IMG/VR virus record: IMGVR_UViG_3300048797_000130
Span: 1-38,795 of that record
Source of the DNA: a virus
Direction: 5' to 3' (one strand)
Length of the DNA stretch: 38,795 nt
This document shows positions 1 through 38,795 of the stretch, piece after piece. The notes under the pieces were generated by a model. That model did no database searches. It was not told the DNA's origin and saw nothing but the letters and a program-made list of their open reading frames with translations. The stretch's first letter is position 1; the number at the start of each line of letters is the position of its first letter. The position numbers and the translations under genes were made by a program.

Positions 1-242
1 CCAGCCCGCCTGCCCCCGATCACCGGCAAGTACGGCCCGATCAAACCCATGAGAGATTTGAGAGTCGTCAAGATGGCCGTTGGTATGATGAGCAATGCGC
101 CAAAGAACACCCCGCCGGCAAAGAGATAGACGAGATGCCGGTCCGGTAACTGTGGGGGGATCGTGGGCTGCATCAGACTCCAGAGCGCAAAGCCCGAAGC
201 GGCGGCGATGAGCAAACCGATTACGCCTGAGATGTATTTCAC
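1..242 (-). CDS. Membrane protein, partial (runs off left edge)
   Basis: An open frame starts at a GTG (bases 242-240) and runs off the window edge after 80 codons without a stop. The GTG overlaps the stop of the preceding 37-codon gene as GTGA, the coupling style used throughout this operon, which is why I chose it. Two hydrophobic stretches are visible: residues about 4-23 (ISGVIGLLIAAASGFALWSL) and about 38-60 (after PDRHLVYLF). A Gly/Arg-rich segment follows. It sits at the downstream end of the lysis region. I do not recognise the family; a holin or lysis accessory role is inference from topology and place. Confidence 0.55.
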   Translation of the reverse strand, partial: MKYISGVIGLLIAAASGFALWSLMQPTIPPQLPDRHLVYLFAGGVFFGALLIIPTAILTTLKSLMGLIGPYLPVIGGRRA

Positions 243-352
243 GGGATGTTATCTGCGCGCCACATGACGACGAGCACGAGCACGAGCGCAATACTGACGA
301 TCGCCGCCGCTCCCATCGCTAGGCCGAACCAGAAGTTCGGATCGTGGATCAT
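239..352 (-). CDS. 37-aa single-helix membrane protein
   Basis: A short ORF starts at ATG (352-350), which overlaps the stop of the preceding gene as ATGA, and its own stop overlaps the next GTG as GTGA. The product begins MIHDPNFWFG and has one strongly hydrophobic segment at about residues 13-30 (GAAAIVSIALVLVLVVMW), then a short polar tail. The overlaps on both sides and the coherent membrane-protein composition are the main evidence that it is real. It belongs to a run of tiny membrane proteins behind the lysin. Function is not recognised; a lysis-accessory role is inferred from context only. Confidence 0.6.
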   Translation of the reverse strand: MIHDPNFWFGLAMGAAAIVSIALVLVLVVMWRADNIP

Positions 353-462
353 GGCTTCCGCTTGAGCAACTTGTCGAAGTAGCCCCGGTTGTACATCGCG
401 AAACCGATGAAGCCGAAAATGGCGATGATGAAGATTGCGCCGAGTACGTTGTGGCCGTGCAT
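349..462 (-). CDS. 37-aa single-helix membrane protein
   Basis: The longer frame through this region has an implausible N-terminus that overlaps the upstream gene, so I start at the internal ATG (462-460), preceded by a GAGAGG Shine-Dalgarno-like stretch. The product MHGHNVLGAIFIIAIFGFIG continues to a basic C-terminus (KLLKRKP). One transmembrane helix at about residues 6-23 and a positive tail suggest N-out/C-in topology. It lies two bases after the secreted HNH-like gene and overlaps the next small membrane gene by ATGA. The family is unknown. Confidence 0.6.
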   Translation of the reverse strand: MHGHNVLGAIFIIAIFGFIGFAMYNRGYFDKLLKRKP

Positions 463-464
463 GG

Positions 465-983
465 TCAGCCTCTCTTTGGTTTGGGAGCTACATACTTCGG
501 GAATGCCGGAGAGACGTACTTGAGATAAGCCTTTCGCCAATCTCCCCGGATTGCGTTCTGCGCTTGAACCATCGTCAGCGTCCCGGCGCACATGAGCGAG
601 TGGAGTTTGTTTTCGAGCGCATCCTTCGTATGAGCGCCTTCGTTGAAACCGCCGACATTGATGTCGTAGATCTCCGGCCACAGGTTGCCGATCTCGTTCG
701 AGCCACCGAGCTCTAGCGAGATGTCGTGGTCGATCTCGTAGCTTCCCGGCGCGCGCTTCACGATCCCGTACTCTTTATAGACGGCGTTTTTCTCAGAGGT
801 CGGCACGTTTCGGACGGCCTTGCTCGAACCGGGAACGCAGACGGCTTTTGTCGTCACCGCTCTCGTCACACCCGGGGTCTTTGAGGTGTCGGGGAATAGC
901 GGAGTCTGGCAATGCGCTGAGAAAGCGAGTAGCGGAAAGAGCAACATCGCGAAGAGCAATGCTCGTAGCCTGTTTCTGTTCAT
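465..983 (-). CDS. Secreted HNH-like protein in the lysis region
   Basis: The 172-residue product starts with a basic n-region and hydrophobic core (MNRNRLRALLFAMLLFPLLA) followed by FSAHCQ, a plausible Sec signal with cleavage near residues 22-26. The mature part carries EIDHDISLELGGSNEIGNLW at about residues 83-102, the signature of a small HNH-like family often found as exported proteins. In that family the His/Asp of DH and the downstream Asn-Leu-Trp-Pro region form a His-metal-like core. Its start overlaps the lysin stop as ATGA. Nuclease activity is inferred from the motif; the substrate is unknown. The reason for exporting it from a lysis cassette is unclear. Confidence 0.7.
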   Translation of the reverse strand: MNRNRLRALLFAMLLFPLLAFSAHCQTPLFPDTSKTPGVTRAVTTKAVCVPGSSKAVRNVPTSEKNAVYKEYGIVKRAPGSYEIDHDISLELGGSNEIGNLWPEIYDINVGGFNEGAHTKDALENKLHSLMCAGTLTMVQAQNAIRGDWRKAYLKYVSPAFPKYVAPKPKRG

Positions 984-1666
984 ACGGCCCCAGTTGGAGG
1001 AACGGACAGTAGTTGCGCACGACCGCCTAGCTTGTCGGCCATCGTGTGATTGACGTCGAACTGGAAGGCGATGCCCGGCATGTCGTCGGGGTACTCGGAT
1101 TGCTTCATCTGCACCCCGCGGACGGCGGGGAACTGGTCAGCGTTCAGGTTGTAGGCCGACCAGTAGTGAGTGAACGGGAGCGAATAGAGTTGCGAGGGCG
1201 AAAGGCCGGGATTGTACCCGACGTAAAGCCCGGGAAGAAATCCGGCCGCCGCTACGGACTTGTACCAGCGTTTACAGAAGTCCATGACCAGGCTCGAGGA
1301 GGCGTGGGGATCAACGCCCTCGAGGTCGCACCAGAGGTTGACGCCAGCCGGTATCCCGCAAGCGATAGCCGCACTCGCCGCTGTCGAGCCGTACCTCCCG
1401 CCCTTCTGGCCGCTCGGTATCCACCACGGCGGTTCGGCTGCCTCGACGTGCTGAACGGGCATCAAACCCAGCCCCGAGCCGAGAATCACATCGACTTCGG
1501 CTGCGGTTAAATCCTGCGGGTGACGCACTGAGCGTGGGACGTAGCGAACAGCGAAGTCGTATTGGGCATCCACGAATAGCTTGCACTCGCTCGCGGTCAG
1601 AGCATGGTCGCAGTCGAAACCCTTCTGACCATCGGGTGCTGTAAAGACGTGGGCGTTCGCTATCAC
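980..1666 (-). CDS. Endolysin candidate, DUF1906 glycoside-hydrolase-like
   Basis: The 228-residue product resembles the DUF1906 (Rv2525c-like, glycosidase-like TIM barrel) family: GFDCDHALTASECK near residue 16, an RYVPR segment, then LTAAEVDVILGSGLGLMPVQ, and later barrel-like strands (GVNLWCDLEG, PGLYVGYN, HYWSAYN, AFQFDVNHT). Such domains occur as phage lysins and secreted wall-active proteins. I use a GTG start (1666-1664) because it overlaps the upstream stop as GTGA; the longer ATG frame would overlap the upstream gene by about 88 bases. There is no signal peptide, so release through a holin is expected, and holin-like genes lie just upstream. Hydrolytic specificity cannot be read from sequence. 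Confidence 0.75.
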   Translation of the reverse strand: MIANAHVFTAPDGQKGFDCDHALTASECKLFVDAQYDFAVRYVPRSVRHPQDLTAAEVDVILGSGLGLMPVQHVEAAEPPWWIPSGQKGGRYGSTAASAAIACGIPAGVNLWCDLEGVDPHASSSLVMDFCKRWYKSVAAAGFLPGLYVGYNPGLSPSQLYSLPFTHYWSAYNLNADQFPAVRGVQMKQSEYPDDMPGIAFQFDVNHTMADKLGGRAQLLSVPPTGAV

Positions 1667-2085
1667 AGCCCAGACCTCGGGATCTCGATTGGGATATCCT
1701 TGCAGTCGAGATTGATTTTCACCCGGTCGATCGCATTGGTATGGAGACATTGAAGCCGGGTCAAGGTGCCCAGGATCATGCTCTGGTTCTCCTGAATCTC
1801 GATCATCCTTCCGCGATCTACGTCGGCGCGGTCCAGACGAACATTTACCTGGCTCTTGAGTGAATCCATCTTGACATTGAGGATCCGAACCTCACCCGTC
1901 GTCTGTGCCGACGTCCGGAGCGGGACGACGACATTCCTCCCCCACCACGCCATGAGAGCGCCGGCCATGATGTAGAAAATCTTGTAGCGCTCGACGACCC
2001 TCCCAATCCGGGCAATCAAATCGAAGTCGCTATCCCGATTGGGCGCATCGGGACCGCCTTGGCGAAGCTGGCTGGACTCGTCCAT
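1663..2085 (-). CDS. Membrane-anchored coiled-coil protein, holin/spanin candidate
   Basis: A 140-residue protein with a polar N-terminus, one hydrophobic segment at about residues 34-56 (YKIFYIMAGALMAWWGRNVV), then a heptad-like region (about 66-100, VRILNVKMDSLKSQVNVRLD) and a C-terminal part with two Cys. The membrane anchor plus periplasmic-type coiled coil resembles inner-membrane spanins or class III holin-like proteins. It starts immediately after the stop of the small two-helix membrane gene (no gap) and overlaps the lysin start by GTGA. The lysis role is inferred from order and topology. The family is not firmly recognised. Confidence 0.65.
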   Translation of the reverse strand: MDESSQLRQGGPDAPNRDSDFDLIARIGRVVERYKIFYIMAGALMAWWGRNVVVPLRTSAQTTGEVRILNVKMDSLKSQVNVRLDRADVDRGRMIEIQENQSMILGTLTRLQCLHTNAIDRVKINLDCKDIPIEIPRSGL

Positions 2086-2265
2086 TTACCTGAGTCCGAC
2101 CGGGAAGTGGAAGAGACCGAACGCCTGGAGGATGTAGAGAATGGCGAATACCACGATTACGATTTTGATGAGCTTGGCGATGGTCGGGTCCATTGCTGGG
2201 AACTGCGAGAGCACCCAGAGGGCCACCCCGCAGAGGACGAGAACCACGATTAAGGATACTAACAA
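2086..2265 (-). CDS. Two-helix membrane protein, Thivi_2564-like holin candidate
   Basis: This 59-residue ORF is seen only if a TTG start (2265-2263) is accepted: the frame has an AAGGAG sequence about 10 bases upstream and begins directly after the HNH gene stop. The product has helix 1 (LVSLIVVLVLCGVALWVLSQ), a short loop PAMDPTIAKLIK, and helix 2 (IVIVVFAILYILQAFGLF). This is the layout of the small Thivi_2564-family membrane proteins common in phage lysis cassettes. It sits directly before the coiled-coil membrane gene and lysin. Gene existence is well supported by composition; a holin function is inference. Confidence 0.7.
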   Translation of the reverse strand: MLVSLIVVLVLCGVALWVLSQFPAMDPTIAKLIKIVIVVFAILYILQAFGLFHFPVGLR

Positions 2266-2868
2266 TTAGGCACTTCTCCTTTGAGTAAGAGAGATCAACC
2301 AAACAGCTAACGTTTTGGTATTCTTCCGAGAATTGCATGACTTGCAAACAGGCACAACATTGGCAACATCATGCTCACCACCCTTGCTCAGCGGTTCGAT
2401 ATGGTCCATTGTCGGCCTTCCAAGCTGAGCACAGTAGGCGCAACGTCCGCCGTATTCTTCAACCGTCCCATTCCATTGTGCCGCTGAAACGCCACCGCCT
2501 GCGGCGCGGCGGCGGCGGGCAGCACGGTTGGCATTAAACGTTGCCCGTGCCAAGGGAGTCTTTTCTAGCCACGCCCGTTCAATCTTCCTTCGTTTTTCTG
2601 GATTCCGGATGTTCCACTCTCTCCATGCCTTTGCCGCCTTCTCCGGGTGAGCCAGTCGCCAAGCGGCAGCGTATGCTCGGCCTCTTTCTCTGTGCTTCTG
2701 ACGATATAGACGCCGCTCGGACTGATGCTCCTGAGACCACTTACGCGTGGCGGCGTTCATCTTCTCGCGATTCGCCTCACGATACTTCCTGGTCGATTCC
2801 AGCACACGGTCAGGGTGAGCCGCTTGGTACTTGCGGGTTGCTTTCAGATTCTCGGCTCGACTAGCCAT
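2266..2868 (-). CDS. HNH endonuclease (homing-type)
   Basis: The 200-residue product has a long, basic, repetitive N-terminal half (repeated RKY/RKW, HPE/NPEK and AAR elements, about residues 10-120) and a C-terminal HNH nuclease domain: CAYC near residue 145, then TMDHIEPLSKGG, VVPVCKSCNSRK. The two CxxC pairs bind structural zinc and DH...N supplies the catalytic set in this family. I chose the ATG at 2868, preceded by GGTGGAAA, over an upstream TTG. It interrupts the structural-to-lysis transition of the operon and is probably a mobile endonuclease gene. It is the same strand as its neighbours, unlike the second HNH gene at 12039. Confidence 0.85.
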   Translation of the reverse strand: MASRAENLKATRKYQAAHPDRVLESTRKYREANREKMNAATRKWSQEHQSERRLYRQKHRERGRAYAAAWRLAHPEKAAKAWREWNIRNPEKRRKIERAWLEKTPLARATFNANRAARRRRAAGGGVSAAQWNGTVEEYGGRCAYCAQLGRPTMDHIEPLSKGGEHDVANVVPVCKSCNSRKNTKTLAVWLISLTQRRSA

Positions 2869-2908
2869 TTTCCACCACAATGAGAGTCACTAGCATTTCA
2901 TTTCTCCG

Positions 2909-4924
2909 TTAGTTGGTTGGTGGTACCCCGATTCGTGCATTAACGGCATCGAGCAGCCGCTTCTGTTTTGCTACCTGTGCGCCCGTAGAAACCGCGAGTG
3001 CCTGCTTTACTTGGTCGCTCATCGGAGTCCCGGCCCTGAAATTGGAGATTTCCGCGTCCTGGAAAGGCTGATTTCCTAGCCGCTGGGCGAGCATCGACTG
3101 ACCCTGCGGCGTTTGCACGAGGTCGGGACCGCGAACCAGTTTCCTGACCCCCTGGTAGATGAGACCGCGAGCGGAGACGGGGATTCGGGACATATTAGAA
3201 ACGCCCGAGGATTGCATCGTCTGCCCGCGCTTCTGGGCCAGTATCTGCTCGAGACTGTTATTTTCGGCTGGCCCTCCCATCATCATCTGCCGTAACTGAG
3301 CGCCTGATTGCGTTGGTTCCAACGCTGAACCGCCCAAGGCCGAACTCGCACCCTTGTCAACCGTCTGACCTTGAATCTGGCCCGCAGTAAAGGCTTTCAT
3401 GCCCTGCCTGAACGCTTCAGCGCGTCTCGCCATTGCCTGCGGTGGCTCGTTCGGATAGCGCGGCGTCTCAATCGACTTGAGCATCGCTTCCGGTGAGTTC
3501 TCAGGTAGCGTGGCACCGGACACCCCGTTCGCATGCTTTATCGCATCATAGCCGTTGGCGAACGCTTCTTCCTGTCCCTTGGCATCCGAGTAAAAAGCAT
3601 CTGCTTTCGCCCAGTCCGGCGAGGTTCCGTGCAGGGTGTTCCGAATGGCGTTGACCTTGGGTATTAACTGGAGCGCATCCTGCTGGCCGATATAGGTATC
3701 GGGCTTACCCTGTGCGACACTCCACAGGTGCTGCTTCAAGCTGGAAAGCGCCTCGGGGTCAGGCATTGAGACACCTTGCGCCTTGGGTCCCATCAACTCA
3801 GCCGGCAGAATATCCGCGCCTTGTATCGTCGGCACTCTCGTGGCCGAGGAGTTCTTGACCGCGTTGGCTAAGACGGGGTTTGTCGGTGCCGCTGCGCGCG
3901 TGCCTACCTTTGCCGCATCAGCACCTTTGAGGAACCTCCCGACCCCGCCGCCTTTTGAAGTGCCGGGGTTCATGGCGTTATCCCATGCCTCCTGCGTGAT
4001 CCCTAGCTTCTGGGCGGCAAGCGGGACGGTAGACGGAGCCGCGGAAATCGGGAGCGGGTTGCCTTTGGCGGCCCTCACATCAGACACGTACTGAAATCCC
4101 TTCTGTACCTGCGGATCAGAAAGGAGGGTGTTCAACTGAGGATCATCGAGTATCTGCTTATCGGCTCGGGCCTTGTTGTAAAAAGTAGCCGCTTGCGCTT
4201 TCGTGTTCGCGATTCGGGTGAGTTGCTGCTGCGCCGCTGTCTGGTTCGGAGCGCCCACGGCGTCTAAGATGTCCTGACGGTTAGAGAGAGCATCATTGAC
4301 CTGCCCTCTCGTTCCCATCGTTGCCGCGAACTCGGGCGAGATTTTGTTGACTTGGCTTTGAAGCAAATCAGTCAGGCCGGTGCGCGCTGAGATATTGGCC
4401 ACGCCCTTCCCAGCGAATTGACCGCCCTTGGCGAGGAGTGCCGATAACACGGCACTCGTGCCCGTGTTCTTCGCTCTGTCGGCTAGGCTGCTCGCTGGTT
4501 GATCGGCGCCTTGGAGAGCTCCGAAGGTCGCGCCGCCTTTCACGATTCCCATCGGACTCAATGCAGCCCCGGCGGGAGCGCCGCCCGCGATCTGGAGTGG
4601 GAGCCTCGCCTGCCAAGGCATTGAAGCGATGTCCTTTTTCTGCCCCGACATCGCGTTGTTCACTTCATCCGAGGCCGCATCGATCCCTTCGCCCGAGAGA
4701 AGCGAGACGAGACCCCGGTATCCAGCGACCGCGCGCGTGGCACCGGGGAAGCCCGAGACCAGTGTCTCCGCGATCTTCTGCGCCATTGGTGGCTGGTCGG
4801 CCTGCTTCCCATATTTCGCGTTGTAGGCCGTGACCGGATCGGGGCCGGATGCAGGCGTCCTCCCGCCGTATTTGGCGTTGTACGCGGTAATCGGATCCGG
4901 TTCTGGCGGTACCGAGACTCCCAT
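2909..4924 (-). CDS. Large internal virion / DNA-ejection protein candidate
   Basis: A 671-residue Ala/Gly/Gln-rich protein. The N-terminus carries two copies of DPxTAYNAKYG (about residues 9-19 and 29-39), followed by a weakly amphipathic region with Gly/Ala segments (IAGGAPAGAALSPMGIVKGG) and long helical stretches. No enzymatic motif is seen. In podoviruses such large helical proteins after the tail genes are ejected with the DNA. It is the last of four consecutive low-complexity virion-type genes before the lysis region. Role is inferred from position, size and composition. Start ATG lies one base after the upstream stop. Confidence 0.6.
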   Translation of the reverse strand: MGVSVPPEPDPITAYNAKYGGRTPASGPDPVTAYNAKYGKQADQPPMAQKIAETLVSGFPGATRAVAGYRGLVSLLSGEGIDAASDEVNNAMSGQKKDIASMPWQARLPLQIAGGAPAGAALSPMGIVKGGATFGALQGADQPASSLADRAKNTGTSAVLSALLAKGGQFAGKGVANISARTGLTDLLQSQVNKISPEFAATMGTRGQVNDALSNRQDILDAVGAPNQTAAQQQLTRIANTKAQAATFYNKARADKQILDDPQLNTLLSDPQVQKGFQYVSDVRAAKGNPLPISAAPSTVPLAAQKLGITQEAWDNAMNPGTSKGGGVGRFLKGADAAKVGTRAAAPTNPVLANAVKNSSATRVPTIQGADILPAELMGPKAQGVSMPDPEALSSLKQHLWSVAQGKPDTYIGQQDALQLIPKVNAIRNTLHGTSPDWAKADAFYSDAKGQEEAFANGYDAIKHANGVSGATLPENSPEAMLKSIETPRYPNEPPQAMARRAEAFRQGMKAFTAGQIQGQTVDKGASSALGGSALEPTQSGAQLRQMMMGGPAENNSLEQILAQKRGQTMQSSGVSNMSRIPVSARGLIYQGVRKLVRGPDLVQTPQGQSMLAQRLGNQPFQDAEISNFRAGTPMSDQVKQALAVSTGAQVAKQKRLLDAVNARIGVPPTN

Positions 4925-4925
4925 C

Positions 4926-5588
4926 TTACTGGTCCGGCCTCGGACCTAGCGCGGCGACGGGATCTTGCCCGGTCGCCTTCGCGTGCGCCGCGGCGGTGTC
5001 CCAGTCCTGTTGCTGTTGCGACGGAGGAGCGGCAGCGCCCGGGACGCCTAAAATGCGGCCGGTGAGGGAGCCTGCCTGTGTTTGCTTGACACGAGCCATT
5101 CCGCCCGCAGTTGTCGCCGCTGTGTTCGCCGCTGTTGCTGCGCGGTTCGCCGCACCCTGCGTTGCTTCTGCACCCACCCGCTGGGTTGCTATACCCTGCT
5201 CGGTCTGTGAGCGCATGGACTGAACCGTTGTCGCCTCATCTTTCGAGATAATGCCCTTCGTGACGGCAAGTTGGAGGTCCGCTGGGAGTTTGGCTTGCGA
5301 TTCTGCACCCGCGACCCCTCCCATCGCCGCCGCATATCCGGGATCGCCCAGAACCGGCTCCCTGCCTTTATTGACGGCAACAGTCGTTTCAGCGGCGTTC
5401 TTAGGTATTACCGAGTTCGCGACGGCCTGCTTGATGTCCGCTAGTTGCTGCTCGCGTCTCATGGTTATTGCCGCAATCATCATCTGCTGCTTCAACTGTG
5501 CGGCTTTTACCTGCGCGCCTTCGGCCGCACCACCTACCTGCGTGGCGGCGGTGAGCATCGGCGAGAGAGCGCCTTGGAGGAATCCCAT
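4926..5588 (-). CDS. Ala/Gln-rich virion protein, ejection-type
   Basis: A 220-residue, almost wholly helical and low-complexity protein. It starts MGFLQGALSPMLTAATQVGG, has Gln-rich heptad-like stretches (residues about 28-57) and a run of Ala/Thr/Gly (about 140-165), and ends in a polar tail (AALGPRPDQ). This composition fits internal virion or ejection proteins of short-tailed phages. It is placed between two other such genes with gaps of one or two bases, so all are co-translated. No family is recognised and no catalytic motif is seen. Confidence 0.55.
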   Translation of the reverse strand: MGFLQGALSPMLTAATQVGGAAEGAQVKAAQLKQQMMIAAITMRREQQLADIKQAVANSVIPKNAAETTVAVNKGREPVLGDPGYAAAMGGVAGAESQAKLPADLQLAVTKGIISKDEATTVQSMRSQTEQGIATQRVGAEATQGAANRAATAANTAATTAGGMARVKQTQAGSLTGRILGVPGAAAPPSQQQQDWDTAAAHAKATGQDPVAALGPRPDQ

Positions 5589-5590
5589 TA

Positions 5591-6502
5591 TTAAGTCTGA
5601 CCAGTCGGAGGCGTGTACGGCATGTAAGGATTACGACCCAATGCATTTGCAAGCACCGAGTTCCCGACGAGAGACCCTGCCGCCTGTCCTGCCTGACCGG
5701 CTTGATTTCCATAGTAGCCAGAAAGTGCGAGTCCCACATCCGAGGGGTTTCCTTGCTCCCCCATCGCCGTGGTAGTCGCTGCTCTCCCAAAGGCGCTATT
5801 CGTCAGCTGGTCGCCCAACTGAGCCTGCGTTACGCCCTGTCCGAATGCGTTCTGCTGCTGGCCTTGCTGGAAGCCCTGCTGCTGCTGCGCTATCCCGATA
5901 TTGGCGTAGTTATCAGCGATGCTTCCCGCGGTCGCGTTGTTCAGGTTCGAGTTCTCGGCACTCTGTAACTGCGCCGTCCGTGAAACACCGATGTCGCCCA
6001 ATCGCCCGCGGAGCATTCCGGAACCGCCTTGCCCCCCGCCGTAACCCGCGGTGTTCGCGTCCCGGAGCTCGGCCTGGTACTCGGGTTCGGTCGAGGTCTT
6101 GAAGTTCTCGAAGTTCGATTTCGCCAGCGCTAACCGGTCTACCCCGGCGCCCGGGGTGATGGTCTTGTTCGTGTAATCGGTACTCGAGCCCGGTGTATTC
6201 GTTGTCGTAGTCGCGTATGGGGTGGAAGTCGGGCTCGAGGCCAGAGGTATCGGTGAAGGCGTTGCCGGTGTGGCCGGTGCTGCCGGTGCGGCCGGAGCTT
6301 GCGCGTTGACGGGCGCACCGGTGAAGGGAACCGCCGAGCTCGGAGCAGGCGCCATCGTTGGAGCCGGAGCACCTACGGGGGCAACTCCCGGAGCGACCCC
6401 TCCAACCGGGGGTGGTGGAGCGCCCGGCTTTTGCAGTCGCCCGAGGACGCCGCCCGGTGGCTGATTCGAGGGTTGGGCGCCTAGTGTCTGGAGGATTGCC
6501 AT
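5591..6502 (-). CDS. Pro/Ala- and Gln-rich virion protein, ejection-type
   Basis: The 303-residue product has a long Pro/Ala/Thr-rich N-terminal half (about residues 10-110), then a helical part with TAGYGGGQGGSGMLRGRL and a Gln-rich stretch (GIAQQQQGFQQGQQQNAFGQ), and a C-terminal NPYMPYTPPTGQT. It starts in a TAATG overlap with the previous gene. The N-terminal GGVLGRLQ (residues 17-24) is closely matched by GGALGRLQ at the C-terminus of the upstream protein. The order with neighbouring low-complexity genes suggests an internal virion protein; this is inference. Confidence 0.55.
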   Translation of the reverse strand: MAILQTLGAQPSNQPPGGVLGRLQKPGAPPPPVGGVAPGVAPVGAPAPTMAPAPSSAVPFTGAPVNAQAPAAPAAPATPATPSPIPLASSPTSTPYATTTTNTPGSSTDYTNKTITPGAGVDRLALAKSNFENFKTSTEPEYQAELRDANTAGYGGGQGGSGMLRGRLGDIGVSRTAQLQSAENSNLNNATAGSIADNYANIGIAQQQQGFQQGQQQNAFGQGVTQAQLGDQLTNSAFGRAATTTAMGEQGNPSDVGLALSGYYGNQAGQAGQAAGSLVGNSVLANALGRNPYMPYTPPTGQT

Positions 6503-7218
6503 TACGCCGCCCTCGCCAGTTGCAGGCGCCCGAGAGCACCACCGGCTTGCGGGGGCGCTGAAGGGACGGGAGCGGGTTGCTGCGGAGCCGAGTACGGATT
6601 CCGACCGCGTATAGCCGTCAGGTTCGACAGGTCGGGGGTCGTTGGATTCATCATCCCCGCGATCCCCTTGGCCCTAAGCCCCGCGCGTTCAGCGTAAGAA
6701 CCAGCGGCCGAACCGTAAGCGTCACTCGCGTACTTGTTGGCTTGCGATCCCAACTGTCCAGCGTTTACGACTTCGGCGCCAGCTAGCGCACCGGTCAGAG
6801 GATTGATCCCGCCAAGGGCACCCTTCAGGTAGCCGCCAATCCCACTGCCATCACTCGGGGGAGCGCCGGGGGTCGTGTCGGTTCCGTAGAGCGCATCGCC
6901 CGAGGGGTCATAAGAGCCGCCAGCCGGACCGCCGCCCGCATTGGGAACACCACCACCCGGAGCAGGAGACCCACCGCCCATCGCGCGACTAGCGAAACCT
7001 GAGAGAGCGCTCCGAACACCGCCGCCAGCTAGTCCACCGGCTGCGCCCTCTGCTCCGTACTTGAGAGCACCGCCCAGTCCGTCGCCGGCTGCCAGTCCAC
7101 CGAGCCCACCAATTACTCCACCGGCCAGCGTCCCTACGCCGGGGATCATCCCGACGTATGGAGCCGCTTTCTCGGCCAAGTGGCCGATGCCTTTTATCCC
7201 GCTAGATAGCCATGACAA
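6502..7218 (-). CDS. Gly-rich hydrophobic virion protein
   Basis: A 238-residue protein with a hydrophobic, glycine-rich N-terminal third (IPGVGTLAGGVIGGLGGLAA and following, about residues 25-75) that could insert in a membrane, a Pro/Gly-rich linker (about 80-120), a helical part rich in Tyr/Ala, and a C-terminal GGALGRLQLARAA. Glycine-zipper-like segments are typical of phage ejection proteins that form a channel. It is the first of four such genes after the tail spike. Family is not recognised. Start ATG 7218. Confidence 0.55.
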   Translation of the reverse strand: MSWLSSGIKGIGHLAEKAAPYVGMIPGVGTLAGGVIGGLGGLAAGDGLGGALKYGAEGAAGGLAGGGVRSALSGFASRAMGGGSPAPGGGVPNAGGGPAGGSYDPSGDALYGTDTTPGAPPSDGSGIGGYLKGALGGINPLTGALAGAEVVNAGQLGSQANKYASDAYGSAAGSYAERAGLRAKGIAGMMNPTTPDLSNLTAIRGRNPYSAPQQPAPVPSAPPQAGGALGRLQLARAA

Positions 7219-7248
7219 CGCATATGTTCTCTGCCGAAGTTTTGTCGA

Positions 7249-8457
7249 TCAACTCATTATCCCGTTCGCTACGAGCGCGGCCCGAATTGCAACGACTTCG
7301 GCGTACAAAGCGCTCGCATTTCCCGCTGTGTCGAATCCGTTAGCGCCCGCTCCGTAAGCCGCCAGAGCACCGCCTGAGGCGACCGCACCCTGCGGCGCTG
7401 CGCCGTTGCAGCCGAACTTCTTCCGAGCGCGGAAGTCTGGGCCGAAGTCGGCGACGGCTGCGGCATACGGAACACCGATCAAGGTTGTGTTGGTCGCCAA
7501 GTCGGTCACATTCGTTGCAGCGAGGCCGTAAAACGCGTTCATGCCGGGCCAGGTCGGGGTCGTGGACTCTAACTTGACATCGCCCGCCGTGTTCGCTTCG
7601 GAGTCACCGCCCAAGAACTGTAGGGTGTTCGCTCTGCCCATGAGGTGAACCCCCCACCCCGTATTTCCTTCCGTGAGTATGGCAACGAACGCGTTCGCTC
7701 CGCCCCTGTCACAGTTGATCCCATCGCCCGTGTTGTATGAGCAATCTGGACCGAAGATGTTGCCAGCATTCATGTTATCATCGAAGTCATCGAGAAAGAT
7801 CCCGTGACGGCCATTATTGATGGATACTGGGGAGTAAAGATTAAAACGATTTGCTGTCCCCCCGGTCGTGTTCTGCCCAAGCCGCCATCCGTCCTGTCCT
7901 GCACTGCCGGAGAATCCATCGTGCCAGCGCGGGCCCCACCCGGTTAATTGGATGTTGTCTCCGGTGTTCCCCAACTGTCCCAAGACCCCGCCACCGTGGG
8001 CCACAAACCCCGCCGCGCTCACTAGGACCGCAGGCCCGACACAGGCGGCTGATTTAATGAAGTAGGATTTTGGCAGTTGCCGAAACGGTGGCGTCAGTTG
8101 GCCGATACCGCCCAGAAACCGGAGACGGAGAGGCTTATCGAAGACAATCCCCGATCCTCCCGATCCGATGAGTGGTGTACCCGTTACAATCATCTCAGCC
8201 GTGCTGAGTAACGCAGCTGCCTTGCAGTTATTGACCGCTGCCGTGTTGTCAACCGTGCCGTCCAACGTCGTGGCGTATCGCCTCAGATCGCCTACGGGCC
8301 ACGTATCGTCCACGACTCCTGGTTCGCCCGAGAGTACGGGAAACCCTACAGCGCTCTGAGTCGCGCGCTGGATCTTCGCAAGCTCGGTTCGCATCGCGCC
8401 TGACGAGTAGACGTCGGGTAGAACGCCAACATTGTACGGCTGCGCGAGTGAGGTCAC
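7249..8457 (-). CDS. Tail spike / receptor-binding protein, beta-helix-like
   Basis: The 402-residue protein starts with a GTG in a GTGA overlap. It has a short N-terminal adaptor, then a Gly/Asn/Asp-rich part with repeated short strands (about residues 100-320, for example NNGRHGIFLDDFDD, YNTGDGINCDRGGANAF) resembling right-handed beta-helix spikes. The C-terminal module FGCNGAAPQGAV followed by a helix ending AEVVAIRAALVANG is a trimerisation-type end seen in many phage tail fibres. Host glycan binding or cleavage is expected from the fold, but no catalytic residues can be assigned by eye. Confidence 0.7.
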   Translation of the reverse strand: MTSLAQPYNVGVLPDVYSSGAMRTELAKIQRATQSAVGFPVLSGEPGVVDDTWPVGDLRRYATTLDGTVDNTAAVNNCKAAALLSTAEMIVTGTPLIGSGGSGIVFDKPLRLRFLGGIGQLTPPFRQLPKSYFIKSAACVGPAVLVSAAGFVAHGGGVLGQLGNTGDNIQLTGWGPRWHDGFSGSAGQDGWRLGQNTTGGTANRFNLYSPVSINNGRHGIFLDDFDDNMNAGNIFGPDCSYNTGDGINCDRGGANAFVAILTEGNTGWGVHLMGRANTLQFLGGDSEANTAGDVKLESTTPTWPGMNAFYGLAATNVTDLATNTTLIGVPYAAAVADFGPDFRARKKFGCNGAAPQGAVASGGALAAYGAGANGFDTAGNASALYAEVVAIRAALVANGIMS

Positions 8458-8705
8458 GCCTTCGCCTTCTTCGCTTTGGGTAGTTTTGATAATTGCAGAG
8501 ACAACTCTTCCGCGCCCTTGTAGCAGTTCTGGGCCTTGGTCTTCAGGTCAGCTATCGCATCCGCGCGCTCGTCCTCGTTGGCTGTCTGGACCGAGAGAAC
8601 GGTGACGTTCGTTTCGGCCTCGAACCCCTGCGCGCGAAGGTTGGCGAGCATTTGCGTAAGCATCGCCCTACGGACTTCCAACTCGGGTTGCTGATTACTG
8701 GCCAT
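8454..8705 (-). CDS. Small helical protein downstream of fibre
   Basis: An 83-residue, mostly helical, charged protein (MASNQQPELEVRRAMLTQML...), ending in a Lys/Ala tail (KLPKAKKAKA). It has one Cys near the middle and no recognised motif. A GGGAG stretch lies 11 bases upstream of the ATG. Its stop overlaps the tail-spike GTG start, so it is probably co-translated with it, possibly as an assembly helper or chaperone (inference). The ATG overlaps the -35-like hexamer of the divergent plus-strand promoter. Confidence 0.55.
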   Translation of the reverse strand: MASNQQPELEVRRAMLTQMLANLRAQGFEAETNVTVLSVQTANEDERADAIADLKTKAQNCYKGAEELSLQLSKLPKAKKAKA

Positions 8706-8733
8706 TGACGGTAACTCCCAGATGTGTTACGCT
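8705..8733 (+). promoter_or_regulatory. Candidate promoter for the plus-strand moron pair
   Basis: TTGACG (8705-8710), a 17-base spacer, then TACGCT (8728-8733) preceded by TGT, giving an extended -10. It lies seven bases before the ATG of the 46-codon gene, so transcripts would begin almost at the start codon. Prediction by eye only. Confidence 0.4.
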
Positions 8734-8740
8734 TACAGGT

Positions 8741-8881
8741 ATGAAATACAAATTTTGCGCGGCCGGACACCGTCTGACCTCTGACAACCGCGATCCAGAT
8801 GGACGTTGCTCTACCTGCCGCCGGGTCAAAGGCGTGAAGCGGATGCGTGAATACCGGAAATCCAAACGAGGCGCGAAATGA
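8741..8881 (+). CDS. 46-aa zinc-knuckle protein, HNH-tail-like
   Basis: A short plus-strand ORF encodes MKYKFCAAGHRLTSDNRDPD followed by GRCSTCRRVKG and a basic tail. The pattern C-x2-GH-x-LT...G-x-C-x2-CRR matches the C-terminal zinc knuckle of the HNH endonuclease at 12039-12593 (CVRGHPLT...CIQCQ), so it may be a stand-alone DNA-binding knuckle or a remnant of an HNH gene. Its TGA overlaps the next ATG (ATGA). An AGG lies only two bases before the ATG, so initiation is unusual or leaderless. Function is unknown. Confidence 0.55.
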   Translation: MKYKFCAAGHRLTSDNRDPDGRCSTCRRVKGVKRMREYRKSKRGAK

Positions 8882-9297
8882 GATTCCTTTGGATTGCTTT
8901 TCTGCTTGCCGTTGTCGGGTGTGGCGACATAACGGGCATCATGGACGGACTCCGCAACGCAACTGAGTTCACACCTCCCGCCCGTTACCGGGAGATTTGG
9001 AACAGTCTCGAAGCGTGCAGCGGACTTCACCAGGATTTCAACGCAGTCAAGTGGTATAGTTCTCCTGAGCTCGTAATCCAAGATCAGCGCTATGGTGGCG
9101 CGTACTTCCCAGCCCGGAACATCATCGTTCTCCCGGACAGCCTCGCCCTTATCGGCAACGGCCTTCATAACCTGAGAATAGCCCATGAGGAGATGCACGC
9201 CCTTCTCCGCGAAACCGACCATCCTGCGCATTTTTTCAACGGAGTATGCGGCTGGCTTCTCGTTCCCGGATTGCCCATAGGTTCCGCTCTCATTTAG
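8878..9297 (+). CDS. Lipoprotein with HExxH metalloprotease-like motif
   Basis: The 139-residue product begins MRFLWIAFLLAVVGCGD, a short lipoprotein signal with Cys15 in a VVGC lipobox, so the mature protein should be lipid-anchored outside the inner membrane. HEEMH at residues 103-107 is a canonical HExxH zinc-site motif, followed by ETDHPAHFF (113-120), where H115 or H118 could be the third ligand, and a CG pair near 124. It is co-translated with the 46-codon gene on the strand opposite the flanking tail genes. That places it as a moron, probably expressed in the lysogen. Proteolysis and substrate are inferred from the motif alone. Confidence 0.7.
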   Translation: MRFLWIAFLLAVVGCGDITGIMDGLRNATEFTPPARYREIWNSLEACSGLHQDFNAVKWYSSPELVIQDQRYGGAYFPARNIIVLPDSLALIGNGLHNLRIAHEEMHALLRETDHPAHFFNGVCGWLLVPGLPIGSALI

Positions 9298-9302
9298 GGC
9301 GT

Positions 9303-10283
9303 TCATTTCCATATAGGTATCCAGAAAGGGATGCTAGAATTGTCAAGCATCCTTAGCCATGTGTTCTGGGTTGCCGTCGCGGGACCCGTAGCGCCGATAG
9401 TTCCCAGAGTCGCCCCAGCGCCTCCGCCCAGAGCAATGGGCGCGACGCCGTAGGAGACATCCTTCCCGTCAGGGGAGAGAAGAACTCGGTCAAATCCGCC
9501 GCCGGTGGAACCGATCAGACTAATGCTATTCGTCCCCGCAGCGTTTGTGGCTCTCAGCGTACCGGTCTGGATGGGCAGTGTTATTGACCCGGCTGCCGCT
9601 GCCGCTCCCGGGACCCCGCCTCTTGTACTGACTAGTCCGGCATCAGTAATAATCAGGTTGTTATTCGCGTTCGCATTGTCACGGATTGCGAGGCTGGAAC
9701 TGCCGGGGACGATCTGGGAGACTGCCGTAGCTAAGCTCAGAGCATATCCGCTGGCGACCGTAACGCGGGTATTGGTGTTATCCAGCCGGAGTAGTTCGAG
9801 GCCGCCCGCACCCAACACGAGCACGTTGCTGCCGGTCGTGGCCCAGAAGTGGGGGACGCTGGCATAGCCCAAGGCCACCGTATAGTTCGTAGCGTCGGTC
9901 CAGTCCTGCGAGACAGCGCCAGCGGCGCCCCCAGAGACGTGAGTTATCCCCGCGATTGTGGACGTGCCGGTGACTTGAATCCCGCCCGCATTGACTGTGA
10001 CCGCGCCACCTGTTGTCAGCGTCGATACGCCGGTAATCGTCCCGGCAAGGACAAGACTCGTGGCCGTGAGAGTCGTTATCCCGGACAGCGTGCCCGTTAT
10101 GGTCGAGTTCCCAACCGCTGTCAGTGCACCGATGTTCAAAGGATCGGCAGCAGCGAAAGCGAATAGCGCTTTCCTGAAGTTCCCGGCCGTTATCCCCGAA
10201 GACGCTCCCCCGATGTCGCCAGCCAGAATATCAGCCGTCGCGAGAGTCGTTACGCGAGGGGCATTGGTAAAAGTTTTACTCAT
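9303..10283 (-). CDS. Tail fibre / structural protein with beta-repeat region
   Basis: A 326-residue protein. Residues about 50-120 are a Thr/Gly/Ser-rich series of short repeats (GTLSGITTLTATSLVLAGTI and similar) typical of phage fibre shafts. A globular part follows with DWTDATNYTVALGYASVPHF and LRLDNTNTRVTVA, then a C-terminal segment ending IPFWIPIWK. The N-terminus (DILAGDIGGASSGITAGNFRKAL) resembles the virion-binding ends of short fibres. The ATG overlaps the previous stop by ATGA. Its 3' end converges within six bases of the lipoprotein gene. Function as a fibre is inferred. Confidence 0.6.
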   Translation of the reverse strand: MSKTFTNAPRVTTLATADILAGDIGGASSGITAGNFRKALFAFAAADPLNIGALTAVGNSTITGTLSGITTLTATSLVLAGTITGVSTLTTGGAVTVNAGGIQVTGTSTIAGITHVSGGAAGAVSQDWTDATNYTVALGYASVPHFWATTGSNVLVLGAGGLELLRLDNTNTRVTVASGYALSLATAVSQIVPGSSSLAIRDNANANNNLIITDAGLVSTRGGVPGAAAAAGSITLPIQTGTLRATNAAGTNSISLIGSTGGGFDRVLLSPDGKDVSYGVAPIALGGGAGATLGTIGATGPATATQNTWLRMLDNSSIPFWIPIWK

Positions 10284-11992
10284 GCGTCAACCACATCCGC
10301 TGTTGATTCAACGCAATCGAGTTGAAAGCGGTCCAGTCTCCATTGGCTCGTAGCGGTCGTTGGGATAAGCGTGCACTCGAACCCCCGTCCCAGTGCGTCG
10401 AGCCCCCACGCGAGCCGGTTCGTGCCATCGAGCGAGGCTGAAGGAGTAGCGGTCGCGGGAACAGCGTCGGCCGTCATCCACGCCTCACCGCCTAAGGTCA
10501 CCCACGGCTCTGCGTTAATCAAAACCCACGGATCGGACTCGAAGCTGACGACCGACATCGAAGGTGTTAAGATCTGGATCTGGACCGGTGAGGTGTTGCC
10601 AGTGATCGCCCGTGCTTGGTCGGCGTTCCACATAGTGTCGGCCGAGTAGGCCAATCTCTGCGTCTGGGCCGAGACGTTGGGAACACTGAGCCCCGAGTCG
10701 AGCCAGTTGTTCTCCTGCGGATTAGCAAGTCTCCAGACGTAGCCCCCGAAGCCGTTATTGATCGCCGCGACCTGAGTACCGATCACGACGAGTTCTGATT
10801 CGCCGTTCTGATCCTTCAAGGTGCCCATCGCTTCGATATTGACGCCGGGCCCCAGTATCCACCGCCCGACATAAACCCCCGTCTTCACATCGAACGCGTA
10901 GGCGGTGTTCGGTGACAAGTTGATCGTGGGTGACGGGCTCGTAGTCGCTACGACCCAGAGATTGAGCGAGTCCACGGAGATGATCGCACTGCAGGCCGTT
11001 ACTGCTGTCGCGCTCGGGACATCGGTTCGCGAGGTCTCGACGATGGTCCGCATCTGCTTCCAGATGTCTTGCAGTGGGTTCCCAATGCGCCACATCTGGG
11101 GACGGCCCTCGGTATCGGCAAAAAGGATCGTGTTCCCCACTTGTGCGATCGATGCGGGACTCCGCGTCCCGATCTTGAAGTCAACAGCATCGTGGGTAGC
11201 CGAGTTCTTGAAGTCGGGGCCGATGGGACCTGTTAGTGCACCAATCGAATCCTCGCGGAAGTAGAAGAGGGCGATATTCGTCGGCCAGATTGCATATATC
11301 GGAGTCGAACCGGTCTGTGTCAGAATCCAGGTGTAGTCAACCGCCGTAGTTCCGACGACGTTGAAATAGCCGCTCGTCGGATCGTTCGGGGCCGACCATG
11401 CGATCGTGGACTGGAGGAAGACGCCGGCGACGGTTTTCAATACGAACACGAGAGCGCCCGAGTACTCGCCCATGTGCTGCGCGGACCAGAGGGAGTTCCC
11501 GACATCATACTGGATCTGCGTTCCCGTAATCGGAGTGCTCCCGAGATTGGTGCCGAACCACGGCCTGTTCACGCCATCGGAGACTATGAGCTTGTCGGCA
11601 AACGAGAGCATGAAGACGCGGGTCCCCAAGCCCCCGTCGATCGTAATTCCCGCTGGAGTGACATCGGTGTTCACGGTCTCGTCAGCGCTCGAGCGATAGA
11701 GTTTTCCCGATACGCACTTGAAGTTGTACTCCGTGCCGTCTGCCGCTGTGTGGTGGAAGACGCCCTGTCCCTGATGGTTCGCTCCCCCCAGCTGATTGGA
11801 CGGATTCATCAGAACCGCAGCGGGGCGGGCGTAAGCTCCCGAGCCACGGTCAGGGTCCGGCACGAACATATTCACCGCATCTTGCAAATAACTCAGACCG
11901 TCCTTTGCATCGTCCATGGGATCAGCGGTACTCAGCACCCCGGACCACGGCCCAGTTACCACCGTCTGCCGGCGCATCTTCGCGCTAGCCAT
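10280..11992 (-). CDS. Head-completion / tail hub protein candidate, beta-propeller-like
   Basis: The 570-residue protein begins MASAKMRRQTVVTGPWSGVL and has repeated beta-rich blades with VFML, LIVSDG, LYRSSADE and WRLANPQ-type strands, reminiscent of the P22 gp10-like DNA-stabilisation or tail-hub proteins of podoviruses. I chose the ATG at 11992 because GGAGG lies five bases upstream; an upstream TTG would add four residues. It precedes the fibre and spike genes in transcription order, as a tail hub would. Assignment is by composition and place; no signature motif is certain. Confidence 0.55.
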   Translation of the reverse strand: MASAKMRRQTVVTGPWSGVLSTADPMDDAKDGLSYLQDAVNMFVPDPDRGSGAYARPAAVLMNPSNQLGGANHQGQGVFHHTAADGTEYNFKCVSGKLYRSSADETVNTDVTPAGITIDGGLGTRVFMLSFADKLIVSDGVNRPWFGTNLGSTPITGTQIQYDVGNSLWSAQHMGEYSGALVFVLKTVAGVFLQSTIAWSAPNDPTSGYFNVVGTTAVDYTWILTQTGSTPIYAIWPTNIALFYFREDSIGALTGPIGPDFKNSATHDAVDFKIGTRSPASIAQVGNTILFADTEGRPQMWRIGNPLQDIWKQMRTIVETSRTDVPSATAVTACSAIISVDSLNLWVVATTSPSPTINLSPNTAYAFDVKTGVYVGRWILGPGVNIEAMGTLKDQNGESELVVIGTQVAAINNGFGGYVWRLANPQENNWLDSGLSVPNVSAQTQRLAYSADTMWNADQARAITGNTSPVQIQILTPSMSVVSFESDPWVLINAEPWVTLGGEAWMTADAVPATATPSASLDGTNRLAWGLDALGRGFECTLIPTTATSQWRLDRFQLDCVESTADVVDA

Positions 11993-12005
11993 TATTGCCT
12001 CCAAC

Positions 12006-12014
12006 TGCTATACT
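12006..12014 (+). promoter_or_regulatory. Candidate extended -10 promoter for the HNH gene
   Basis: TGCTATACT is a TGn-extended -10 hexamer 25 bases before the HNH start codon. No -35 match is seen, which is usual for extended -10 promoters. It lies just upstream of the oppositely oriented 10280-11992 gene. Confidence 0.4.
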
Positions 12015-12038
12015 ATTTCCCGCACATGGAGGTGCCAA

Positions 12039-12593
12039 ATGGGATACAAGTTTGGGAGCAGGGACGTCAAGGAGCGAATGCTTGATCGGATCGTGATTGA
12101 CCCTCAGACGGGCTGTTGGAACCACCCGACCGGCAAGAGGCGGAACGCCTATGCTTACGTGAAGCAAGACGGGAAACAGAAGTATGCTCACCGCGTCGCC
12201 TACGAGCTTTTTGTCGGCCTGATCCCCCAAGGCGGACACATTCATCATCGATGCGAGAATAAACAGTGCTGCAACCCAAGGCACCTGCGTTTGACGACCC
12301 TCGAAGATCACATGAGAGCATTTCACGCCGAGAGCATGATTCGGGCGTTTTCGCCTCGACACGCCTTCAAGACCCATTGCGTCCGAGGTCATCCCCTCAC
12401 GCCCAAAACAACGAAAGTGTACAGACCGGGAGAGCGCGTCTGTATCCAATGCCAGCGGAACCGGTCCCGAAGCTGGCGGAGAGCGGTCACCTCCGCCGCA
12501 TGGCGCGCGAAACGCCGGCTGGAGCCTGAGTGGGCTGCGCGCGAGCGTGCGCACCTTGCCGCACTCCCGAAGCGTAGGGGGAACGAAAGGTAG
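12039..12593 (+). CDS. HNH homing endonuclease, plus strand
   Basis: A 184-residue protein with a strong GGAGGT six bases before the ATG. The core is DPQTGCWNHPTGKRR, then AHRVAYELFVG and HIHHRCENKQCCNPRHL (about residues 68-85), the HNH_3 layout of phage homing endonucleases, with HH and the Asn of NP as catalytic elements. A C-terminal zinc knuckle (CVRGHPLT...CIQCQRN, about 121-150) and a basic tail follow. It is antisense to the structural operon and fills the gap between two virion genes with five bases to spare downstream, a typical intergenic homing insertion. No intron boundaries were noticed. Confidence 0.88.
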   Translation: MGYKFGSRDVKERMLDRIVIDPQTGCWNHPTGKRRNAYAYVKQDGKQKYAHRVAYELFVGLIPQGGHIHHRCENKQCCNPRHLRLTTLEDHMRAFHAESMIRAFSPRHAFKTHCVRGHPLTPKTTKVYRPGERVCIQCQRNRSRSWRRAVTSAAWRAKRRLEPEWAARERAHLAALPKRRGNER

Positions 12594-12598
12594 GTCGG

Positions 12599-13279
12599 TC
12601 ATGCTGACCACTGCCCGGCGATCGCCAACTGACGGCCCGTGATCGTCCTACCGAGCGCACCGCCGTTTCTAAAGGCTGTCTTCCACGCGAGACACCATCT
12701 GGCGAAGGCGCCCGGACTCTCTGCCGCCCACGGATAACCCAGGTAGTCCAATTCCATCTGCGCCAACTGAGGATTTCGACCGACGCTCCGGGCGAAGTTC
12801 AAGGCCGCGATGTGCGGAATCAGCACTCTCGAGGCTTCCGGCAAGAGCGACGGATTGGTGCCTGAAGCCAAGTCGTCGGGCTGGACGATGCCACGATAGT
12901 AGAGCGTCCCCGAGTACGTGTTGTCGTTCGGGATCCGGATTTGCGATCCCTCGTCCAGATAATCCCAGCCTTCCCGCCACGGCGAGTCGGGGATGCTCGA
13001 AAGCGAGGTGTAGATCCCCGTCTTCCCGATCGGCGTCTTCGCGTAACCGTTCGTGTCGGTGCCGAACGTGAAGATTTTGTTATCCGCAGTCGTCATCGTC
13101 GGGAAGGCCCCGGTCGGATAGAGCGTCCACGGACAGATAGCCGCGATGTTGGCTATGAGCTCGTTGTTCGCGAGCGAGAGCCAGCCATACTTCCGGGGGT
13201 CGGTAATCGCGTCGGCACTCGGGCGTCCGGTTAGATCGTTGAACGTCCCGAGTAGCGACGGTGAATCGAAAGTTGCCAC
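12599..13279 (-). CDS. Structural protein, connector/tail candidate
   Basis: The 226-residue product starts at a GTG (13279) just after the upstream gene stop; the longer frame to 13408 would overlap that gene by over 120 bases with an unlikely N-terminus. It begins MATFDSPSLLGTFNDLTGR and carries DPRKYGWLSLANNELIANIA, WREGWDYLDEGSQIRIPNDN and a helical C-terminal part. The DP-x-KYGWL-type sequence and size fit head-tail connector or tail tubular A-type proteins that precede the hub in podoviruses. Assignment is by context only. Confidence 0.5.
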   Translation of the reverse strand: MATFDSPSLLGTFNDLTGRPSADAITDPRKYGWLSLANNELIANIAAICPWTLYPTGAFPTMTTADNKIFTFGTDTNGYAKTPIGKTGIYTSLSSIPDSPWREGWDYLDEGSQIRIPNDNTYSGTLYYRGIVQPDDLASGTNPSLLPEASRVLIPHIAALNFARSVGRNPQLAQMELDYLGYPWAAESPGAFARWCLAWKTAFRNGGALGRTITGRQLAIAGQWSA

Positions 13280-13284
13280 GAGCT

Positions 13285-13965
13285 TTAGAGCTCGTAGAAA
13301 GTCAAACAGAACTCGAATGATGGGATGTTCACGGCTGACGTTACCCACCACATATTGATCCAGCTTGTGGTGCCAGAAGCCACGAGAATGGGAGGCGCCG
13401 AAGCACACATGGTCGCCGGATCGGTCGCTCTCGCGGCCGTCAGTCCGGTCCTTGCTGCACCCGGGCCGTCCGCTCCGAAGTCAACTCTGAACGAGTCGTG
13501 CGCTACCGTCACACCCGTCGGGATCGAGGCGATGGCCTGAAGTCTCCGGGTTCCGACCGCTGCCGGAATCGTGATTGCACCCGCCGCGAAGGACTGGACA
13601 ACCGCGCCGGTCGTCTGAACGAGTCCGGTATTGATGCCGACCGGTGTACGGGTCGCGACGGCGGTGGTCCCGGCCACGAGTCCGGTCTCGTTCCACACGT
13701 CGAAGTTGAGCGAGAGGGTGCCCGTCGGGGCGGTCGCTGTCTGTCTCAGGTATAGATAGTCGAGATAGATGCTCTTGGCGCCCGTGTTCTGCACCACGAA
13801 AAGCCCGTTCGCGGTCGCTGAAAATGCTACGACGTTCGCATACGCGATCGCTGTACCGGGGGTTGGGTTCGTGACTGCGAAGTAGCTCCCGTTTGCGGCC
13901 AGCACCTGACGCTGCGAGAGGAGAGCGAACTGGCCATTGAGTACTACCGTTCCTGGAACTGGCAT
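13285..13965 (-). CDS. Beta-rich structural protein
   Basis: A 226-residue protein of mostly alternating hydrophobic strands: AIAYANVVAFSATANGLFVV, IYLDYLYLRQT, TLSLNFDVWNETG and a C-terminal SFEFCLTFYEL. This is compatible with an all-beta (jelly-roll-like) virion protein. It lies between two other virion genes with small gaps and has no recognised motif. Its role could be decoration or connector; neither can be chosen from sequence. ATG start at 13965. Confidence 0.5.
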   Translation of the reverse strand: MPVPGTVVLNGQFALLSQRQVLAANGSYFAVTNPTPGTAIAYANVVAFSATANGLFVVQNTGAKSIYLDYLYLRQTATAPTGTLSLNFDVWNETGLVAGTTAVATRTPVGINTGLVQTTGAVVQSFAAGAITIPAAVGTRRLQAIASIPTGVTVAHDSFRVDFGADGPGAARTGLTAARATDPATMCASAPPILVASGTTSWINMWWVTSAVNIPSFEFCLTFYEL

Positions 13966-14031
13966 TGTTTACGTTGTGCGCCCTAGCGGACGCGGCCAAA
14001 GTGAATTGAAAACGCAAGGAACAAACTGCAC

Positions 14032-14430
14032 CTACACTGCCGAACTGCCTTCCATTCGATAGACGTTTATGTCCATTGAGCCCTGAGAGCAGGCGACGAG
14101 TAATGCGATCGAGAGACCATTCGCCGGAACCTGGATACAGGCCGAGTCACTGATTAGAGAGGTGTCGCCGCCCAGCATTTCATAGCGCCCGGCCGTATTA
14201 GCGCTGTTGACGAGTCGGTACGGAACGGGCTTAAAGGAAGCCGTGGGGTTAGCCGCCTGACCGAACGACTTGCCCACCACAGCGAACTGGCCGATCCAGT
14301 TAAGCGAGGGCTCGAAGTCAATAACGAGTGTCGCGACTTGACCCGTAGCGCCGACCCCGAGTTCGACTATATCGCCGTTGTTCGCGGTCGTCACTCTGAA
14401 CGTCGGGCCGTTCCCTTTGATGATAGCCAT
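14032..14430 (-). CDS. 132-aa structural protein
   Basis: The true start is the ATG at 14430-14428, which overlaps the upstream stop as TAATG; the longer frame to 14982 lies mostly antisense-like over the neighbour and is dismissed. The product begins MAIIKGNGPTFRVTTANNGD, is beta-rich (ATLVIDFEPSLNWIGQFAVV) and ends in MDINVYRMEGSSAV. It resembles small virion or tail-completion proteins in general character. The family is unknown. Co-translation with the upstream 285-residue gene is likely. Confidence 0.55.
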   Translation of the reverse strand: MAIIKGNGPTFRVTTANNGDIVELGVGATGQVATLVIDFEPSLNWIGQFAVVGKSFGQAANPTASFKPVPYRLVNSANTAGRYEMLGGDTSLISDSACIQVPANGLSIALLVACSQGSMDINVYRMEGSSAV

Positions 14431-15287
14431 TAGCTGTTCACTCCAGTCTTCTTCGAGGCCCGTGCGCGCGCCATCCGCTCCTGCGCTTCCTGCTTTCTGT
14501 TCGCGTCGTGCTGAGCCAGCGCGTCCGCTATCATCTGCTGCACCTGACTCATCGGGACTGACAAGACCGCTTCGGGCGTCAATAGCGGCTCTCTCTCCTT
14601 CTGCCCCGGAACCGCGACGTACTCCGAATCGCCATACCGCGTGTCGCCGACGTAAGAGACGTTGCCCAGTCCCAGGATCTTCGCCAGTTCCTCGTTCGGC
14701 GTCTCTACGGCCCCCATGAGCCACGGGTCGCCCGCCTGCGCCGCTTGTGCCAGCCGGATCTTCCCCATGTACGTCCGGGGACTGCCGAGCAAGGTGCGGA
14801 TCCGAAACGGCACCGCGTCGGGTCTTGCTGGGTCGATTATATCGTTCTCGCCCGCGGCCTTGGCCGCCGCTTCCCAGAACCGCGATAAGCCTTGCCGCTC
14901 GTCCGCGATCATTGCGTCCAGGGCATAAGTGATGCGCTGGGCGCGATAGTTGAACCGAAAATATTTGGCTATCGGAAGCCAAGGCGCAGACCAGACTGAG
15001 GCCAAGGTCAAGGCTCTTTCCTGCGGCGTCTGCCCCTGTTCGGGGTTCTCGCAGAAGTATTCGCCTGGCTGGAGATCGCTCTGGAGGAATCCGGCGGCGA
15101 TGCTCTCGGTCTCGGACCCGGACTGGAACTCCCGCTGCCCGGTGAACGGCCGGCCTTCGGGGAACCGCTGGTGCCGGTAGTTGTCGAAGAAGGTCGAGGT
15201 GAAGCGACGGTCCCGCTGTGAGACTGTGGTTGCGGCCCCGCGTTCCTGGGGCTTGGAGGGCATCTGAGGGAATGCAGGAGCTGTCAT
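14430..15287 (-). CDS. 285-aa structural/connector protein
   Basis: The start is the ATG at 15287, eight bases past the previous gene stop; the longer frame begins inside that gene with an unlikely basic N-terminus. The protein begins MTAPAFPQMPSKPQERGAAT. Its central part holds the sequence PFRIRTLLGSPRTYMGKIRL. A long charged C-terminal helix (about residues 235-280, QQMIADALAQHDANRKQEAQ) ends in KKTGVNS. The position between capsid and tail hub suggests a head-tail joining role. The family is unknown. Confidence 0.55.
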   Translation of the reverse strand: MTAPAFPQMPSKPQERGAATTVSQRDRRFTSTFFDNYRHQRFPEGRPFTGQREFQSGSETESIAAGFLQSDLQPGEYFCENPEQGQTPQERALTLASVWSAPWLPIAKYFRFNYRAQRITYALDAMIADERQGLSRFWEAAAKAAGENDIIDPARPDAVPFRIRTLLGSPRTYMGKIRLAQAAQAGDPWLMGAVETPNEELAKILGLGNVSYVGDTRYGDSEYVAVPGQKEREPLLTPEAVLSVPMSQVQQMIADALAQHDANRKQEAQERMARARASKKTGVNS

Positions 15288-15294
15288 TTTGGGC

Positions 15295-16155
15295 CTAGGA
15301 TGTGAGGGGTGACATGATTTTCTTTTGCTTCGGAGGAGTCGCCTGCAGGAGGTTCCCCGTGGCCCTGAAATGGTCTTTCCAGACGGAGAGCGTGTCCGGG
15401 AGGTCGCTCGACGCGGGACGCAAGAGATTGGACCGTACAGCGTCCTCGATCTCGTGCTTCCCGAGTTGGCTCTGCATGTAAGCCACGGCTGGCTGGGCGA
15501 GTTCGGCCAAGGTCTTGAGCACCGTTTCCCGGTACACGGTCTCGGCTTGCTCGTCTTCGGCTCGCTTCCATTCCGGGGTGTCCATCTTCTCCAACTCATC
15601 GAACCGCTTGCCCGACTCGAGCAACCGGTCCCGAACGAGGATGGCTTTTACCGCCCGCTCATCGAAGACGCATGGCGTGAATGCGCCCGGAGGAGCCGGG
15701 ATGCTGGACTCGCCCGCACCGTCCAGGTATCTGCGTTCGCGGTCGGTGAACTTCATCGGTGTCCCGCCCCACTCGCCCTGCAAGAGCCAGAACGGCTTGA
15801 CGTAGAGACCTTGCGAGTGCCACATGAAGTGCTGGTAGTCCGATACCAAGGCTCGGGTCGCTACCTGTTCCCCTTGGGTCGGCTGTTCGGACCAGTGAAG
15901 CCGAAATCCTTCCGCGGTCGCCGGTTCGACCAGCCTTATCGGCAAGGCCGTGTAAAGCGCCCAGAGCGGGCGATCCGGCTGGAGATTGAAGGGTGACTCC
16001 CTCCAATCCGCGCGGGGCTCGAACTTCCTGAACCGGAGGTGCGAGGCGTTGGAGAGCTTGGGCGAAATCTCCCTCAACCGTCGCTCCCAGCCCTCTGGGG
16101 GCAGCGTCTCGAACTCGGGCAGCACGTATTCGTGCAAACTGAGGCTATACGGCAT
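15295..16155 (-). CDS. 286-aa structural/connector protein
   Basis: A 286-residue protein starting in a TAATG overlap with the small upstream gene. It begins MPYSLSLHEYVLPEFETLPP, contains PLWALYTALPIRLVEPATAE, and from about residue 165 has a charged helical part (LLESGKRFDELEKMDTPEWK, AEDEQAETVYRETV) ending MSPLTS. Gene order relative to capsid and tail suggests a virion connector or head protein. No known family is recognised. Confidence 0.5.
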   Translation of the reverse strand: MPYSLSLHEYVLPEFETLPPEGWERRLREISPKLSNASHLRFRKFEPRADWRESPFNLQPDRPLWALYTALPIRLVEPATAEGFRLHWSEQPTQGEQVATRALVSDYQHFMWHSQGLYVKPFWLLQGEWGGTPMKFTDRERRYLDGAGESSIPAPPGAFTPCVFDERAVKAILVRDRLLESGKRFDELEKMDTPEWKRAEDEQAETVYRETVLKTLAELAQPAVAYMQSQLGKHEIEDAVRSNLLRPASSDLPDTLSVWKDHFRATGNLLQATPPKQKKIMSPLTS

Positions 16156-16388
16156 TATTCCAGGATGTGTCCGCCGGCCGTCACCTTGACGCCATCGGGC
16201 CGCTCTCGGACGACATGGATCTCGTCGTTTGCGATTGGGCCGGGTGGTTCCAGAGCCGCCGCGAGCTCGACTTGATTCTCTTCGGCCAGCGGTTCCGGTG
16301 CTCGTCTGTCCTCTTCCGGGAGCCTCGCAGCGATAAATGCTCTCTCGAGCGCCGTGTCCTGATCGGGTGATCTCCGATCTTTGTCCAT
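16155..16388 (-). CDS. 77-aa acidic protein
   Basis: A 77-residue, highly charged protein (MDKDRRSPDQDTALERAFIA...), rich in Glu and Pro, ending IHVVRERPDGVKVTAGGHIL. The stop overlaps the next ATG as TAATG, so it is likely translated together with the 286-residue protein. The Val-rich C-terminal strand pair looks folded; the rest may be disordered. Function is unknown. Confidence 0.5.
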   Translation of the reverse strand: MDKDRRSPDQDTALERAFIAARLPEEDRRAPEPLAEENQVELAAALEPPGPIANDEIHVVRERPDGVKVTAGGHILE

Positions 16389-16403
16389 TGTCTTATCCCT
16401 CGC

Positions 16404-17567
16404 TTAGTACTGTGCTGAGGTTATGACCACGCCGCGCTTGCTCGCTATCTGGCTTGCGGTAAAGCCGGTGTAGTCGGGGCCAGAAGTCGCTGGCAGCGCA
16501 CCGACGGTCGGGTAGTAATTGGTTGCGCTCGCGGGGTTCCCGGATGCACCGGCAGCCAGAGCGTCCGTACCGACCACGAAGGCGGTTGCGGCCTTCGTCT
16601 TGATCGTGACGTATCCGATATAGCAGAGGTTGGCAGCCGGAATGATTGCGGGAAGGCCGCCTTGCGCTGCCGCTTCGCTGGAATAGTCGCCCGTGTAGTT
16701 GCCCGGAGCGGACTTGAACGAGAGCGTCCCCGCGCCGTCAATGAACGCGGCTATCAAGCCCCACTTGTCGGCCGGGATTGTTCCCAACGCTCCAAACGCC
16801 GTACCCGCCGCCACAGCGGCTTTCGCAATATCGGTCGCGCCGCCAGCGTTGTAGGTGAAGGCGATCGTCGCCAAGTTGGTGTCCGTCGAACCTTTGGCAA
16901 GCGTCGTCGGTATGAGGACGCCGTTGGCACCGCCGGTCCAGAGTCCACCGGGGAATACGGCGCCCGTGATGAGTCCGCAGTTGGCGGGCGTACCGGTCGA
17001 GCCGTAAATACCGATAGTCGGGTAGTAGTTGGTTGCGCTCGCCACGTTTCCAGAAGAACCACCAGCTAGTGCGTCCGTGGCACCGATCCAAGCGGTCGCG
17101 GCCTTGGTCTTGACGGTGATATATCCGAGCCGCGCCTTCGCTGAGACGCGGGGCGGGCAGGCAGCAATGGCCAGCGCTTCCGTGGCGTAGCCCGTTGTGT
17201 TGAGCGACGCCGGCGTCATTGCAATCGTCCCGCCGGTCGGAACGTCGAACACATAGAGCGCCCACGTATCGGCGGGGACGGTCTGAGCGGTTAGGGCGGT
17301 TCCGGTCGTCACAGCCGCTTTGGCTTCCGATGCGGCTTGTCCCGTAATGAGGAAACGGAACGCACCGGTTGCGACCGCCGTATCTGTTGAGCCTCGGCCT
17401 AAGGTCTGTAGGCTGTTCGCGGTGACAGTGGACCACGCCCAGATGGCGGAAAACTCCCACGCGCTGCCCTGAAGATCAGAGACGAGTTTGTTGTACTGAA
17501 TTGCGAGTTGTCGGGCGTCGGAGCCCGGATGGCTCGTTATGTGTTCGAGTTTCGGTAGTCCTGGCAT
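16404..17567 (-). CDS. Duplicated-domain structural protein next to the capsid gene
   Basis: A 387-residue protein with an N-terminal coil region (residues 1-50) and two tandem copies of a beta-rich domain: about residues 53-187 and 222-357. Both share GSTDT, a VPADTWAL/IPADKWGL segment, GYITVKTKAATAWIG/GYVTIKTKAATAFVV, TDALA and ASATNYYPT. It is beside the major capsid gene with an 80-base gap holding a stem-loop. Placement fits a decoration, head-fibre or vertex protein; that is inference. ATG at 17567 follows a GGGGGAG stretch. Confidence 0.65.
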   Translation of the reverse strand: MPGLPKLEHITSHPGSDARQLAIQYNKLVSDLQGSAWEFSAIWAWSTVTANSLQTLGRGSTDTAVATGAFRFLITGQAASEAKAAVTTGTALTAQTVPADTWALYVFDVPTGGTIAMTPASLNTTGYATEALAIAACPPRVSAKARLGYITVKTKAATAWIGATDALAGGSSGNVASATNYYPTIGIYGSTGTPANCGLITGAVFPGGLWTGGANGVLIPTTLAKGSTDTNLATIAFTYNAGGATDIAKAAVAAGTAFGALGTIPADKWGLIAAFIDGAGTLSFKSAPGNYTGDYSSEAAAQGGLPAIIPAANLCYIGYVTIKTKAATAFVVGTDALAAGASGNPASATNYYPTVGALPATSGPDYTGFTASQIASKRGVVITSAQY

Positions 17568-17594
17568 CTTGGAACTCCCCCTAAGAAGTCACCA

Positions 17595-17636
17595 CCACCA
17601 AAGGGAACACCCGGAATTGGATGTCCCCCTTGGCGG
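17595..17636 (-). other. Long stem-loop between the capsid gene and the next gene
   Basis: Two 13-base arms (17595-17607 and 17624-17636) pair fully in the minus-strand RNA if three G-U pairs are allowed; the plus-strand version has A-C mismatches at the same places. The minus-strand stem is not followed by a U-run, so it is not an obvious terminator. It may be a processing site or 3' stabiliser of capsid mRNA. Confidence 0.4.
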
Positions 17637-17647
17637 TTTTATTTATC

Positions 17648-18943
17648 TCAAGAACTGGTCAGATTGCTCGCGTAGCCGGTCGCAGCACGAGAACTGCACA
17701 CGCGCTGCTGGAAGTAGTCGTAGCCGGCCGCGATTTGTGACTTGCCCTGTACTTTGTCGAGCTTGAAGACGGACTTACTCATCTCCTCATCGGGGTTGTC
17801 CGACAGTTCGATCTTACTGATCGCCTTGTCGAAGAACCCGATCAGGGTATTCGGAAGCGCCAGCTGGCTGACGAAATACTGCTCGCCGCTCCCGGCCTTC
17901 ATCGAACCTTCGATGTCTACGTCGCTCCCGTTGTAGCGCCTGCCGCCCAACTCTGCGGCGATCGCGTCGCGCTCCACGCCTTGCGGCAGGATGAAGCGAT
18001 TGATCGTGAAGCCCGAGGCGTTGAAGCAGTCCTGAATCATCTTCTTCTTGACCACGAACCCGAGCCGCTGGCTTGCGATCTGTGCGGACCCAACAGCCCA
18101 CGCTGGGAAAGCGGTCGTCGTCTGGCCTTCGACAGAATTGGCGAGTAGGAAATCGCTGAAGCCCACGGACCAGTTGTTGAAGTCCGTTCCCGTGATCGTG
18201 GAATCGCCATCGGCTTCCGCCGACACGACGAGATCGCCGACCGTCGGGGTGATGCTCGATGAGAAGGTCACATCGATGAAACCAACGCCACTCGTAGCTG
18301 ACGGGGCGGCCGTTACCGTACCGAACTCGACGATCGCAGAAGCGCGTATGAGCGCGATTTTGCCCCCTACCGGGAAGAGTGCGGAGAGGTAGGTATCCTG
18401 AACGCCCGCGTCACCACCTGCCACGAATGTCGAACTGCCGAAGGCGTTCTTGATCGGCATGACCTGTGTGGCCGAACTCGAGCCCGTCGTCGCCACTACG
18501 GCCAGCGTCCCTACCGAGGTGCCGTAGGTCGAGAGACCGATTGCCCGTCCGATCGAGTAGCCGGACATATTGGCCTGGTATGTGGTCTGATCCTCGATCA
18601 TCGCCGCCCGGCTTCTGTTGGAGAGCGCCTGTGCCAGACCCGTGTAGCCGTGCCGCTTGTTCATCTGGGTCGGCATGAACGTCCCGTGCGTCGGTGCCGG
18701 GGTCGTCATCAAGGACTCGTTCCCGCCATCGGGGATCCACGCCGGGAGCCGTGGTTTGGTCAGGATCAGGGGGATGCGGTTCTCGTTGCCCGAGACAACG
18801 ATGTCTTCCTTAGGGTAAGACCTGAACCACTTCTGTTCTTCGGTAAAGAGTTTGACCGCGATCTTGACATCGGTGTTGGCCTTTTCATAAAGGTCAGCCA
18901 TCGAGTTGACAGATGCGGCATTGGAGGAGAATCCGGTTGCCAC
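17648..18943 (-). CDS. Major capsid protein
   Basis: The 431-residue protein lies between a scaffold-like gene and the tail region, the expected place for the capsid. It starts MATGFSSNAASVNSMADLYE with charged N-terminal helix features (ANTDVKIAVKLFTEEQKWF), then LPAWIPDGGNESLMTTPAPT and a long beta-rich middle. The C-terminal part has AIAAELGGRRYNGSDVDIEG. The start codon is GTG and no Shine-Dalgarno is seen upstream, only an A-rich leader after a hairpin. HK97-fold membership is established for such proteins in general; here it is inferred from context. Confidence 0.75.
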   Translation of the reverse strand: MATGFSSNAASVNSMADLYEKANTDVKIAVKLFTEEQKWFRSYPKEDIVVSGNENRIPLILTKPRLPAWIPDGGNESLMTTPAPTHGTFMPTQMNKRHGYTGLAQALSNRSRAAMIEDQTTYQANMSGYSIGRAIGLSTYGTSVGTLAVVATTGSSSATQVMPIKNAFGSSTFVAGGDAGVQDTYLSALFPVGGKIALIRASAIVEFGTVTAAPSATSGVGFIDVTFSSSITPTVGDLVVSAEADGDSTITGTDFNNWSVGFSDFLLANSVEGQTTTAFPAWAVGSAQIASQRLGFVVKKKMIQDCFNASGFTINRFILPQGVERDAIAAELGGRRYNGSDVDIEGSMKAGSGEQYFVSQLALPNTLIGFFDKAISKIELSDNPDEEMSKSVFKLDKVQGKSQIAAGYDYFQQRVCSSRAATGYASNLTSS

Positions 18944-18953
18944 TTTATTTTAA

Positions 18954-18970
18954 GCGCTCTTTGAGAGCGC
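18954..18970 (-). other. GC-rich hairpin just upstream of the capsid start
   Basis: A perfect 6-bp stem GCGCTC/GAGCGC with a five-base loop ends 10 bases before the GTG of the capsid gene in the minus-strand RNA, followed by TTAAAATAAA. It replaces the usual Shine-Dalgarno region and may be a translation-control or RNA-processing element. The downstream stretch is A-rich rather than a U-run, so terminator activity is unlikely. Confidence 0.5.
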
Positions 18971-18990
18971 GGCCTGAGTGAATTTCTGTT

Positions 18991-20265
18991 TTACCGGGCT
19001 CGGAGCGCTCGAGAGCCACTTCGGACGATCGTATCGAACAACTCGCCCTCGGAAGCCGCGCGTTCCTCGACTGGTGGTGTGGGTTTTTCCGGTGCAGTTG
19101 GAGTTTGGGGCTTGGCTGGTTTGACGCCGCGTGCGGCCGCCGCCATCCGGGCCTGACCTTCCCTTGTCGCTTTTTCGGTGACTTGAACGCTCGTGGCCAT
19201 TTCCTTTCGGAGTGCCACCTGACGTGCTACGAGTTGGGCGAACGCCGCGTCCGTGATGTGCGTCTGATTTCTCAGATTGGGGTCCCGGCGTTCTTCTTCC
19301 GTCACGGCTCTCACGAATCGCGGGAACTGGTCCCCCAAGAACTTCTGGTCGTCCGCCGTCAGGAGTTTCGTGTCCACTCCCTCTTGCTGTCCGACGAGTT
19401 GTATCACGCGCGGCGCTTCGGCCCGTAGTGCTACCGGGTCTAGCTGGGTAGCTGTTTCCGCCGACCGGCCAGAGGTCTGAGTCGGTCGTGAAATCTGAGC
19501 AACGCGTTCCCTGACGTTTACCTTCGCTCGGAACTCGGCGTTGTTCGCCCGCTCCAGGAGTTGGCTCACGATGGCCGGATTGGCGACTATCCTGCCCTTG
19601 TCGTCCACCTGGACCAGCGCTTCCAGAAGCGGGTAGCTCCCGTCCGCCGCCGGCTGAAGGATGGGAATGAATGTGTCGAACGATGCCTTCAGGCTGTCGA
19701 AATCCGAGCGTGACGCTATCAAAGCGTCCCGACCTGTTAGCGTCTGTTCTTTCCCGTCCTCGCCCTGAGTCTTCCATTCGGAAAGCCTTTCGAAGTCTTT
19801 CAACTGGTCGTACTGAGCGCGATTCTGTTCGTGCAGGTTCTCGCGCTCGGCGAGTTTCGATAGAATGTTCGGGAGGGCTTCCGGCCGGATCACCGCACCC
19901 CCTTCCTTGAAGACACGGATGTCCTCAACAGGAACAGAGCGCCCCAAGGCCACATAAGTAGCCGGGGTCGTGTCCTTGAACGGATCGTCCTCTGCTGGGA
20001 GTACCTGTGCGGCGGCTGGGGTGGTCCCATCGCTCGGCGCGGGCGTCGCAGTTGCACCGGCTGGCTCGGTCGCTGCCGATGGCTCGGTTGCAGTTTCGGG
20101 AGTAGGCTCAGCGGGGGTAGTCCCCGCGGCACTGGTTGGTCCCGATTCCGGCGACTCATCACCCTCAGAGGTTCCGAAGTCGCCAAACATGGCTCCGACG
20201 TCATTCTCTAGCGGTGTGGCGCTCGAACTATCGCTTGAAGCGACTGCTGCTGCTGGTACGGTCAT
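18991..20265 (-). CDS. Scaffold-like protein
   Basis: A 424-residue protein. The N-terminal 90 residues are disordered and Pro/Ala/Thr/Ser-rich (AAGTTPAEPTPETATEPSAA). A middle section is helical and charged (EALPNILSKLAERENLHEQN, QYDQLKDFERLSEWKTQGED). The C-terminus is basic (about residues 375-424). This low-complexity, coil-rich architecture directly upstream of the capsid gene is what scaffolding proteins of tailed phages look like. No protease motif was seen. Identification is by position and composition, not by a family signature. Confidence 0.6.
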   Translation of the reverse strand: MTVPAAAVASSDSSSATPLENDVGAMFGDFGTSEGDESPESGPTSAAGTTPAEPTPETATEPSAATEPAGATATPAPSDGTTPAAAQVLPAEDDPFKDTTPATYVALGRSVPVEDIRVFKEGGAVIRPEALPNILSKLAERENLHEQNRAQYDQLKDFERLSEWKTQGEDGKEQTLTGRDALIASRSDFDSLKASFDTFIPILQPAADGSYPLLEALVQVDDKGRIVANPAIVSQLLERANNAEFRAKVNVRERVAQISRPTQTSGRSAETATQLDPVALRAEAPRVIQLVGQQEGVDTKLLTADDQKFLGDQFPRFVRAVTEEERRDPNLRNQTHITDAAFAQLVARQVALRKEMATSVQVTEKATREGQARMAAAARGVKPAKPQTPTAPEKPTPPVEERAASEGELFDTIVRSGSRALRAR

Positions 20266-20312
20266 AGTTTACGAAACCATCCTTGTGTGAAGCAAGAGGG
20301 TGAGGGGTTTTT

Positions 20313-20597
20313 CTACTTCTTCGAGGTTAGGGCGCGAATCGCTTTCGCAACTGACGGATTATCCGCACTCCAAGGGTCGGAGGGATTCCAGGACGAAGCG
20401 GGTTGCCGGGAGTCAGCGAGGCCCAAGTGGTTCACGATGTCCGATACCCCGTGCTCGTCCATAGTCGGGAGCACGTTGTCCAGCGTTCGGCCTTTTACGG
20501 CTGTCGCGTCGGCGGCTGCCTTAGGCGGCGGTTGAGGCTTCCTTAGCGGCTTCTGCAGCGGGCCGCCGATCTTGTCGAAGTCGTCTGCGAGACCCAT
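20313..20597 (-). CDS. 94-aa protein of unknown function
   Basis: A 94-residue protein starting MGLADDFDKIGGPLQKPLRK, followed by a Pro/Lys-rich linker, then TMDEHGVSDIVNHLGLADS and a C-terminal SVAKAIRALTSKK. It starts immediately after the upstream stop. It belongs to a group of small genes between the portal and scaffold; possible roles include head assembly or scaffold accessory. The family is unknown. Confidence 0.5.
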   Translation of the reverse strand: MGLADDFDKIGGPLQKPLRKPQPPPKAAADATAVKGRTLDNVLPTMDEHGVSDIVNHLGLADSRQPASSWNPSDPWSADNPSVAKAIRALTSKK

Positions 20598-20954
20598 TCA
20601 AGCCTTCTTGAGAGAGGATAGTGCTTTGAACAAATGCGCCATCGAGGCTTTGGGGGTCGATGCATTCTGCGCGTTGGCCAAGTGCCCTTTGGCCTCAGCG
20701 TGAGCATTGACTGCACCTCCGTTCCCCCGGCTTCTCTTTCCGCGGTGCGTTCCTTTCTTCCCACTCGGCATACCGGTAGCGGCTTCGAGCGGAGAGGATG
20801 GACCCTTGACCTTCTGTGGAAGCGCGCTAACGGCCTCCCCTTGGCTGGCATTCACGAAATCCGCGCCGACCGCTTTGGGGATTCCGAGCGTCGAGTTCCC
20901 TTCAGCGGCCGCGTGCATAGCCGCGTTCTGGGCTTTCGATTGCATTGGACTCAT
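20598..20954 (-). CDS. 118-aa basic, low-complexity protein
   Basis: A 118-residue, Ala/Lys/Gly-rich protein with no clear folded core: MSPMQSKAQNAAMHAAAEGN, a basic linker KKGTHRGKRSRGNGG and a helical end ALSSLKKA. It overlaps its upstream neighbour by ATGA. Basic disordered proteins in the head module often bind DNA or act in assembly; that is only a guess. The antisense strand holds a long open frame that is a shadow. Confidence 0.5.
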   Translation of the reverse strand: MSPMQSKAQNAAMHAAAEGNSTLGIPKAVGADFVNASQGEAVSALPQKVKGPSSPLEAATGMPSGKKGTHRGKRSRGNGGAVNAHAEAKGHLANAQNASTPKASMAHLFKALSSLKKA

Positions 20955-21322
20955 TGTGGTGCTCCCTGCTGAGGTTGCGGTTGTGCGGGATGAGTTGCTG
21001 CCTGTTCTTCAGCCGCGATACTGCCGCCCGTCACCTTGTCCTGGATGTTCACGCCCTTGGGTAGCGGAGGAGCGGGCTGGGACGCGGCGACGATCTGCTG
21101 CATCCGCTGGTACTCGGCAATCGCTACCTGCTGCCATTCCGGGGGCATGCCCTCGAACTTGGCGGAGTCGATCAACTTGGCGAGCTTCCGGCGCCTCATA
21201 TCGGCCAGAAGCGGGTCCTCGTCCGTGGGCATCGCCTGAAATGGTGTCCACGGTGGAGTTGGAGGTACTGGGGGCTGAGGCGGTCCAGCCTGCGGCTCGG
21301 CGGGGAGCATGGGTGCGGTCAC
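20951..21322 (-). CDS. 123-aa Pro-rich protein
   Basis: A 123-residue protein from a GTG in a GTGA overlap. The first 40 residues are Pro-rich, the centre is helical (DPLLADMRRRKLAKLIDSAK, PPEWQQVAIAEYQRMQQIVA), and the C-terminus is Gln/Pro-rich. It sits after the portal region and may be a portal- or scaffold-associated factor; this is inferred from location. No family is recognised. Confidence 0.5.
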   Translation of the reverse strand: MTAPMLPAEPQAGPPQPPVPPTPPWTPFQAMPTDEDPLLADMRRRKLAKLIDSAKFEGMPPEWQQVAIAEYQRMQQIVAASQPAPPLPKGVNIQDKVTGGSIAAEEQAATHPAQPQPQQGAPQ

Positions 21323-21507
21323 GCGGCGGTGTCTCCGTTCGGATCGGCGTTCAACCTTGCGGCTATATCAAGCGCCTGATCGTAGGTGAGTTTTGTGGGA
21401 CGGGTGATAATGTCATCCTCGCCGCGTGCTATGCATACATGCCAGTGGTCATCACGGCACTTCCGTATAGCGTAAGTGGGTATCGGGCCGCTGTCCGTGG
21501 CATTCAT
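21319..21507 (-). CDS. 62-aa protein of unknown function
   Basis: A small protein of 62 residues (MNATDSGPIPTYAIRKCRDD...) with HWHVCIARGEDDI, then a short helix DQALDIAARLNADPNGD. It may form a beta-strand pair followed by a helix. It overlaps both neighbours by four bases (ATGA upstream, GTGA downstream), which supports its reality. Function is unknown. Confidence 0.55.
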   Translation of the reverse strand: MNATDSGPIPTYAIRKCRDDHWHVCIARGEDDIITRPTKLTYDQALDIAARLNADPNGDTAA

Positions 21508-22067
21508 AGGTCGTCGTCCTCGTGTATCAGTAGAAGTACCGGCATCATCTCGTCGTCATCGGCTTCCTGTTGTAGTCGTGCGACTTCGATACGCTCCCAC
21601 TCGCTTTGTGCTTCCAGTTCGCGGTGGGCTTGCATCGCCAGTTCTGCATCGCTTTCCTGTTGCTCTGCTTCCTTCCGCGCGCGGTCGGCTTCTTTGCGGA
21701 GTGCCCTGACTTTGGCGTTTTGCACGGCCACGCGCTCCGTGAACTCCTTTATCTCCATCTCGAGCAGATGCGCGCGGTCGGACAGTACTGGCTGGGCCTT
21801 TTCCTCGGGCAGTGATAGGGCGATCGCTTTGTACTGGACTTCCACCTTGTGCTGCTGCTTCTTCAACTCCGCGAGTCGCTTCCGCTCGGCGTCCAGTCTC
21901 CTCTTGGCTTCTCTCCAACGCAAACGCCTGAAATCGATTGGCTCGTACTTGTTGGGGATGCGCCGACCGCCGCCCGAGGGCTGCTGGATTACGACAGGAG
22001 CGGGAACAGTCGCACCCCACGAATCACCCCACGCATTCCCCCACGATACGCCCCATGCATTAGCCAT
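21504..22067 (-). CDS. Coiled-coil protein with WG-repeat N-terminus
   Basis: A 187-residue protein starting MANAWGVSWGNAWGDSWGA, with four Trp-Gly units spaced three or four residues apart, then a Pro/Gly linker and a long coiled coil of charged heptads (about residues 45-175, for example EAKRRLDAERKRLAELKKQQ). It ends in an acidic tail. The WG motif is a recurring N-terminal element of phage proteins near the decoration/portal genes; its function is not known to me. A structural or assembly role is inferred. Confidence 0.6.
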   Translation of the reverse strand: MANAWGVSWGNAWGDSWGATVPAPVVIQQPSGGGRRIPNKYEPIDFRRLRWREAKRRLDAERKRLAELKKQQHKVEVQYKAIALSLPEEKAQPVLSDRAHLLEMEIKEFTERVAVQNAKVRALRKEADRARKEAEQQESDAELAMQAHRELEAQSEWERIEVARLQQEADDDEMMPVLLLIHEDDDL

Positions 22068-22070
22068 CGG

Positions 22071-23354
22071 TCACGGCCCCCAGGGCGTGCCAGGCGCGCC
22101 GGTTCCGGTAACAGCGACGCCGTTCACCTTCTTTATTTCTGACGCGATCGGCGTTACACCTGCGGCTGTCAGGACGGCTGCGGCGTTCGTGGCTGCGGTC
22201 GGGATGTCGGATACTGCAGAGGGTGAGGCTGGCAGATTGTCAGTCTTGGCTTTGATCGCTCCAACATCCGAGGCGGTCAATCCCGTGACGGAGCCAACTG
22301 CCCCGGTTACAGACGCTACGGCGCCTCCCGCATAAGTGCTTCGCGAGGAGATCGTGGCGTCCAGATTACTTGCCGCGAGACCGACCACAGAACCCACCGC
22401 TCCCGTAACTGAGGCGGGCGTGGAAGCGTTGAGGCTGGTCTTCATTGCCGCCGTGAAGTCGCCTGAGAGTGACGCAACTGGTGTGGCCGCATTGAGAGAG
22501 GTTTTCATGGTAGCCGAGAAGTCACCGCTCACGGTTGCTACCGGAGTAGCGGCGTTCAGGCTCGTCTTCATCGCCGCAGTGAAATCACCCGCTGCCGGCG
22601 CGTTTGTGAGATTTGTAGCCGTTGTGATTGTGCCCGCCGTGATGTTTGTGGTTGACGCTGGGGCGGCTGGGAGGTTGTCGGTCTTCGCCTTGATGGCGGC
22701 GTTATCCCCCGTCCCGCCGGACTTGATCACGGCGAACGCATCTCCGGTCTGGGGCGTGTTCCCGGTGTAGCCGTTGATCGTCAAGCCGGTCCCCAAGGCC
22801 ACGCCGTTCATCACGCTCTTGCCGACGCTCCCAGCCACGGTGAAATCCCCGGCGGTCGCGTCCTGCCAATGAGCGGTTGCGATCGCCGCTGCAGTCAGTT
22901 GGTTCGTCACGGTCGTGACCGTCGTTACCGGAATTGCGTCGTCAACGACGGTCGACTGCGCGATGCACTCAAGCGTGATGAGTGTGGCTTTCGCGCCGAC
23001 AGAATCAGCCGTCTTGCAGGCTATCCGGGTCGAGATCGCCACGGGGATCGGTGGGAAGATAGGTCGGTATCCGGTTGCGATCGTGGTGCCGGTGGAAAGC
23101 GCAACGAGATATTGACCGACAATCACTTCAGAGGCTGCTGCACCCGTCGCCAGTTGCACAACGTCGTAAGTCCCACCCAAAGCTGTAGCGGACTCGACAA
23201 AGAAGCCGGTGATGTAAAGGGCCGCTGCGGTCGAGGCGATCAGCTGGACGTAGGTGGTTGTGAAGACGTTGGCCGCCCCAGACGTGCAGGAGGTGCCCGC
23301 TGCTGGTGCGGTCGGTATCGCGAAGTGGCCGGGGTTCGCGATCTTGACGCTCAC
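22071..23354 (-). CDS. Decoration-like repeat protein
   Basis: A 427-residue protein starting with GTG in a GTGA overlap. Residues 1-140 are a beta-rich domain, with FTTTYVQLIASTAAALYITG and KATLITLECIAQS. Then come three tandem 21-residue units GDF[TS]A[AT]MKTSLNA at residues 256, 277 and 298, two VTGAVGSV units near 316 and 349, and two AIKAKTDNLPA units near 220 and 366. Such shaft-like repeats occur in phage head fibres and decoration proteins. It directly follows the portal gene. Function is inferred. Confidence 0.6.
   Translation of the reverse strand: MSVKIANPGHFAIPTAPAAGTSCTSGAANVFTTTYVQLIASTAAALYITGFFVESATALGGTYDVVQLATGAAASEVIVGQYLVALSTGTTIATGYRPIFPPIPVAISTRIACKTADSVGAKATLITLECIAQSTVVDDAIPVTTVTTVTNQLTAAAIATAHWQDATAGDFTVAGSVGKSVMNGVALGTGLTINGYTGNTPQTGDAFAVIKSGGTGDNAAIKAKTDNLPAAPASTTNITAGTITTATNLTNAPAAGDFTAAMKTSLNAATPVATVSGDFSATMKTSLNAATPVASLSGDFTAAMKTSLNASTPASVTGAVGSVVGLAASNLDATISSRSTYAGGAVASVTGAVGSVTGLTASDVGAIKAKTDNLPASPSAVSDIPTAATNAAAVLTAAGVTPIASEIKKVNGVAVTGTGAPGTPWGP
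22403..22589 (-). repeat. Three 63-bp tandem coding repeats
   Basis: Within the decoration-like gene, three nearly identical 63-base units encode the 21-residue GDF..MKTSLNA.TPVA element. The DNA copies differ at many third positions, so they are old or under protein-level selection. Confidence 0.7.
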
Positions 23355-25711
23355 GCTGCCTCGTCGGGTGTCGATTCAGCCACCATCGATCCGTCCGGGT
23401 TTTTCTTGATGACCGTCGTTTTCTTGCCCGCTATGTGGATATGGATGTCGCCCTTCACTTCCTTGGGCGCGCCTTCGGTTACAGCCGGAGCGGGCATATT
23501 CGCCCTCTGGTGCTCCGCGGTCTGTAGCGATAGCCCATGCTTATGGGTTTCGAGCTCCAGGGCTCGCTGATGGGCGGTGGCGCCTTCTTGTTGCTTCGAC
23601 TGGTCCTGAAGGCTTTGCGCGTGACTGGCCGCTTGGTTCTGGGCCGCAACTGCTTGCTGTTGCTGATACCGAGTCAGAGCCTCCTGATATTGCTGCATCG
23701 CGAGTTGATACTGTTGCTGCGCCTGCTGATAGCCCCGATACTGCTGGATCCACTCGGGACTCGGCACACCTTTGAGGAAGGCCGTTATCTGACGCTCGAT
23801 CCGCTGCTCATGGGCCGAGGCCGGGAGGCCCAACTGCCTCGAATAGGCGGGTCTGGCCGCTTCCGCGCCCTCGTCCTTGGACAGCATCCCCGACTGCATG
23901 AGCCCGGCAAGGTTCTGGATCTTCTGCTCGGGCGAGGTCACGGTCCCCGTACCCGTCTTTACCGTCATCTTCCCGACCAGAGCGAAGTCAACAGCCGTCA
24001 CGTCTTCTTGCTTAAAGATCCCGTCGTCACCGACGTAGTTCACCTGCTGAGCGGTCGTGAACTTACTCATCGCCTGCTCGACCTTGATGCGGTTCCACCG
24101 GCAGTAGGCGTTATTGACCGCGTTGTTCATCCCGCCCAAAGAGACGTTGTTGTTGGACGACGCCAATCTGATCGCAACCCCGGACCGCTCTTTGGCGTTG
24201 TCCTGACCTGTGGCCGCTCTTTCAGAGGCACTGATAGAGTTGATCGCCTCATCACTCAACTCATAGAGCCTGAAGAAGTTGGCCTCAAACGTGACGGGCT
24301 CTCCCCACTTGGGCATATCCTCAGGCCGGACCAGAGGAATGAGATCCCCGGTCGCTCTCGCGTCTTCGCGTTGCTGGCCACTGACTGGACTCGTCGACGA
24401 ACTGTAGCCCTCGATGTGGAGGTTCTTGTCGATTACTTCAGCGGCGCTAAGCGCCAGATGCGCGTTACTCTCGACCGCGCCGGCGAAGAGCTCGATATAA
24501 GCCCGGCCTCTCGGGTTCTGCTCGTCCGGGTCGCCTCTGGGCGTGATCTGAACGACGGGGATCTCCATGCACCGCGTTTCCTTGGTGCTCGTACCCTGCT
24601 CGCCGGTCGGCTGGCCTTGGTCGCTCGTACCGTCAGATGGCACCTCGACCTCGGCTGACAAGAATTGCTTGTCAAGGATCCGGCCCTGAAAAGCGCCCGT
24701 TACTACTACATCGGCGCCCTTTTTATAGTCCGGGCAGGCTTTGACGAACGGGTGGTAGTAGAACATGATCCGCTCGTCTGAACTACCTTGCTTTGCCTTG
24801 TCACGGCCATCGGTCAGCTTCCAGCGGGCTCGGAGGTAGAAGGGGAGGAGCGCGGGATAGCGGGGAGGGGTCCAGTCGGTCAGCTTGGTCAACTCGCCGT
24901 CAGCCATATCGGCCACATCGGGCCATCTGCGTTTCGCTTCCGAGAGCGTGCAGTAGCCCAGGATTATCACCTTCTCGGCCTCAGCTACCGACTTTGATTC
25001 CGGGAAGATGCGGATGTGCTCGTTTTGCCACTTCTGAGCCATGAGCTTGGGCTGCCACTGCGGGGCAGCTTTGGTCGCGTCCTCTGTAAATTGGCTCTGG
25101 GCCGTGGGTTGGCCGTCTGGCCCTACACTCGTCACGTACCGCATAATCGGAGAAACAGTCGGGCTTCCGTCTGCTCCGACCATTGGCTGCATCGGGGACT
25201 GAGCCTTGGGGTGTGCCGGGATCTGGAGCGGGATATACCCACCGCCCGTTGGATCCGTCCAGCACTCGAGGAAGCTCGACGCACAGGTCAGACTCCGGGC
25301 TACCCGGTCGTTCCAGAGTACGATGTCGTTCGTGCCCTGCTCGGATGCGTTCTGCGTCAGGAAGCGCGTGATGTACTCGGCCGCTGCTGATGCTCTTTCG
25401 CCATCATCACCCGGCTCAGCTTCGATCTGCGGGAAGTCCACAAGCAAGGCTTCGGTCGTCTTGTTGATTACGTCCCACGCTTTGTTGGGAACCGCTTGGA
25501 TCGTGACACCTGAAGAGCCGTAGGGAAGGGACTGCTCGTAACGGTCGATACCCGGCTTTTTCGTGAGTGTTGACCACGGATAACCGAGTTTTACATACGT
25601 CCAGTGCGTGTCTTGCGCGAGTTGGTTTAAGGCGGGAACTTCAGTTCGCAAGATCATCGCATGCACGGAGTCGAAGACGGCCTTGTCGTCGTCCTCGAGC
25701 CACGGCCCCAT
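23351..25711 (-). CDS. Portal protein
   Basis: A 786-residue protein from ATG 25711, the size of P22/podovirus portals. It starts MGPWLEDDDKAVFDSVHAMI. The body includes SGVTIQAVPNKAWDVINKTT, a membrane-like clip region around AGAVESNAHLALSAAEV, and SNNNVSLGGMNNAVNNAY, followed by a Gln-rich C-terminal helix (about residues 660-735, YQQAQQQYQLAMQQYQEALT). It is downstream of terminase and upstream of scaffold and capsid, as portals usually are. The frame stays open for another 68 codons upstream with no ATG, GTG, TTG or CTG; see the mini-ORF entry and finding for a possible ATA start at 25915. Confidence 0.75.
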   Translation of the reverse strand: MGPWLEDDDKAVFDSVHAMILRTEVPALNQLAQDTHWTYVKLGYPWSTLTKKPGIDRYEQSLPYGSSGVTIQAVPNKAWDVINKTTEALLVDFPQIEAEPGDDGERASAAAEYITRFLTQNASEQGTNDIVLWNDRVARSLTCASSFLECWTDPTGGGYIPLQIPAHPKAQSPMQPMVGADGSPTVSPIMRYVTSVGPDGQPTAQSQFTEDATKAAPQWQPKLMAQKWQNEHIRIFPESKSVAEAEKVIILGYCTLSEAKRRWPDVADMADGELTKLTDWTPPRYPALLPFYLRARWKLTDGRDKAKQGSSDERIMFYYHPFVKACPDYKKGADVVVTGAFQGRILDKQFLSAEVEVPSDGTSDQGQPTGEQGTSTKETRCMEIPVVQITPRGDPDEQNPRGRAYIELFAGAVESNAHLALSAAEVIDKNLHIEGYSSSTSPVSGQQREDARATGDLIPLVRPEDMPKWGEPVTFEANFFRLYELSDEAINSISASERAATGQDNAKERSGVAIRLASSNNNVSLGGMNNAVNNAYCRWNRIKVEQAMSKFTTAQQVNYVGDDGIFKQEDVTAVDFALVGKMTVKTGTGTVTSPEQKIQNLAGLMQSGMLSKDEGAEAARPAYSRQLGLPASAHEQRIERQITAFLKGVPSPEWIQQYRGYQQAQQQYQLAMQQYQEALTRYQQQQAVAAQNQAASHAQSLQDQSKQQEGATAHQRALELETHKHGLSLQTAEHQRANMPAPAVTEGAPKEVKGDIHIHIAGKKTTVIKKNPDGSMVAESTPDEAA

Positions 25712-25911
25712 TCCAGCGAACTGATCCGGCTGACCTGTGGGCTGAGTTCCGTTGGTGTAAGCTGACGCAACTTGAGTTTGGAGCGTGCCGGAGGGTGGCC
25801 CGATGGTCTCTCCACGGTCCCCGCTTGTGGACTTGAGCTTGGGGTCGATCGGGAGCGAGGCTAGGGCCTGGCCTTGACCGGTAAGAAGTTGTGTACCGTC
25901 GAGTTTTGTTG

Positions 25912-25944
25912 CTATTTAGCCTGTCGAGACCGGGCCGGTTTCAT
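25912..25944 (-). CDS. 10-codon bridging mini-ORF upstream of the portal gene
   Basis: ATG (25944-25942) overlaps the stop of the 72-residue gene as ATGA, and the encoded MKPARSRQAK ends at TAG (25914-25912). That TAG overlaps by two bases with ATA (25915-25913), the first codon of the open frame leading into the portal gene, giving ATAG. The frame upstream of the portal ATG contains no other usual start. The geometry suggests that ribosomes are passed from one gene to the next. Confidence 0.35.
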   Translation of the reverse strand: MKPARSRQAK

Positions 25945-26159
25945 GTTTCCAACTCGTGCCACTCAGCAATCCACTGAAGGTTTTCTGCTGGGTGCATCTC
26001 GTAATAGCCTACGGCAAGCGGATGATAGTTTCGTGTGAGGAGATCGGTAACGTCATCCGAGTAAGTCGAGTAGGCGTAGATGCGCTCGTTCTTACCCGGA
26101 TTAGTTATACGCTTGCCGCTCAGTGGGCCACCAAAGCAGATCACAGTTGCGTGCGTCAC
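25941..26159 (-). CDS. 72-aa protein of unknown function
   Basis: A 72-residue protein from a GTG start in a GTGA overlap. It begins MTHATVICFGGPLSGKRITN and ends EMHPAENLQWIAEWHELET. GGPLSGK resembles a phosphate-binding turn but is too short to be called a P-loop. It sits in the packaging module between terminase and portal. The family is unknown. Confidence 0.5.
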   Translation of the reverse strand: MTHATVICFGGPLSGKRITNPGKNERIYAYSTYSDDVTDLLTRNYHPLAVGYYEMHPAENLQWIAEWHELET

Positions 26160-26512
26160 GCCGGCACTCCATCACTTTGAACGCCGTTCTCGATCGCACG
26201 CCGGATTTCCTCAGGAGATACCCCATCGGCTCGGTCTTGCCGCAACTGCCGGAGCATGAGCCCGCGTTTACGCAGGTCTCCCCCAGCCGTCTCTGCAATC
26301 AAGACCCTCAACTCGTCAAAGGGTTCGCTCTTTATCGGCGTGTACTGGACTTCGGGTGGCGGGGCAACAGCGCCTTGGAGTCTCAGGGCGTGATACATGT
26401 TGAGCAGCTTGTCGTACCGCTCGGTCTCATGTTCGCGCACGATCTCATGCAACTTGTTGTAGTTGTGCATGAGAAGGTCATAAGTGCCGCGCGACACCCA
26501 AGGAAGTCTCAT
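26156..26512 (-). CDS. 118-aa helical protein
   Basis: A 118-residue helical, charged protein: MRLPWVSRGTYDLLMHNYNK, then HETERYDKLLNMYHALRLQG, and a C-terminal PEEIRRAIENGVQSDGVPA. It overlaps its neighbours by four bases on each side. It resembles small packaging-module accessory proteins in place only. No motif is recognised. Confidence 0.5.
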   Translation of the reverse strand: MRLPWVSRGTYDLLMHNYNKLHEIVREHETERYDKLLNMYHALRLQGAVAPPPEVQYTPIKSEPFDELRVLIAETAGGDLRKRGLMLRQLRQDRADGVSPEEIRRAIENGVQSDGVPA

Positions 26513-26724
26513 CTGACCGCACGCCTATCGCGGAACAGGACGCCACTTTCAGTTGGTGTGAACGGCGGGTGAAACTCTAGGAGCGCATCGCGGAAGGCGG
26601 CGTCAGAATGTTCCCGATTCCACGCAGCAGTAGTCTCAGCGGTCCATTTTCGCCCGAGGTGAATATGAAGGCTAGGAGTCCGCACAGTCCAAAAGCCACG
26701 CTCCCAATCGCGGTCTGAGCTCAT
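26509..26724 (-). CDS. 71-aa protein of unknown function
   Basis: A 71-residue protein, Trp- and Arg-rich: MSSDRDWERGFWTVRTPSLH, then GRKWTAETTAAWNREHSD and a C-terminal FTPTESGVLFRDRRAVR. It starts in an ATGA overlap with the upstream gene and ends in an ATGA with the next gene. Function is unknown; its place in the coupled packaging operon is the main evidence. Confidence 0.5.
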   Translation of the reverse strand: MSSDRDWERGFWTVRTPSLHIHLGRKWTAETTAAWNREHSDAAFRDALLEFHPPFTPTESGVLFRDRRAVR

Positions 26725-27068
26725 GCTGCTGGCTCCGCTGGCGGCTCTCCCGCCTCCCGGTGCTCCGGCCCTTCGACCGGGAGGGCGGCTTGGGCAGCCG
26801 TATCCTCTTGCGGCACGGGAAGCGGGGTAATGTCAGTACCCGGCGGTGGCACCAGCAAGCCATAACCGATGAGCGCGTCCTGTATCATACGCGCAACGAA
26901 AGCCGGGATCTGTTCTAAGTAGAACTCATGGACTTTGGCCGCTTCCTCGACTGCGATCCGATGCACGTCTTCGATGGTCGCGTTATGCCGGAGCACTCGA
27001 CCGTGGGCGTCCTTCTTCCCGCCCTGCTCCCCGAGCGAGAGTATCTTCCCGTTGCCGTTAGCTGGCAT
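26721..27068 (-). CDS. 115-aa protein in the packaging module
   Basis: I start at the ATG at 27068, preceded by GAGGAG with five bases of spacing; the longer frame to 27176 would overlap the upstream 78-residue gene by 119 bases, whereas this start overlaps it by only 11. The product begins MPANGNGKILSLGEQGGKKD, has a helical centre (IEDVHRIAVEEAAKVHEFYL, IPAFVARMIQDALIGYGLLV) and a Pro-rich acidic tail. Function is unknown. Confidence 0.6.
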   Translation of the reverse strand: MPANGNGKILSLGEQGGKKDAHGRVLRHNATIEDVHRIAVEEAAKVHEFYLEQIPAFVARMIQDALIGYGLLVPPPGTDITPLPVPQEDTAAQAALPVEGPEHREAGEPPAEPAA

Positions 27069-27294
27069 AGACTCCTCTGGGAGGGCTGGTTTTCCGTCTG
27101 CCCCGGCTACGAAACCAGCAAAGCTTACCGGCCTGCGTCGAAAGCGGGGGCGACTTACCGAGCACTGTGTGCTCAATCCGGACCACGCCTAACTCCGCGT
27201 CTGGCAATCTGGCGCCGATGTTCCGGCCGATACTTACGCCTGTCGGACTACGTGGCGCGCCCCCTAGTGGAATTCTGAATCCGTATTGTTTCAT
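27058..27294 (-). CDS. 78-aa protein after terminase
   Basis: A 78-residue basic protein with a start that overlaps the terminase stop as ATGA. It begins MKQYGFRIPLGGAPRSPTGV, has an Arg/Lys-rich C-terminal part and ends RGVYAS. Its tail overlaps the next gene by 11 bases. No motif is recognised; composition is plausible but not strong, so the ATGA overlap carries most of the weight. Confidence 0.45.
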   Translation of the reverse strand: MKQYGFRIPLGGAPRSPTGVSIGRNIGARLPDAELGVVRIEHTVLGKSPPLSTQAGKLCWFRSRGRRKTSPPRGVYAS

Positions 27295-28865
27295 CCTCGC
27301 CTCACCGGCACCCTGTACTTTCCGGCCGTTGGCGACTGCGGCAGACCAATCAGCCGTTGCAGTGCTTCCTCTCCCGTCACGCGCTTCCGCTGCTGCTTCT
27401 TGTCGTAATCGTAGCCCATCGCTTTTCCTTCCTCGTCTTGCCGGACAGGTGCCAGCGACAAGAGCGGACGCGCCATCAGGCCGTACCGCGTCTCGTCGTA
27501 ATAGTCATCTCCTCCCCGACCTGCTGCATCGGCATCGACCTTCAAAGCGTCTTCAGGGTTCGCAGGATCAAGCGACATCCTCTTCATCTGCGCGAGGCAG
27601 GCTTTGTTGCCGGGCGTGTCCATCCAGAGGAACCGCGGGCGAACGTCTGGACGGGCGATATACGTGTATTGCCGGATGTTGTTGAGCCCGGCTACCCGTG
27701 CATCGGCCGCCGGTATCAAGCGCCAGCCAAGGTTAAGCAACTGCTCTGCAACGGTCGGACCGGTGAACTCGCCCTTGATCTTCCCCTTGCTCGAGACACG
27801 GGTACGCCACGCGTCGGGCGAACCATGAATGACCAGCTTATGAGGATCGATGCCGGCCTGCCGTACTTTGGCATCGATCTGCTCCGGCAGGTCCAGCCGA
27901 CCGATAAGCGACTCCCGTTTATAGACTTGCCCGTCCTCATCGATCGTGTAGTGACCTACTGTCCACGGGTGGTGATAACCCCAGTCGAACGCGAGCCACG
28001 CGTGCCAATGAGCCGGAGGCGAGAACGCTTCAACCATGTGCGTTGCTTCAGATAACCCCGGGAGCGCGAGACCGACACCGGTTTCAAGGAGCTCGGCGTA
28101 GACTTCCTGTTTCAGCTTAGGTGAGTCCGGCGGGTACTCGTCGATCAGTTCCTGAATCGCTTTGGGCGAGAGCGTGGGGTTGTCGAACGCCGTGCCGGTG
28201 AACTCGACCCATTCTGCTGAGCGGGTGCCGGCCTCGATCTCTTTACAGAGGATGTTGAAGTAGCTGGGGACCTGGGGTGCCCCGGTGTCGTCGTAGCCCC
28301 CGTCCGGCCCGGCATTGGTCGTGCTCATGATGATCAACCAGCCGTTATTATCGGTCAACGCCAACAGTATGACGTCTTGAAGCGCTCCACGAAGGTCGAG
28401 CCACGCCGCCTCATCGATGATCACACCGAACAGCCGCTTACCAATCCCGCGGATTGAATCGATTGCCTCTCGATCGCCCGACCGGAGCATGAGCGCACCA
28501 ACACCCGGGATCTCGACATCGTGGCGCTGCGCGTTCAGGTTGATCCAGTCCGTCAAGTGCCCCATCCGTGGCACGATCTCCTCGCGCCAGAGTACCGTCG
28601 TCAGATTCGGGTAGTTCTGGGCAATCCAGACAACGTCCCCACCCTGCAGCACGCCACGCATCGCGGGTTCGCCATCTTCCCATCCGGGCCCATGCCCGAG
28701 CAGGGCCGCAATGAACGCGAATCGCGTCTTCATCCCGCGCCGGCCGACCCGAAAGAGCTTCCGCGAGGCGGGTGAGTCGAGCCATTCGACCTGCTTCCCC
28801 ATCGGCTCAGGCAGGATTAGCTCACCGTCTGCCACCCTCATTTCTCGCTCGACCTGGGCACTCAT
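27291..28865 (-). CDS. terL: Terminase large subunit
   Basis: A 524-residue packaging ATPase/nuclease. Walker A is GRRGMKT (residues 41-47), Walker B is GVIIDEAAW (about 147-155, with D151 and E152), and the coupling motif STTN lies at 181-184. The C-terminal nuclease shows FDWG (D294), HGSPDAW (about 347-353) and GGDDYYDE (about 451-458), whose acidic residues would bind metal. It docks on the portal, cuts concatemers and drives DNA into the prohead. Start ATG overlaps the upstream stop by ATGA. Length is typical. This is the most certain identification in the window. Confidence 0.93.
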   Translation of the reverse strand: MSAQVEREMRVADGELILPEPMGKQVEWLDSPASRKLFRVGRRGMKTRFAFIAALLGHGPGWEDGEPAMRGVLQGGDVVWIAQNYPNLTTVLWREEIVPRMGHLTDWINLNAQRHDVEIPGVGALMLRSGDREAIDSIRGIGKRLFGVIIDEAAWLDLRGALQDVILLALTDNNGWLIIMSTTNAGPDGGYDDTGAPQVPSYFNILCKEIEAGTRSAEWVEFTGTAFDNPTLSPKAIQELIDEYPPDSPKLKQEVYAELLETGVGLALPGLSEATHMVEAFSPPAHWHAWLAFDWGYHHPWTVGHYTIDEDGQVYKRESLIGRLDLPEQIDAKVRQAGIDPHKLVIHGSPDAWRTRVSSKGKIKGEFTGPTVAEQLLNLGWRLIPAADARVAGLNNIRQYTYIARPDVRPRFLWMDTPGNKACLAQMKRMSLDPANPEDALKVDADAAGRGGDDYYDETRYGLMARPLLSLAPVRQDEEGKAMGYDYDKKQQRKRVTGEEALQRLIGLPQSPTAGKYRVPVRRG

Positions 28866-29086
28866 CGAGCCTTCCGTCGATACTTTGCCGTGTTTTTCGC
28901 CACTTTCTTAGGCTTAACCCGCTCCTTTGAGGGTTTGGCTTTCGTGAGCGATGCCTCAACAGGCACAAATGGCGGCTCCGCGTCCTTCGTAGTGGCTTCT
29001 AGGCGGTCATTCTCGAGCATGAGACCGCCGATTATTGCCTTAGCCGTCTCTAGGCGCGATCGGGGAACCCACGGCCAACGGATCAA
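28862..29086 (-). CDS. 74-aa Lys-rich protein between terminase subunits
   Basis: A 74-residue protein from a TTG start (29086-29084). It begins MIRWPWVPRSRLETAKAIIG, is helical to about residue 35, and then has a Lys-rich tail (EASLTKAKPSKERVKPKKVA). The TTG overlaps the stop of a 13-codon mini-ORF (TTGA), which in turn overlaps the small terminase stop. A role near packaging is likely from position only. Confidence 0.5.
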   Translation of the reverse strand: MIRWPWVPRSRLETAKAIIGGLMLENDRLEATTKDAEPPFVPVEASLTKAKPSKERVKPKKVAKNTAKYRRKAR

Positions 29087-29124
29087 AGTCTTAACCCCGT
29101 GAAAAGTCGATCTAACTTGCTCAC
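29083..29124 (-). CDS. 13-codon bridging mini-ORF after small terminase
   Basis: GTG (29124-29122) overlaps the small terminase stop as GTGA and encodes MSKLDRLFTGLRL. Its TGA (29085-29083) overlaps the TTG start of the next gene as TTGA. It fills the gap between two genes exactly, so that every ribosome transfer happens at an overlapping stop/start. Confidence 0.35.
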   Translation of the reverse strand: MSKLDRLFTGLRL

Positions 29125-29462
29125 GATGCGGTCACCCGTCTTCCTTCACGCTCGATTCTGACTCGTACCTCGACGGGGCCGACGATCGTGTGCTTCTCAG
29201 CCGGCTTGTCGTCGTCGTAGTCAGCCAAGAGCTTCCACGCGGCTGCCCAGTTCCGGCTCGTTGCATCTCGAGCAGCAGTCTCAAAGGCGGTACGAGCCAA
29301 AGGATCACCTCTCAGCTGTGCGAGGAAGTTCTTGAACGCGTTGGGTTTGCGGCCTGAGCGTCCTTTCTTCCCACCTGTATTGCCAGGGTGAGCGCCGAGA
29401 GGTAGCCTATTCCCATTGCGACCCGAGGGCTTGGCGAATTTAATGGGGGTTTTTCCACTCAT
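29121..29462 (-). CDS. terS: Terminase small subunit candidate
   Basis: A 113-residue protein with a basic N-terminal region GNTGGKKGRSGRKPNAFKNF at about residues 27-46, the GGRP-like element seen in many small terminase and terminase-associated proteins, followed by helices (LARTAFETAARDATSRNWAA) and a beta C-terminus (VEVRVRIEREGRRVT). In known phages this subunit recognises the pac/cos site and recruits the large subunit. It is the first gene after a candidate late promoter and just upstream of TerL. Assignment rests on motif and position. Confidence 0.65.
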   Translation of the reverse strand: MSGKTPIKFAKPSGRNGNRLPLGAHPGNTGGKKGRSGRKPNAFKNFLAQLRGDPLARTAFETAARDATSRNWAAAWKLLADYDDDKPAEKHTIVGPVEVRVRIEREGRRVTAS

Positions 29463-29478
29463 CGCGCCTCACAGCCAA

Positions 29479-29487
29479 TGTGGATAA
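29479..29487 (-). other. Perfect DnaA-box sequence
   Basis: The minus strand reads TTATCCACA, identical to the canonical DnaA box. It is a single copy in the leader between the candidate late promoter and TerS, so significance is uncertain; one or none would be expected by chance in a window this size. Confidence 0.3.
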
Positions 29488-29502
29488 CTCGGGGTCGGTA
29501 GA

Positions 29503-29532
29503 AGTATAAAATGGGATCTTCATGTGAAGCAA
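29503..29532 (-). promoter_or_regulatory. Candidate late promoter with operator-like palindrome
   Basis: In the minus direction: TTGCTT, 18-base spacer, TATACT (29503-29508). A perfect inverted repeat CTTCA-N2-TGAAG (29518-29529) lies in the spacer. The location, 106 bases of gene-free sequence directly before TerS, is where a late promoter is expected. Confidence 0.45.
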
Positions 29533-29568
29533 CAAGCATCGGTGCCTGGTTACAGGTTGTCAGTCTGG

Positions 29569-30003
29569 TCACTTACTGGAACCCTCTGAGATAGAGCGGA
29601 GCTTTTGGATTGCGCGGTTTACCATTGGCGTATAAAGGACGCCAGGGATAGCGTGGGCTTGTGTGAATTGCCAAAATGCCGACGCTTCTTCCGCTGTTAA
29701 TGCTGTCTCTCGGAGGCGCGACAATTCGTCTGCCATGTCACGGCCTGCCTCCTCCAGTCGGATAGCGTACTCTCGCCAATGGGCCAGTTGATTCGCGGTC
29801 GCCGCGTCCTGCTCAAGCGCCGCCAGACCTTCGTGCGCTGGGAATACACCCCCGGCCTGGAAGTCCTTGAGTTCCGGTGCTGCCTTGACTGACTGAGGTG
29901 GTGAGTCTCGCCAGCAGGTGCAGTCTCCCGTTAATTCACGCGAGAGAATGCAATGGCTTTTGTGTCGGTTGACTGACTGAGGGCTATCGGGAGATTTAGT
30001 CAT
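29569..30003 (-). CDS. 144-aa protein of unknown function
   Basis: A 144-residue protein with a Cys-containing N-terminus (about residues 17-31, ILSRELTGDCTCW), repeated PPQSVK/SPQSVN motifs, and a helical region (LAHWREYAIRLEEAGRDMAD) leading to a C-terminal helix. Its ATG follows directly after repeat copy A, whose -10-like TAAAAC lies three bases away. It is the last gene before the late promoter. The family is unknown. Confidence 0.5.
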   Translation of the reverse strand: MTKSPDSPQSVNRHKSHCILSRELTGDCTCWRDSPPQSVKAAPELKDFQAGGVFPAHEGLAALEQDAATANQLAHWREYAIRLEEAGRDMADELSRLRETALTAEEASAFWQFTQAHAIPGVLYTPMVNRAIQKLRSISEGSSK

Positions 30004-30007
30004 GGTG

Positions 30008-30053
30008 TTTTAGGGGTGGACCAAGAAGGGTCAACAGCAAGAACCACTGACGC
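30008..30053. repeat. Dispersed repeat copy A (46 bp)
   Basis: 46 bases identical to copy B at 32004-32049, direct orientation. Read on the minus strand it has TTGACC-N16-TAAAAC immediately before the 144-residue gene. Two related copies of 30-34 bases in the opposite orientation lie at 30838 and 33149. Confidence 0.9.
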
Positions 30054-30077
30054 GCGGCGAGACATCTTCACGCTACT

Positions 30078-30093
30078 GTCCACTATAGATGAC
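30078..30093. promoter_or_regulatory. Imperfect palindrome, candidate operator
   Basis: GTCCACTATAGATGAC has matching outer arms GTC/GAC and a CTATAG centre, with two mismatched pairs. It lies between the oppositely transcribed 144-residue gene and the RHH operon, a likely place for a regulator-binding site. By-eye prediction. Confidence 0.3.
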
Positions 30094-30127
30094 ATGTTAT
30101 CCCCCTAGAACTGCCACTTGACAGGGG

Positions 30128-30136
30128 TGTTATATT
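30128..30136 (+). promoter_or_regulatory. Candidate extended -10 promoter for the RHH operon
   Basis: TGTTATATT is a TGn-extended -10 about 40 bases before the ATG at 30176. A TTGACA hexamer at 30118 is too close to act with it as a -35, so I do not call that element. A second -10-like TATGAT follows at 30146. Confidence 0.4.
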
Positions 30137-30175
30137 TATGGTGTGTATGATGCTCACCATATTCAGGGAGTTGCC

Positions 30176-30421
30176 ATGTCGGTCTATGCCAGATTCGGAG
30201 AGACGGTCAAGGTGTTGCGCTACGCCACGAAAGCGGACGTGCTGAAGATGGACCCGCCCTTCGACGCCGAGGCGAAGAAGTCGCTGGCTAACAAGTCGTG
30301 GGTGGTTATCGAACTTGAGGAGGGGGGCGCGGAACTTATCAGTCATCTGGCCTTCCTTCGGGCGGATGGCGGGCTGAAGGAGATCATGGACGCGGTGCGG
30401 GCCGTGGAGGTGCCAGCATGA
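30176..30421 (+). CDS. 81-aa protein paired with the RHH regulator
   Basis: The start is the ATG at 30176, preceded by CAGGGAG; the ATG at 30143 lacks a ribosome site. The product begins MSVYARFGETVKVLRYATKA and has a Lys-rich centre, then SWVVIELEEGGAELISHLAF and a C-terminal helix. It is mixed beta/alpha and has no recognised motif. The TGA overlaps the start of the RHH gene (ATGA), so the two are translationally coupled. It may be a partner, effector or toxin-like product; no function can be assigned. Confidence 0.6.
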   Translation: MSVYARFGETVKVLRYATKADVLKMDPPFDAEAKKSLANKSWVVIELEEGGAELISHLAFLRADGGLKEIMDAVRAVEVPA

Positions 30422-30579
30422 GCGCCATGACCCGCAGGAATATCTTTCTCCCCGAAGAGATGTGGGCGCAGCTCCTATCTGTCGCGGTCGAACTGACGAG
30501 CAGGGAGGGCAAGCCCGTGAGCGTGTCGGATGCCTTGCGCCGGATACTGGAACGCTCCCTGAAACGCCGGGGATCATGA
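30418..30579 (+). CDS. Ribbon-helix-helix (CopG/Arc-like) regulator, 53 aa
   Basis: A 53-residue ORF starting in an ATGA overlap. MSAMTRRNIFLPEEMWAQLL is a typical RHH N-terminal ribbon (RRNIFLPEEMW) followed by helix A; the second helix is VSVSDALRRILERSLKRRG. Such small dimers bind operators via the beta ribbon and are found as repressors, antitoxins and Arc/Mnt-like phage regulators. It is the only plus-strand regulator in the window. Its target is not known; the palindrome at 30078-30093 just upstream of its operon is the closest candidate. Confidence 0.75.
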   Translation: MSAMTRRNIFLPEEMWAQLLSVAVELTSREGKPVSVSDALRRILERSLKRRGS

Positions 30580-30669
30580 ACGCACCTCGCGGATCAGCGC
30601 CACGATAGAACCCGCCAGAAAGCACAGGCTTCCTGCGATATAGAAAATGAGCGACAGGTATTTATTCAC
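30574..30669 (-). CDS. 31-aa single-helix membrane peptide
   Basis: GTG (30669-30667) overlaps the stop of the 88-residue gene as GTGA. The peptide MNKYLSLIFYIAGSLCFLAG continues to SIVALIREVRS with one membrane helix (about residues 4-25). It ends opposite the 3' end of the RHH gene, with a 6-base convergent overlap. Typical short membrane peptide, possibly a holin-like or regulatory peptide; function unknown. Confidence 0.5.
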   Translation of the reverse strand: MNKYLSLIFYIAGSLCFLAGSIVALIREVRS

Positions 30670-30932
30670 TTCGCCCGTATGTAGAGTTTTAGAACGAACG
30701 TGCTCTTAGCGCAGTCGTAAAACCATTCGTAATCCTCCGGCGCTCCTCCTTCGTACCCCTTCACAAAGTAGGACACGAGGTCCGCTGCCTTTATTGTGTC
30801 ATGCTGGATTTTTAGCTCAGGGCGTTTTGCTTTTGAACTTGCTGTTGACCCTTCTCGGTCTATCCCTAAAAGAACTTCTGCAGCATCCAGTCTGTCGTCA
30901 GCGGGTGGGTTAGACACCGGAAGTTCCCCCAT
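30666..30932 (-). CDS. 88-aa protein containing repeat copy D
   Basis: An 88-residue protein, MGELPVSNPPADDRLDAAEV, then the peptide LGIDREGSTASSKAKRPELK (encoded by repeat copy D), and a C-terminal part DLVSYFVKGYEGGAPEDYEW ending LKLYIRAK. The start is not certain: a GTG at 30917, preceded by GGGGGA, would give 83 residues and fits a ribosome site better. Function is unknown. Downstream it is coupled to the 31-residue membrane peptide. Confidence 0.5.
   Translation of the reverse strand: MGELPVSNPPADDRLDAAEVLLGIDREGSTASSKAKRPELKIQHDTIKAADLVSYFVKGYEGGAPEDYEWFYDCAKSTFVLKLYIRAK
30838..30871. repeat. Dispersed repeat copy D (34 bp, inverted)
   Basis: Same core as copies A-C with three base differences, in the opposite orientation to A. 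It lies inside the coding part of the 88-residue gene and encodes GIDREGSTASS. Confidence 0.8.
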
Positions 30933-31164
30933 GAAAGGTCTGTGCGCTGCTGAAGGAATCGCCGGTCTCTCCCCACTTGCTGACGTGGGCTACTATTGAT
31001 GCCCATTCGGGTGCAGGTATGATGTGCACCACGTCCCGCCCTACACCGTCCCGCTCAATCCTAATTCTCACAGAGCCACTCGGCAGGCGCAGGAAGTACC
31101 AACCGTTCCTATGGTGGAACTCGCTGCCTTCCATCTGGTATTGCTGCTTTGTTGGGTCAGTCAT
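30910..31164 (-). CDS. 84-aa protein of unknown function
   Basis: An 84-residue protein with a beta-rich centre: EFHHRNGWYFLRLPSGSVRI, ERDGVGRDVVHIIPAPEWAS, then IVAHVSKWGETGDSFSSAQ. The start overlaps the upstream stop as ATGA. The aromatic/Arg pattern suggests a small folded domain, but no family is known to me. Located in the early accessory cluster. Confidence 0.5.
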   Translation of the reverse strand: MTDPTKQQYQMEGSEFHHRNGWYFLRLPSGSVRIRIERDGVGRDVVHIIPAPEWASIVAHVSKWGETGDSFSSAQTFHGGTSGV

Positions 31165-31388
31165 TTCGTTCCTTGTCCTTGTTTACGGGGTGAAAAGGCG
31201 ATCAAATCTTCGGAGTATTCGAGTGAGAGCCAGTGCGCTTCCTCGCCATAGTCCACCCACTCCTGTCTTGCGTAGAGGTCACAGAGCCAGCGCCAGTAGC
31301 CGTCTGAGCAACGATGCGGTACCCATGCGAAGATGAGCGTCCATCGCTCGTCGCCCTCTTTCGGGATTGGCTTCGCCTTCCATTTCAT
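31161..31388 (-). CDS. 75-aa Trp-rich protein
   Basis: A 75-residue protein with unusually many aromatic residues: MKWKAKPIPKEGDERWTLIF, then CSDGYWRWLCDLYARQEWVD and YGEEAHWLSLEYSEDLIAF. Two Cys lie near the middle. It resembles small phage proteins that accompany HNH-like genes, but I cannot name a family. ATG overlaps the upstream stop as ATGA. Confidence 0.5.
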   Translation of the reverse strand: MKWKAKPIPKEGDERWTLIFAWVPHRCSDGYWRWLCDLYARQEWVDYGEEAHWLSLEYSEDLIAFSPRKQGQGTK

Positions 31389-31759
31389 TTAGTGGCTCCT
31401 GAAAAGGCGATCCATGCGGCGTGAGTTTCAGCGGCGGCTTTCTCAAGATCGATGCGAAAGTGCATCTCGAAGCCATCGAAACCACCGCGCCCCATCCGGT
31501 GAAGCATTTGGTGACAGCCTTCCATGTAGGTGTAGCCGCAGAGGGGCACGACCTCGGTATAGTGCGCCTTCCGTCCGGCGCCATCGCCTTTGATATGCGC
31601 GTTCTCTGAGGGCACCCATCCGCAAGTCAGGCAGGGCAGCGATTTCACGAACTCGACGCGCTCCTTCGATCCATAGCATCGTGCGAACTCGGACTTGCGA
31701 CGTTTTGCGTTCCGTTTCGGTATCGCTCGACGTGTTGAGGGGAGGGACTTGCGGGTCAT
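31385..31759 (-). CDS. HNH-like / zinc-binding endonuclease candidate
   Basis: A 124-residue protein. After a basic N-terminus it shows CLTCGWVPSENAHIKGDGAG, then YTEVVPLCGYTYMEGCHQML and HRMGRGG. The C-x2-C ... AH ... PLC ... CHQ..H arrangement is that of the small HNH-fold proteins of phage early regions (DUF968-like or related). The His and Cys set would bind zinc and a catalytic metal. Nuclease activity is inferred. ATGA overlap with upstream gene. Confidence 0.65.
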   Translation of the reverse strand: MTRKSLPSTRRAIPKRNAKRRKSEFARCYGSKERVEFVKSLPCLTCGWVPSENAHIKGDGAGRKAHYTEVVPLCGYTYMEGCHQMLHRMGRGGFDGFEMHFRIDLEKAAAETHAAWIAFSGATK

Positions 31760-31962
31760 CGTGGCTCCATTCCTGCGGCTTCGCGGGCTTCCTGCTCGAA
31801 CATCCGCGCTTCTGCGAGCAGTTCGTGGCGAGGCTTCCGTCCTTTTTCTTCCGCCTCCGCGTTACAACTCTCCATCCGATCAGCGAGGATGCCCAAACGG
31901 ATAGCGGCAGCTTCTAGCGCCCTCTGCACTTCGGGCCAATTGGTAGTGTACTGTTGGGTCAT
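31756..31962 (-). CDS. 68-aa helical protein
   Basis: A 68-residue, highly helical protein (MTQQYTTNWPEVQRALEAAA...), with Glu/Ala heptads and a basic patch KGRKPRHELLAEARMFEQEA. It is the first gene after repeat copy B and its hairpin, so it may be the first gene of a sub-operon. Function is unknown. Confidence 0.5.
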   Translation of the reverse strand: MTQQYTTNWPEVQRALEAAAIRLGILADRMESCNAEAEEKGRKPRHELLAEARMFEQEAREAAGMEPR

Positions 31963-31988
31963 TCTGTCTCTCTAGAGATAGGAGATGG

Positions 31989-32008
31989 TAAAAGCAGGAG
32001 TGCTTTTA
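31989..32008. promoter_or_regulatory. Inverted repeat TAAAAGCA-GGAG-TGCTTTTA
   Basis: A perfect 8-bp inverted repeat with a four-base loop abuts repeat copy B on its downstream (minus-strand) side and precedes the 68-residue gene. It is AT-rich, so more likely an operator than a terminator. Confidence 0.45.
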
Positions 32009-32049
32009 GGGGTGGACCAAGAAGGGTCAACAGCAAGAACCACTGACGC
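32004..32049. repeat. Dispersed repeat copy B (46 bp)
   Basis: Identical to copy A over 46 bases. On the minus strand it contains TTGACC-N16-TAAAAG upstream of the 68-residue gene. It lies in the gene-free gap 31963-32063. Confidence 0.9.
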
Positions 32050-32063
32050 ACTCTTAGAGATTG

Positions 32064-32366
32064 TCATGGAAGATTCTCCACCCTGAGATCAGCTTGGGTA
32101 CCCATTGCGATTACGCCGCAGACGTAGGACTCAAGCCGCTCAAGCCGCTCTACGTGTTTCGTGAGAGTTGCAACGTCGCGTTTGTCTAGCGCGAGTTCGG
32201 CTTCGAGTTCCTCTATGCGGGATTCCTTTGACGCGATGTAAGCCATTAGCGCCCCTCCGGTTTCGGCAATCGCATCCCCGCTACCAGCCGACGCGAGGCC
32301 GTAATTCATAATCAGCATCCGCGCCTGCGAGGACAGCTTCGTCAACTCCGAGAGGGTCTGGCTCAT
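32064..32366 (-). CDS. 100-aa coiled-coil protein
   Basis: A 100-residue protein with AGGAG upstream. It has a first helix (MSQTLSELTKLSSQARMLIM), a Gly/Ala turn and a coiled coil of about 45 residues (SRIEELEAELALDKRDVATL, TKHVERLERLESYV). It ends ADLRVENLP. Function is unknown. It lies between repeat copies B and C. Confidence 0.5.
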   Translation of the reverse strand: MSQTLSELTKLSSQARMLIMNYGLASAGSGDAIAETGGALMAYIASKESRIEELEAELALDKRDVATLTKHVERLERLESYVCGVIAMGTQADLRVENLP

Positions 32367-32391
32367 TTGATACTCCTAGTTTATTCAGAGC

Positions 32392-33240
32392 TTACTGTGG
32401 TTTATCAGCGATGCGCGTAAGTTTGTCGGCGAGGTTGAGCCAAGTATCCCATTCGGGAGTTTCGCGCGATTGGCGTGCTTCGTTTCGAGCGAGAACGACG
32501 AGACTTTTTGCCTCCGCTGGCGTTAGCGATGAGGACTCAAGGTCGGCGATTTTCAAGGCCTGAATTAGTGACGGTAGGCTCGATCTTGCGCGCAACGCCC
32601 CGTTCTCAGATCGCAGATGGCTCACCTCTTCCGTAACCAGTTCGGCGATGTTCTCACCACCTAATCCGAGTTTGTATTTCTGGCAGCAGTCATGCAGAAT
32701 GCCGCACATCTCGCCGTACAATTTTCCGCGCGCCCCGATTTCTGCCTGCTGCTTCTCGAAGAGCGCCTCTACTGCCAGACGAGCGGCGTTCACCGCTTTC
32801 TGCGCGTACTCCATCTGATACGTCTCGGCGGTGCTTTTAGCCCAAGCGTCGGACACATCCTGAAACTCACCTACGGCCTCGCACAGTTCATCCAGCACGG
32901 CCCGTAAGTCGGATGGCGTCGGTGGTGCGGTGTAGCGACTGATAGCCGCCTGCTCCGATTGCGTGGTGCCGTAAACGGTATGGTCGCCAACGTCGGGAAT
33001 AGCACTCCGCTTTCCTTCGATGTCGTAGCCAAGTATTCGGGGAGATGTGTCGTTGACACGCTGCCGCCCGCAGTCCTTACACGGATGGTCAAGCGGGGGA
33101 AGCATTCCACAGGTGGCGCACCATGGCCGGGGTGCATCCGCCCTTGAACTTGCTGTTGACCCTTCTTGGTCCACCCCTGATTCTTCTGCGTCGCTCATTT
33201 TTCTGGATTCCTTGTTGGGGAAGACGTGGGAGACAGTCAT
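32392..33240 (-). CDS. 282-aa protein with zinc knuckle and repeat copy C
   Basis: A 282-residue protein starting in an ATGA overlap; an internal ATG (residue 15) is a possible alternative. The N-terminus has ESGVDQEGSTASSRADA (from repeat copy C), then CATCGMLPPLDHPCKDCGRQ, two CxxC pairs of a zinc ribbon at about residues 41-58. The remainder is long helices (about 110-270), with HLRSENGALRARSSLPSLIQ and SSLTPAEAKSLVVLARNEAR. Function is unknown. The zinc ribbon may contact DNA or another protein. Confidence 0.55.
   Translation of the reverse strand: MTVSHVFPNKESRKMSDAEESGVDQEGSTASSRADAPRPWCATCGMLPPLDHPCKDCGRQRVNDTSPRILGYDIEGKRSAIPDVGDHTVYGTTQSEQAAISRYTAPPTPSDLRAVLDELCEAVGEFQDVSDAWAKSTAETYQMEYAQKAVNAARLAVEALFEKQQAEIGARGKLYGEMCGILHDCCQKYKLGLGGENIAELVTEEVSHLRSENGALRARSSLPSLIQALKIADLESSSLTPAEAKSLVVLARNEARQSRETPEWDTWLNLADKLTRIADKPQ
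33149..33178. repeat. Dispersed repeat copy C (30 bp identical, inverted)
   Basis: 30 bases identical to part of copies A and B, in the opposite orientation, located in the N-terminal coding part of the 282-residue gene. The shared core extends to TTGAACTTGCTG, which is also present next to copy D. Confidence 0.85.
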
Positions 33241-33557
33241 GCGCGCCTCTTCAAAAACGAGGGATTCAGAAACGCTTGCAGTTCTTCAAGACCGCCTAGC
33301 ACGTAGAGCTCTCCGGCCTCCTCGCACATCTCCTGGAAGGCTTTCTGCTCGGGACGCTGCTTCCCGCCTTCGGCCTTACACTCGAACCAGAATGTTCTCG
33401 AGCCCTTGTAGTACTTCCGGTCGGGAATCCCAGGCGTCTGCCTTGAAGCGCGGGCCTGTGAGAATCGGACGACACTCCAGCCCATAAGCGTGACCAGCTT
33501 GTCGCACTCGCCCTCGACCTGCTTCTCCAGAGGGTTCAAGCCGCGCCACTTCTTCAT
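33237..33557 (-). CDS. VRR-NUC domain nuclease
   Basis: A 106-residue protein matching the VRR-NUC fold: FSQARASRQTPGIPDRKYYK (about residues 33-52), then FWFECKAEGGKQRPEQKAFQ (56-75). In this family GIPD supplies the catalytic Asp and E-x-K (here ECK) completes the metal site. These stand-alone phage VRR-NUC proteins are thought to process branched DNA (Holliday-type). The start lies in an ATGA overlap with the upstream small Cys protein. Confidence 0.85.
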   Translation of the reverse strand: MKKWRGLNPLEKQVEGECDKLVTLMGWSVVRFSQARASRQTPGIPDRKYYKGSRTFWFECKAEGGKQRPEQKAFQEMCEEAGELYVLGGLEELQAFLNPSFLKRRA

Positions 33558-33775
33558 GCGAAGTTTTCCCCGCGATATTTGTCGATCCTGCGAGTGTGCT
33601 CACAGACGTTCTTGACGCAGCTGAGGCAGACATATTGAACCTCTGGGCCATCTCCCATCCCTCGCCACTTCACAGTGAGCGATTTCCCAATTCCGTAGTA
33701 GACCCCTGAGTCCGTCTGGGCCTTGACCCAGATCATCTCATCGCCTGCCTGAGCGACTTCGGATGCGTGACTCAC
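33554..33775 (-). CDS. 73-aa Cys-containing protein
   Basis: A 73-residue protein: MSHASEVAQAGDEMIWVKAQ, a beta part (VYYGIGKSLTVKWRGMG), then VCLSCVKNVCEHTRRIDKYR. The CLSC-x3-C-x-H set could bind a zinc. It starts in an ATGA overlap. Function is unknown; it is one of several small zinc-type proteins in this cluster. Confidence 0.5.
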   Translation of the reverse strand: MSHASEVAQAGDEMIWVKAQTDSGVYYGIGKSLTVKWRGMGDGPEVQYVCLSCVKNVCEHTRRIDKYRGENFA

Positions 33776-33948
33776 GCGGAGAGTTTCCTCAGTTGGCGAT
33801 CTGCATAGCGAGCCGCCGCAGCCAAGCGCTCAATCTTCCGGCGCTCTAACTCTTCGATCCTCGCTATGACGACTTCAGAGATGCCGAAGACGACCAGGCA
33901 GGCGATGATCGTCGCTACAACTAACTGGCCTGCAAGCGCGTAGTTCAT
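33772..33948 (-). CDS. 58-aa membrane protein with coiled coil
   Basis: I start at the ATG at 33948 (MNYALAGQLVVATIIACLVV) because its A overlaps the upstream stop as ATGA; the longer frame to 33990 would overlap the upstream gene by 46 bases. One transmembrane helix (about residues 7-28) is followed by an amphipathic basic coil (ARIEELERRKIERLAAAARY). It is likely inserted with the coil in the cytoplasm. Function is unknown. Confidence 0.55.
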   Translation of the reverse strand: MNYALAGQLVVATIIACLVVFGISEVVIARIEELERRKIERLAAAARYADRQLRKLSA

Positions 33949-34208
33949 TCCGCTACCTCGTAGGTCATGGCGAAGATGTCTGGCTTGCACGGATAGTGTT
34001 CGCCCTTAACGCCCGTGATTATGAAATCGCCCTCGCTGACAGTGAGGCGACCCTCAAGCGTCATAATCCAGTACACGCCATCAAGCGGGTCAGGCGTGAA
34101 ATCACCCTCAGCTTTTGGCACGCCATAGTTCACATGAGCATGAGTGCTCGCATCATCGGCATGGAACTGGACTGCATCAATTACGACTGGCTTCTTTCTG
34201 AATTTCAT
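33945..34208 (-). CDS. PGDYG-family phage protein
   Basis: An 87-residue protein. MKFRKKPVVIDAVQFHADDA and SEGDFIITGVKGEHYPCKPD with FAMTYE are the hallmark segments of the PGDYG phage family, widespread in tailed phages and prophages. Its biochemical function is not established. The start is in an ATGA overlap. Length is typical. Confidence 0.85.
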   Translation of the reverse strand: MKFRKKPVVIDAVQFHADDASTHAHVNYGVPKAEGDFTPDPLDGVYWIMTLEGRLTVSEGDFIITGVKGEHYPCKPDIFAMTYEVAE

Positions 34209-34486
34209 CGTGTCCTCGAATTGGTTCCTAGAAGTTTTCTATCGCAGCGAGCGCACAAAGCGGGGAAGGCAGTAGCTTTACCGATCTCAACGCAGGACTC
34301 GAGGAATGAGGCCCGTTGGCCGTCCGTGAGTGAGGCTAGATACTCGGGGCTCACGAGGAACTGTGAGTATTCAGCACCGCAGCGGCATTTGGCATTTGGG
34401 TTCTCCCGCGGCTTAGACCGACGCGATTCATCGGCATCATCACGCGGGTACTCGAGGAGAAAGGGAATCCGGGGGACGGCTATCAT
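34205..34486 (-). CDS. 93-aa Cys-rich protein
   Basis: A 93-residue protein from ATG 34486, chosen since it overlaps the upstream stop as ATGA; an ATG nine codons earlier is not overlapped. It has CRCGAEYSQFLVSPEYLASL and a C-terminal CARCDRKLLG, which suggest a split CxC/CxxC zinc site. Function is unknown; located just downstream of the HTH replication-type gene. Confidence 0.55.
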   Translation of the reverse strand: MIAVPRIPFLLEYPRDDADESRRSKPRENPNAKCRCGAEYSQFLVSPEYLASLTDGQRASFLESCVEIGKATAFPALCARCDRKLLGTNSRTR

Positions 34487-35190
34487 GCCTGTAGCCCCTC
34501 TAACACGGCCCACAACGCTTGCTTGACCTGCTCCGGCTTGCGTGGCTTCTCCTTACCTGGAGGTCTGTATCCGTGTACGCCGGCAAGCGGGTTCGGGAGA
34601 TCGCCCTTCACGGACGCGAGGAGCGGGATCTCTGTTTGCCCGTCCAGCCGCCACGCCTTAAGTAACCCCTGTTCCCAGAAGGCCAGCGAGATCGGCAGCT
34701 TTCCCTTACCGTGCTTTTCGGGATGGAAACGCATGATATGGCGCCGAAGCATCATGAGCGCGAACCCGAGCTCGACGCCGGCGGCTTGGAGATTCTGCCC
34801 CGTCCGAACGCTCGAGCGGTTGTCGTGCTGGACGCGTTTGAAGTCGTCCCCAAAGCGTTCGAAGCAACCCGAGTTCATGGCGTTTATCAAATCACTTGTG
34901 TAACCGCCTCCAGACTCTAGAGGCAGTTTATCTAGTGTAGTTCTATCTAGAGGGACAGCCTTAACCGATACACGGTGTATCGGATTAGCCTTAACCGATA
35001 CGGGCTTAACCGACTCGCTGTATCGGTTAAGCGCATCAGCATGAGAGTCTACAAAGGCGAGAAATCGCTGTACTTTCGCGGCTGTCCAGCCCCATCGCTT
35101 TGCGAGATGGCGGGTAGAAGCGCGACCGTTCTTCCGGAGATCCTCGAGCGCAAGGGTGCGCTCCGCTGACCACCTGAATCGCTGGCTCAT
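34483..35190 (-). CDS. HTH protein with internal iterons, replication-initiator candidate
   Basis: A 235-residue protein. The N-terminus (MSQRFRWSAERTLALEDLRK, then RASTRHLAKRWGWTAAKVQR) is a winged-helix/HTH-type DNA-binding region, followed by a repetitive low-complexity linker (SESVKPVSVKANPIHRVSVK) and a C-terminal helical domain (ELGFALMMLRRHIMRFHPEK). The linker is encoded by the iteron-like cluster. The arrangement (DNA-binding N-terminus, origin repeats within the gene, helicase-loader-like C-terminus) parallels lambda O. This is inference from architecture; no signature confirms it. Confidence 0.6.
   Translation of the reverse strand: MSQRFRWSAERTLALEDLRKNGRASTRHLAKRWGWTAAKVQRFLAFVDSHADALNRYSESVKPVSVKANPIHRVSVKAVPLDRTTLDKLPLESGGGYTSDLINAMNSGCFERFGDDFKRVQHDNRSSVRTGQNLQAAGVELGFALMMLRRHIMRFHPEKHGKGKLPISLAFWEQGLLKAWRLDGQTEIPLLASVKGDLPNPLAGVHGYRPPGKEKPRKPEQVKQALWAVLEGLQA
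34900..35035. repeat. Iteron-like repeat cluster, candidate replication origin
   Basis: CTTAACCGATAC occurs at 34960-34971 and 34990-35001, with a partial copy at 35005-35013 and inverted copies at 35020-35031 and (partial) 34977-34983. The first copy forms a 19-base near-palindrome with the partial inverted one (34965-34983). AT-richer DNA with two TATCTAG and CTCTAGAG elements flanks the cluster (34913-34950). It lies inside the HTH gene. Confidence 0.6.
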
Positions 35191-35528
35191 GCGGTGCGCC
35201 TCTGGTCAGCGGGCAGCACCCAAACTGAGTGCCGATTCCCGTGGCTGGCGTCGATCGTGGAGCGACGGGTACGCTCGGTTGCGATTAGCCCAGCCATCCG
35301 GCAAAGCGCGCCCAGAAACGAGAGCTCACGGCCTTTAGCCTCCGCAGCCAGGAGCCCCCGTTGTACCGCGGTAAGTCTGACGTCCGAAATAGTGACGCCT
35401 GAGTCTCCAGCTTTCAGCGCGAGAGTCCTCACAATCGGGATTAACAACGCGATTCTGTGACTGTGCTTGGATGCCGATTGCGTGCTCCAAAGCTGGATCT
35501 GATCGGGTGAGGGTTCGCGGGTTCTCAT
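35187..35528 (-). CDS. 113-aa protein of unknown function
   Basis: A 113-residue basic protein: MRTREPSPDQIQLWSTQSAS, then HSHRIALLIPIVRTLALKAG, SDVRLTAVQRGLLAAEAKGR and a C-terminal HSVWVLPADQRRTA. It might be a small HTH or wHTH domain (SDVRLTAVQRG could be a recognition-type helix), but I cannot confirm. It overlaps neighbours by ATGA on both sides. Confidence 0.5.
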   Translation of the reverse strand: MRTREPSPDQIQLWSTQSASKHSHRIALLIPIVRTLALKAGDSGVTISDVRLTAVQRGLLAAEAKGRELSFLGALCRMAGLIATERTRRSTIDASHGNRHSVWVLPADQRRTA

Positions 35529-36115
35529 GCGGCGTCATCCTCGCGCTGTTCCTCTACCGTGCGGTCGGTGGTGAGGATCTGCGCTTCAATGAGGCGTTCA
35601 GCATCCTCAAACGGGATCATCGCACGCCATTTCTCGAAAGCACGGGCCACAGAACCGCTTCCCGGAAACAGATCGGTGAACTCGTCCTCTGCGCGGATGC
35701 CGAGAACGGCGAATATCCAGAAGCAGAACCCATCGGGCTTCGCGCCTCGCAGCCCTTTCTGGATCGCCATGTTCTCGCTGAGATAATCGCGAATCGTCAT
35801 TGCGTAACGCGGGCGTTTCCGACAACCGCGAACCAGAACGGGCTCCCAGCAATAGCCGGGGTTGACGCCGGGCTTGAAAGAAACGAGCGGCTTCACCCAC
35901 GCCATGACGCGCGTATCTGGAGGGCAGAGCGGCAGGATGTGCTTGAGAGCTGTCGATTGAAGTGACATCGCCCACCCGTCAAACTCAGAGCACAGACGAT
36001 CCACCAGAGCCGCGTGAGGCTCGATCTTGTCGTATTCAGCAGCCTCGGGATGCAGCTTGCCGTAGAACTTCTCAGCCAAGCCAAAATAGGGCGGATCAGC
36101 GTATGCGAATTTCAT
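35525..36115 (-). CDS. DNA methyltransferase (DPPY)
   Basis: A 196-residue protein. DPPYFG at residues 7-12 is the catalytic motif IV of N6-adenine or N4-cytosine DNA methyltransferases, and FTDLFPGSGSVARAFEKW near residue 150 is the AdoMet-binding motif I. With motif IV before motif I the order is permuted (beta-like). It lacks a clear separate target-recognition domain, so the sequence specificity is probably short or supplied by the middle segment. Probably a phage anti-restriction enzyme. Start ATG is in an ATGA overlap. Confidence 0.8.
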   Translation of the reverse strand: MKFAYADPPYFGLAEKFYGKLHPEAAEYDKIEPHAALVDRLCSEFDGWAMSLQSTALKHILPLCPPDTRVMAWVKPLVSFKPGVNPGYCWEPVLVRGCRKRPRYAMTIRDYLSENMAIQKGLRGAKPDGFCFWIFAVLGIRAEDEFTDLFPGSGSVARAFEKWRAMIPFEDAERLIEAQILTTDRTVEEQREDDAA

Positions 36116-36471
36116 GCTGCCCTACGCTTTCTAACGAGCCGCATTCTTTCCCGAACCATCCGCTGCTGACGCGCTGTCGTGCATTCGTTGCAGCGAAGAC
36201 GTCGTGCTGTGCCCATGCTGGTGCGGCCAATCATGGCGGGGCAGTCCAAACACTTAACGGGATCAAGTAATTCCGCCGGCTTCTCAGAAACGAACCGACT
36301 GACTACCTGACCCATCGGTTGCCGAGTGTGGCACCGGGTGCAGATCTCGATGCAGTAGCCAGCCCCGTCGGTGATGAAGTCCAACACGTTCCCGCACACA
36401 CAGAGGGCTATCTCACGTCCTACGAACTCAGTGAGCGAAGCCTGAAGTCTCGAGTCTGGGAGATGTCTCAT
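36112..36471 (-). CDS. 119-aa zinc-binding protein
   Basis: Starts at ATG 36471, preceded by GGAAG; an upstream GTG at 36489 lacks a ribosome site. The product has EIALCVCGNVLDFITDGAGY, CTRCHTRQPMG, then CLDCPAMIGRTSMGTARRLR and CNECTTARQQR: four CxC/CxxC pairs that would form two zinc ribbons, followed by a basic helix. Possibly a DNA-binding or transcription-control protein; family unknown. It is the first minus-strand gene after the attachment region. Confidence 0.6.
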   Translation of the reverse strand: MRHLPDSRLQASLTEFVGREIALCVCGNVLDFITDGAGYCIEICTRCHTRQPMGQVVSRFVSEKPAELLDPVKCLDCPAMIGRTSMGTARRLRCNECTTARQQRMVRERMRLVRKRRAA

Positions 36472-36521
36472 GCGAACAGCTTCCAGCACGAGAACTGGAG
36501 CGAGACGGGAACCAGATCGCG

Positions 36522-36743
36522 TGTTGCGAAGTAGGTTGCGGACTGGCCCTCAGTTGTTGTACTTGGCTGGACTCTGTTGCGTGAATTCTTACTATAGGAA
36601 GGGGGTTTGCCCGCACCTATCCCGTTGCAACTGAGAGACTTAAAATCCCTTCCCATAGGTGGGGTGAGAGTTCGATCCTCTCCCCGAGCATTGTATAGAC
36701 TTAGGCGCATGGAGTTAAACCATTTTCTAGGCGTGATGTTGCG
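36522..36743. repeat. TGTTGCG heptamers around the attP core
   Basis: TGTTGCG occurs at 36522-36528, 36575-36581 and 36737-36743, plus a fourth at 36874-36880 in the integrase gene, all on the plus strand. Candidate integrase arm-type sites. No other feature is seen in the gene-free stretch 36472-36775 apart from the core. Confidence 0.35.
36636..36690. other. attP core: 3' half of a tRNA-Leu(TAA) gene
   Basis: Plus strand reads as the anticodon loop CTTAAAA (36639-36645), anticodon 3' stem TCCCT, variable arm CCCATAGGTGGG, T arm GAGAG/CTCTC with loop TTCGATC (36666-36682), acceptor strand CCCGAGC and discriminator A (36690). The matching 5' half is absent upstream. The anticodon 5' stem AGAGA has a mismatch with TCCCT, marking where the host-identical core should begin. 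No functional tRNA is encoded. It lies 86 bases before the integrase. Confidence 0.75.
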
Positions 36744-36775
36744 GACGGCGATGCGGAGGCGTAGGTTTTCGACCC

Positions 36776-37867
36776 ATGCCGCACCGACCGAAGGGCTCTC
36801 TTTGGTGGAAGACCAGGATCACGCTGGCCGATGGAACAACGGGCATCTTTGCGTGCGGCACAACTAGCGAGGATGTTGCGAAGGATGTGGAGCGCATGGT
36901 CAAAACTTTCGAGCATGACCGCGTATGGGCTCCGCTCACACTCGTCGTCCTGAAGAAAGCGAAACTCGGGGACGTTTACGATTCCATGAAAGCCGGCGCA
37001 CTCGGCGCGTTTCTCTCCGCTCGTGAAAGCGTCGATCTGGCTCCGCTCGTCTCCGAGTGGCCGGCTGGACTCAAGTACAAGACTCAGGTGCGGTGCTTGA
37101 TTCCCGAAGACTCCGTTTTTCCGGCTACCGCGTTCACGAAGAAGAAGGTCAGTGAGTTCCTGGCTGGACTTACCTGCTCGGGATCCACGAAGAATCGCTA
37201 CCGCGCTGCGCTCTCCGTCTTCGCTAAATGGCTCCTCGAGCGCGACATCATTCCGCACAACATCGTCCGTGATGTCGGGAGCTTTAAGCCGAATCCCGCC
37301 AGGCCGGTCTGGCTTGACCGTGTGCAGGCGAAAGCTCTTATCAATGCCTTGCCGATGCCGTACCGAGCGATCGAGGCTCTCATGGCTGCCACGGGCGTGG
37401 AGTGGCAGGTCGTAGAAAGACTTACCCGGCGAGATGTAGACCTTCATTCAAGGACCCTCCACGCGAGAGGAGGGAAAACACCGTGGAGAAACAGAGTCGT
37501 TCGCGGGACTGAGCTCTGGGCGTGGAGGATCTTCGCCGATTACGCCAAGCAGTTCACCGACAATGCGCAGGTCTTCAGCGTGAGCAAGTTCAGAGCGCTC
37601 GAAGTCCATCTCGAGGCCGCGGAAGTCCTGAACTTGCCGCGCACTACGCTTCACGATTGGCGGCACACCTATGCGGTGGGTGCTCTGCGTGACGGGTACA
37701 GCATTCAGGTGGTGGCGCACCAACTCGGCCATCGCGATACTGTTCTCGTCCAGAGTCGCTACGGTCGGTTCGTGCCAGAAGCATCGGATTACAGACATTT
37801 CAGGAAGCCTCTTTCCAGTCGAGCGCGCCCTTCGCAGAAGGGACGTTTAAGATCTCGTAGCGCCTGA
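36776..37867 (+). CDS. int: Tyrosine integrase with non-canonical Arg I position
   Basis: A 363-residue site-specific recombinase. A core-binding SAM-like part spans about residues 115-170. The catalytic domain shows ATGVEWQVVERLTRRDVDL (205-223), GGKT (K234), HDWR (H293, R296), QLGHRD (H319) and SRYG with nucleophile Y329. The residue normally occupied by the first catalytic Arg (TGxR) is Glu209. The N-terminal part (about 1-100) is divergent and probably binds arm sites. It is adjacent to the attP core and overlaps the excisionase 3' end by 68 bases in convergent orientation. Start: ATG 36776; no closer upstream start is in frame. Confidence 0.9.
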   Translation: MPHRPKGSLWWKTRITLADGTTGIFACGTTSEDVAKDVERMVKTFEHDRVWAPLTLVVLKKAKLGDVYDSMKAGALGAFLSARESVDLAPLVSEWPAGLKYKTQVRCLIPEDSVFPATAFTKKKVSEFLAGLTCSGSTKNRYRAALSVFAKWLLERDIIPHNIVRDVGSFKPNPARPVWLDRVQAKALINALPMPYRAIEALMAATGVEWQVVERLTRRDVDLHSRTLHARGGKTPWRNRVVRGTELWAWRIFADYAKQFTDNAQVFSVSKFRALEVHLEAAEVLNLPRTTLHDWRHTYAVGALRDGYSIQVVAHQLGHRDTVLVQSRYGRFVPEASDYRHFRKPLSSRARPSQKGRLRSRSA

Positions 37868-37991
37868 CGAGAGCCGGATGGTAGCGTCGCTGCCGACCGA
37901 TCCTCGTGTAGTGGATGGGTAACTCTCTCGCCGTGTTGAGCGAGACGCCGAGGTGTTGAGCGAGCTCCTTCAGGTTGAGCAGTTTTTCCAT
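37800..37991 (-). CDS. Excisionase-like HTH protein
   Basis: A 63-residue protein: MEKLLNLKELAQHLGVSLNT and ARELPIHYTRIGRQRRYHPA, then VRRYEILNV. This is a MerR/AlpA-type winged HTH as in many phage Xis proteins, which bend attachment DNA and direct excision. It starts three bases after the upstream stop, without its own clear ribosome site, and converges on the integrase gene. Alternative: a general regulator. Confidence 0.7.
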   Translation of the reverse strand: MEKLLNLKELAQHLGVSLNTARELPIHYTRIGRQRRYHPALVRRYEILNVPSAKGALDWKEAS

Positions 37992-37993
37992 GA

Positions 37994-38767
37994 TTAGAAA
38001 GGCAGGTCGTCGTCGGTCTCTTCGAGCGCGCGCGGGAAATCCTCAAACATTGTTGCTCCTGAGCCGACTGAGCGAGCGGCCAGCACTTCCTTGAGCGCTC
38101 CGATCAGACTCTCGAACTTCTTCGCATCGGTCTTCCGGCACCACGCGATTGCTGCCTCCAATTCCTCGTCGTGCAGGTCGCCCAACCGCTTACCTTTGGT
38201 ATTCCCGAAAGGCATGAGCTTGTCGGCTGCTGCCTTGGGAGGCGCCGCGGGGCTCTTGTCCATTTCCTCCGCTGACACTTCGCCCATCGCTATCAAGCGG
38301 GAGATGGCCCGGTTGTGCGCCCTCGTCTCGGCTGTGGCTATCGCGTCGGCGATCGTGATAGTACGCCGTCCCGACTCCTCGTCCGTGGCGCACGCTCCTA
38401 CGCCTTCCGCCGACTGCCCCCAGGGAGCAATCGCTTTCACGGTAACGGTAGCGCAGAACGTCTCGCCCAGCATTTCCTTCTGAGCCGAGACTACGACGGT
38501 CGAGATATTGAAGTGCCGCCCGAGTTTCGCCCATGCTGACTTCTTCTTAAAGGTGCGCCCGCCTTCCTTCTGGACGTCGTTCTCACCGATGAGCGAATTG
38601 CAGGCAGCGTCGTAAGCCGCGGCGAGTTTCTTCTGAGCTTCGAGAGAGGCCGGTGTCGTGACTGACGCCAGATACTCGACCATTGAGAAGGTCTGAACTT
38701 CGCCAACTACTTCTCCGGTTCCCGCTGCTACGAGATCCCGGCCCGATTTCACCAGTGCTGCTGTCAC
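37994..38767 (-). CDS. Single-strand annealing protein (Rad52/ERF-like) with SSB-like tip
   Basis: A 257-residue protein from GTG 38767, with AAGGAG seven bases upstream. The region FKKKSAWAKLGRHFNISTVV and the segment SAEGVGACATDEE...RAHNRAISRLIAMGEVSAEE belong to a phage/archaeal Rad52-like annealing family. Residues about 185-235 (LMPFGNTKGKRLGDL) resemble the small PFG.KG.. module found after exonuclease or annealing domains. The protein ends EETDDDLPF, like the acidic tip of bacterial SSB. Recombination role is inferred from family; it is next to xis and integrase. Confidence 0.7.
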   Translation of the reverse strand: MTAALVKSGRDLVAAGTGEVVGEVQTFSMVEYLASVTTPASLEAQKKLAAAYDAACNSLIGENDVQKEGGRTFKKKSAWAKLGRHFNISTVVVSAQKEMLGETFCATVTVKAIAPWGQSAEGVGACATDEESGRRTITIADAIATAETRAHNRAISRLIAMGEVSAEEMDKSPAAPPKAAADKLMPFGNTKGKRLGDLHDEELEAAIAWCRKTDAKKFESLIGALKEVLAARSVGSGATMFEDFPRALEETDDDLPF

Positions 38768-38795
38768 CCTGTCTCCTTGTCGTCCTGTATGTCTT
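38764..38795 (-). CDS. C-terminal tail of an upstream gene (partial)
   Basis: The last 32 bases contain an open frame ending in TGA that overlaps the annealing-protein GTG start as GTGA, encoding a tail DIQDDKETG. It shows that the coupled early operon continues beyond the right edge. Confidence 0.45.
   Translation of the reverse strand, partial: DIQDDKETG

Follow-up and report, generated by a model that had tools for sequence, protein, structure and literature searches.

A cluster of 12-bp iterons inside the gene of a predicted HTH protein as the probable replication origin of an IMG/VR phage

In phage lambda, the O protein binds iterons that lie midway along the gene encoding it, and an adjoining AT-rich tract is needed for unwinding (PMC7466680; PMC6022878). 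In ori-lambda, and likewise in the O genes of Stx phages, the iterons follow the DNA-binding domain and the AT-rich tract lies downstream of them (PMC7466680); the lambda record is annotated with four iterons in O. A repeat region is also annotated inside ORF49 of Lactococcus phage BK5-T, a replication initiation protein, with very AT-rich DNA downstream. Here we analyzed a whole IMG/VR virus contig of 38.8 kb (the window; 41% AT overall), in which a gene encoding a 235-aa protein, P0001, is arranged in the same way. The features of the locus are as follows.

34205..34486, minus strand: 93-aa gene with paired cysteines, downstream of P0001; its start overlaps the P0001 stop by 4 bp (ATGA)
34483..35190, minus strand: ORF of P0001, 235-aa HTH protein, proposed replication initiator
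34881..34957: AT-rich low-stability tract, proposed unwinding element, adjoining the iterons downstream within the gene
34960..34971, plus strand: iteron s1, exact CTTAACCGATAC
34965..34983: perfect 19-bp odd palindrome between s1 and s2
34977..34988, minus strand: iteron s2, CTAATCCGATAC, two mismatches, forming a dyad with s1
34990..35001, plus strand: iteron s3, exact
35005..35016, plus strand: iteron s4, CTTAACCGACTC, two mismatches, forming a dyad with s5
35020..35031, minus strand: iteron s5, exact
35187..35528, minus strand: 113-aa gene upstream of P0001, with a 4-bp overlap
35525..36115, minus strand: methyltransferase-like gene, with a 4-bp overlap with the 113-aa gene

The original prediction described a motif repeated at least four times, both directly and inverted, with a 19-base near-palindrome. 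We found five 12-bp sites with the consensus CTTAACCGATAC at 34960-35031, in the order + - + + - (three on the plus strand and two on the minus strand). Both orientations are thus present as predicted, but only three sites are exact 12-mers, the other two being degenerate; in s4, the first 9 bases are exact and form the 9-mer CTTAACCGA. The element of 19 bp, CCGATACAC-G-GTGTATCGG, proved to be a perfect odd palindrome rather than an approximate one, and it sits within a 35-bp dyad (82%). As single-stranded DNA, the region folds far better than shuffled sequences (z -5.7), as expected from its dyads. No other 9-mer of the contig reaches four occurrences within 120 bp. Of the k-mer and skew analysis that had been suggested as a check, the first part singled out the cluster; GC skew was too weak for placing an origin.

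The sites correspond to codons 54-77 of P0001 and directly follow its predicted HTH, in agreement with the placement of the repeats inside the gene for an HTH-type protein. The protein consists of an HTH (residues 9-50), a linker encoded by the sites (53-78), a segment encoded by the AT-rich tract (79-104), and a C-terminal region for which no relatives are known. In an AlphaFold model computed from the single sequence, the N-terminal HTH was predicted with a mean pLDDT of 79-89 over residues 11-50, and the C-terminal region had a pLDDT of <50. The repetitive linker units of the VSVKAnP type noticed earlier are SVKP, VSVKANP, and VSVKAVP. P0001 matched an AsnC-type HTH weakly (E 0.011), and Foldseek returned no significant match with its model. 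Searches of IMG/VR, GTDB genomes, INPHARED phages, plasmids, and PDB sequences yielded no homologue, nor was one present in 38 records reached via the neighboring genes. The single PDB match, a histone, was not significant.

The predicted AT-richer flanks are real mainly on one side, at 34881-34957, where stretches reach 56-62% AT. The 40 bp from 34912 belong to the least stable 0.02% of the 40-bp windows of the contig, and the tract ranks third among distinct 80-bp windows for instability (top 0.02-0.1% of windows). It lies on the gene-downstream side of the sites, as in most of the initiators used for calibration below. The tract contains three TCTAG boxes, at 34917, 34931, and 34946, about 15 bp apart. 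At its far edge, a second dyad, CCGCCTCCAGACTCTAGAGGCAG (34905-34929), gives a strong hairpin fold.

As P0001 was without a homologue, we asked instead whether initiator genes can be told by a repeat cluster within them. We used 11 phage loci whose initiator is annotated or was assigned by homology. In seven of these (lambda, RedFox, Sansa, BK5-T, PFR1, MooMoo, and Mendokysei), the top short-repeat cluster was wholly contained in the initiator gene, against about 0.8 expected from an initiator share of 6-8% of each locus; the loci were picked for containing an initiator, which makes this rate biased as a predictive value. The PfAn1 locus was left out, its initiator coordinates being guessed and the stretch containing stops. 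In the window, the repeat score was 31 inside P0001, and the runner-up anywhere in the 38.8 kb scored 8. The initiators of Catfish and Azospirillum Cd had no strong cluster, and TinaLin had a stronger cluster in its SSB gene; all three count against the rule, which is thus neither complete nor exclusive. A repeat scan of 84 phage loci, blind to protein identity, returned two clusters in HTH genes, those of L007 (P0002) and L036 (P0003), amid many low-complexity arrays. Both proteins match PHROGs replication-initiation families, L007 weakly (E 4e-4), and both were left out of the count of seven in 11, having been picked by the scan itself.

The same order of HTH, repeat-encoded linker, and C-terminal domain was found in P0002, P0003, and the initiator of L114, three IMG/VR phages whose proteins match PHROGs replication initiation families and whose clusters lie at 25-52% of the gene. 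Their repeats are unrelated and their proteins are not related to P0001; L114 has only the 9-bp core CTTAACCGA in common with the window. The exact palindromic iteron pattern had no match in IMG/VR, and a relaxed core pattern matched 30 loci, about the chance level, with L114 among them. In L114, the linker of the replication-initiation gene (10194-10874) is encoded by copies of CTTAACCGACGACGG spaced by 15 bp. Separately, about eleven near copies of CTTAACCGA lie at 2081-2260 of L124, next to the gene for a DNA primase/helicase, and may be a noncoding origin of that other virus.

In lambda, as here, no short-repeat cluster of the locus is stronger than that of the iterons. The two systems differ in several respects: P0001 has no sequence similarity to its lambda counterpart, its N-terminal domain (∼50 aa) is shorter than that of O, and no P-like loader was recognized next to its gene. 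Furthermore, the lambda iterons are 18 bp long and each is itself a dyad, whereas the sites in the window are 12 bp long and of mixed orientation. BK5-T ORF49 differs as well, with direct repeats of another sequence, a Gram-positive host, and no sequence similarity found.

L090, the closest relative by virion genes that includes an early region, has a TerL 73% identical to that of the window and homologous terminase, portal, and 113-aa genes, the last being 45% identical and located in the early region. The order of genes in both the window and L090 places P0001 in the early region, with recombination genes on one side and packaging genes on the other. The corresponding early region of L090 holds a recognized initiator (2926-3795; phrog_1408, E 3e-24). 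About five GAGTCCT units in tandem encode its linker, and no tandem array in that 21.5-kb locus scores higher. This initiator is not homologous to P0001, which suggests a module swap, and its repeat is different, with all units in one orientation. We infer that an unrelated protein took over the place of the initiator and that the layout persisted. The methyltransferase-like gene has many viral relatives, one of which adjoins the initiator gene in L007. In L026 (6790-6868) and L027 (6090-6272), four copies each of TGAGTCACA, spaced by 30, 30, and 10 in L026, lie just upstream of a methyltransferase-like gene and outside long ORFs; these arrays are possible origins or operators.

Together, these observations make it probable that the gene at 34483-35190 encodes a phage replication initiator and that the embedded cluster is an origin working as in lambda. 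This was the original proposal, and it is the best supported one, given the unique cluster, the unstable tract, the HTH prediction, the signs of constraint on the DNA described below, the calibration, the early region of L090, and the layout of HTH, iterons, AT-rich tract, and C-terminal region that recurs in recognized initiators. By analogy with lambda, we infer binding by P0001, melting of the tract, helicase recruitment, and origin activity. The N-terminal HTH would bind the five 12-bp sites, with s1/s2 and s4/s5 arranged as dyads, and the bound array would stress the adjoining tract, which would open. The C-terminal region may then recruit the host replicative helicase, directly or via a loader, and host enzymes would carry out the remaining steps of replication.

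Some results count against a lambda-O-like initiator. P0001 matched none of the initiator or replisome-organizer families in PHROGs, Pfam, and NCBIfam, and no loader or helicase gene was recognized. Profile comparison with two initiator alignments was likewise not significant, and none of the initiators compared gave a significant alignment to any part of P0001. The remark that a polymerase or helicase is not obvious was borne out among the proteins scanned, in which no helicase, primase, or polymerase was recognized. The genes neighboring P0001 matched no loader family, and a divergent loader may still be among them.

An operator array, at which the HTH protein or a phage repressor would control transcription by roadblock or autoregulation, is an unlikely alternative to an origin. 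Palindromic sites of mixed orientation for an HTH protein do resemble operators, and the fold of P0001 weakly resembles Lrp/AsnC regulators. However, the gene is coupled to its neighbors by 4-bp overlaps and the sites are located 160-231 bp into its coding sequence, no promoter-like sequence was found nearby on the strand of the P0001 gene, and the consensus is absent from the other regulatory spots of the contig. An operator would also leave the adjoining unstable tract unexplained.

It is highly improbable that the repeats are a mere by-product of a repetitive protein linker built of SVK/VSVK units, the DNA itself having no role. Three direct copies do share a reading frame, and the peptides that they encode are similar (VSVK, SVK). 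The inverted copies, however, encode LNRY and ANPIH, so that the feature shared by all copies is the DNA. When the P0001 gene was recoded synonymously with the codon usage of the phage itself, at least five sites appeared in 0.02% of 5,000 trials, and no trial produced three exact 12-mers. Over residues 53-104, encoded by the sites and the AT-rich tract, codon usage was poorer and GC3 lower than in any equal window of 11 other genes, and the codon-usage minimum of the P0001 gene was the lowest among 19 early genes. The inverted copies, the odd spacing, and the poor codon usage suggest that the constraint acts on the DNA and not on the peptide of the linker.

A cis-acting site of another kind, for packaging, recombination, or partition, is improbable in the extreme. 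Such sites can be repeat clusters, and the contig carries both an integrase and a terminase among its recognized genes.

23351-25711: portal gene
27291-28865: terminase gene
36776-37867, plus strand: tyrosine integrase gene
37800-37991, minus strand: excisionase-like 63-aa gene, judged by eye
37994-38767, minus strand: ERF/SSAP-like gene, judged by eye

Yet the integrase gene is ∼1.7 kb away from the cluster and the terminase genes are >5 kb away, the consensus is absent near both, and no partition gene was recognized among the contig proteins scanned. Chance clustering is less probable still: the contig has many single 12-mers with up to three mismatches (23, versus 17.7 expected), but a comparable cluster, or a 12-mer occurring three times, arose in none of 40 dinucleotide shuffles.

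By its gene content, which also includes endonuclease-type genes, the phage looks temperate. No host was found via a prophage in a TerL profile search of GTDB genomes, and the TerL relatives L084, L085, and L086/L088 end before the initiator region. RNA families of Rfam are absent from the contig. Next to the integrase gene, a stretch at about 36635-36695 resembles by eye the 3' half of a tRNA, with a T-arm-like GAGAGTTCGATCCTCTC; it was not reported by ARAGORN or Rfam, and it is a candidate attP. The early region also contains a dispersed repeat of ∼35 bp with the core AGGGGTGGACCAAGAAGGGTCA, in four copies of both orientations where none is expected by chance:

30012-30033: first copy of the dispersed repeat
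30846-30867: second copy
32008-32029: third copy
33157-33178: fourth copy

Two relatives carry two copies each (L085 at 3322 and 3778; L088 at 617 and 1051). Some copies lie in gene starts and others are intergenic, and the repeat may be either a small mobile element or an operator in dispersed copies.

In terms of sequence, P0001 is new to all the libraries searched here, and its architecture is already known. We therefore file it as a protein that would work like lambda O, of the known kind in which an initiator gene embeds its origin, but in no known initiator sequence family. Somewhat short of an even chance, in our estimate, is the bolder view that P0001 is the first member of an initiator family that has no kinship with the known ones in sequence, nor perhaps in C-terminal fold, and that reached the embedded-origin layout independently, with 12-bp iterons of mixed orientation.

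In a group of phages whose replication genes are almost entirely unannotated, the locus provides a concrete candidate for both the origin and the initiator. The results also favor a rule of thumb: where the strongest short-repeat cluster of a temperate phage genome lies in an HTH gene, that gene is often the initiator, even when the protein is unrecognizable. This rule could help to assign initiators and origins across metagenomic phages.
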